Shown here one piece after another: positions 1 through 33,399 of a stretch of DNA of 33,399 nucleotides (position 1 is the first letter of the stretch; every line of letters begins with the position of its first letter). The notes under the pieces are model-generated. The model was not told the DNA's origin. It saw only the letters and a list, made by a program, of their open reading frames with translations, and ran no database searches. The DNA comes from Bifidobacteriaceae bacterium. GTDB taxonomy: Bacteria; Actinomycetota; Actinomycetes; Actinomycetales; WQXJ01. Location of the stretch: NCBI GenBank assembly GCA_031257375.1, contig JAIROU010000307.1, positions 1 to 33,399 of the forward strand. Reading direction: 5' to 3'. A program made the translations under genes and the position numbers.

Positions 1-2
1 AA

Positions 3-107
3 GTCTGGGCCGGAACCGAATTCAAAGACGGCGAACCGGTCACCAAACCAAACCCCCAAACCACCGAAAACCAACCCGAATCCGACACCCCCATCCACAA
101 GATTTGA
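3..107 (+). CDS. C-terminal tail of an unidentified ORF entering from the left
   Basis: Frame 3 is open from the window edge to a TGA at 105-107 and encodes about 34 residues rich in Lys, Pro, Thr, Asn and Glu. The base composition is visibly lower in GC than the following gene. I do not recognise the family. It is in the same reading frame as the surface-protein ORF that follows, with only the TGA and about 13 codons between them, so this may be a junction where the start of the surface protein was replaced by other DNA. The tail may equally be a real, unrelated upstream gene. Confidence 0.35.
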   Translation, partial: VWAGTEFKDGEPVTKPNPQTTENQPESDTPIHKI

Positions 108-146
108 CAATTTCTCCTCCAACTGCTGCCCGGGGCGGAGTTGGCG

Positions 147-1622
147 GTGCCGAACCTGGAGCAGTACTCGTTCTTGGGGGCGGCGGGCACGCCAATCTGG
201 CAGGTGTCGCAGACCCAGGACTACGAGTTGCTGTGGCCGGGCTGGTCGACCGAGCACATCGCGGCCGGGACCCTGGCCGGCGGGGTCGAGTGGCGGCTCA
301 CCGCGGCGGACGGCCCGGGAGACTTCTTCTTGTACACGCAGGGCGGTTTCGGCACGGTTGACGTGCAGTTCAACACCGCCGATGCCGTCGGCGCCGCCGA
401 TTCGTTCACCATTCCGCAGGCCACCCACGCCCACGGGAATTGGGCGTTCACCGCCGAGGGCGTCTATTGCCTCGACTTCGAGCGGACGGCCGCCCTGGTC
501 GGCGGGACGCCCGTGGCGGACGCCTTCACCTTGGCGGTCGCCGTCGGCCAGACCGATCCCACGGCGGTGGACCCGGCGAACTGTGTCGCCACCCATCCGG
601 CCGCGGCGCCCGAGGCGCCCGGCGCGCCGCAGGTGTCGGTTGACGGGTCGACGGTGACTGTGTCCTGGGCCGCGCCTCCCGATGGCGGCTCGCCGCTGAC
701 CGGTTACACGGCGCGATTGCTCGGCGGGGACGCGCCGCTGGTGCGGGAAGTGGCCGCTTCGGCCGCCAGCGCCGTGTTCTCGGAGGTCCCGCCCGGCGCG
801 TACACGGCCACGGTGGTCGCGGTCAACGCCATCGGAACCTCGGCGGCATCGGAGCCGTCCGGGCCGGTCACGGTCGCGGCGGCGGAACCCGGCGATGACC
901 CGGGTGACGGGCCTGGCGACGATCCGGGCGACGATCCGGGTGACGACCCGGGTGACGGGCCGGGTGACGGGCCGGGCGACGACCCGAGCGACGGACCGGG
1001 TGATGACCCGACGGATGACCCTGGCGATGACCCGACGGATGAGCCTGGCGATGACTCGGGCGACGGGCCTGGCGATGACCCGACGGATGACCCGAGCCGG
1101 GACCAGGATGAGGACCCGGCCGACGATCCATCTGATCCGGGCGAGTCCGAGGACGAGGTCTCGCCGGTGCCAGACGCGCAGTTGGCGGACGGCGCGCGCG
1201 GCGACGTGCAGGTGTCAGGACCGGTGACGGCTGGCGGCCAGGTCACCATCACGGTCCCAGGCCACGCGGGCGAGCGGGTGCTGGTCTGGCTGCACTCGAC
1301 GCCGAGACTCCTGGCCACGGTCACCCTGGACGCGGACGGCAAAGCGGTCGTGACGGTCCCGGCCGACGCGGCCGCGGGCTCGCACAAGGTCGTGGTGCAG
1401 GCCGTTGACGGCTCGCTGGTCGGTTGGGACACTCTGCTGGTCAACGCCGCCGCCCAAGCTGCCCAACCGGACGCGGGCAAGCAGTCGTCCGGGTCCGACC
1501 AGAAGTCCCTGCCCGTGACCGGCGCCCGGTCCGGCCTGTGGATCGTGGGCGCCGCGCTCGGCCTGGTGGCCGGAAGCTTGATGCTGGCCTGGCGCCGCCG
1601 CCGCTTGAGCCAGTCGATCTGA
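147..1622 (+). CDS. LPVTG-anchored surface protein lacking its N-terminus (choice-of-anchor M / actinobacterial surface-anchored domain)
   Basis: This is the C-terminal part of a sortase substrate exposed on the cell wall. Residues 1 to about 150 match the second half of the actinobacterial surface-anchored (choice-of-anchor M) domain, including WPGWSTE and the HAHGNWAFTAEGVY stretch. A fibronectin type III-like domain follows, then a long Asp/Pro/Gly-rich spacer, a small beta-rich domain, and a terminal LPVTG motif with a hydrophobic helix and an Arg tail (sorting signal). There is no signal peptide and the front half of the anchor-M domain is absent, so the protein as encoded could not be exported normally. 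The GTG at 147 is chosen because a GGAG lies a few bases upstream; the TTG at 141 is an alternative. Family resemblance continues slightly upstream of both starts, which supports 5' truncation rather than a natural start. Related proteins are often encoded near metal ABC transporters; none is visible here. Confidence 0.75.
   Translation: MPNLEQYSFLGAAGTPIWQVSQTQDYELLWPGWSTEHIAAGTLAGGVEWRLTAADGPGDFFLYTQGGFGTVDVQFNTADAVGAADSFTIPQATHAHGNWAFTAEGVYCLDFERTAALVGGTPVADAFTLAVAVGQTDPTAVDPANCVATHPAAAPEAPGAPQVSVDGSTVTVSWAAPPDGGSPLTGYTARLLGGDAPLVREVAASAASAVFSEVPPGAYTATVVAVNAIGTSAASEPSGPVTVAAAEPGDDPGDGPGDDPGDDPGDDPGDGPGDGPGDDPSDGPGDDPTDDPGDDPTDEPGDDSGDGPGDDPTDDPSRDQDEDPADDPSDPGESEDEVSPVPDAQLADGARGDVQVSGPVTAGGQVTITVPGHAGERVLVWLHSTPRLLATVTLDADGKAVVTVPADAAAGSHKVVVQAVDGSLVGWDTLLVNAAAQAAQPDAGKQSSGSDQKSLPVTGARSGLWIVGAALGLVAGSLMLAWRRRRLSQSI
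891..1150 (+). repeat. Asp-Pro-Gly coding repeat (spacer of the surface protein)
   Basis: Short imperfect tandem units encode GDDP, GDGP, TDDP and similar tetrapeptides, giving a very acidic, probably extended stalk between the Fn3-like domain and the C-terminal domain. Such spacers commonly hold surface domains away from the peptidoglycan. The 12-base units invite slippage, so the length is likely variable between strains. Confidence 0.85.
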
Positions 1623-1638
1623 TCCGAATAGCAAGGCT

Positions 1639-1681
1639 GGGTTTCTGGGCGGGCCGCTCACGCTGGCTCGCCCAGAAACCC
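1639..1681. terminator. Bidirectional hairpin terminator between convergent genes
   Basis: The arms GGGTTTCTGGGCG and CGCCCAGAAACCC are a perfect 13-bp inverted repeat. Four further inner pairs (one G-U) follow, leaving a loop of about nine bases. It begins 17 bases after the surface-protein stop and lies 40 bases from the stop of the convergent minus-strand membrane protein, so it can serve both. There is no long T-run, which is common in GC-rich genomes. Confidence 0.8.
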
Positions 1682-1720
1682 GGTCCGGCGGGAATGACCG
1701 CGCCATCCGGCGCCGCCATC

Positions 1721-2230
1721 TCATCGGTTGGAGCCCATGGCGCCGGGTCCAAGCCGCACCGCCCGGCGCGAACGCCGCCAGACCGCCAGCGCCACGACCG
1801 CTTCGACCACCAGCATCCCGGCCATCCATACCATCACCAACTCGTGATTCCAGGTGGCCGCCTGCGCCGATGTCATGCAGCCGGAGGCGTGAGGCGTGGC
1901 GAAATCGGTGCCGTCGCAGATCGCGTATAGTCCTTGCACACTCAGTTGGGGATGCAAAAACCAGGTGAACACCGTATACGGCACACACATGTACCCAACG
2001 CGGACCAATCCGGCAGCTACCTGTCCAAGCCGGGTGCGGAACGGGTTCGGACCCTTGACCAGCATGTAAAGGCCCAGCGCCGCCGGGGCGAGCAGCCCAA
2101 TGTGTCCCGGCTTCCACAAGCCGAGCGCCTCGACCATGGAGATGCCGCCCAACCCGAGGAAAACTGGGCGGGTGTAAGGCCCCCACCACGGCGGCTCCCC
2201 GGCCCTTGGCGCCTGCGGCCAAACGGTCAC
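1721..2230 (-). CDS. Small multi-pass membrane protein, function unknown
   Basis: The 169-residue product has about four hydrophobic segments, around residues 22-40, 44-60, 72-92 and 132-152, so it is probably an inner-membrane protein. The third and fourth segments are separated by a polar loop with two Cys (in CDGTD and SGCMTS) that could lie outside the cell and form a disulfide. The C-terminus is Arg-rich, consistent with a cytoplasmic end. I do not recognise the family. The GTG start overlaps the TGA of a decayed upstream reading frame (GTGA), which suggests translational coupling to a gene that no longer exists intact. The gene converges on the terminator at 1639-1681. Confidence 0.6.
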   Translation of the reverse strand: MTVWPQAPRAGEPPWWGPYTRPVFLGLGGISMVEALGLWKPGHIGLLAPAALGLYMLVKGPNPFRTRLGQVAAGLVRVGYMCVPYTVFTWFLHPQLSVQGLYAICDGTDFATPHASGCMTSAQAATWNHELVMVWMAGMLVVEAVVALAVWRRSRRAVRLGPGAMGSNR

Positions 2231-2370
2231 CCGTCAAGCCTAGTTGTCCCTCCCCTAAAACCCCGTGTGAGCAAGCCCCGAACGTCGCGGCAGTCCATGA
2301 AGGTGTCGTTGTCCCACACAACGATGGTTTTTCCGTTGGTGGCGAATCGGTACTCGGAAAAGACACGGGT
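2227..2370 (-). pseudogene. Decayed ORF fragment upstream of the membrane protein
   Basis: A minus-strand frame without its own plausible start encodes a well-formed peptide (for example GKTIVVWDNDTFMD) ending at a TGA that overlaps the start of the membrane protein. The same frame continues upstream beyond a TGA at 2373-2371 that follows a GW dipeptide (Gly-Gly-Trp context), so a Trp-to-stop mutation may have split a longer gene. Length and family cannot be determined. Confidence 0.3.
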
Positions 2371-2498
2371 TCACCACCCATTGATTGTGGTCGCTGTTCG
2401 CCAGTCTATGCGGCCGCTAACCAGCGCGCTGAAGCCTCGGGGCGGCGCCGCAATCTTCGGCCGCCTCCCCCGCCACCAGTGCTGTCATCGAACCGTAC

Positions 2499-2517
2499 CC
2501 GTGGGGTTTCCGTGGGG
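2499..2517 (+). repeat. Copy 1 of a GTGGGG double-box repeat
   Basis: The sequence CCGTGGGGTTTCCGTGGGG contains two CCGTGGGG boxes in direct orientation. The same 19-mer, exactly or with one mismatch, occurs at 3757 and 8705. The spacing and tandem form resemble arm-type integrase-binding sites found near phage attachment sites; this is inferred only from pattern. Confidence 0.5.
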
Positions 2518-2565
2518 CAACCCCGGGGCACGCCGACGATGCATTTCGCCCCTTGGGACAGAACA

Positions 2566-2630
2566 GAAGGCGCCCGGCCTGCGCCAGGCGGCATCGGCGA
2601 GAGCGGAGGCGAGTCTGCGGTCCTTGACGC
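2566..2630 (-). pseudogene. Possible fragment of a TnpB-type transposon protein
   Basis: About 21 codons read VKDRRLASALADAAWRR and close neighbours. This resembles the conserved TnpB segment around NRxLARAISDAAW in IS200/IS605 and IS607 elements. No RuvC motif, zinc finger or transposon end can be seen around it, so this would be a small relic at most. Chance resemblance is possible. Confidence 0.25.
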
Positions 2631-2792
2631 CCTGTCTGATCAGAGGTAGACGCGCTTGCCGCAGCCTCTCGCGCGCGCCCCCCGCGGTGCCTGCCTCACC
2701 GCCCTGAGCCAAGCCCACCACCGCGCCCAACAGCCAAGCCGAAAGCTGTCCGCGCTCTTCCGAGGCCGGAAGAAGGCTGATGACCCACATCC

Positions 2793-3176
2793 CTAGGAAT
2801 TCGGCCGCTGGGGAGTTTGGCCGCCCGCGTGGAGCGTGGAACCGGCTTCGGCGAACAGTCTTGCAAGGGCGGCCCCCCACTCTGGAAGGCTCTTGGCGAG
2901 CGTGTTCCAGGTGATGTCACGGTCGATCTCGTCGTATTGGTGAATCAACCAATTGCGGTTGGCCACCGCCAGCGACCAAGACGCCCCGTCCGGTGCTGGC
3001 AGGCCGGACCGCTCAAGCCGGTTCGCCGCTTCGCCCAGTTTCATCATTAGCGAGTCGCCGGCTTCTTGGATGAGCGGGTCGGCCATGTACGCTGACTTGC
3101 CGCGCCGGACTATGTCGCTCGCGTGCCCGAGCCAGGCGCGCACATGTGCCGGTTCTTTCGCTGAGCGGGTATCCAT
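2793..3176 (-). CDS. hepT: HEPN-domain toxin, HepT-like (DUF86)
   Basis: The product of about 127 residues is the usual length for HepT ribonuclease-type toxins. The diagnostic HEPN motif RX4HXY is present as RNWLIHQY near residues 74-81, followed by an acidic DEIDRD stretch and the WNTLAKSLPEW segment typical of DUF86. In known pairs the toxin is neutralised by the MntA nucleotidyltransferase, which adds AMP units to the tyrosine of this motif. The start is the ATG at 3176, or the GTG one codon earlier, sharing bases with the stop of the upstream mntA-like gene (GTGATG), so the pair is translationally coupled with the antitoxin first. Nothing suggests inactivation. Confidence 0.85.
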   Translation of the reverse strand: MDTRSAKEPAHVRAWLGHASDIVRRGKSAYMADPLIQEAGDSLMMKLGEAANRLERSGLPAPDGASWSLAVANRNWLIHQYDEIDRDITWNTLAKSLPEWGAALARLFAEAGSTLHAGGQTPQRPNS

Positions 3177-3649
3177 CACAGCGGCACCGCCTGGTGCCTG
3201 ATGTCGTCATCGAGGCCGGGCTTCAACGCGCCGTGGGTCACCAGGTCAACGCGGCGCCCAAGGATTTGCTCGAACACCTGCTTGAGGTCGAGCAAGTCAC
3301 CGATCGTGGCCCCCTCGGGAGGCTGTGCCAACAGGTCGACGTCCGAGTCCGTCCCGGCTTGACCCCGCGCGAGTGATCCGAAGACCGCCAGCCGGGAGAA
3401 TCCCCGCTCGGCCGCTATCGCCTTGAGCACTGGAACTGCGGCTTCCAACGCCACGTCCGCGGGCAACGAGGCAAAGCCCTTCGCAGTCGCTAACCGCTGG
3501 CTCACCGCCGGCTGGCTCACCCGCAGAGTCTTGGCGATTTCAGCTTGACTCATCCCCACCGCCGCCATCGCCCGCAGCGTGGCGTGGTGGCGCGCCCGCG
3601 CCAAGAAGGCCTCCTTCTTGGCTGCCGCGATGAGCCCAGCGAAATCCAT
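3176..3649 (-). CDS. mntA: MntA-like nucleotidyltransferase antitoxin with N-terminal HTH
   Basis: The 157-residue protein has two parts. Residues about 25-60 form a helix-turn-helix (MSQAEIAKTLRVSQPAVSQR), so it probably also represses its own operon. Residues about 85-157 form a minimal nucleotidyltransferase with GSLARG at 91-96 and the metal-binding DVD at 103-105, matching the GSX10DXD signature. It should AMPylate the HepT-like partner encoded immediately downstream. MntA proteins usually lack the fused HTH, so the architecture is a variant. The ATG start has no clear Shine-Dalgarno; a TAAGCT box six bases before it would suit a leaderless transcript. Confidence 0.85.
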   Translation of the reverse strand: MDFAGLIAAAKKEAFLARARHHATLRAMAAVGMSQAEIAKTLRVSQPAVSQRLATAKGFASLPADVALEAAVPVLKAIAAERGFSRLAVFGSLARGQAGTDSDVDLLAQPPEGATIGDLLDLKQVFEQILGRRVDLVTHGALKPGLDDDIRHQAVPL

Positions 3650-3756
3650 AAGGCAAGCTTATCAGCTCTGCCGGGGTCACCGCCGAGGCCCCCCTCCCGC
3701 CTGCTGCCGGTGCCCGCGAATCAGATCTGCGGCGTTGGCGCTGGTTCGCGTCCAAT

Positions 3757-3775
3757 CCGTGGGGTTTGCGTGGGG
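3757..3775 (+). repeat. Copy 2 of the GTGGGG double-box repeat
   Basis: CCGTGGGGTTTGCGTGGGG differs from copies 1 and 3 by one base. Upstream it shares a further CGCGTCCAaTCCG stretch with copy 3 at 8695-8707, so the related block is about 28 bases. It lies between the MNT/HEPN pair and the AbiE remnant, a sensible place for an old element boundary. Confidence 0.5.
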
Positions 3776-3913
3776 GACAGATGGGCGGGGGCATCTCTGT
3801 TCGCGGTGGCTCCCGTCCATGCGGACAGAGGTCTGCGCTTGCGGCTTGGCCGGCACGGCGGTGTTGTTTCGGGGCTGCGGCGGTGGCCTTGGCTTGGCCT
3901 TGGATCGGCTGGT

Positions 3914-4553
3914 CTAGCCGGGCTCCGCGAGAGCCTTGATGAGTTGCCTGGTGAGGGCTGCGAATGCTGGGGCGATGGCGGGGTCGTCGGAGGCGGCGCG
4001 GGCCGCGAGCCGTGGGAGCGGCCGGTCTGGATCGGCGCCTTAGCGGGCGATGAACTGGACGGCATCCGTCGAGACGCGGGCGGCCCGGGGCTCGCGTCGA
4101 TGGGAGCGCAGCCCTGCGGCCAGGTTGCCTGTGTCGATGGCCTGGAGCAGCCGGAACATGTCGAGGGCGTCCTTGTCTCTCAACCGGCCAGGCTGCCGGC
4201 CCGCGTCCTGCCCGCGTTCGGCGACTTTGACGGCCTTGGCGGCCAGGAGGGCGGCCGGGTTGGCGATCCGGAGCGGGTGCGTCCTGGGGTCGCTGTCTTC
4301 GAAGGGGGCGATGAGGTTGACTGCGTTGTCGATGATCGCGGGTTCAAGGCCAGGCGCGGTCGGGCCGACGTTGTCGGCGTGGGGAGGGATTCGGGCTCCT
4401 CGGGCGTTCTTCTTGGTGGTTCCGGCCTGATGGGGCGCAACCATGATGTCGATGGCGACATCCCCGAGGCCAAGCCAGTGTCCGGGGTTCGCGCCCGCGG
4501 CGAAGCCCGCGGCGGGCGGCGACGTATTCCGGGGCGGGCATCACGGCTTCCAT
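3914..4553 (-). pseudogene. Remnant of an AbiEii-like nucleotidyltransferase (toxin partner of AbiEi)
   Basis: Three pieces in different frames reconstruct the family. The start MEAVMPAPEYVAARR overlaps the end of the abiEi-like gene. A frame change leads to a segment beginning GFAAGANPGHW, then AIDIMVAP and PAALLAAKAVKV, and a KDALDMFRLL stretch typical of the C-terminal half. A second frame change after VQFIAR, just before a TAA, leads to about 40 residues ending in LIKALAEPG and a TAG. Roughly 70 residues between the start and GFAAG, which should contain the nucleotidyltransferase active site (Gly-Ser and Asp-x-Asp), are missing. The protein is therefore catalytically dead even if the frames were restored. 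The ORF track shows the middle piece as 4040-4444. Confidence 0.7.
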
Positions 4554-5608
4554 TCTGGGTCGGTCTTGGCGAGCGCGTCCATCAGCGCGGCGGCCTGGGC
4601 CGGGAAGCGGCCGGGCAAAGTGAGCAGGTCCGCCAGCACTACGGGCAGGGGCGCCACAGGTAGTCCCGCGCGGACTTCGGGGTTGTCGAGGATGGCGAGG
4701 TCTTGGGGGGTCAGAACGATGACGTTGGCGGACGGCGGGTCGGCGCCGACCAGGCCGAGCTCGTCGGCGGCATCGGCGGCATCGGCGGCATCGGCGGCAT
4801 CGGCGGCGTACAGGACGACTTGAGTGGTTGGCAGGGTGGCCGAGACCTCGTTCGGGAGCCAGGCGTTACCCGCCGAACCGCCGCTCAGCGCGACGCCGCG
4901 CAGCGTCTTCGCCTTATCGAGAACAGGGCCGATGCCGCGCGGCGCGACATAATAGCTGGGCGCTCCGTTGGATTTGAGCAACTCGTAGTCGGCGGTCCAC
5001 CGGTCGAGCAGTCTGCGGCGGTCCACTTTCGTGACCCGGCCGACCGCGTCCCGTTCGACGGTGTTGTCTACGGCGAGCAAGGGCAGGGTCTTGGAGACGG
5101 TCCCAGGCGACACGCCTGCCAGGGCGGCCAGTTGGCGCACGCCGACGGGCGTGGACGAGCCCAGCAGCTCGCGGACGATCCGGCCCGCGCCGCGACCGTC
5201 GAGGCGGGTGATCGTCTTGTTCCCCGGTTGCGCGGGCGCCTTGGCCGCCCCTTGGGCGGTGATGGCCAGCATGGGCTGGTCGGACACGATTCGCACCCAG
5301 CCGGTGCTGTCCGCGTACGAGACGCCCGCCCGCGCCAGCGCCTCCCTGACAGCCGGCGACGCATAGGGGGCGAGGTAAATCAGCCCCGCAACGTCCGCCG
5401 GTGGCTGCGCTGCGGCTGACAGCGCGGCGGCGGGGACGGCCCCCGAGCGCCCCACGACCACCGTGAAGCGCGCGGAGACCTCCGGCGCCGACACCGTCAA
5501 CACGCTGTTTGTCTGATCCAAGCTGGCCCGCCAACCAGCCGGTAGAGACGCCCGCACCGATTGGACGGCATCCGGGACTGTTTCCTGAAACAGAGCGTTT
5601 CCTTTCAC
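4541..5608 (-). CDS. AbiEi-like antitoxin/transcriptional regulator
   Basis: The product is 355 residues from the GTG at 5608. The ORF-track start at 6046 runs back through an attachment-site remnant and is not credible. Residues about 75-110 carry the PYASPAVREALARAGVSYAD segment seen in actinobacterial AbiEi-like proteins. Residues about 142-180 form a winged HTH (VRQLAALAGVSPGTVSKTL). The C-terminal half contains a short Ala/Asp repeat (AADAADAAD) encoded by a 9-bp microsatellite. In type IV AbiE systems this protein represses the operon and counters the AbiEii nucleotidyltransferase encoded downstream; here that partner is degraded. The two reading frames overlap by 13 bp. A TATACA box about 11 bases before the GTG and the lack of a Shine-Dalgarno suggest a leaderless message. 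Confidence 0.7.
   Translation of the reverse strand: MKGNALFQETVPDAVQSVRASLPAGWRASLDQTNSVLTVSAPEVSARFTVVVGRSGAVPAAALSAAAQPPADVAGLIYLAPYASPAVREALARAGVSYADSTGWVRIVSDQPMLAITAQGAAKAPAQPGNKTITRLDGRGAGRIVRELLGSSTPVGVRQLAALAGVSPGTVSKTLPLLAVDNTVERDAVGRVTKVDRRRLLDRWTADYELLKSNGAPSYYVAPRGIGPVLDKAKTLRGVALSGGSAGNAWLPNEVSATLPTTQVVLYAADAADAADAADAADELGLVGADPPSANVIVLTPQDLAILDNPEVRAGLPVAPLPVVLADLLTLPGRFPAQAAALMDALAKTDPEWKP
4764..4807 (+). repeat. 9-bp microsatellite within the abiEi-like gene
   Basis: Four full copies plus a partial copy of TCGGCGGCA encode the Ala-Asp-Ala repeat of the regulator on the minus strand. The unit length keeps the frame, so copy changes would alter a flexible loop without breaking the gene. 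Confidence 0.85.
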
Positions 5609-5637
5609 GCGAAACAGTGTATAACGGGAAACAGGTG
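5578..5637 (-). promoter_or_regulatory. abiEi promoter with repeated CTGTTTC operator boxes
   Basis: On the minus strand the sequence CTGTTTC occurs three times around the start: before the TATACA-like -10 box, directly after it, and as a near-perfect palindrome CTGTTTCAGGAAACAG inside the first codons. AbiEi proteins are known to bind inverted repeats at their own promoter, so these are likely autoregulatory operators. No convincing -35 is visible. Confidence 0.5.
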
Positions 5638-5829
5638 ATCGCTCGCGGGGCCGCAGCACATCGATGCCGCCGCCCGGCCAGCTCCCATGATGCCTTATCG
5701 TCGGCCAAAGTGGAGTTTCGCCGGTTCCGGCGCGCCAGAATTCGGCCTGTGGGCCTTGCGTGGGAGAAACTACTCCGTAACAGATTACCGGGTCTTCAAG
5801 GCCTACGCGGGCCTGCCACCTGCGGAAAC

Positions 5830-5864
5830 GAGCCGCCTTGGGGAATCGAACCCCGGACATTCTC
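5830..5864 (-). other. Attachment-site remnant A (tRNA-Thr 3' end)
   Basis: Read on the minus strand this contains GGGGTTCGATTCCCC and AAGGCGGCTC, the T-arm and the 3' acceptor strand of a tRNA-Thr. The rest of the tRNA is absent. About 25 bases to the right (TTGATTnGCTTCCAAC and GTTTnCGTG) are shared with site C, and about 90 bases to the left (from CAGAATTC) are shared with site B. This is what repeated site-specific integration at a tRNA 3' end leaves behind. Confidence 0.65.
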
Positions 5865-5978
5865 AGCGGTTGATTGGCTTCCAACGGTTTGCGTGCCAGG
5901 CGGAACGTTCTGAGCGACGCCCAAATTCGGCCGCGTTGGGCGCCAATCCCTGGAACCCCGCTGCGTGTGGGCGGCCAG

Positions 5979-6254
5979 TCAATCCAGCCGGCTGCCTTCA
6001 TCGTCTGCGGGCGCCGAGGCCAGGTCCAGCTCGACTGCCCGATCAATCAGCCAGCGCTCGATGATCGTTTGTCGGTCGGTGCCTTCCGCGTCAGCCGCCA
6101 GGTCGATCGACGCCACCAGGGCTGCGGAAAGCAGCACGCTGACGTACTGGTCGTCGGCATCGCGCTTCGCGCTGCCGAGGTCAACGTATTCGTAGAACTC
6201 GTCACTTGCCTCATCGAACAACCGGTCGAGTTCGTCAGCGTCGATTTCTTTCAT
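5979..6254 (-). CDS. brnA: BrnA-like ribbon-helix-helix antitoxin (left module)
   Basis: The 91-residue protein has an acidic N-terminus (DELDRLFDEASDE) and a ribbon-helix-helix region (VSVLLSAALVASIDLAADAEG, then IIERWLIDRAVEL), typical of BrnA/CopG-type antitoxins that bind both DNA and a BrnT toxin. It is clearly paralogous to the plus-strand copy at 8175-8420. Its ATG lies 20 bases inside the end of the brnT-like reading frame, so translation is coupled. The partner in this copy is frameshifted. It is the last gene of the minus-strand DUF4417-brnT-brnA module. Confidence 0.8.
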   Translation of the reverse strand: MKEIDADELDRLFDEASDEFYEYVDLGSAKRDADDQYVSVLLSAALVASIDLAADAEGTDRQTIIERWLIDRAVELDLASAPADDEGSRLD

Positions 6255-6565
6255 AGTATTGCCGTACCTCCCTCTGAGTCGCTAGTCGTACTGAAATCAG
6301 CAGCACGGCATCGCCGCGTGGCGTCCAAAAGGCCGCATAGATTCTGTTCTCCAGCCGGGCAAGACGCAGGAACCGAGTCTCCGACGGATACTTGGCAGAG
6401 TCGTCGAACCCTAGTCTGTCGCGCCAAAGACGCTGCGCCCGCTCGAAATCGATCCCGTGTTTCGCGCGGTTGGCTCGGCTCTTGCCCGGGTCGTACTCGA
6501 AAACAGGGGTGCCACGGTGCGGGCGCTGGCCGGGGGGGACCGCTCAGCTCGCCTCGCCCGCCCAT
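6235..6565 (-). pseudogene. brnT: BrnT-like toxin, frameshifted (left module)
   Basis: The minus strand from about 6515 to 6235 encodes a good BrnT body: FEYDPGKSRANRAKHGIDFE, then AAFWTPRGDAVLLISVR, ending RNRR. In that frame there is no start codon before an upstream TGA. The ATG at 6565, which overlaps the DUF4417 stop (TGATG) exactly as in the right-hand copy (TAATG), starts the MGGRG N-terminus but is one base out of frame. The switch falls at a TTTT run just before the FEYDP codons. Deleting one base would restore a protein colinear with the intact copy at 7868. It is thus a single-frameshift pseudogene, a sequencing error or, less likely, programmed slippage. Confidence 0.75.
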
Positions 6566-7197
6566 CACCCATCCTCGGGCAGGCGCGCGACTATGCGCTG
6601 GTCCCGCGCGTAGGGGACAACCACAACCTTGCCGAAATCCCACATCTCGTCGAACGGCTCCCCGTAGCACACCACGATGGAAGGCCGAATCGCCCTGAAC
6701 ATCTCCCCGTAACCGCGCATAAACTCCCAAGGGACGTCGCGGCAACCCACAGTTGAGACCGACACCACAGAACCGATCTCTATACCCGCGAAGCAGAAAT
6801 CGAAGCTCTTCCCCCCGCTCCACGACACAGTTGGAATCACCGTCATGCCTTGAGCCTGCCAATAGGCGCCGCACCAACGGTTCCGGAACGTATTGACAAG
6901 TTGCAGCATCGCGGACGTGTCCATCCATAAGCTGAAGTCCGGTGACAGGACCTGGCGGTACGCGGCCAATTCCGCGAGGTGTCCTTCGGGAGCACTCCAT
7001 ACCTCGTCGAACTTGCCGTCATCCTCGTAGAAGTGGACGCTGGCCGCCGCGCCCTGGACGTCGTCAGTGACGGTGTTGCTGTACCGAATCAGCTGCAGGT
7101 CGTCTAAGGCCACAGCCTGCCTGCGGATCAAGGGCATGTCGTAGCGCCCCACCAACGGCAAGCCCTGTTCGAAATACCATTCGATCAGATGCGCCAT
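6565..7197 (-). CDS. DUF4417-family protein (left module, full length)
   Basis: The 210-residue protein matches the DUF4417 family. The conserved core runs from about residue 97: NTFRNRWCGAYWQ, VIPTVSWSGGKSFDFCF, VVSVSTVGC, FMRGYGEMFRAIRP and VVCYGEPF. The biochemical function of the family is not established; members occur in phages and mobile elements. The gene heads a module in which its TGA overlaps the ATG of the brnT-like gene and brnT in turn overlaps brnA, so the three were translated as one unit. A second, truncated copy of the same arrangement lies at 7521-8420 on the other strand. Confidence 0.8.
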   Translation of the reverse strand: MAHLIEWYFEQGLPLVGRYDMPLIRRQAVALDDLQLIRYSNTVTDDVQGAAASVHFYEDDGKFDEVWSAPEGHLAELAAYRQVLSPDFSLWMDTSAMLQLVNTFRNRWCGAYWQAQGMTVIPTVSWSGGKSFDFCFAGIEIGSVVSVSTVGCRDVPWEFMRGYGEMFRAIRPSIVVCYGEPFDEMWDFGKVVVVPYARDQRIVARLPEDG

Positions 7198-7479
7198 TCT
7201 TTGAGTCTACCGCCGTGGTGCCTCGTGTGGCGCGAGCGGGCTGGCCGACAGGGAGCCGCTGTTGTCGGCGCATCTCGTTGGGCGCGAGCGCGGTTGTCGT
7301 CTTGGGGGCCGGATACACCCATAGTGCCGAGAGCGGTCAAAGCGCCGCGCGCGGCAAACGTCTCGCTTTGCGGCTCTTGTGTTGCGCGCCCAGAATTCAG
7401 GCCGGGAGTATGGGGCAATCTACTCCATGACGGATTGCCGGGGCTTCGGGGTCGATGGGGGCATCTGACCTGGGCAAAC

Positions 7480-7519
7480 GAGCCGCCTTCGGGAATCGAA
7501 CCCGAGACCTATTCTTGGC
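7480..7519 (-). other. Attachment-site remnant B (tRNA-Thr 3' end)
   Basis: On the minus strand it carries GGTCTCGGGTTCGATTCCCG and AAGGCGGCTCG, the 3' portion of tRNA-Thr in the same orientation as sites A, C and D. The left flank (7389-7479) is a diverged copy of the left flank of A. To the right, within about 10 bases, begins the coding sequence of DUF4417 at its residue 97 equivalent. The site is therefore fused directly to a half gene. Confidence 0.65.
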
Positions 7520-7520
7520 G

Positions 7521-7868
7521 GCGGCGCTGCAGGTGGTCAACACGTTGCGCAACCGATGGTGTGGCGCGTACTGGCAGGCGAAAGGGCTGACCGTGATCCC
7601 GACTGTGTCGTGGGGCAGCGGCAAGAGCTTCGACTTCTGTTTCGCGGGAATTGAGCAGGGCGGTGTGGTGTCAGTCTCGACTGTCGGCTGCAAGGACGCG
7701 CGGAGGGAGTTCATGCGGGGGTACCAAGAGATGCTGCGGGCGGTAAGACCCGAAGCGGTGGTCTGCTACGGCGAGCCTTTCGAGGAGATGTTCGGGCAGA
7801 GCGAACTTGTCATCGTCCCGTACGTCCGCAACCAGCGGATCGCTACCCGTTTGCGAGGGGATGCCTAA
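7521..7868 (+). pseudogene. DUF4417 gene, 5' half missing (right module)
   Basis: From about 7527 the reading frame is colinear with residues 97-210 of the complete DUF4417 protein (NTLRNRWCGAYWQ, TVSWGSGKSFDFC, VVCYGEPF). The first half is gone and replaced by the tRNA-Thr fragment of site B. The ORF-track entry starting at 7455 reads through the tRNA fragment and is chimeric. The stop TAA overlaps the ATG of brnT (TAATG), preserving the coupling seen in the left module. Protein identity to the left copy is high enough that duplication within this locus, or import of a close relative, is likely. Confidence 0.8.
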
Positions 7869-8203
7869 TGGGCGGGCGGGGCGGCCTCCCGGGCGGGTGG
7901 CCTCAGCGAGTTTGGCCCGCCCCCGAGTTCGAGTACGACCCGCGCAAGAGCAAGCTGAACAAGTCCAAGCACGGCATCGATTTCGAGACGGCAAAGGATC
8001 TGTGGGACGATCCCTTGGGCTTCGATGTCGCTGCCGGCCACTGGTCAGAGGTGAGGTTTACCCGCCTTGCACGTCTCGGGGGCAAGGTGTACGCGGCAGT
8101 TTGGACGCCCAGGGGCGAGGTAATCAGGTTGATTTCGGTTCGCCGAGCGATTCAAGAGGAGGTGCATAGGTACCGTGGAGGGAATCGACGCACAGGAATT
8201 TGA
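7868..8203 (+). CDS. brnT: BrnT-family ribonuclease toxin (right module, intact)
   Basis: The 111-residue protein has the BrnT core: FEYDPRKSKLNKSKHGIDFE at about residues 21-40, a VYAAVWTPRGEVIRLISVRRA strand-helix near the C-terminus, and a basic tail. BrnT toxins are RelE-fold ribonucleases that halt translation and are neutralised by BrnA, which also represses the operon. A Gly-rich N-terminal extension of about 20 residues (MGGRGG) is unusual and is shared with the left copy, so it belongs to this subfamily. The start overlaps the upstream DUF4417 stop, and the end overlaps the brnA start by 29 bases. Confidence 0.85.
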   Translation: MGGRGGLPGGWPQRVWPAPEFEYDPRKSKLNKSKHGIDFETAKDLWDDPLGFDVAAGHWSEVRFTRLARLGGKVYAAVWTPRGEVIRLISVRRAIQEEVHRYRGGNRRTGI

Positions 8204-8420
8204 TCGTCTGTTCGATGAGGGCAGTCCCGAGGCCGTCAAGTATATGGATTTCGCAAATCCAATCGGTAGGCCGGAGAACCAGTTCATCAGTGTGGAGTTG
8301 TCGGCCGCGATGGTTGCCCTGATCGATGAGGTAGCGGACGCGGACGGCGTGGATCGGCAGACGGTCATAGAGCGCTGGCTGTTGGACAAGGCCGTTGCCT
8401 TGGACATGGAGCAGACCTGA
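8175..8420 (+). CDS. brnA: BrnA-like ribbon-helix-helix antitoxin (right module)
   Basis: The 81-residue product starts at a GTG inside the end of brnT. It has an acidic N-terminus (FDRLFDEGSPE) and an RHH segment (ISVELSAAMVALIDEVADA, then VIERWLLDKAVAL). It is the partner of the BrnT encoded just upstream; as in other brnTA operons, toxin precedes antitoxin. A purine-rich AGAGGAGG lies about 12 bases before the GTG. The protein is alignable along its whole length with the left-module BrnA, but the two have diverged enough that cross-neutralisation cannot be assumed. Confidence 0.85.
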   Translation: MEGIDAQEFDRLFDEGSPEAVKYMDFANPIGRPENQFISVELSAAMVALIDEVADADGVDRQTVIERWLLDKAVALDMEQT

Positions 8421-8539
8421 CCCGGGAACGACGCGACACCTGCTTGCGATCGCGACGACCGCGTTTGCCGTCGCGCGTTGAGTGGTCCAGCCTGCGACGC
8501 TGGTGCCGTCGCCTTGCGCAAGGCAGAAGCCATGTGTGG

Positions 8540-8575
8540 GAGCCGCCTTCGGGAATCGAACCCGAGACCTATTCT
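8540..8575 (-). other. Attachment-site remnant C (tRNA-Thr 3' end)
   Basis: The core is nearly identical to site B (GGGTTCGATTCCCGAAGGCGGCTC on the minus strand, quoted in part). On the right side it continues with GCGGTTGATTCGCTTCCAAC, shared with site A. About 130 bases further right is copy 3 of the GTGGGG double-box repeat. The 425-bp gap between brnA (ends 8420) and the next gene (8845) is filled by this site, its flank and the repeat. Confidence 0.65.
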
Positions 8576-8704
8576 TTGCGGTTGATTCGCTTCCAACAGT
8601 TTACGTGGGTTCGCGTCACCTTCCGTAAACTGCCATTGACCACGGACGATGCCGTGCCGGGGCTTTCGTTGTTTGCCGTCAGTTCGCGCAGGCTCGCGTC
8701 CATT

Positions 8705-8723
8705 CCGTGGGGTTTCCGTGGGG
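8705..8723 (+). repeat. Copy 3 of the GTGGGG double-box repeat
   Basis: CCGTGGGGTTTCCGTGGGG is identical to copy 1. It lies about 130 bases inside site C, a distance at which arm-type integrase-binding sites would be expected in an attP/attL half-site. The ATG used by the ORF track for the following gene lies inside this repeat, which argues against that start. Confidence 0.5.
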
Positions 8724-8844
8724 TTCGGGGCACCCGCGGACAGCGGGAAACGGGAAAATGAAGAGCGCCGCGGCCGTGAGGCCTGCGACGCTCTTCCCAA
8801 CCCCGTTGCCGGGGAATTGTGCTTCAACTGTAACCTGGGATGTG

Positions 8845-9639
8845 ATGTTGCCGCAACCAGAACCCAAGCTCGTGCCGGGGCTGCTGGCCATGGTGGCGCC
8901 AGAGCGCCTGCGGAAGTTCCGTCGAGCCGCCCCGGCAGGGGCGCACCGGGCGGCCCTCAGCATGTATCTGGTGGATGCCGAGTTGACCTCGTACTTCCAT
9001 GCGTTGCTGCGGATCGTTGAGGTGCTGTTGCGTGAGGCCATCCACCGGGCGATGCGCGATGCGTTCGGGACACCCAGGTGGTTCGCCGTTCCAAACGTGC
9101 GCGCGCTGCTCGATCCGCGAACCGTCACGGCCCTGGACGACGCGCAGCGAGGCGCCAACCCCAGTGTCCGCGGCACACCCGCCGCAGGCAGTGTCGTGGC
9201 GGGAATGATGTTCGGAACCTGGGTGAACCTCCTTGACACTGGCGCGCGCGGAAATTACGAAGCGGACTTGTGGCGTCCAGTCATTTCCGGGGTATTCCAG
9301 GCTGACCAGCCAACGGCGCCGCATCCGCGGGCTCAGGTTCACGCCCTGGCCAAACGTATGAACTGGGCCAGGAACCGCGTCAACCATTGCGAACCGGTCA
9401 TCTTCGGCTTCCCGCGCAAAGGCCAGATCACTGCCCAGGGTCTGCGGCTGCGGACAACGCCGCACCAACTGCTCGACGATGCCCGGACCTTATGCGGGTT
9501 CATCAGCCCGGAAACTGCGGCATGGCTCGCCGGTTGGCACCAGTTCGAGGACGTGTTGGCAACCCAGCAGGTAGCCGAAGCTTTGCGCTACATCGACCGC
9601 CAGCCCGGAATCGCCCTCCAAGGACGCCGCAGACAATGA
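8845..9639 (+). CDS. Abi-family protein with HEPN motif
   Basis: The 264-residue protein, counted from the ATG at 8845 (preceded by GGGA; GTG at 8842 is an alternative), resembles Abi_2-type abortive-infection proteins. The diagnostic segment is MNWARNRVNHCEP, an RX4H ribonuclease-type HEPN motif. An alpha-helical N-terminal part contains SYFHALLRIVEVLLREAIHRAM. Such proteins are thought to be RNases activated on phage infection. It has no obvious antitoxin next to it. It is the first gene right of site C, on the opposite strand to the large operon that converges on it; the 112 bases between the two stops contain nothing I recognise. Confidence 0.7.
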   Translation: MLPQPEPKLVPGLLAMVAPERLRKFRRAAPAGAHRAALSMYLVDAELTSYFHALLRIVEVLLREAIHRAMRDAFGTPRWFAVPNVRALLDPRTVTALDDAQRGANPSVRGTPAAGSVVAGMMFGTWVNLLDTGARGNYEADLWRPVISGVFQADQPTAPHPRAQVHALAKRMNWARNRVNHCEPVIFGFPRKGQITAQGLRLRTTPHQLLDDARTLCGFISPETAAWLAGWHQFEDVLATQQVAEALRYIDRQPGIALQGRRRQ

Positions 9640-9751
9640 CCGACCAATAGCGCGTGACCTGCGGGCCTGGCTCAGCGCCCTGAACGGCTTACGCAGTCCA
9701 CGACGGGAAGCAAACTCGGCAAGTTTAGCCCGGTGCGCGGGACCAAGACCC

Positions 9752-10924
9752 CTACTTGGCTGCGGCATGTCGCATGCGAAGCTCGGCTCGGTATTCCCGC
9801 CGGACCTGGTCGTAACGAGCGTCGTCAAGTGCCGCCAGGTAGCTCACGGCATCGCCCGACCAACTCGTGGTCTGCGAGCTCATGTGTCGCCAGGCATATC
9901 TGGGCTGGTCCCTTAGTCCTTCTTTCCAGCAAATCGCCTGGTAGTCGCGTGTAGTAAGGTGCCGTCCGTTTCGGCGTTGGTTGACTTTTGCCAGGAGTTC
10001 TGTGGCGCTGTGGGGATGGGTCTCATTGGGGTCGGTCTTCCTGATAGCAACTCTGCCATTGGCCGTCGGTACGACAGCCACGGCTAGGTCGGCACTCGTA
10101 ACCTTCTTGACTGACTGAAGGCTGATGTCATATACCATCGCCACCCTTGCCATATCGCTCCCCGAAGCTTCGGCTTCTGCCAAGAGCTTGCGCAAGTCCT
10201 CAACGAACTCTTGAGCCACAGCGACCATGCGGGCATTCTTGTCTACTCGCATGAAAGACACGGAGTCCGCCGGTGCCGTGGCGGCCAGCGGCAGCAGTTG
10301 CCAAGTGACGGAGTCCGCTAGGTCCTTCCCGAACCTGGCCAGCACGAAATCGCGGTAGTTCAGGACGTTCTGCTGCAGGAACGGGTAGATCAACGCGCCC
10401 AGCCCTTGCGCGTTGTAGAGGTGGATAGCGCGGTCGCGGAACTCGGTCAGCGCGCTGATGTTGGCAGTTAGGGCCGAGCCGTCAATCCGGTCCGGCCACA
10501 GCTTACTGTTGGTGACCCTGACCAAAGCATGCTGAAGCGACACCGATCGGTACTTTTCGCCGCGCTTCGTGCGATAGAAGAGGGACTTGCCAGCTTGTCG
10601 CAGGGCGGCCTTCAAGGCAAGCTCCCAGGCGTTGGTCAGCAGGATGGTCGTAAGGGGCCGCCGAAAAATTAACGTCGCGCGGCGCGCCCTGGGCGGGCGC
10701 CCGGCGGCGCCGCAGGCCGCGCCCACGTAGCCCAGCTACGAGGGCGGACCTGCGGCTTGCCGGCCATCCCGCCCAGAACCCGCCGCCACGACGTTAATTT
10801 TCCGGCGGCCCCTAACCTCTTCCCGGTAGGCGATCTGAGGCTTGTTGTAGATCTCAATCGCGGACAACATGGCAGAGAGTGAGTTTGCAACCAATCGCCT
10901 GCTCGACACATACGGGGCCGACAT
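9752..10924 (-). pseudogene. DUF3644 (HEPN-like) gene interrupted by a MITE
   Basis: The N-terminus MSAPYVSSRRLVANSL to NKPQIAYREEV lies right of the insertion and the remainder, from TTILLTNAWELALKAALRQ, lies left of it. Joining the two gives a continuous DUF3644-type protein of about 336 residues. The motif FRDRAIHLYN contains RX4HXY, the HEPN ribonuclease signature, so an RNase role is plausible. The insertion plus target duplication is 162 bp, so the frame is kept, but the MITE places a TAG in frame at 10738-10736. Only re-initiation inside the MITE could give the truncated ORF listed at 9752-10726. The start codon lies 15 bases after the methyltransferase stop, so this was the last gene of that operon. 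Confidence 0.8.
10654..10812. mobile_element. MITE, 159 bp, with long terminal inverted repeats
   Basis: The ends GGGGCCGCCGAAAAATTAAC (left) and the complement of GTTAATTTTCCGGCGGCCCC (right) match over about 24 bases with one mismatch. The flanks TAA at 10651-10653 and TAA at 10813-10815 fit a 3-bp target-site duplication. The interior is itself a long imperfect palindrome centred near CACGTAGCCCAGCTACGAG. It encodes no protein. The GGGG-leading ends recall Tn3-family termini but the target duplication is not five bases, so the parent transposon cannot be named. Confidence 0.85.
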
Positions 10925-10939
10925 AGCGCTCTCCTTCGA

Positions 10940-13717
10940 TCAGAACAGGGCTGGGTCGGATTGGTTGGTCAGTTTCGCGTACCGGCGCAAGAGGATACGT
11001 CTTCGGTCGTCGTTGGACGCGCCTTCGGGCACTCGGAACGCATCATCTATCACGGCGTCGACCGTGGCATGGGCTACGAGGACATCTCGCGGCTCGCGCC
11101 CGGCAGCGTAGAGGTCGGCAAGCGACATCTCATACCGCGTCTCATACCGCGTCCGTGCGTCAACGATGGCCCTGGCGCCCTCGATCAACGCCCCCCTTTG
11201 CCTCTCGGTCAGAGTTGGCAGCGGGAACGAGTTGTATGTGAAGGTATTGGAGAACCGCAGGTCGGACTTGATGCGCCCGCCGACGGCCCGCATCCACTGG
11301 ATGAACATCGTGGACGACAGCACGGCGAAGACGAAGCCATCAGGATCGGGAGTCATCGCGTTGGCGTCCCCGCAGATCACTTCTGGCCCAAACCTTGCCG
11401 CCAGGAAGAAGCGGCGGTTCTCACCGACGTGGCGCGGGATCGCCAGGTAGCTGGTCTCTGGTTGCCGCCGCTCGTCGAAGAGCCAGGCTGTCGCCGCCTT
11501 CTTGCGTGTAGGAGCTTTGGCACTGGCAGACCGGAAAGCCTTCACTGCGGAGACTCTGGAGGCGAGTAGCTGTGAACTCGCGATCTCTTCCGGAGTCGCG
11601 CTTTCCAGCCAAAGGCACCACCGGTTGATTCCGTGCAGGAGCTCCCGCGCGCCGACGAACCGGCGAACGAAGCGCCGGGCGATCGGATCTGCTTGTGCAG
11701 TGGCGAGCGATTCCCCGTCGAGGAAAAAGTTCCCATCGTCGGTCGGCTGGCTGCCTTTGGTGACTGTGGGGAGCCGCGCCCCGAGCGGGGCACCCGCACT
11801 GCTTATGTAGATCATCGGCGCGTCCGCGATCAGGTAGGCGTTGATCTGGGCGGCGTCTGTCCGGACCTGTTTGCCTTGGCCGTCTTCGCCATAGGTCCAG
11901 AGCACCGGTTTGGGTGTCGCGGATCTGTCGAAGCCGATGATTGAGACGTGCACAGCCGCCCCGTCTGCCGCCTCGGTCGCCCAGCGGAAAGAACGGTGGG
12001 CGAATCGGCAGCGCCACCCGTTTGCCGTTATGGGCCGCCACAGATATTCAGCGCCTTCGCCCGTGCAGATGGAGTTGGTGGAGACGAAGCCCCAGCGAGC
12101 CTTGTGATCGCCGTAGTAGTCGATCACCTTGGCGTACCAGCAGGTCACATAGTCTAAGTAGCCGTTGTAACGGGTGCCCCAGACGGTCTGAGCTTCAGCC
12201 TTCTGGGTTGCGGTCTTGGTGTATTGTCCGACGAAGGGCGGGTTGCCGACGATTATCACCTGGTCGGATGGGGGAACGATGGCCGCCCAGTCCTCGCGCA
12301 GGGCGTTGCCGTGGATGATGGTGGGGGCCAGTTTGATGGGGAGCCGGTGCGGAGCGGTGCCGAACTCTTCTTCCATTTGCTGGTTGGCCAGGTGGTCTAC
12401 CAGGAGCATGGCGGTCTCAGCGATGCGGGCGGGCCATTCCTCGATCTCTATGCCAAAGAAGTGGTCGATGGTGACGCAGACGTACTGGCTGACGTCAAGG
12501 ACGCCTTGGGCGAGGTTGCCCCTCTCGCTGTTGACCTTGCCGTCCGCCATGTCGAGGTTGCGGCGGTGAACCAGTGCCCGCAGTTCGATGGAGCGCAGTT
12601 CGCGGTAGGCGACCACCAGGAAGTTGCCGCAACCGCAGGCCGGGTCCATGACCCGGAGCGCCTTGAGGTCGTCTAACAGGCGGGTGAGCTGGCCCTTGTC
12701 GTGCTTCGCCCGCTCCAGCCGGTCTTCGAGTTCGTCCAGGAACAGCGGGCGCAGGGTGCGCAGGATGTTCGTCTCGGTGGTGTAGTGCTCGCCCATCTTG
12801 CGGCGGGCCTTCTTGTCCTTCACCGTCTGGAACATGGAACCGAAGATCGCCGGCGAGATAACAGACCAGTCGAAGTCGCAGGCGCCGAGCAGGGCAGCGC
12901 GGAAGCCTTCGCCTAGCTGCGGCAGGTCCAGCGGCTCGCTGAACAGGCCGCCGTTGATGTACGGCAGGCGGTGTAGCGGATGGCCATCATCAATGCCGCG
13001 TTCTGTCTCGGCCTGGTTGGCCAGCGCGAACACCTCAAGGAGTCCCGTATGCAGGTTTTCATCCGTGGTGTGCCGGTCGATGTATGCCTTGAAGATGTCG
13101 GAGCGGTTCTGGCCCCACATGGTGGTGTCGTCGCCGAACAGCAGGAACAGGAGCCGCGCCAGCAGCAGGGTGGCCTGGCCGCCTGTCACGCCGACGGTCT
13201 CCAGGTTCCCGTAGAGCGTGCCCATGAGCTTGGCGGCTTTGCTCGACTCGGATTCAATCTGGACGTCAAAGGCCTCCCGCATGCGCCCCAGCAGCGCGAC
13301 CAGCGTCGGCGGTTGCTTGATGTCGATCTCTATCGCCCCAAGCTTTTGTTCAAGGTCTTGGTTCCGCTCTCCCACCACATACCGGTGCACCATGAGCTTG
13401 GCGTTTATCCCGCCGGTCTGCGAGCGCCGGGGCCAGCGCCAGTCCTGGTAGCCGTCACCGCAGAAAATGAGCAGCCGCTCCTGGCTCTCCTTGCCGACCA
13501 CCGCGTCGATCTGCCGTTGGACTCTTCGGGGCGGCGCCTGGTCGCACACCCAGACCCGGAGACCCTTGTACGATGCCGCCGGGTCAAGCTTGTACGTGGT
13601 GCCCTCGGCCCAGACGGTGAGCGGTTCGCGATCCGGGTTGTTCCAGCCCAGTCGCTTGATGAAGAGCGAGCGGAAGCGGCCGGCGTCTACCAGTTCCAAG
13701 ATGCTGCCGCCGCTCAT
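10940..13717 (-). CDS. Large DNA adenine methyltransferase, MmeI-like, of a putative defence operon
   Basis: The 925-residue protein carries SAM-binding motif I as DPACGCGNF (about 358-366) and catalytic motif IV as NPPF (492-495), the N6-adenine type. Before them is the RRKMGEHYTTETNILR segment typical of MmeI-like enzymes, and after them IEIEEWPARIAETAMLL. A long C-terminal region should hold target recognition. The first 300 residues (with LIFCGDGYQDWRWPR) are not an obvious nuclease, since I see no clear PD-(D/E)XK signature. It probably marks self DNA for the helicase encoded immediately upstream, with which it overlaps by ATGA. A 12-bp tandem duplication near the C-terminus encodes RYETRYE. 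The nearest known analogues are the DISARM DrmMI and type IIG/ISP-like enzymes. Confidence 0.8.
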   Translation of the reverse strand: MSGGSILELVDAGRFRSLFIKRLGWNNPDREPLTVWAEGTTYKLDPAASYKGLRVWVCDQAPPRRVQRQIDAVVGKESQERLLIFCGDGYQDWRWPRRSQTGGINAKLMVHRYVVGERNQDLEQKLGAIEIDIKQPPTLVALLGRMREAFDVQIESESSKAAKLMGTLYGNLETVGVTGGQATLLLARLLFLLFGDDTTMWGQNRSDIFKAYIDRHTTDENLHTGLLEVFALANQAETERGIDDGHPLHRLPYINGGLFSEPLDLPQLGEGFRAALLGACDFDWSVISPAIFGSMFQTVKDKKARRKMGEHYTTETNILRTLRPLFLDELEDRLERAKHDKGQLTRLLDDLKALRVMDPACGCGNFLVVAYRELRSIELRALVHRRNLDMADGKVNSERGNLAQGVLDVSQYVCVTIDHFFGIEIEEWPARIAETAMLLVDHLANQQMEEEFGTAPHRLPIKLAPTIIHGNALREDWAAIVPPSDQVIIVGNPPFVGQYTKTATQKAEAQTVWGTRYNGYLDYVTCWYAKVIDYYGDHKARWGFVSTNSICTGEGAEYLWRPITANGWRCRFAHRSFRWATEAADGAAVHVSIIGFDRSATPKPVLWTYGEDGQGKQVRTDAAQINAYLIADAPMIYISSAGAPLGARLPTVTKGSQPTDDGNFFLDGESLATAQADPIARRFVRRFVGARELLHGINRWCLWLESATPEEIASSQLLASRVSAVKAFRSASAKAPTRKKAATAWLFDERRQPETSYLAIPRHVGENRRFFLAARFGPEVICGDANAMTPDPDGFVFAVLSSTMFIQWMRAVGGRIKSDLRFSNTFTYNSFPLPTLTERQRGALIEGARAIVDARTRYETRYEMSLADLYAAGREPRDVLVAHATVDAVIDDAFRVPEGASNDDRRRILLRRYAKLTNQSDPALF

Positions 13718-16700
13718 GGCGCCACGCCCATCGTCGTGATGATCCGCACCGGGTCTTCGCCCGCCTTGGTGGGGATGACCAACTTGCCATCGGAGTGAAG
13801 ACTCCCCAGCAGCGCGAACAGGTCTATGTCGCTGACCCCGTTGCGGATGGCTCGGCGCAGGCGCGTCTCAGCCAGGCCGGTCAACGGGTGTTGGTAAAGG
13901 GCCTCCAACGCCAAATGGCCTTCATCGTCGGTGTTCGCGGGTTGGAGCGGCTCTCCGAGCCGCGTCCAAACCCGCTTGCGGACCCCGCGCAGACGCCCTG
14001 AGGCGGTGGCGGCTTTGGTCAAGTCGCCGCGGACCATCGTTTCAACAAGCGAGTCGTGGTCTTCCCTGAGCGGCTGTCCGGGCTCGTGCGGGTCGGCCCG
14101 GAACAAGGCGAGCGCCTCATGGCCGGTGAGGTGACGCGGGGCTAGGCCCGGCCCGCAGAACGCGAACCCGTCCACGCCGTTGGCGGAGCGCACGTAACAC
14201 CCCACCCCATCGGCCTGCTCGCCGAGCCGTTTGGCACGGGTCGCATCCACCATGTCCGGCATCGCCGGGGTGCGCTTGGCCAGTTCCGGCTCGCGTTCCA
14301 CCGCTTGACTCCAATACTGGTAGGCGAGCGAAGAGGCGTCCACGTCCTCGTCGGTGGCGATCTCATCCAGCTTGCCGTTGTACAAGTCTTCGATGATCTG
14401 GGTCTCGTCGGCGGAGCCGAAGAACTGCTCATCGGAGCCGAACGCCTGGGCGTTGGCGGCCAGGCGGTTCCCGATCCGCTGCCTAAGCGAGATCACATTA
14501 TCGACGCTCTCATGGAAGAAGGAGTAGATCACCACCTCAGCCGACCGCTGGCCGATCCGGTCGACCCGCCCGGCGCGTTGGATCAGACGGATGATGGCCC
14601 AAGGTAAGTCGAAATTCACCACGACGTGGGCGTCCTGGAGGTTCTGGCCCTCCGAGAGCACGTCGGTCGCCACCAACACGCGCAACTCGCCTTGATTCGC
14701 CACTGCTCTCTCGCCCGCAGCGCCGTTGGAGCAGGGAGCGAACCTCGCCGCCAACAAGGTCGGGTTCTCACTGTCTCCCGTCGCCACACCAACCTTCGCG
14801 ATGCCTGCGACCTCAAGCTGTTTGCCGAGGTAGACGGCAGTGTCCTGGTACTCGGTGAAGATCAGCACCTTCTCCTGCGGGTGGTCGACCTTGAGCAGCC
14901 TCACCAGTTCATTCAGCTTCGAGTCGGCCCCGGCGGTCCACGGCCCGTACCAGTCCAGCAACTCTCTGATGGCCGCGCTGTCGTGCGCGATGTCGGCCGC
15001 AAGCCGACCCGAGAACAATTCGGCTCGCACCCACTCCACGCCGCTGGGGTCGGATTGCCGAAGGGCCTCATATGCGGCGCCCGGATCAGCCTCGCCTGCC
15101 GCGTCGCCGTCCAACGTGCCGTCGGCGTCATCGTCCAAGCTCAGGGCGGAGATGTCGCCTGTTGGCACGGGCAGCCCGTCGGACAGCGCGTGCAACCATA
15201 GATCGTTGCGGGCCAGGTGCCGCCGGAGCGAAAGCTCGAAGGAGAACCCGCAAGACGACAGCCGCTTATACAAGGTGGTCCTGACAAACCCAGCCACATG
15301 CCCCCTACCGCGGGTGACGCGGTCGAAAAACTCCAGCTCTGCGTCGGTCGGTTTGACGGTGCGCAGCACATACTGACCAAGCTGATAGCGGGGCAGCTTC
15401 AGAGACAAGATCGCGTCGAGCGTCGCATCGGAGGCCATCTTGGTTGCGGGGTCGTCCGGGCCGAATGAGTGGTCTACGGGTCTTGGGCTACGACTGGGGA
15501 ATGTGAAGCGGCTGCCGTCTGTGAACTCCAGGTACCGCTCGCCTGTGGCCAAATCGGTCTTGGAGTAGCTGGATTCAATAAACGAGCGGGTTCGTCTGAC
15601 CAAATGCTCTGACATCAGCCGCTTCCAATCGTCGGCGTCCTCGGATTTGCGGAACGCAGCCAAGGTGGTGGTCTTGGAGTCCACACTGTCGGCGATGTTC
15701 GGGTCTTCGCGCAGGGCGTTCAGGGGCGCTATTCCGAGGTCGTCGTCATCGTCCACATACAGAGCGAGTTGGTTGGCGACATCGGCGAACCGGATGTTGA
15801 ACGGTGTCGCCGTGAGCAGCAACACCTTCGATTCGTTGCGTTGGATGTAATCACGGATCGCCTGATAATCCTGGCGCCGGTCGTTTCGCAGCGTATGAGA
15901 CTCGTCGGCGATGACGAACGGATAGCGGCGCAGCTCCGGCAACACTTTTCCGGCCATCGAGTAGGGCACCACACGGCCGTGCAAGTCGTATTCTTCCAAG
16001 TGGTCCTCCCACATCCGTTGCAGATTCTTCGGGCAAAGGACCAATGGCTGGTAGCCATGCTCGTCGCGGAGCATCAGCGCTACCGCGATGGCCGTCAAGG
16101 TTTTCCCCAGGCCGACCACGTCGCCGAGCATCGCGCCGCGTCGGTTCATGATCCGCCGGGCGAGCGTGCGCACGGCAGTGGTCTGGTAGTCCAGGAGGGT
16201 TCCGGCGATCTGCTGGGGAACCGAGTACTCCGCCAGGCCGTCGCGAACATCGCGGGACAAGTCGTAGCAAAGCTTCAGGAACACGTCGTACGGCCGCCGA
16301 GGGCTCGGCGCCGCCCAGGACTCGTCAATCAAGTCCAGGATGTCATCTGTGACATCGAGAGAGAACCTGTCGTTCCAGCGGTCCTCGAACCACCGAGCCA
16401 AGTCCGCCGCCCCCTGATTGTCCAGCACGTCAACGTTCAATTCGTAGTTCGAGGTCAGTCCCGGATACGTCAGGTTCGACGAGCCCACAAAACCGACAAT
16501 CGGACTGTTCACGCTGGCGGGCTTGTGGAAGATGTAGGCCTTGCCGTGCAGCGGGCGGGCTGTGAAAACTTTGACTTGGACCTTTCCCGACTTGATCTGG
16601 GCACGCAGCGCTTGCAGGGTCTGGCGGTCATCCGGGGTCGGAAGGCCCCGCATCAGCTGGGTCCTTAGATGCTCAACCAACTCCCCGCAGCGCGCCATCG

Positions 16701-16980
16701 CTGTGGAACCGTCAGCGTCGAAGACGCGGCGTCCGTCAACACAAGCCTGCAACCCGTCCAACGCCTCGCGGTGCGCGGTGCCCGTCGCCATGCCGATCAG
16801 CACACGCGCAACCGGGTCGTCGCCAGCGGGACGGTTGTCCACCAGCGGAGCGAATGTGCCCCACCCGCGGAGGTTGAAGTAGCCGACCGCCACGTCCATC
16901 CGCTCGAACCCGTCTTCGAACGTAGCCACCAAGTGTTTGCCGAGTTCGTTGCCCTTGATGTTGTCGAGAATGCGGGTCAC
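13714..16980 (-). CDS. PLD-nuclease/SNF2-helicase fusion of a putative defence operon
   Basis: The 1088-residue protein starts at the GTG at 16980. Residues about 1-220 form a phospholipase D-like domain with HGKAYIFHK and GSSN (HKD-type motif, near 145-170). Residues about 265-860 form an SNF2-type helicase: Walker A GDVVGLGKT near 286, Walker B DESH near 359, motif III LLLTATPFN, and C-terminal motifs LIFTEYQDTAVYL, ATDVLSEGQNLQ and QRAGRVDRIGQ. It should translocate on DNA and may cleave it through the PLD domain. Separate PLD and SNF2-type proteins occur in DISARM (DrmC, DrmD); here they are one chain and no DrmA or DrmB is present. It overlaps the methyltransferase start by four bases. 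The N-terminal extension in the ORF track is probably untranslated. Confidence 0.85.
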   Translation of the reverse strand: MTRILDNIKGNELGKHLVATFEDGFERMDVAVGYFNLRGWGTFAPLVDNRPAGDDPVARVLIGMATGTAHREALDGLQACVDGRRVFDADGSTAMARCGELVEHLRTQLMRGLPTPDDRQTLQALRAQIKSGKVQVKVFTARPLHGKAYIFHKPASVNSPIVGFVGSSNLTYPGLTSNYELNVDVLDNQGAADLARWFEDRWNDRFSLDVTDDILDLIDESWAAPSPRRPYDVFLKLCYDLSRDVRDGLAEYSVPQQIAGTLLDYQTTAVRTLARRIMNRRGAMLGDVVGLGKTLTAIAVALMLRDEHGYQPLVLCPKNLQRMWEDHLEEYDLHGRVVPYSMAGKVLPELRRYPFVIADESHTLRNDRRQDYQAIRDYIQRNESKVLLLTATPFNIRFADVANQLALYVDDDDDLGIAPLNALREDPNIADSVDSKTTTLAAFRKSEDADDWKRLMSEHLVRRTRSFIESSYSKTDLATGERYLEFTDGSRFTFPSRSPRPVDHSFGPDDPATKMASDATLDAILSLKLPRYQLGQYVLRTVKPTDAELEFFDRVTRGRGHVAGFVRTTLYKRLSSCGFSFELSLRRHLARNDLWLHALSDGLPVPTGDISALSLDDDADGTLDGDAAGEADPGAAYEALRQSDPSGVEWVRAELFSGRLAADIAHDSAAIRELLDWYGPWTAGADSKLNELVRLLKVDHPQEKVLIFTEYQDTAVYLGKQLEVAGIAKVGVATGDSENPTLLAARFAPCSNGAAGERAVANQGELRVLVATDVLSEGQNLQDAHVVVNFDLPWAIIRLIQRAGRVDRIGQRSAEVVIYSFFHESVDNVISLRQRIGNRLAANAQAFGSDEQFFGSADETQIIEDLYNGKLDEIATDEDVDASSLAYQYWSQAVEREPELAKRTPAMPDMVDATRAKRLGEQADGVGCYVRSANGVDGFAFCGPGLAPRHLTGHEALALFRADPHEPGQPLREDHDSLVETMVRGDLTKAATASGRLRGVRKRVWTRLGEPLQPANTDDEGHLALEALYQHPLTGLAETRLRRAIRNGVSDIDLFALLGSLHSDGKLVIPTKAGEDPVRIITTMGVAP

Positions 16981-17092
16981 ACGTAAATGTTCCCACCCGC
17001 CGTGACCGCCCCGCCACCTGCGACCCAACGCCTGAGGCGACAGAGCATAGGCCGTCGCGGGGATGCCGATCGGCGCGTCTCACAAGTCCGGC

Positions 17093-17632
17093 TCAGATGA
17101 GCTGTACTCGCGCACGGGTTGAGCTGCCCGGTGTGAGGCCGCCATTGTCGGTGCTGATGGTTCGGATGGCGGCTGTGGGGCGGCGTCGAGACGTCAGTCG
17201 GCTGGGGTCGTGTTCGACGCTCCCCTCCCTGCGGTCGGCCTGGTCAAGGGCTGGGTCGTATGCTGGTCGGGTCGCCGCCGGGCCGCTAGCAGCCGCTTTG
17301 GCCAAGGCTGTGAGTGCCGCCTGGGCATCCGGCCTAGCGAGCACGGCGGCGTAGATCTCGCGGGCGCGGTCGCCTTGCTCGGTGCCTTGCCTACGGTAGG
17401 CGTCGCGGTTGGCGCGTGGGTTCCCCAACTCCGGCAGGTGCTCGTAGCCGATGCCGTGTTCGGCCAGCTTCTCGGCCAGTTTCCGCTTCGAGAACCCCGG
17501 CTTGCGGGACAGCGGCGTCAGCCTTACATCGAACACCACCGACACACCTGAGGAGACCAGGTCAGCGATGACCTCTTCAACCGCGCAGCCCTCGTAGCCC
17601 ACGCCGACCAATCCACCCGGTTCACGGGTCAT
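17093..17632 (-). CDS. DUF488-family protein, possibly with a decayed C-terminus
   Basis: From the ATG at 17632 (preceded by purine-rich AGGGCAGCG) the protein has the DUF488 N-terminal features: VGVGYEG, VVFDVRLTPLSRKPGFSK and YEHLPELGNPRANR. Members usually end in a CFE...CHR segment; here the corresponding stretch reads PAYDPALDQADRREGS with no Cys, and the last 40 residues look out of family, so the C-terminus may be eroded. The function of DUF488 is unknown. The gene precedes the PLD-helicase by 112 bp on the same strand and is the likely first gene of the operon. The ORF-track start at 17923 includes relaxase-derived DNA and is unlikely. Confidence 0.65.
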   Translation of the reverse strand: MTREPGGLVGVGYEGCAVEEVIADLVSSGVSVVFDVRLTPLSRKPGFSKRKLAEKLAEHGIGYEHLPELGNPRANRDAYRRQGTEQGDRAREIYAAVLARPDAQAALTALAKAAASGPAATRPAYDPALDQADRREGSVEHDPSRLTSRRRPTAAIRTISTDNGGLTPGSSTRARVQLI

Positions 17633-17906
17633 CGCTGCCCTGCTCCCACCTTGCGGAAGCTCGGGGTAATCCCGGCTAGGCCGCATGCGTTGTGGCACGA
17701 ATAATCCTCTCGCCTCAAGGGCAACCATGGTCTCTCTTACGCTGGTCAAAGGCCCAGAGCGGGGCCCGGCGCGGTCCAGGGCGCCGGGGTCGGCTGGTTC
17801 GAGCCAGTGTATCGCGCATGAAGCGCATGTCTGGCGCGGGCAGCGTGGGCGCGTTCGATGTGGCTCGCACGCCGGCCGCTGTGGGTTCGGCCGCGCCGGG
17901 GAACCC

Positions 17907-18116
17907 AGCGGTGTGCGCGGCATCGTTCTCAGTGGTGGCGACGTAGGCGGTGTTGGCGCGCCGGCTGCGGGTCAAGGCGACGTAGAGGGTTTCCCTGGTC
18001 GCCTGCGTGGTGATGATGGCGTGGGCGGTGTCTGTGGTGACGCCTTGGGACCTGTGCGCCGTGGTCGCGTAACCCAAATCCAATCGATCGGCCACAGAGG
18101 AGGCGGGCGGCACGAC
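17907..18116 (-). pseudogene. Fragment of a MobF/TraA-type conjugative relaxase
   Basis: About 70 residues match the C-terminal helicase motifs of TraA/TrwC relaxases: LGYATTAHRSQGVT, then ETLYVALTRSRRANTAYV. A full protein would exceed 1000 residues and include a N-terminal transesterase domain; none of that is present. The frame stays open to 17715 but family resemblance ends near 17900. It shows that a conjugative plasmid or ICE once occupied this locus. Confidence 0.7.
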
Positions 18117-18117
18117 G

Positions 18118-18378
18118 GCTGCCCCGGCTTTGCGGCCGACCCGCCGCTTCCGCAAGACCGTGGGCACTGCCACCGCTCGGGCGCTCGGCGCGGAAGCCGC
18201 CGCCCAACAGCTAGCCCACACCGACCCAGCGCTCACCAGGCGCCACTACATCGAACAGCCAGACGAGGGGCCCGACGTCCGGGAAACCCTGGGCGGCTTC
18301 AGCATCCAGAGCGGGGTGTCTCCAACCGCCCCAAATCCCACAATACGGTCCAGCGGTCCCGCTTTGGGCCTCTGACCT
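18118..18378 (+). pseudogene. C-terminal fragment of a tyrosine integrase
   Basis: The plus strand encodes FRKTVGTATARALGAEAAA, then LAHTDPALTRRHYIEQ and a gPDVRETLGGF-like end, the last 75 residues of an actinobacterial phage/ICE integrase including the Tyr nucleophile. The upstream catalytic Arg region is missing. It abuts the relaxase fragment head to head. Immediately downstream (about 18320-18385) the sequence resembles the left flank of site D (CTCTGACCT and surroundings), suggesting this was once an integrase sitting next to the same attachment site. Confidence 0.65.
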
Positions 18379-18522
18379 GGGGGATTGGTCGCGGAAGAAG
18401 GGAGAGAACCAACAACTGGGTTCTGCGCGATGCCAGGTGGTGCGACGGAGGCGACTCGCAGCACAGGCTGGACCCTACGTGATCGCACCTGGCCGGTCTC
18501 CGTGAACATCACAGGACCTTAG

Positions 18523-18552
18523 TTGTCGTTTTGGTTGCTGTTCCGGTAGTCT
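18523..18552 (+). promoter_or_regulatory. Promoter of the TIGR04255 operon
   Basis: TTGTCG at 18523-18528 and TAGTCT at 18547-18552 are separated by 18 bases. The GTG start codon follows the -10 box by six bases, so the transcript is probably leaderless. The 180 bases upstream, back to the integrase fragment, hold nothing else recognisable. Confidence 0.55.
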
Positions 18553-18558
18553 TGGCGT

Positions 18559-19371
18559 GTGAGCAGGCGTGAGGTGTACCCGAACGCTCCGATCGTGCTG
18601 GTGGCCATCGAGATCCGGCATCCCGCGGATGGGCCGCTTGGGCGCAGCCACCGGATGCAGCTGTCAACGTCGGTTCGAGATGTATTGCCGGTGCCTGACG
18701 AGGCGACCACGGTCACGGTCGAACTCCTGGCCGCCTCGGACCGCCAGCCGGCTCAAAGGCAAATGGTCACGTCTGTCCCGCGGTGGACGGCTCGCGATAG
18801 GAGGACCGCGCTGACGGTTCGCCCCGACGGTCTTGTCATTGAGACTAGTAGGTACCGCGGGTATGAACAGATTCGCGACCTGCTGGAGCTGGCTTTGCGT
18901 GCCCGCGCGGCCGTCTCGGCCCCCGCAGGTGTGGAGCGCATCGGGTTGCGCTACATTGACGAGATCCGCGTCCCGTCGGACAGGACTGATGGCCGGCCAT
19001 CTTGGCAGGAGTGGGTTGACCCGTCTTTGCTCGGGCCAGTCCATGTTGCCGACGGCATCGGGTTGACCCCTGCCGGGGGCGAGGGTATATCGGTGTTTTC
19101 GGGGACAGGCGACAAGGCCCTTGTGCTCAGGTACGGGGTTCAGGACGGCTACGCGGTCCAGTCGACGCCGCAGTTGCGTCGGCCGCTTCCGCCGCCGGGA
19201 CCCTTGTTCAAACTGGATATTGATAGCTTTTGGCAGTCGGCGAACGAGGTGCCGGAGTTCACCGTGGACTTTGTTCTTGAATGCGCCGACGAACTGCACG
19301 CGCCGGTCAGTGACCTGTTTGAGAGCTTGATTTCGGATCGGCTTCGAGAGGAAGTACTGCGCAATGGGTGA
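18559..19371 (+). CDS. TIGR04255-family protein
   Basis: The 270-residue protein has the features of the sporadically distributed TIGR04255 family: YPNAPIVLVAIEIR at the N-terminus, a central ERIGLRYIDEIRVP and a C-terminal FWQSANEVPEFTVDFVL followed by a helical LHAPVSDLFESLISDRL. The family has no assigned activity and is scattered across mobile and defence regions. It is the first gene of a three-gene operon, and its last eight bases overlap the next gene. The GTG start follows the promoter directly with no Shine-Dalgarno. No catalytic motif is obvious. Confidence 0.75.
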   Translation: MSRREVYPNAPIVLVAIEIRHPADGPLGRSHRMQLSTSVRDVLPVPDEATTVTVELLAASDRQPAQRQMVTSVPRWTARDRRTALTVRPDGLVIETSRYRGYEQIRDLLELALRARAAVSAPAGVERIGLRYIDEIRVPSDRTDGRPSWQEWVDPSLLGPVHVADGIGLTPAGGEGISVFSGTGDKALVLRYGVQDGYAVQSTPQLRRPLPPPGPLFKLDIDSFWQSANEVPEFTVDFVLECADELHAPVSDLFESLISDRLREEVLRNG

Positions 19372-20023
19372 TGCGGTAACCGCTAACGCCGCTGTCGCGT
19401 CCGCGTTGACGGAGCGTGGAACCGCGAGTGATCTGATGACCGGCCCGGCTCGTTCGGAGACCAGACTCATGGCCGCGCAGCTGACTGAAGAAGTCGGTGG
19501 CAACCGTGGCGAGGCGCGCGCACTCCAGGCAGAGTTCGGTGATCTGCACCAGCGGATTCACAATGCCGAGTGGCGCATTGCCGCCGCCGAGCGGGCGAAG
19601 GCGAGCGTCGCGGCGATGCTGGGCGAGTTGGCGGATCTCGGTTTTTCCTGGCGAGAAATCGCCCAGCTTGTGCGTGTCAGCGTTCCGGCGGTCCAGAAGT
19701 GGCGCAAAGGCGACAGAGCGTCCGGCGAGAGCCGGCTAAGGCTCGCCAGCCTGCTCGCCGCCTGTGACCTGATCGGCGAGCACTACATGGTCGATGAGAT
19801 CGCGTCCTGGTTCGAGATGCCGCTGTCAGCCGCCGCCCCGGTGACTCCGATTGACTTGTATTCGGCTGATCGCGCCGATCTGGTGTTTGAGTTCGGGAGC
19901 GGCCATGCGGACCCTGAAGCGCTGCTAACCCAGTTCGATCCCGGTTGGCGCGACCGCTACCGGTCTGATTTCGAGGTGTTCGAGGCGGGCGACGGCAATC
20001 GATCTCTGCGCTCAAGGGCCTGA
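19364..20023 (+). CDS. Helix-turn-helix protein, second gene of the TIGR04255 operon
   Basis: The 219-residue protein has a predicted coiled or helical segment at about 40-85 (EARALQAEFGDLHQRI) and a clear HTH at about 88-120 (LGFSWREIAQLVRVSVPAVQKWRKG). The C-terminal half, with ACDLIGEHYMVDEIASWFEMPL and ALLTQFDPGWRDRY, recalls the toxin-binding or replication-associated half of Xre/MbcA-type antitoxins but I cannot assign it firmly. It could be the repressor/antitoxin of the operon. It overlaps the TIGR04255 gene by eight bases and is followed by the third gene after three bases. Confidence 0.6.
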   Translation: MGDAVTANAAVASALTERGTASDLMTGPARSETRLMAAQLTEEVGGNRGEARALQAEFGDLHQRIHNAEWRIAAAERAKASVAAMLGELADLGFSWREIAQLVRVSVPAVQKWRKGDRASGESRLRLASLLAACDLIGEHYMVDEIASWFEMPLSAAAPVTPIDLYSADRADLVFEFGSGHADPEALLTQFDPGWRDRYRSDFEVFEAGDGNRSLRSRA

Positions 20024-20026
20024 GCG

Positions 20027-20743
20027 TTGGGCGGGGGCCTCGAATCGCCGCATGTGAAGGGCGCGCCGCAATGGGGCGCCCTCTACCGCGCGCGAGGCGA
20101 CGAGGTTTCACAGACCCGACCTGTGTTCACCGGGGACGTGTTCACGGGGCCGCTGCTTCCCGGCCCGACTGGCAACATCAAAACACGCACCGTGGCAATC
20201 ATTCAGCATCCATGCTCGATGCGCACAGACGGTGTGGAACTCTCCTGGCAAGTGCTCGTCGCCGAGGTGAAAAGCCGGAAGGAGATCTCCGAAGCGGACT
20301 GGGCGAGCGGCTTCTTCAACCTGATGCCGTTGCCCGACCTCAGCCCTGGCGAGGCACCGCGAACTCGCCACCGAGCGGTGGACTTCGACAACCTCTACAC
20401 GGTCGCGCCGAACCTGCTCACCCGGCGGATAGCCTGTCTGTCGCCGTTCGGCGTCAACCTCCTGCTTCAGCGTTGGGTCCACTACAGCTCAAGGGTCGTC
20501 GTGCCCACCCACAGTTTCCAGTCCGTGACGCAAGCCTTCTACGAAGAGGCGGACCTTATTGAGGAGTGGTGCGACGAGGCGGCCGGGGACCTGCGGTCGG
20601 AAGCAGAAGCGTGCGTGCGGTGGCTGCGGGCTGACCGCGCGGGCACGACCTACCAACAGATGCTGAAGGACCCGCAAACTCACAGCATGATCCGCAAGGC
20701 GATGCGTGCCGAACTCAAGAACCGGTGGCCGACCGAGAGCTAG
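20027..20743 (+). CDS. Unrecognised protein, third gene of the TIGR04255 operon
   Basis: Up to 238 residues from a TTG; a GTG at 20054 is an alternative start. I do not recognise the family. Visible features: an N-terminal segment with repeated GDVFTGPLLPG, a compact motif VAIIQHPCSMRTDG around residue 60 resembling the SQxCD-type motifs of some phage-defence or stress-related proteins, a VLVAEVKSR strand, and a helical C-terminus ending KAMRAELKNRW. No signal peptide or membrane segment. Tight packing behind the HTH gene implies a joint function. It is the last gene before attachment site D. Confidence 0.5.
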   Translation: MGGGLESPHVKGAPQWGALYRARGDEVSQTRPVFTGDVFTGPLLPGPTGNIKTRTVAIIQHPCSMRTDGVELSWQVLVAEVKSRKEISEADWASGFFNLMPLPDLSPGEAPRTRHRAVDFDNLYTVAPNLLTRRIACLSPFGVNLLLQRWVHYSSRVVVPTHSFQSVTQAFYEEADLIEEWCDEAAGDLRSEAEACVRWLRADRAGTTYQQMLKDPQTHSMIRKAMRAELKNRWPTES

Positions 20744-20838
20744 CGCAGGCCGCAGCGTTCAAACCGGTCAGTTTCCGGTCACCCCGAACCCCATAACGCG
20801 GCCTGGACACCCCTTCTTGGGTCTCTGACCTCGTAAAC

Positions 20839-20884
20839 GAGCCGCCTTGGGGAATCGAACCCCAGACCTATTCATTACGAGGGT
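20839..20884 (-). other. Attachment site D: 3' half of tRNA-Thr(CGU)
   Basis: On the minus strand the sequence runs from the anticodon loop (CTCGTAATGAATAGGTC) through the T-arm (TGGGGTTCGATTCCCCA) to the acceptor strand AGGCGGC and discriminator. This is the 3' half of a tRNA-Thr with anticodon CGU; the 5' half is not in the window. It lies about 65 bases from the end of the integrase gene. By the usual rule the complete tRNA should be reconstituted at the other end of the element, to the right of the window. Confidence 0.75.
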
Positions 20885-20888
20885 CTGG

Positions 20889-20907
20889 CGCGCCGCGTAG
20901 CGGCGCG
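20889..20907. terminator. GC hairpin between integrase and site D
   Basis: CGCGCCGC and GCGGCGCG form a perfect 8-bp stem with a GTA loop. It lies 40 bases past the integrase stop and could terminate integrase transcription before the tRNA fragment. There is no T-run on either strand, so a role in integrase binding is also possible. Confidence 0.45.
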
Positions 20908-20948
20908 TGCCGTCATGTAGCGCCGGGAGCATTTTGGCACGTCACGGG

Positions 20949-22106
20949 TCATTTCGACGCGACCAGGCGTAGCCTGGCATAGCGTGGCGGGGTGGAAGCC
21001 TGCCCCATGTTTGCCCCACGCGGCGGGGGCAGCGCGGCCCGTATGTCGTCCGCGGTGGCGGGCGCGAAGTGGGCGTAAAGCTCGGTGGTCCGGGTCGATG
21101 AGTGGCCGAGCAACTGCGCTATGCGGCTGAGCGGGACGCCGGCCTGGGCGAGCCAAGAGGCATGGGTGTGGCGAAGATCGTGCAAAGTCGGACGCATGGC
21201 CGCCAGCCCGGCCGCCCTGACGGCGGGCTCCCACACTCGGCGCGTGAAGTTGCGGTTGTCGAGCGGGCCTCCGTTGCCGTTCGGGAACACCAAGCCCGAC
21301 GGGCACTCGCTGTGCCTGTGGGGAACGCCGCAGGGGCGCGGCTCGGGCACGGCCAGACGCTCGACGGCCCAGTCCATGAGCGGGACTCGCCGGAGCCGGC
21401 GGCCCTTCGGGTAGGGCTTGATCTCTTTGCCGCCCACCACGTCGGCCACCGTCACGACGCGCCCCTCGGCGTCAAAGTTGTGGACGTGGAGCCCGGCGAG
21501 CTCGCCCCAGCGGACACCGGTCCCCACCAGGAAGTCGAGAACGGCCCGGCTCTGCTGGTCATGCTCGGGAACCGCGCCCACCAGGGCGGCGTATTGCTCG
21601 CGGGTGAAAAAGACTGGCTCCTCGGGATTGTCTGGCGGCAGTTTGATCCTGGTTGCCGGGTTGGCCTGTAGCAGGTCGGCGTCGATGGCGGCGCTCAAGC
21701 TGGTGCGGAGGACCGCGAGGATTCGCCGGACGCCGGACGCCTTGTGCCCGTTGCCCTCGGTCAGCAGCCCGGACGCCCAGGCTTGCACGTCGTGGCGGCG
21801 GATTTCTGCGAGTTGCACGTCTCCCCAGCGCGGCATTATGTGGGTGTTGACGATGCTGGTCTCGGCGGTGAGCGTCTGCGGCTCCACCGCGCGTGACGGC
21901 CACCAAATGTCGCGCCATTTCGACCAGGTTATTTCGCTTGCGCGCGGATCGAGCGCGCCGGGCTTCCGCGCGTTGACCTCGGTCTCGGTGGCGGCGTTCA
22001 GCGCCGCCTGCTTGTGCTTGTAGACGCCGACCGACCGTTTCGCGCCGTTCCGGAGCCGGTACATGCCCCGCCACCTGCCAGACGGCAGTTTCTCTGTCCA
22101 GGCCAT
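20949..22106 (-). CDS. int: Tyrosine integrase of the phage-like element
   Basis: The 385-residue protein has an N-terminal AP2-like arm-binding region (LPSGRWRGMYRLRNG), a SAM-like core-binding domain around 75-165, and a catalytic domain with the first Arg in GTGVRWGELAGL, the box II LHDLRHTHASWL (His-x-x-Arg), the LLGHSS His and the nucleophile in TTELYAHF. All catalytic residues are present. It points toward attachment site D, the expected arrangement for an element integrated in tRNA-Thr. Near its end the DNA has two CCCCA boxes in TGCCCCATGTTTGCCCCACG, possibly arm sites. Its ATG overlaps the stop of the DUF4236 gene by one base. Confidence 0.95.
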   Translation of the reverse strand: MAWTEKLPSGRWRGMYRLRNGAKRSVGVYKHKQAALNAATETEVNARKPGALDPRASEITWSKWRDIWWPSRAVEPQTLTAETSIVNTHIMPRWGDVQLAEIRRHDVQAWASGLLTEGNGHKASGVRRILAVLRTSLSAAIDADLLQANPATRIKLPPDNPEEPVFFTREQYAALVGAVPEHDQQSRAVLDFLVGTGVRWGELAGLHVHNFDAEGRVVTVADVVGGKEIKPYPKGRRLRRVPLMDWAVERLAVPEPRPCGVPHRHSECPSGLVFPNGNGGPLDNRNFTRRVWEPAVRAAGLAAMRPTLHDLRHTHASWLAQAGVPLSRIAQLLGHSSTRTTELYAHFAPATADDIRAALPPPRGANMGQASTPPRYARLRLVASK

Positions 22107-22291
22107 CAGCGGCGGCGTTTCCGGCGACCGCCGAGACCGAAGGACAGCCCAGGTGCAATGCGGATTGAGGCGCGGCCCCGTGAGTTGACGGTAAGCGGGC
22201 CGACGCGCTTGGACACGCTAGCGCCGCCCTTGGACAGATTCAGGAGGGTGCCCTTGCCTAGGCTCTTGGTCTTGCGGAATCTGAATGCCAT
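22106..22291 (-). CDS. DUF4236-family small basic protein
   Basis: The 61-residue product begins MAFRFRKTKSLGKGTLLNLS and has the LSKGGASVSKRVGPLTV pattern of the DUF4236 family, small proteins predicted to fold as beta hairpins and common in phages and mobile elements. Function unknown. The tail is strongly basic (GGRRKRRR). A GGAG precedes the ATG by six bases. The gene sits between the membrane protein and int with zero-length gaps, so the three are one operon. Confidence 0.75.
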   Translation of the reverse strand: MAFRFRKTKSLGKGTLLNLSKGGASVSKRVGPLTVNSRGRASIRIAPGLSFGLGGRRKRRR

Positions 22292-23050
22292 TCAGTTCTC
22301 CTTGGTTCCCTCGTCTCTGTCGCACGCCACGTTGTCTCCGTCACCATCGAGGCGCGGGTTCCACCTGGGGTGATCTGGAGTCATGTCCCAAACTCCGTCT
22401 GCATTGGCTTCGGGGCAGCTATTGTACGCCGCCAGGGTCGGCTCGGGCTCTGGAGCGGGCTCGTCTTGGGTGGCCCCGGTGTCCGGTTCCTCGGTGCCTG
22501 GCGGCGCGGAATCGCAATCATCCACCAGCCAAGCGCCGTCCTCCAGCACCATTGGGATAGATAGAGGGGCTACATATTGCGCGGCCTCGGCGTCGAGCGC
22601 CGCGCCCATAAACCCTTCAACGGTGGCTGCCGCTGTGGTCGGGCCGGTGATTGTCGCTTCCGTGGCGACCGCGCCGTCGTAGGTGCCAGCGATCATCTCC
22701 TGAAGCTCGGCGTCCATGCCTTGTTCCTGTTCAACGATGCGGCAACGCGCCGACGTGTGAGCGAGGACGGCGTCGTAGTCCGCTGCCGTCCAGGCCTCAA
22801 TGTACGCGGTCATAGCGGTCTTCACGTCATCGGCTGACGGCGCGGCGGGGGCCGGGTCGGTCTGTCGGATTGACGGTGTCGGGCTGCTCGGCGGTGAGGC
22901 GTTGTCGGATTGAGCGTTGGCGGCCATCACGTTGATGCCGACGAACGCGGCAAGCCCAACGAGCGCCCAGAACCAGCCACGGGACCAGGGTTTCGCGCGC
23001 GGCATGTTGGATCGCCAGGGCTGTTCGCCGCTGGGAGGGACGGTGCTCAC
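22292..23050 (-). CDS. Membrane-anchored protein with Excalibur-like Ca-binding C-terminus
   Basis: The 252-residue protein has one transmembrane helix at about 26-46 (GWFWALVGLAAFVGINV), a Ser/Pro linker, an NTF2-like middle region (TAMTAYIEAWTAADYDAVL) and a C-terminus resembling the Excalibur domain (YNSCPEANADGVWD, then LDGDGDNVACD). The topology is N-in, with the rest outside. Such proteins in actinobacterial prophages are cargo acting on the cell surface, perhaps in superinfection exclusion, but this is inference. The GTG start could be replaced by the ATG at 23005; neither has a strong ribosome site. Confidence 0.65.
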   Translation of the reverse strand: MSTVPPSGEQPWRSNMPRAKPWSRGWFWALVGLAAFVGINVMAANAQSDNASPPSSPTPSIRQTDPAPAAPSADDVKTAMTAYIEAWTAADYDAVLAHTSARCRIVEQEQGMDAELQEMIAGTYDGAVATEATITGPTTAAATVEGFMGAALDAEAAQYVAPLSIPMVLEDGAWLVDDCDSAPPGTEEPDTGATQDEPAPEPEPTLAAYNSCPEANADGVWDMTPDHPRWNPRLDGDGDNVACDRDEGTKEN

Positions 23051-23100
23051 TGGGCCAACTTACCGTCGCGCGCAGAGCCCGGCGAGGGCAGCGCCAAGAG

Positions 23101-23126
23101 TTAACTAACTGTTCAACCCCAGTTAA
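23101..23126. promoter_or_regulatory. TTAACT/AGTTAA inverted repeat
   Basis: TTAACT at 23101 and AGTTAA at 23121 face each other, with an extra AACTAAC overlapping the left arm. It lies about 50 bases upstream of the membrane-protein operon on the minus strand, in a 262-bp gap that otherwise holds no convincing gene, so it is a candidate operator. The low-GC stretch stands out from its surroundings. Confidence 0.4.
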
Positions 23127-23312
23127 GGCCGTGTTTGCCGGGGCGGTGGGGTTCACCTGGTGTTCTCCTATGGTCCCTCGCGCGTTTACCGCTCACCATG
23201 AGCACTCGGGCGGCTCCGGCGCGCGCCCCCCACGTCCCCAGGAGTGGATCTCATGTCAACCTTGCTTGTCCGCGACCTCGGCGTCTTGGCGCGCCATCTC
23301 GATGTGATGCCT

Positions 23313-23576
23313 TCAACCCTGCTGGGCCTTGACCCGGATCGCGGCGCGGTCCAGCATCGCGCCCGGTTCGACGCCGAGTGCCTGGCTGATGGCGTAAAGC
23401 GCGGGCACGGGGATTGCCCGCTGGTCGTTGAGGTACCGGATCACGGTTATCTCGGGCAGGCCTGACCTGCTCACCACATCGCGGATTGTCAGTTGGCGCG
23501 CCGCTCGTTCGGCTCGCAATTCGGCCGCCACTGCTGCGTTGAACTGATGCCCGTAACTATCCATACGGACCATCAT
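23313..23576 (-). CDS. XRE-family repressor of the phage-like element
   Basis: The product of about 87 residues has a Cro/CI-type HTH at about 20-70 (LTIRDVVSRSGLPEITVIRYLNDQRAIP, quoted in part, and LYAISQALGVEPG). It is divergently transcribed from a second HTH gene across a region of repeated operator-like boxes, the layout of a lysogeny switch. Possible ATG starts lie at 23576, 23573 and 23564; there is no Shine-Dalgarno, so a leaderless transcript is likely. It is short for a CI repressor and has no protease-like C-terminus. Confidence 0.75.
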   Translation of the reverse strand: MMVRMDSYGHQFNAAVAAELRAERAARQLTIRDVVSRSGLPEITVIRYLNDQRAIPVPALYAISQALGVEPGAMLDRAAIRVKAQQG

Positions 23577-23668
23577 ACCGCCAATATGGCTAGTGCGACA
23601 CACCAAATAGATTGGCGACCGGGCTTGACACTAGCCAAACGGCATGCTTGACTATCCGTATGGCTAGT
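23555..23668. promoter_or_regulatory. Divergent switch region with repeated operator boxes
   Basis: TATGGCTAGT occurs at 23585 and 23659, and its partial complement ACTAGCCA at 23630. A second box, ACTATCC followed by ATA or GTA, occurs at about 23556 and 23651. A TTGACA at 23625 is followed after 17 bases by TTGACT, six bases before the ATG at 23660, which fits a leaderless rightward promoter. The boxes overlap both start regions, so the two HTH proteins probably compete here. Confidence 0.6.
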
Positions 23669-23920
23669 TCCGATGAGGTCACCGCGCATGTGGCCCGCGA
23701 GGTCGCGGCGGCAATCGCCCGCGCCGACCGGTCGTGCGCGTGGGTGGCGAAGACGACCGGCATCCCGAACACCACCTTGGGCCGCAAGCTGCGCGGCCAT
23801 GTGCCGTTCAACATGGTTGAGCTGGCTAGTATCGCGGAGGCACTGGGCGTCCCTGCGTCCAGGTTTGTGCCCCCGAGTTTCATCGTCGCGGCCCCGCCGC
23901 CGTTGGGGCGTGCGGCGTGA
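23660..23920 (+). CDS. Cro-like HTH protein
   Basis: The 86-residue protein begins at the ATG inside the operator repeat; the upstream start in the ORF track would include the promoter. The HTH covers about 20-60 (CAWVAKTTGIPNTTLGRKLRG, quoted in part) followed by LASIAEALGVPASRF. It is the first gene of the long rightward early operon and lies opposite the repressor, which suggests a Cro-type role. It ends in a Pro/Ala tail, and its stop overlaps the GTG of the next gene. Confidence 0.7.
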   Translation: MASSDEVTAHVAREVAAAIARADRSCAWVAKTTGIPNTTLGRKLRGHVPFNMVELASIAEALGVPASRFVPPSFIVAAPPPLGRAA

Positions 23921-24384
23921 GCGGCGGCGAGCGGGAGGCGCGTGATCGGGCGTTGATCATCGCGGATCGGTGCGCGGCGTTGTGGCTGGCGTTGGATCGC
24001 GGTGACCGGGATGGGGCGCTTGGGGCTGTTCGGACGATTGAGCAGGAGACGCATCTGCTCGGGTTGGCGTTGCCGACCGGGCCGAGTTTGTGCCCGAAGG
24101 TCACCGGCGCGGGCGGCGGCCCGGTTTTGGAGTATCTCAACTTGCCGGGGGCGCTCGCCGCCTCGGAGCGTGTCGAGGATTTGGAGGCTGGGGCGGAGGC
24201 CGGTTGGCGGCGTTTCATTGACGCGCGGGACGAGGCCGCCGCGCTGCGCGATGAGGTCGCCAGCTTGGGCCGGGAGTTGCGGGAGGCCCGGTCTCGGATA
24301 GCTGACCTGGAGGCGGACGCCGAGTTCTTGCGGGGGCAGGCGGCGCGTGACCGGTTCCGCGATGGGATCTGGTGGCCGCGATGA
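23917..24384 (+). CDS. Coiled-coil early protein, unknown
   Basis: The 155-residue protein begins with a GTG that overlaps the stop of the Cro-like gene. The N-terminal half is helical (ALIIADRCAALWLALDRGD), and residues about 100-145 are a likely coiled coil (AALRDEVASLGRELREARS). It ends IWWPR. I recognise no family. Position right after the switch suggests a regulatory or early host-takeover role, but nothing shows it directly. Confidence 0.6.
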   Translation: MSGGEREARDRALIIADRCAALWLALDRGDRDGALGAVRTIEQETHLLGLALPTGPSLCPKVTGAGGGPVLEYLNLPGALAASERVEDLEAGAEAGWRRFIDARDEAAALRDEVASLGRELREARSRIADLEADAEFLRGQAARDRFRDGIWWPR

Positions 24385-24602
24385 CGGGGTTGTTGACGAC
24401 TGGGGAGGCGGCTGAGGCTGCCAGGCGGCATCCGGTGACGATCCGCCGGGCGTTGGAGGCGGGCGAGTTGCACGGCTCGCAGCGGGGCGCTGGCGGCCGG
24501 TGGGTGATCCGGGAGGCCTGTTTGGAGGCGTGGCTGGGCGGCGGCCGGTGCGAGCACCAGGAAGACCGGCGAAGACTTCGGCTTGTGCGTGGCGCGGGCT
24601 GA
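24381..24602 (+). CDS. Excisionase-like HTH protein
   Basis: The 73-residue product starts at the ATG overlapping the previous stop (ATGA). It is a MerR/AlpA-type winged helix: LTTGEAAEAARRHPVTIRRAL, then GELHGSQRGAGGRWVIREACLEAWLGG, in which the last segment is the DNA-binding wing and helix. Proteins of this form act as excisionases or as activators of int. Here it is about 2.3 kb from int and in the opposite operon. A general helix-turn-helix DNA-binding role is the safer call. Confidence 0.7.
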   Translation: MTGLLTTGEAAEAARRHPVTIRRALEAGELHGSQRGAGGRWVIREACLEAWLGGGRCEHQEDRRRLRLVRGAG

Positions 24603-24634
24603 TCGACCAATCAATCAACTACGGAAGGGCACAA

Positions 24635-25171
24635 ATGATGACTGCGGCAGTGATGGCGGAGGCCCCGACGCGGGAGCATTCCGCGACGTTTCACCGGTGG
24701 GAGGACGCCGAACTGGCGGCGCTCGCCAAGTACACCCATGAGCGGCTGGGCATTCTGGACCGCCTGTCGGCCGAGATGGCCGACGACGACTTGGCGGACG
24801 CGGCTGGCGCGATCTGGCGGGAGTTCGCCAGGGACCGGGGCCGGGGCGGGCGGGTTGGCCCGGACCGGGCCGGGGAGGTGGCGCGGCTCGGGGCGGGCGT
24901 GGTCGCCCACCTGGCCCACCACCTGCCGGGCGTGGATCTGGTGGCGGCTGTCCGCCTGATGTGGGGCGACACGCCGAGGCATTCGGTGTTCAACCGGGAG
25001 GCGGGCCGGACGGGCGTTGTCGCATGGATGCCGGAGGCGGGCGCCGTCCACATTTTCTACGACCGGGACGCCGCGCACCCCGTGTGCTACGGCCTGTCGG
25101 TCACCGCCGAGGCGACCACGGTCTTGGACGAGGCGGGCAACGCGCTCGCCTCGGTGGGGGCCGGGTCGTGA
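24635..25171 (+). CDS. Early phage protein, unknown
   Basis: From the ATG at 24635 (GGAAGG nine bases upstream) the product is 178 residues. A helical N-terminal half (WEDAELAALAKYTHERLGIL) is followed by a beta-rich C-terminus (GVVAWMPEAGAVHIFYDRD and YGLSVTAEATTVLDE). I do not recognise a family. The end, SVGAGS and stop, lies in a 22-bp direct repeat that recurs 629 bp downstream. The ORF-track start at 24500 overlaps the excisionase gene and is unlikely. Confidence 0.6.
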   Translation: MMTAAVMAEAPTREHSATFHRWEDAELAALAKYTHERLGILDRLSAEMADDDLADAAGAIWREFARDRGRGGRVGPDRAGEVARLGAGVVAHLAHHLPGVDLVAAVRLMWGDTPRHSVFNREAGRTGVVAWMPEAGAVHIFYDRDAAHPVCYGLSVTAEATTVLDEAGNALASVGAGS

Positions 25172-25177
25172 GCGGGG
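25156..25177 (+). repeat. 22-bp direct repeat, left copy
   Basis: GGGGGCCGGGTCGTGAGCGG plus GG is identical to 25785-25806. It spans the end of one gene (GAGS-stop) and the GTG start of the next at both places. The pair encloses 25168-25790, including the antisense gene at 25426. Confidence 0.9.
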
Positions 25178-25800
25178 GCGGCCCCATGGTCGCGGGGGCG
25201 GCCGAGGCGCGAAGGGGTTTGGCTTGGGACTTCTTCTTCCGCATGGGCCGGGCGTCGGATCGTCCGGTGTTCGAGTGGGGTCCGGTCAGAGTCGCGGCGG
25301 TGTCTCATCCGGCGTGCCGGGGCGAGTCACTTGTCGCGTTGACGGTGGGCGGCGGGCGGACGGCCCTGTTCGGTGCCGCTGACGCGGCTTGTCTCGCGCG
25401 GCAATTGCTTAGCGCGGCAGAGGCGTTACCAAACCTGGTCGGCCCGGTGCTCTGGGAAGATTTCGTCGATTACGCGCGGGTCGCCGGTGAACGCGAAGGG
25501 GATGCCGCCGCCGACGAGGAAGACCCCGACAGCGCCGTCCGCGAGGGGCAGGCCTTCGCGGCGGGTCGGGCTGTCGGTGGCGACTCGGGCGAAGTTGGCG
25601 ATGACGTGGGGTTGCCCGGCGTCTACGAGGAATGTCTCCCCGGCGTAGCGCAGCGTGATTTGTGCCATGAGGCCTCTCCTGTGTTCGCGGGGCCGCCCTC
25701 GGAAGGCGGCCCGTCCCGGCCCAGTGTAGGGGCCGTGCGGGGGGTTGGGGACATGGCGCCGGCGGGCCCGGCGCCCGGCCGGGCGGGGGCCGGGTCGTGA
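25168..25800 (+). CDS. Early phage protein, unknown; 3' half doubtful
   Basis: The GTG at 25168 overlaps the previous stop. The first 88 residues look like protein (RGLAWDFFFRMGRASDRPVFEWG and VALTVGGGRTALFGAADAACL, quoted in parts). Beyond about 25430 the frame stays open to 25800 but reads as the complement of the well-formed minus-strand gene 25426-25668. A real product may therefore be shorter, with the stop lost, or the two genes may truly overlap. Family unknown. Confidence 0.45.
   Translation: MSGGGPMVAGAAEARRGLAWDFFFRMGRASDRPVFEWGPVRVAAVSHPACRGESLVALTVGGGRTALFGAADAACLARQLLSAAEALPNLVGPVLWEDFVDYARVAGEREGDAAADEEDPDSAVREGQAFAAGRAVGGDSGEVGDDVGLPGVYEECLPGVAQRDLCHEASPVFAGPPSEGGPSRPSVGAVRGVGDMAPAGPAPGRAGAGS
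25426..25668 (-). CDS. Small antisense gene within the early operon, unknown
   Basis: The 80-residue product has a protein-like pattern (MAQITLRYAGETFLVDAGQP, then VGVFLVGGGIPFAFTGDPR) with alternating strands, and ends EHRADQVW. An excellent AGGAGAGG lies five to six bases before the ATG, better than most in this element. A TACACT -10-like box lies about 65 bases upstream, and an 8-bp GC hairpin sits in the leader. It is the only minus-strand gene in the rightward early region and lies between 22-bp direct repeats, which suggests a separately acquired, separately expressed gene (moron). Family not recognised. Confidence 0.65.
   Translation of the reverse strand: MAQITLRYAGETFLVDAGQPHVIANFARVATDSPTRREGLPLADGAVGVFLVGGGIPFAFTGDPRVIDEIFPEHRADQVW
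25690..25712. terminator. GGGCCGCC hairpin upstream of the antisense gene
   Basis: GGGCCGCC and GGCGGCCC form a perfect 8-bp stem with a 7-base loop. It lies between the antisense gene start and the following plus-strand gene. It could be a leader structure of the antisense message or a weak terminator for rightward transcription; no T-run follows. Confidence 0.45.
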
Positions 25801-25806
25801 GCGGGG
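25785..25806 (+). repeat. 22-bp direct repeat, right copy
   Basis: Identical to 25156-25177. The two copies are 629 bp apart, not a multiple of three, so they lie in different frames relative to the genes between them. Confidence 0.9.
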
Positions 25807-26102
25807 TCGCGGCGCGGGCGCGGGCGGGCGACCCGGCCACGTCGAAACTGGCGGCGGAGTCGCTGCGGCTGGCCGGGTCCCAGGCGTTCGTGATGCGCCT
25901 GTTCCGGGCGGTCCGCGAGCCTTTGGCGGACCATGAGCTTGTCGATTTGGCGGTCAGCGCGGGGTGTCGTTTGACGGCCCAGCGGATCAGGACGGCGCGG
26001 GCGGAGTTGGCGGCGCGGGGCTTGGTGGTGGTGGTGGCGGGCGAGACCCGGCCGACCCCGGCCGGGCGGCGCGCCTTGGTGTGGAAGGCGGCGGGCTCGT
26101 GA
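25797..26102 (+). CDS. Winged-helix-like early protein
   Basis: The 101-residue product starts at a GTG in the right 22-bp repeat. The body (PLADHELVDLAVSAGCRLTA, then RIRTARAELAARGLVVVVAG and TPAGRRALVW) is the pattern of a winged helix that distinguishes strand orientation in phage or MarR-like proteins. It may bind DNA. The next gene starts at the GTG overlapping its stop. Confidence 0.6.
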   Translation: MSGVAARARAGDPATSKLAAESLRLAGSQAFVMRLFRAVREPLADHELVDLAVSAGCRLTAQRIRTARAELAARGLVVVVAGETRPTPAGRRALVWKAAGS

Positions 26103-26533
26103 GCGTGAGATTGTCGAGCCGCCTGGCGGACGACGGCAGCAACGGTTTGGGCCGGATCGAGCCGACCCTGATCACGCGGCCCGACACCCGCCACATTGTG
26201 ATCGGGGTTTTGGATTGTGTTTCTCACCGGCTGGATTGGACCGAGGACGGCGAGCGGGTCACCCCGACCGCGGCGTTCGCGTTCATCGAGCCGGTGACGG
26301 AGCCGGGCAGCGTTCAACGGCTGGTGGACATGCTGGTCGCGGAGCGCATGGCCCGGATGGCCCCGCCGGAGCCGACGTTGGAGGACGCGGCCGAGTTCGA
26401 GGGCGACCTGGACGCGGCCGGGGTCGGGTTGCGGCTGGCCCAGGCCCAGGCCCAGCGTGACAAGATCGCCTGGAACCTGGCCGGGGCGCGCCTTGAGGAC
26501 ATGATCGGCCAAGTCGTCAGGGTTGAGCCGTGA
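26099..26533 (+). CDS. Early phage protein, unknown
   Basis: The 144-residue product starts at the GTG overlapping the previous stop. N-terminal half is beta-rich (RHIVIGVLDCVSHRLDWTED), then a helical segment with paired Gln/Ala repeats (LAQAQAQRDKIAWNLAGARLE). No family recognised. It precedes and overlaps the YqaJ exonuclease gene, so a recombination or accessory role is possible. The longer ORF-track start at 25964 is in a shadow frame of the previous gene. Confidence 0.6.
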   Translation: MSVRLSSRLADDGSNGLGRIEPTLITRPDTRHIVIGVLDCVSHRLDWTEDGERVTPTAAFAFIEPVTEPGSVQRLVDMLVAERMARMAPPEPTLEDAAEFEGDLDAAGVGLRLAQAQAQRDKIAWNLAGARLEDMIGQVVRVEP

Positions 26534-27516
26534 GCGGCGTCGACGTGGCCCTGCCGGACCGTGAGAGGCCGATGTTGTGGGCGGTCGCGCCGGACCGGGA
26601 GGCGTGGCTGGCCGAGCGCGCGAAGGGCGTGTGCGCGTCGGAGGTCCACCGGATCGCGAACGGCGGCAGGTCCACCTGGCGGCGCATCCTGGAAGACAAG
26701 CTGAACGGCTCGACGTTCAAAGGCAACCGCCACACCCGGCGGGGCCATCGGCGCGAGCCGGTGCTGCTGGGCGTTTTGAAAGACACGGTGAGCCGGACGA
26801 TTGAGCCGAACGACCGGTTGTTCAGCCATCCCGAGCATTCGCGGCACATGGCGACCCCGGACGCGATGGGCTCGGACGACCGCCGGTTCGGGGTGGAGGT
26901 CAAGTCCCACGCCGCCGGTTGGGCCAGGACCGACGTGCCGCCGGATCATTACGACCAGTGCCAGTGGGGCATGTGGGTGACCGAATCGCCCAGGTGGTTG
27001 TACGCCTGGGAGGTCATGGACGAGGACGGCCTGCCGTCCCTGGACGACCCGGCGCACGTCTGGATCGACCGGGACGAGAAACGCATAGCCGAGTTGGCGG
27101 CTGCCGCCGAGGCGTTCCTCGCGTGGTGGGACGCGGGCGCGCCGGAGGATGACGGCCTGCCGGACGAGTTGGACGAGGCCCTGGCCGCCTGGGTCGAGGC
27201 CCGCGCCAGGAAGCAGGCGGCCGAGGCGGACGAGAAAGCCGCCGAGGCGGTCGTCAGGGCGCACATCGCGGGCGTGCCCGGCGCTGAGGACAAGGGGTTG
27301 AAACTGGCGGGTTGGCGCGCCCAGGTCGCTTACACGGTGTCAACCCGCCGCGTCCTGGACGAGGCGGCGTGGCGGGCGGCCGAGCCGGACGGCTGGCGGG
27401 AGTGGGCCGAGGCGGCCGAGGCCGCCGAGCGGGCCAGGAAGGACGCCGAGTTGTTGTACGGCCGGGCCGCGAGGCAGACCCGGCTGCGGATCACACCTAG
27501 GGAGGTTGGGAAATGA
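26530..27516 (+). CDS. YqaJ-family phage exonuclease
   Basis: The 328-residue protein has a PD-(D/E)XK nuclease fold of the YqaJ/lambda-exonuclease type: RRGHRREPVLLG (Glu-Pro), TPDAMGSDDRRFGVEVKSH (Asp and Glu-x-Lys) and YDQCQWGMWV. It should resect double-stranded DNA ends 5' to 3' and hand single strands to an annealing protein, probably the product of the next gene, whose start overlaps this stop. The C-terminal third is a long Ala/Glu-rich helix and basic end not seen in short YqaJ proteins. GTG start. Confidence 0.85.
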   Translation: MSGVDVALPDRERPMLWAVAPDREAWLAERAKGVCASEVHRIANGGRSTWRRILEDKLNGSTFKGNRHTRRGHRREPVLLGVLKDTVSRTIEPNDRLFSHPEHSRHMATPDAMGSDDRRFGVEVKSHAAGWARTDVPPDHYDQCQWGMWVTESPRWLYAWEVMDEDGLPSLDDPAHVWIDRDEKRIAELAAAAEAFLAWWDAGAPEDDGLPDELDEALAAWVEARARKQAAEADEKAAEAVVRAHIAGVPGAEDKGLKLAGWRAQVAYTVSTRRVLDEAAWRAAEPDGWREWAEAAEAAERARKDAELLYGRAARQTRLRITPREVGK

Positions 27517-28094
27517 CTGACGATGCGGGCCGGGCCGAGGCGGCGGAGAACACCTTGGCCGCGTACGAGGTGGCCGTGATCAAAACCGGGCAGTGGCTGG
27601 GCACCGAGGTCTGGTTCTCGGTGGACGGCCGGGAGTGGCGCGAGGTCGTGCCGAAAACCGATGAGCACATGTTCCCGAGGTTCGCCAAGGCCGTGGTGCG
27701 GCGCGAGGGTTTGACGGTCCCGGTGGTGGTGGTGGCATCTTGGTCCGAGGTCGTGCCACAGGCCCGCGAGTGGATGGGTTTGTGGTGCCAGCGCCCGCAT
27801 GTGATGTTCGGGGCGTACGTGATGAGGGCGGCGCTCAGGCGGGCGTTCCGGGACGTGATCGGGGACGGCATCGCCCCGGACGAGGCCGACGCCCCGGCCG
27901 TCCCGGACAGGGATTGGCCGGCCGAGGTCGCCCAGGCGGACACCGAGGCGAAGGTGCGGGCGTTGTGGGACGAGGCGAAAGCCGCCCGCGCGGTCACGGT
28001 GGAACTGGAGTCCGCGCTGCGGGCTCGCCTGCGGGAGGTGGCCGCCCCGAAACCGGGGCCGCGCAAGGGGGGCGGCGGCGATGGGCGGCGCTGA
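27513..28094 (+). CDS. Probable RecT-like single-strand annealing protein
   Basis: The 193-residue protein overlaps the exonuclease stop. The segment REWMGLWCQRPHVMFGAYVM, then RAALRRAFRDVIGDGIAPDE resembles the C-terminal ALRxAFPD...DE signature of RecT-type proteins. An N-terminal VAVIKTGQWLGTEVWFSVDG could be the strand-rich part. It is shorter than classical RecT (about 270) and has a basic Gly/Arg tail. The position directly after YqaJ is the usual one for the annealing partner. Other SSAP families cannot be excluded. Confidence 0.5.
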   Translation: MTDDAGRAEAAENTLAAYEVAVIKTGQWLGTEVWFSVDGREWREVVPKTDEHMFPRFAKAVVRREGLTVPVVVVASWSEVVPQAREWMGLWCQRPHVMFGAYVMRAALRRAFRDVIGDGIAPDEADAPAVPDRDWPAEVAQADTEAKVRALWDEAKAARAVTVELESALRARLREVAAPKPGPRKGGGGDGRR

Positions 28095-28512
28095 CCAGGC
28101 CCGCCCGGACCAGGCGTGGCCGCTGCTGCGGATGGCCGTCGAGCGGGCCATGGACGAGCGCCCCGAAGACCCGGCCGGGGTGGCCATCGTGATGCGCCGG
28201 GTCGAGGGCCTGCTCCTGGACATCGCGGACTTGTTGGCCAGGTTGAACGCCGCCCGGTACGACGCCGAGGTCACATACACGTCGGTCCGCAACCAGGCGA
28301 TGGCGAAAGCGGCCGGCGAGGGCCATTCGGTGACCATCGCCCGCGCCCTGGGCGAAGAGAAAGCGGTCCCGGAGCGGCGCGCGTGGGACGCGCAAAGGGT
28401 GTTGTTCCACTACGCCGAGGACACCCAGCGGGCGTTGGCCGCGAAGCATTACGGGCTGATGAACACCCAACGGAGCCTTAGCTCTGTGCTCTATGAGGCG
28501 GGCCGACGATGA
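28081..28512 (+). CDS. Early phage protein, unknown
   Basis: The 143-residue protein starts at the ATG overlapping the previous end by 14 bases. It is helical throughout (VAIVMRRVEGLLLDIADLLAR, then ERRAWDAQRVLFHYAEDTQRAL, quoted in parts). No Cys, no membrane segment and no known motif. Genes of this kind often sit between phage recombination and nucleotide-metabolism genes; no function is proposed. Confidence 0.6.
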   Translation: MGGADQARPDQAWPLLRMAVERAMDERPEDPAGVAIVMRRVEGLLLDIADLLARLNAARYDAEVTYTSVRNQAMAKAAGEGHSVTIARALGEEKAVPERRAWDAQRVLFHYAEDTQRALAAKHYGLMNTQRSLSSVLYEAGRR

Positions 28513-28853
28513 GCGGCCGCGTCCTATACCTGTCAGGGCCGATGACCGGTTACCCGAACAACAACCTGGCGGCGTTCGACCACGCCGAGGAACTGCTTAC
28601 CAATGCGGACTACCAGGTGATTTCACCCGCTAACGCTGCCCGTATCACGGCCTGGGAGTTGACGTGGACCGAGTATATGCAGACCGCTATCAGGGCGATC
28701 TATCAGGCGGACGGCCTAGCGCTGCTACCAGGCTGGCCTGGATCTAAAGGTGCCCAAATCGAGGTCACAGTGGCGACTTGCCGGGGCATCCCGGTGGCGC
28801 CCGTCGCGGATTGGTTGAGACGTGAGTATAAGGAGAACGAGGAATGGCGATAA
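28509..28853 (+). CDS. DUF4406, nucleoside 2-deoxyribosyltransferase-like protein
   Basis: The 114-residue product begins MSGRVLYLSGPMTGYPNNNL and continues HAEELLTNADYQVISPANAA and ADGLALLPGWPGSKGAQIE, the pattern of DUF4406, a branch of the nucleoside deoxyribosyltransferase fold. The GPMTG and WxxSxGAxxE segments would form the active site. It may salvage or modify nucleotides for phage DNA. Starts on the ATGA overlap with the previous gene and overlaps the HNH gene by ten bases. Its GC content is somewhat lower than its neighbours. Confidence 0.8.
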   Translation: MSGRVLYLSGPMTGYPNNNLAAFDHAEELLTNADYQVISPANAARITAWELTWTEYMQTAIRAIYQADGLALLPGWPGSKGAQIEVTVATCRGIPVAPVADWLRREYKENEEWR

Positions 28854-29266
28854 CACGGAAACTGCTTCGGCAGTTGAATCAGCGTGACGGGCACCGGTCG
28901 GCTTGGACCGGCCAGGACGCCGAAACCTTGGTGCCGCACCATCGGGTGAACCGGGGCATGGGCGGGCGGCCGAGCCTGGACCGGATCGAGAACCTGGTGT
29001 GGCTGGAGTCGGACATCAATGAGCGGATCGAGGCCGACCCGGAGTGGGCCAGGATAGCGCGTGAGCGCGGGATCAAGCTTGCGTCGTGGCAACGCCCCGA
29101 GGCGATGGTGATAGATCACGCGGTGCATGGCAAGGTGCTCCTAACTGACGCGGGGCAGGTGCGCGGGGCGGGCGTGGCTGACCGGGTGGCGTCCAGGGCG
29201 GCTAATGGTGTCGATTATCTCTGCGCGCTGCTCGACCAGGCTCAAGGCAAGGAGGTGGCGTCATGA
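28844..29266 (+). CDS. HNH-type endonuclease
   Basis: The 140-residue protein has LVPHHRVNRGMGGRPSLDRI, then ENLVWLESDINERIE, consistent with an HNH nuclease in which the HH and the NL/N positions are the catalytic His and Asn; the Cys zinc knuckle seen in some is absent. It could be a homing-type or DNA-repair nuclease. A good GGAGAACGAGG lies before the ATG, one of the few strong ribosome sites in this operon. It ends with ATGA overlap to the next gene. Confidence 0.65.
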   Translation: MAITRKLLRQLNQRDGHRSAWTGQDAETLVPHHRVNRGMGGRPSLDRIENLVWLESDINERIEADPEWARIARERGIKLASWQRPEAMVIDHAVHGKVLLTDAGQVRGAGVADRVASRAANGVDYLCALLDQAQGKEVAS

Positions 29267-29901
29267 GCGGGACTGCTGTGGTGATGCCGTGGGCCGAGTG
29301 GCGGCGGTTGTTCCAGACGGCCGAGAAGTTCGCATGCCAGGACCGGAGCCTGCCGGACTTGTGCGGGGTGCGGGTTTGGACCGAGCCAGACAAGCTGTTG
29401 GCTTGCGCGACTGACCGGTTCAAAGCGGTTCGGCTGTCGATCCTGGCCGGTCAGGCTAACGGGTTGGACGCGCCTTTGCCGAAGGTGGAGGCTTGGCTGA
29501 CCCGCCCGGCTTTCCGGGTGATGGCGAGCGCGCTGTCGGGTCGGGGTCGGTCGAGCCTGCCGGTGTCGCTGTCAACCGAGCGCATATGGTGCGGCGGGGA
29601 TGACCCGGAGGTGTCGGTCAAGCTGGGCGAGCCCGCCCAGAAGGACGGCCTGCCAATACCTCCGGCAGATTTGGTGGACGGCGCGGACGAGTTGGCGCCG
29701 GCGGCGTTTCTGCGGTTGAATGCGGCCTATTCGGCGGCGGTGTTCCAGGCCGCAGACGCTTGGATGCGGCCTGACGACAAGCCCCTCGAGGCGATGCTGG
29801 CGGGACCGCCGGAGGGCACGGGCGCCTCGAGTCTGCTGGTTGTGGCGGACGGTTTCAAGGCCCGCCAGGTGTGCATCTACCGGACGGGGGGCACGCCATG
29901 A
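29263..29901 (+). CDS. Possible sliding-clamp-like phage protein
   Basis: The 212-residue product contains RVWTEPDKLLACATDRFKAV, then RLSILA, a strand-rich pattern like the ATDGYRL segment of DNA polymerase III beta clamps, and ends in SSLLVVADGFKARQVCIYR. It is shorter than bacterial beta clamps (about 370) but within the range of phage clamp-like proteins. This is a weak assignment. It overlaps both neighbours by four bases. Confidence 0.4.
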   Translation: MSGTAVVMPWAEWRRLFQTAEKFACQDRSLPDLCGVRVWTEPDKLLACATDRFKAVRLSILAGQANGLDAPLPKVEAWLTRPAFRVMASALSGRGRSSLPVSLSTERIWCGGDDPEVSVKLGEPAQKDGLPIPPADLVDGADELAPAAFLRLNAAYSAAVFQAADAWMRPDDKPLEAMLAGPPEGTGASSLLVVADGFKARQVCIYRTGGTP

Positions 29902-30234
29902 CGGCGGTCGTTATCCCGCCGTTGGCGATGACGTATGTGGCGTCCTGGGACCGGTTGGGGATTATCAAAGTGGGCCGGTGTTGGAAGATGAGCCGCATCC
30001 GGGCGTTGGTGAAGGCTGGCGCGCGGATAGTGGTGTTGTGGCGGGACAGCCCGGCCTCCTTTGAGCGGGAGGCGTTGAAAGAGTTGCGCGCCGAGCTGGA
30101 GCCCGCGTTCGCCAGCGCGACGGACAGCGACGGCGTTCTGCCGCCTGGCGGGCGCGGCTGGACGGAGTGTTTCAAGGCCCCGACCCAGGCGTTGTATGAG
30201 CGGGCCAAGGAATTGATTTTCAAAGGAGTTCGCC
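29898..30234 (+). CDS. GIY-YIG-like (T5orf172-type) protein without its own stop
   Basis: From the ATG at 29898 the frame gives MTYVASWDRLGIIKVGRC near the N-terminus and AFASATDSD to GWTECFKAPTQALYERAKEL, resembling the small GIY-YIG/T5orf172 nuclease-like domain. Family members end about where the next gene starts (GTG 30235, with AAAGGAG before it), but this frame has no stop there. It stays open to 31055, through Gly/Arg-rich sequence that is the shadow of the next gene and then the real reading frame of 30873-31055. The stop codon was probably lost. The end given here is the likely end of the natural product, not a stop codon. Confidence 0.5.
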
Positions 30235-30876
30235 GTGCCCGTGACGCGGAGGTTGAGGTCGGTCCCAGCGGAGATGTTCACAGACGAGACGCTGATGGGC
30301 TTGCCCGCGAAGGTCAGGCTGACGGGCGTGGGGCTCCGGTTCGCGGCGGACGACGAGGGCAGGGCGTCCGCGACGGCGGCGGTCCTTCGGGGCTTGCTGT
30401 GGCCGCTGGACCCGGACATGACGGACGACCTGATGGACGAGCACCTGCTGGCCCTGGCCGACGCGGGCTACATCGTCTTGTACGCGGTCGAGGGGCGGAC
30501 GTACCTGGTTCTGGCGGATTGGCCGGCGGTGGACCGGCCGCGCCCGTCGCGCCTGCCGGCCCCGCCCCCGCGCGAATCCCTCGCGAGTTTGTCTCGACAC
30601 CCGCGCGAGGACTTCGCGGTAGTGGGGGGAGGGGGAAGGCAGGAGGAGGCGGCCCAGCGGGCCGAGGGGGAGGAAGCCCGGCGGGCCGAGGCGGGGGCGG
30701 CTGGCGAGGGGGCGGCTGGCGGCGGCGCGGACGCCACGCGAGACCTTCGCGAGCCTTCGCCGTTCTGTCGGCGGCATCCCGATGGCTCGGAGCGCCCTTG
30801 CGGCCCGTGCGGGTCGGCCAGGAAGCGCCACGACTTTTGGCTGCGGGACCAGCACCAGGCCGAGGCCAGCCGGTGA
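30235..30876 (+). CDS. Phage replication-type protein (DnaD/replisome organiser-like N-terminus)
   Basis: The 213-residue protein has RLRSVPAEMFTDETLMGLPA, then EHLLALADAGYIVLYAVEG and YLVLADWPAVDRPRPSRLP, the winged-helix pattern seen at the N-terminus of actinophage replication initiators. A low-complexity Glu/Ala/Gly linker follows, and a C-terminus with FCRRHPDGSERPCGPCGSAR whose four Cys/His could bind zinc. It probably recruits replication proteins. GTG start with a consensus AAAGGAG. Confidence 0.65.
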   Translation: MPVTRRLRSVPAEMFTDETLMGLPAKVRLTGVGLRFAADDEGRASATAAVLRGLLWPLDPDMTDDLMDEHLLALADAGYIVLYAVEGRTYLVLADWPAVDRPRPSRLPAPPPRESLASLSRHPREDFAVVGGGGRQEEAAQRAEGEEARRAEAGAAGEGAAGGGADATRDLREPSPFCRRHPDGSERPCGPCGSARKRHDFWLRDQHQAEASR

Positions 30877-31055
30877 GCGGGCGCCCGCCCCGCCCGGTCG
30901 ATGGGTTCAGGCGCCGCCAGGTCGCGGCGGGCTTGGCGTTCCATGACGCGCTTGGCGCGCGCGAACGGCTGGAACGGGCCGGTGGGCAGGCGTTCGTCCT
31001 GGCCGGGCCTGGGGACTTGTGGGACGTGTGCGCGCTCGAGCCGGCGGTGGCGTGA
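30873..31055 (+). CDS. Small early protein, unknown
   Basis: The 60-residue product begins at the GTGAGC overlapping the previous stop. It reads FRRRQVAAGLAFHDALGARE and ends GDLWDVCALEPAVA. It is basic at the start and acidic at the end, helical and without a recognisable family. In the ORF track it appears only as the tail of the 394-residue frame. Confidence 0.5.
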   Translation: MSGRPPRPVDGFRRRQVAAGLAFHDALGARERLERAGGQAFVLAGPGDLWDVCALEPAVA

Positions 31056-31360
31056 TGGCCAAGTGGGATTATTCGGCCGCGTCAGACTCGGCGCGCCGGT
31101 TCGCCAACCTGGCTGAGGCTGCCGCCCTGCTCGACTACGCGATGGCCCTGGTCGATGAGGCCGGGCAGGGCTCTTTGGCCGGCGGTTTGCTGCACGAGTC
31201 GATGGAGGCGTGGGCGCTGGCCGAACAGACGGCCGAGGGGCTGACCGCCGAAGATGTCCGGGTCCTGCTGGATGCGCTGGAGGCGGGCGAACTGGGCGGC
31301 GACATGGACGACCAAGCCGCCGAGATTCTGCGGGCGCGCGGCATGGATGTGGCATTGTGA
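31055..31360 (+). CDS. Early phage protein, unknown
   Basis: The 101-residue product begins MAKWDYSAASDSARRFANLA at the ATG sharing a base with the previous stop (TGATG). Mostly helical (EAWALAEQTAEGLTAEDVRV and DDQAAEILRARGMDVAL). No Cys and no family recognised. The stop overlaps the GTG of the Cys-rich gene. Confidence 0.55.
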   Translation: MAKWDYSAASDSARRFANLAEAAALLDYAMALVDEAGQGSLAGGLLHESMEAWALAEQTAEGLTAEDVRVLLDALEAGELGGDMDDQAAEILRARGMDVAL

Positions 31361-31887
31361 CGGCGCGGGCGGCGGCGTGCGGCACCGATTCGGGCTATTA
31401 CAGGCATGTCCGGTCGGGCGGGTTGGCTTGCGGGGCGTGTCTGGCGGCTCACGCGGCGGCCGGGCGCGCGCGGTACCGCCGGGCGGTCAGGCGGCCGGTT
31501 CGGAACTGGGGCGAGGCGGTTTGCGGCACCGATTCGGGTTACAGCCGTCACCGCTACCGGGGTGAGCCGGCGTGCGCGGAATGCCTGCGGGCTCGGCGCG
31601 AGTCGGCGGGCCGCAGACGGCGGGCGGCGGGGAAGACCTATGTGGGGTTGCCGCGGTTGCGGCGTGCGCCTATCCGGGCCGTCGCGCCTGTGTCGCCGCT
31701 GGTCGAGGACGCGCAGTGGCTGGACGAGACGGGCCAAGGGTTGGGGCGGCTGTTGGAGGCGGCGCGGGCGGCGGGCCGCCCGTTGGGCCGTGACGGGGCG
31801 CGGGCGGCGTTGAAGCGGGCCGGCCGCCTGGACTTGTGGGAGCGTTTGGCGTCCCGCGACCAGGGCCGGTGGGGGGAGGCGTGCTGA
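31357..31887 (+). CDS. Cys-rich protein with duplicated CGTDSGY motif
   Basis: The 176-residue product from the GTG at 31357 contains two copies of a CGTDSGYxRHxRxGxxxCxxC unit, at about 8-30 and 49-71, each likely to bind one metal ion, probably zinc. The C-terminal part is Arg/Ala-rich and helical (LEAARAAGRPLGRDGARAAL). Single-copy versions of this short unit are common among actinophage early genes, but their role is not known to me. Likely nucleic-acid binding. Overlaps both neighbours. Confidence 0.65.
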   Translation: MTARAAACGTDSGYYRHVRSGGLACGACLAAHAAAGRARYRRAVRRPVRNWGEAVCGTDSGYSRHRYRGEPACAECLRARRESAGRRRRAAGKTYVGLPRLRRAPIRAVAPVSPLVEDAQWLDETGQGLGRLLEAARAAGRPLGRDGARAALKRAGRLDLWERLASRDQGRWGEAC

Positions 31888-32090
31888 TGCTTTTCGGGAG
31901 TCTGTTCACCGGCTACGCCGGGCTCGAGATGGGTTTGGCCGAAGTGTGGCCAGGTTTGGAGACCGCGTGGACGGCCGACTTGACGCGGACCGCCCAACTG
32001 CGGCTGCTGGGCAACGGCGTGGTCCCCCAGCAGGCCGCCCGCGCGGTGCGCTCGCTGTTGGAGGCTCGGGCTTGGGCGGTGGCGGCATGA
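31887..32090 (+). pseudogene. C5-cytosine methyltransferase remnant with the middle deleted
   Basis: The 67-residue ORF joins two distant parts of a Dcm-type enzyme. The first 28 residues are motif I (LFGSLFTGYAGLEMGLAEVW and onward). The next 30 are motif X and the C-terminal helix (LTRTAQLRLLGNGVVPQQAA). The catalytic Pro-Cys motif IV, the ENV and QxRxR motifs and the target recognition domain are all missing, about 200-300 residues, without loss of frame. It cannot be a methyltransferase. It retains the coupled starts on both sides (TGATG before, ATGA after), so the operon is not disturbed. Confidence 0.75.
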
Positions 32091-32542
32091 GCCTCGAACT
32101 GGCGCCAGTCTCCCTGGCGGACGCGCGGGCGTTCATAGCCGCGTGGCACCGCCACAACAAACCGCCCCGGCGGACCATCTGCCAAGTCGGGTGCGCCCGT
32201 GACGGCGTGCTGGTCGGGGTGGCGACCTTGGAGTGGCCGAAAGGGCGCGGCAACGCAGACGGCCGCACAGCGGAGATTAGCCGGTGCGCCGTCGCCGACG
32301 GCGAGCGGAACGCTTGCTCGATGCTGTACCGCGCGTGCGTGCGCGCCGCCCTGGCGCTCGGCTACACGAGGGTCATCACGTACACCCGCCAGGACGAGTC
32401 TGGCGGGTCGCTGCGCGGCGCGGCGTTCCGGCTGGTGGCCGAGCGGCCCGCCCGTGGCGACCACTTCCAGTCCGCCGGGCGGCGCAGGATGCCGAACGGG
32501 GCCGAAGGCGTGGCCCGCTACTTGTGGGAGGCGACCGCATGA
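32087..32542 (+). CDS. XF1762-type (GNAT-like) phage protein
   Basis: The 151-residue product starts at the ATG overlapping the remnant's stop. It has HRHNKPPRRTICQVGCARDG, then GVLVGVATLEWPKGRG, TAEISRCAVADGERNACSML, and YRACVRAALALGYTRVITYT, the pattern of the XF1762 family, which resembles N-acetyltransferases and is common in phages. Substrate unknown; a role in modifying host proteins or DNA bases is guesswork. Confidence 0.75.
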   Translation: MSLELAPVSLADARAFIAAWHRHNKPPRRTICQVGCARDGVLVGVATLEWPKGRGNADGRTAEISRCAVADGERNACSMLYRACVRAALALGYTRVITYTRQDESGGSLRGAAFRLVAERPARGDHFQSAGRRRMPNGAEGVARYLWEATA

Positions 32543-33246
32543 GCGCCGAGCCGTACTACCAGGACGACCTGGTGGTCCTTTACCTGGGCGATTGCCTTGA
32601 CCCGGCCCTGGCCGCAGTCTGGGCCGGCGCGGACGTGCTCATAACTGACCCGCCCTACGGGATCGGCTACCGGAGCCCTTCTTTGCACATGTCCCGCGGC
32701 AAGTGGGCGCAAAGAAAAGACGGCGAAAGCAGCGTCTCCCAGGATGAAGACACCAAAACGCGCGATGCCGCGCTGTCGCTGTGGGAGGGGAAGGCCGCCG
32801 CTGTGTTCGGGTCGTGGCGGAAACCGCCCCCGGTGAGACCCGACCATCGGATTGTGTGGCACAAGACGAACCGGGGGAACCTCATCAAGACCGCGCCTTG
32901 GGCGTCTTCCGACGAGGAGATTTGGATCTACGGGGGCGGGTGGACCGGCCCGACGTGTGGCAGCGTGATCCCCACCGGCGAAATGAGGGCCGGGTCGGCC
33001 GGGCTCCCGAAGAAGCTAGGCCATCCGACGCCAAAACCGGTAGGGCTCATGGAGTTGTTGATCTCGAAGGCCCCGCCTGGGGTGATCGCGGACCCGTTCG
33101 CCGGGTCGGGTTCGACACTGGTGGCGGCCCGGAACCTGGGGCGCCAGGCGGTTGGCGTGGAGATCGAGGAGAGGTACTGCCGATTGATCGCCAACCGCCT
33201 GTCCCAAGGGCTGCTCGACCTGGGCGGGAAGCCGGCAAACCCATGA
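32539..33246 (+). CDS. DNA methyltransferase (N6-adenine/N4-cytosine type)
   Basis: The 235-residue protein has catalytic motif IV DPPYGIGY at about 34-41 and SAM-binding motif I DPFAGSGSTLVAA near 189, in the beta-class order (motif IV before I). The intervening region (WIYGGGWTGPTCGSVIPTGE and GHPTPKPVGLMELLI) holds the usual PTxKP segment. It probably modifies phage or host DNA to escape restriction. It is intact, unlike the C5 methyltransferase remnant two genes upstream. Confidence 0.9.
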   Translation: MSAEPYYQDDLVVLYLGDCLDPALAAVWAGADVLITDPPYGIGYRSPSLHMSRGKWAQRKDGESSVSQDEDTKTRDAALSLWEGKAAAVFGSWRKPPPVRPDHRIVWHKTNRGNLIKTAPWASSDEEIWIYGGGWTGPTCGSVIPTGEMRAGSAGLPKKLGHPTPKPVGLMELLISKAPPGVIADPFAGSGSTLVAARNLGRQAVGVEIEERYCRLIANRLSQGLLDLGGKPANP

Positions 33247-33399
33247 ACCTGTCCCCCAACAACCACGAAAGCAACAGTGTCACCCCACGGGTAACAGTCA
33301 CATTGCACATGGAAGGCGGCGCCGAAAGCCTGGATTTCACAGAATCCTGGCCCTTCGGCGCCGACCCCCACAACACCGTTGACATGGTGATCGAACGAG
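33243..33399 (+). CDS. Partial protein at the right window edge, unknown
   Basis: An ATG overlapping the methyltransferase stop (ATGA) opens a frame that runs off the window after 52 codons. It starts MNLSPNNHESNSVTPRVTVT and continues with strand-forming and acidic residues. No family recognised. Lower GC than the preceding genes. Confidence 0.5.
   Translation, partial: MNLSPNNHESNSVTPRVTVTLHMEGGAESLDFTESWPFGADPHNTVDMVIER

Follow-up and report, generated by a model that had tools for sequence, protein, structure and literature searches.

A predicted two-gene, ATP-dependent split Type IIG-like restriction-modification pair of the AchA6III kind, flanked by broken DUF488 and DUF3644 genes in a Bifidobacteriaceae bacterium

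In the window, by which we mean the whole 33,399-nucleotide stretch of contig JAIROU010000307.1 that was analysed, four genes follow one another on the minus strand in the order DUF488, PLD-SNF2 helicase, MmeI-like methyltransferase and DUF3644. DUF488 is separated from the helicase by 112 bp, the helicase stop and the methyltransferase start overlap by 4 bp (ATGA), and 15 bp lie between the methyltransferase and DUF3644; these spacings are exact when the helicase start is placed at the GTG at 16980. The earlier note, made from the sequence alone, had described the same four genes at these places and had read them as a restriction-type defence locus that it could not match to any named system. 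The order, the common strand and the spacings were all reproduced, Pfam recovered every family it had proposed (DUF488, PLD plus SNF2 helicase, MmeI-type methyltransferase and DUF3644), and the restriction-type reading is held to be correct.

The helicase gene (13714–16980, minus strand) is intact and encodes a fusion of a PLD nuclease with an SNF2 helicase (Pfam PLDc_2, RE_NgoFVII, SNF2-rel_dom and Helicase_C), so that nuclease and helicase do stand in one chain, as had been claimed. The open frame extends to 17028, and the GTG at 16980 is preferred as the start because of the alignment to relatives whose sequences begin with MTRIFDN. Across 16 aligned homologues the PLD residues H161, K163, GSSN182–185 and E196 and the SNF2 motifs GxxxGLGKT (Walker A), DESH, SEGxNLQ and QRAGRVDR are fully or almost fully conserved, and the protein is predicted to be the restriction and translocation subunit.

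The adjoining gene (10940–13717, minus strand), also intact, encodes an adenine methyltransferase with a target recognition domain (TRD) and a C-terminal domain of the MmeI type (MmeI_Mtase 2e-79, MmeI_TRD 6.5e-57, MmeI_C 7e-8, with MmeI_hel also matched), in which the NPPF and DPACGCGNF motifs are present. The methyltransferase, helical spacer, TRD and C-terminal domain are common to this protein and MmeI, and a profile of 12 homologues aligned to the MmeI structure (PDB 5hr4) at 2.1e-287, although only from residue 136 on. MmeI is a single chain with an N-terminal PD-ExK nuclease, whereas in the window the nuclease is a separate protein, predicted to be ATP-dependent. The ExK motif is absent from the window methyltransferase and from 10 split relatives (11 split sequences checked), whereas L019, a one-chain relative, has it. 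A one-chain MmeI Type IIL enzyme was rejected as an assignment since the N-terminal PD-ExK is missing. AlphaFold2 models of the methyltransferase (4-sequence alignment, mean pLDDT 43) and of the helicase (6-sequence alignment, mean pLDDT 48) were unusable at these values and were excluded from fold searches, and the domain folds given here therefore rest on sequence.

Far from being unnamed, the arrangement of these two genes fits the published description of AchA6III, in which a methyltransferase/TRD protein of MmeI architecture without PD-ExK adjoins a fused PLD endonuclease/translocase, and for which nine orthologues are present in REBASE (Blow et al. 2016, PMC4752239). The window has the same kind of methyltransferase/TRD protein without PD-ExK, and the PLD and SNF2 parts are likewise united in a single adjoining ORF, here with the 4-bp overlap. 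A pair on plasmid pACHL02 of Pseudarthrobacter chlorophenolicus A6 aligns with that of the window over nearly the full length, at 51% identity for the helicase and 40% for the methyltransferase; we infer that it is the REBASE AchA6III, from the matching description and organism rather than from a record number. The loci differ in their surroundings, the window pair lying between a DUF488 fragment and a disrupted DUF3644 gene, while on pACHL02 the slot after the methyltransferase is occupied by an unrelated 331-aa gene. Judged by its domains and by this likeness, the core of the locus is very probably a two-gene, ATP-dependent split Type IIG-like restriction-modification system of the AchA6III kind.

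What such a pair would do can be sketched with MmeI and the published account of AchA6III as guides, and these two are the basis for all that is said here on activity, strand specificity and complex formation. The MmeI-like protein would recognise a short asymmetric site via its single TRD and would methylate adenine there for self-protection, probably modifying a single strand in the manner of MmeI. The same methyltransferase/TRD protein, presumably in a complex with the PLD-SNF2 protein, would direct the latter to an unmethylated site, and the PLD-SNF2 protein would then move along the DNA at the expense of ATP and cut it by means of its PLD domain, with defence as the likely outcome.

Similar components are known from other systems. 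An SNF2 helicase, a PLD and an adenine methyltransferase are also the ingredients of class 1 DISARM, and the HKD-SNF2 helicase of the Type-2 BREX-related (BR; DUF499)/Hma systems (PMC12839542) resembles that of the window in its N-terminal HKD/PLD domain and in its association with an adenine methyltransferase. Together with partial PADLOC matches to DrmD and DrmMI, these likenesses might point to a degenerate DISARM or BREX-related (Hma/Type-2 BR) locus that has lost its other components, but we regard such an origin as extremely unlikely. The window methyltransferase belongs to the MmeI group, and its best PADLOC match is Type IIG at 1.4e-245, against 4.9e-28 for DrmMI; the helicase matches several helicase families, each only partially, and reaches 138 bits with the DrmD profile against a cut-off of 610. 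In contrast to class 1 DISARM, the PLD is fused to the helicase and DrmA/DrmB are missing: no genes of these types were present among the window ORFs scanned, including those flanking the pair, and the sole MZB-domain (PF09369) protein of the genome lies on another contig. A search of the entire genome, at about 89% completeness, yielded no DUF499 (PF04465), and there is no DUF3780 among the ORFs scanned with Pfam. Since the two-gene form recurs in relatives, it is not the product of a one-off loss. Membership in DISARM was thus rejected on the absence of DrmA/DrmB and the low DrmD score, in agreement with the earlier note, which had set the locus apart from DISARM for lack of DrmA and DrmB, and membership in the Type-2 BREX-related/Hma systems, as defined in PMC12839542, on the absence of DUF499. 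CglI and NgoAVII also place a nuclease and a helicase-like ATPase alongside a methyltransferase; in those systems (PMC4267653, PMC5737866) nuclease (R) and ATPase (N/H) reside on different polypeptides, and the window pair, with PLD and helicase in one ORF, was not assigned to that group.

The two outer genes are in a different state from the pair. DUF488 (17093–17632, minus strand) is a fragment that keeps the N-terminal two thirds of the domain and continues into an unrelated C-terminal tail: the match to PF04343 (2.3e-21) covers profile positions 2–99 of 121 only, and 24 plasmid homologues align solely within residues 1–97 of the 179. The C-terminal LLCFE...CHR motif is missing here, and its CHR is present in the relatives L063 and L064. 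In a literature search we found no paper linking DUF488 to restriction systems.

The DUF3644 gene (9752–10924, minus strand, ATG at 10924, preceded by GAAGGAG) is interrupted. It carries a DUF3644 (HEPN) domain (2.8e-25) followed by an EC042_2821-type REase-like domain (1.2e-8), and it matches the PADLOC single-gene candidate PDC-S19 at 6.2e-83, although the gene in the window, as opposed to PDC-S19, is broken. The RX4HXY signature of HEPN ribonucleases is indeed present as RDRAIHLY, and R97 and H102 are invariant in a 9-sequence alignment; the HEPN assignment thus stands, and the REase-like domain had gone unmentioned. The DUF3644 gene gave no match in a PDB profile search, nor did the viral collection yield any when scanned with a close relative of DUF3644. 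The DUF3644 profile aligns in two halves (positions 1–28 at 10814–10897 and 20–181 at 10187–10678), between which lies a palindromic, MITE-like insert (10650–10816, not assigned to a strand) of about 165 bp with TTA at both ends. Its 28-bp arms are 93% complementary, and as RNA it would fold into a single long hairpin of −152 kcal/mol; it preserves the frame of DUF3644 and brings in an in-frame TAG at 10736–10738. With the ends TTAGGGGCC...GGCCCCTTA, the element is dispersed in several copies in the host genome, as counted by sequence search: similar copies, complete or partial, were located on several other contigs (G000 C114:15621-15787, C443:2740-2860, C123:1613-1702 and C106:9068-9204), and among such copies is a full-length one that is 92% identical and also has TTA at both ends. 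We found no Rfam match for it. On the integrity of the genes, then, the earlier note had hinted at the interruption of DUF3644 and had overlooked the truncation of DUF488.

The helicase was found in 25 homologous loci, usually with the methyltransferase adjoining. In actinobacterial plasmids and chromosomes the pair is present at 44–69% identity for the helicase and about 40–68% for the methyltransferase, and the 4-bp overlap between the two genes is usual there. Pairs with a more distant methyltransferase were found in cyanobacteria, Pelobacter and other contigs, and a scan of genome contigs with the methyltransferase gave four loci. Plasmid pSYSX of Synechocystis was considered as the source of a characterised relative and set aside, because the published Slr6095 belongs to a different pSYSX system.

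HMMs built from close relatives of DUF3644 and DUF488, which recovered their own members, found neither family in any of the 20 helicase loci or the 5 loci of the viral collection, that is, in 0 of 25 loci, which are not fully independent, several coming from related Rhodococcus or cyanobacterial plasmids, and several of which (L018, L045, L061 and L073) run off the end of a contig. Conversely, around 12 DUF3644 genes of other origin, 6 of which are closely related to that of the window, about 9 kb contained neither a relative of the helicase nor one of the methyltransferase; their hosts are Dietzia, Mycolicibacterium and other actinobacterial genomes. The absence of both families from the 25 loci and the separate occurrence of the DUF3644 relatives indicate that the four genes are not one unit; by this comparison the conserved unit is the middle two genes only, with DUF488 and DUF3644 outside it.

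A true four-gene defence system, in which DUF488 and DUF3644 would both be functional and a HEPN backup RNase would kill or stall the cell if restriction failed, could draw on the common strand, on the 15-bp gap with its GAAGGAG before the DUF3644 ATG, on the HEPN motif and REase-like domain in the DUF3644 sequence, on the published occurrence of HEPN/EC042_2821 proteins in restriction-modification operons (PMC3710099) and on the various effector-like genes that follow the pair in other relatives. Nevertheless, the co-occurrence of the four families that the earlier note had proposed is missing from every homologous locus, a pattern named there beforehand as counting against it, the DUF3644 relatives stand apart from such pairs, and both genes are damaged in the window. 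We therefore consider a functional four-gene system highly unlikely, and as a conserved unit it is largely refuted. The idea of a HEPN backup is reasonable in general. A backup toxin of this kind was rejected for the present locus, where the motif is kept but the gene is interrupted by the in-frame stop, and the abortive-infection RNase suggested earlier could have no such role here. The locus is thus removed as a candidate unnamed four-gene defence system, its conserved part being the published pair and its extra genes local and broken.

The slot after the methyltransferase is differently occupied in different relatives, mostly by tightly spaced accessory genes. In L018, the nearest relative of the window pair (same genus, the contig of G011:C179, 68–69% identity), DUF6119 and RhuM genes stand in place of DUF3644, 14 bp past the methyltransferase. 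The slot holds Schlafen AlbA_2 in L044 and L042, AAA_21 with DUF4276 in L045, DUF2513 in L027 and L068, a weak DprA-like match in L069 and L071, and a GHKL ATPase in L039; in four Rhodococcus plasmid loci (L022, L023, L065 and L066) it contains no tightly spaced effector-like gene. Because the occupants differ among relatives, the slot is variable and DUF3644 is one of its occupants, perhaps an interchangeable add-on. We would suggest only tentatively that AchA6III-type pairs in general carry an interchangeable slot for effectors resembling nucleases or toxins (HEPN/DUF3644, Schlafen AlbA_2, AAA with DUF4276, DUF6119 with RhuM) that may take over once restriction has failed. In such pairs the position behind the methyltransferase may be a good place to seek backup effectors.

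Further upstream of DUF488 lies the C-terminal remnant of a MobF/TraA relaxase (17904–18083, minus strand), which belongs to the context and not to the system; it matches 368 plasmid records, several of them annotated as MobF relaxase, the best at up to about 63% identity, and points to DNA that once belonged to a plasmid or conjugative element. Beyond it is a tyrosine integrase (20949–22106). The broken DUF488 and DUF3644 genes, the relaxase remnant and the integrase are consistent with a mobile, eroding island, and the best explanation of DUF488 and DUF3644 is that they are separately acquired neighbours in a variable island. Such surroundings might also mean that the pair itself is no longer functional in restriction-modification and that methylation alone, or nothing, is active in a decaying island. 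The broken neighbours (DUF488, DUF3644 and the relaxase) and the damage to the pair in relatives, by a frameshift in L018, an IS3 insertion in L024, a stop in G653 and also by truncation, speak for this possibility, whereas in the window both core ORFs are of full length and retain all catalytic motifs, and we hold it to be very unlikely. The broken genes of the pair were located in relatives at L024 10282-14369, L018 1-3016, L043 10285-11859, L067 8979-11980 and G653:C22:31611-34025, which suggests that the helicase or the methyltransferase is frequently lost.

Other genes of the window were seen on both sides of the locus. An ORF at 8707–9639 (plus strand), convergent with the operon, has a weak PADLOC match to PD-T4-5 (8e-9) and no Pfam match, and a DUF4417 protein (3.3e-52) is encoded at 6565–7197 on the minus strand. 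On the other side, at 18559–20023 on the plus strand, a TIGR04255-family gene (3.8e-42) precedes an HTH_23-domain gene, not far from the tyrosine integrase.
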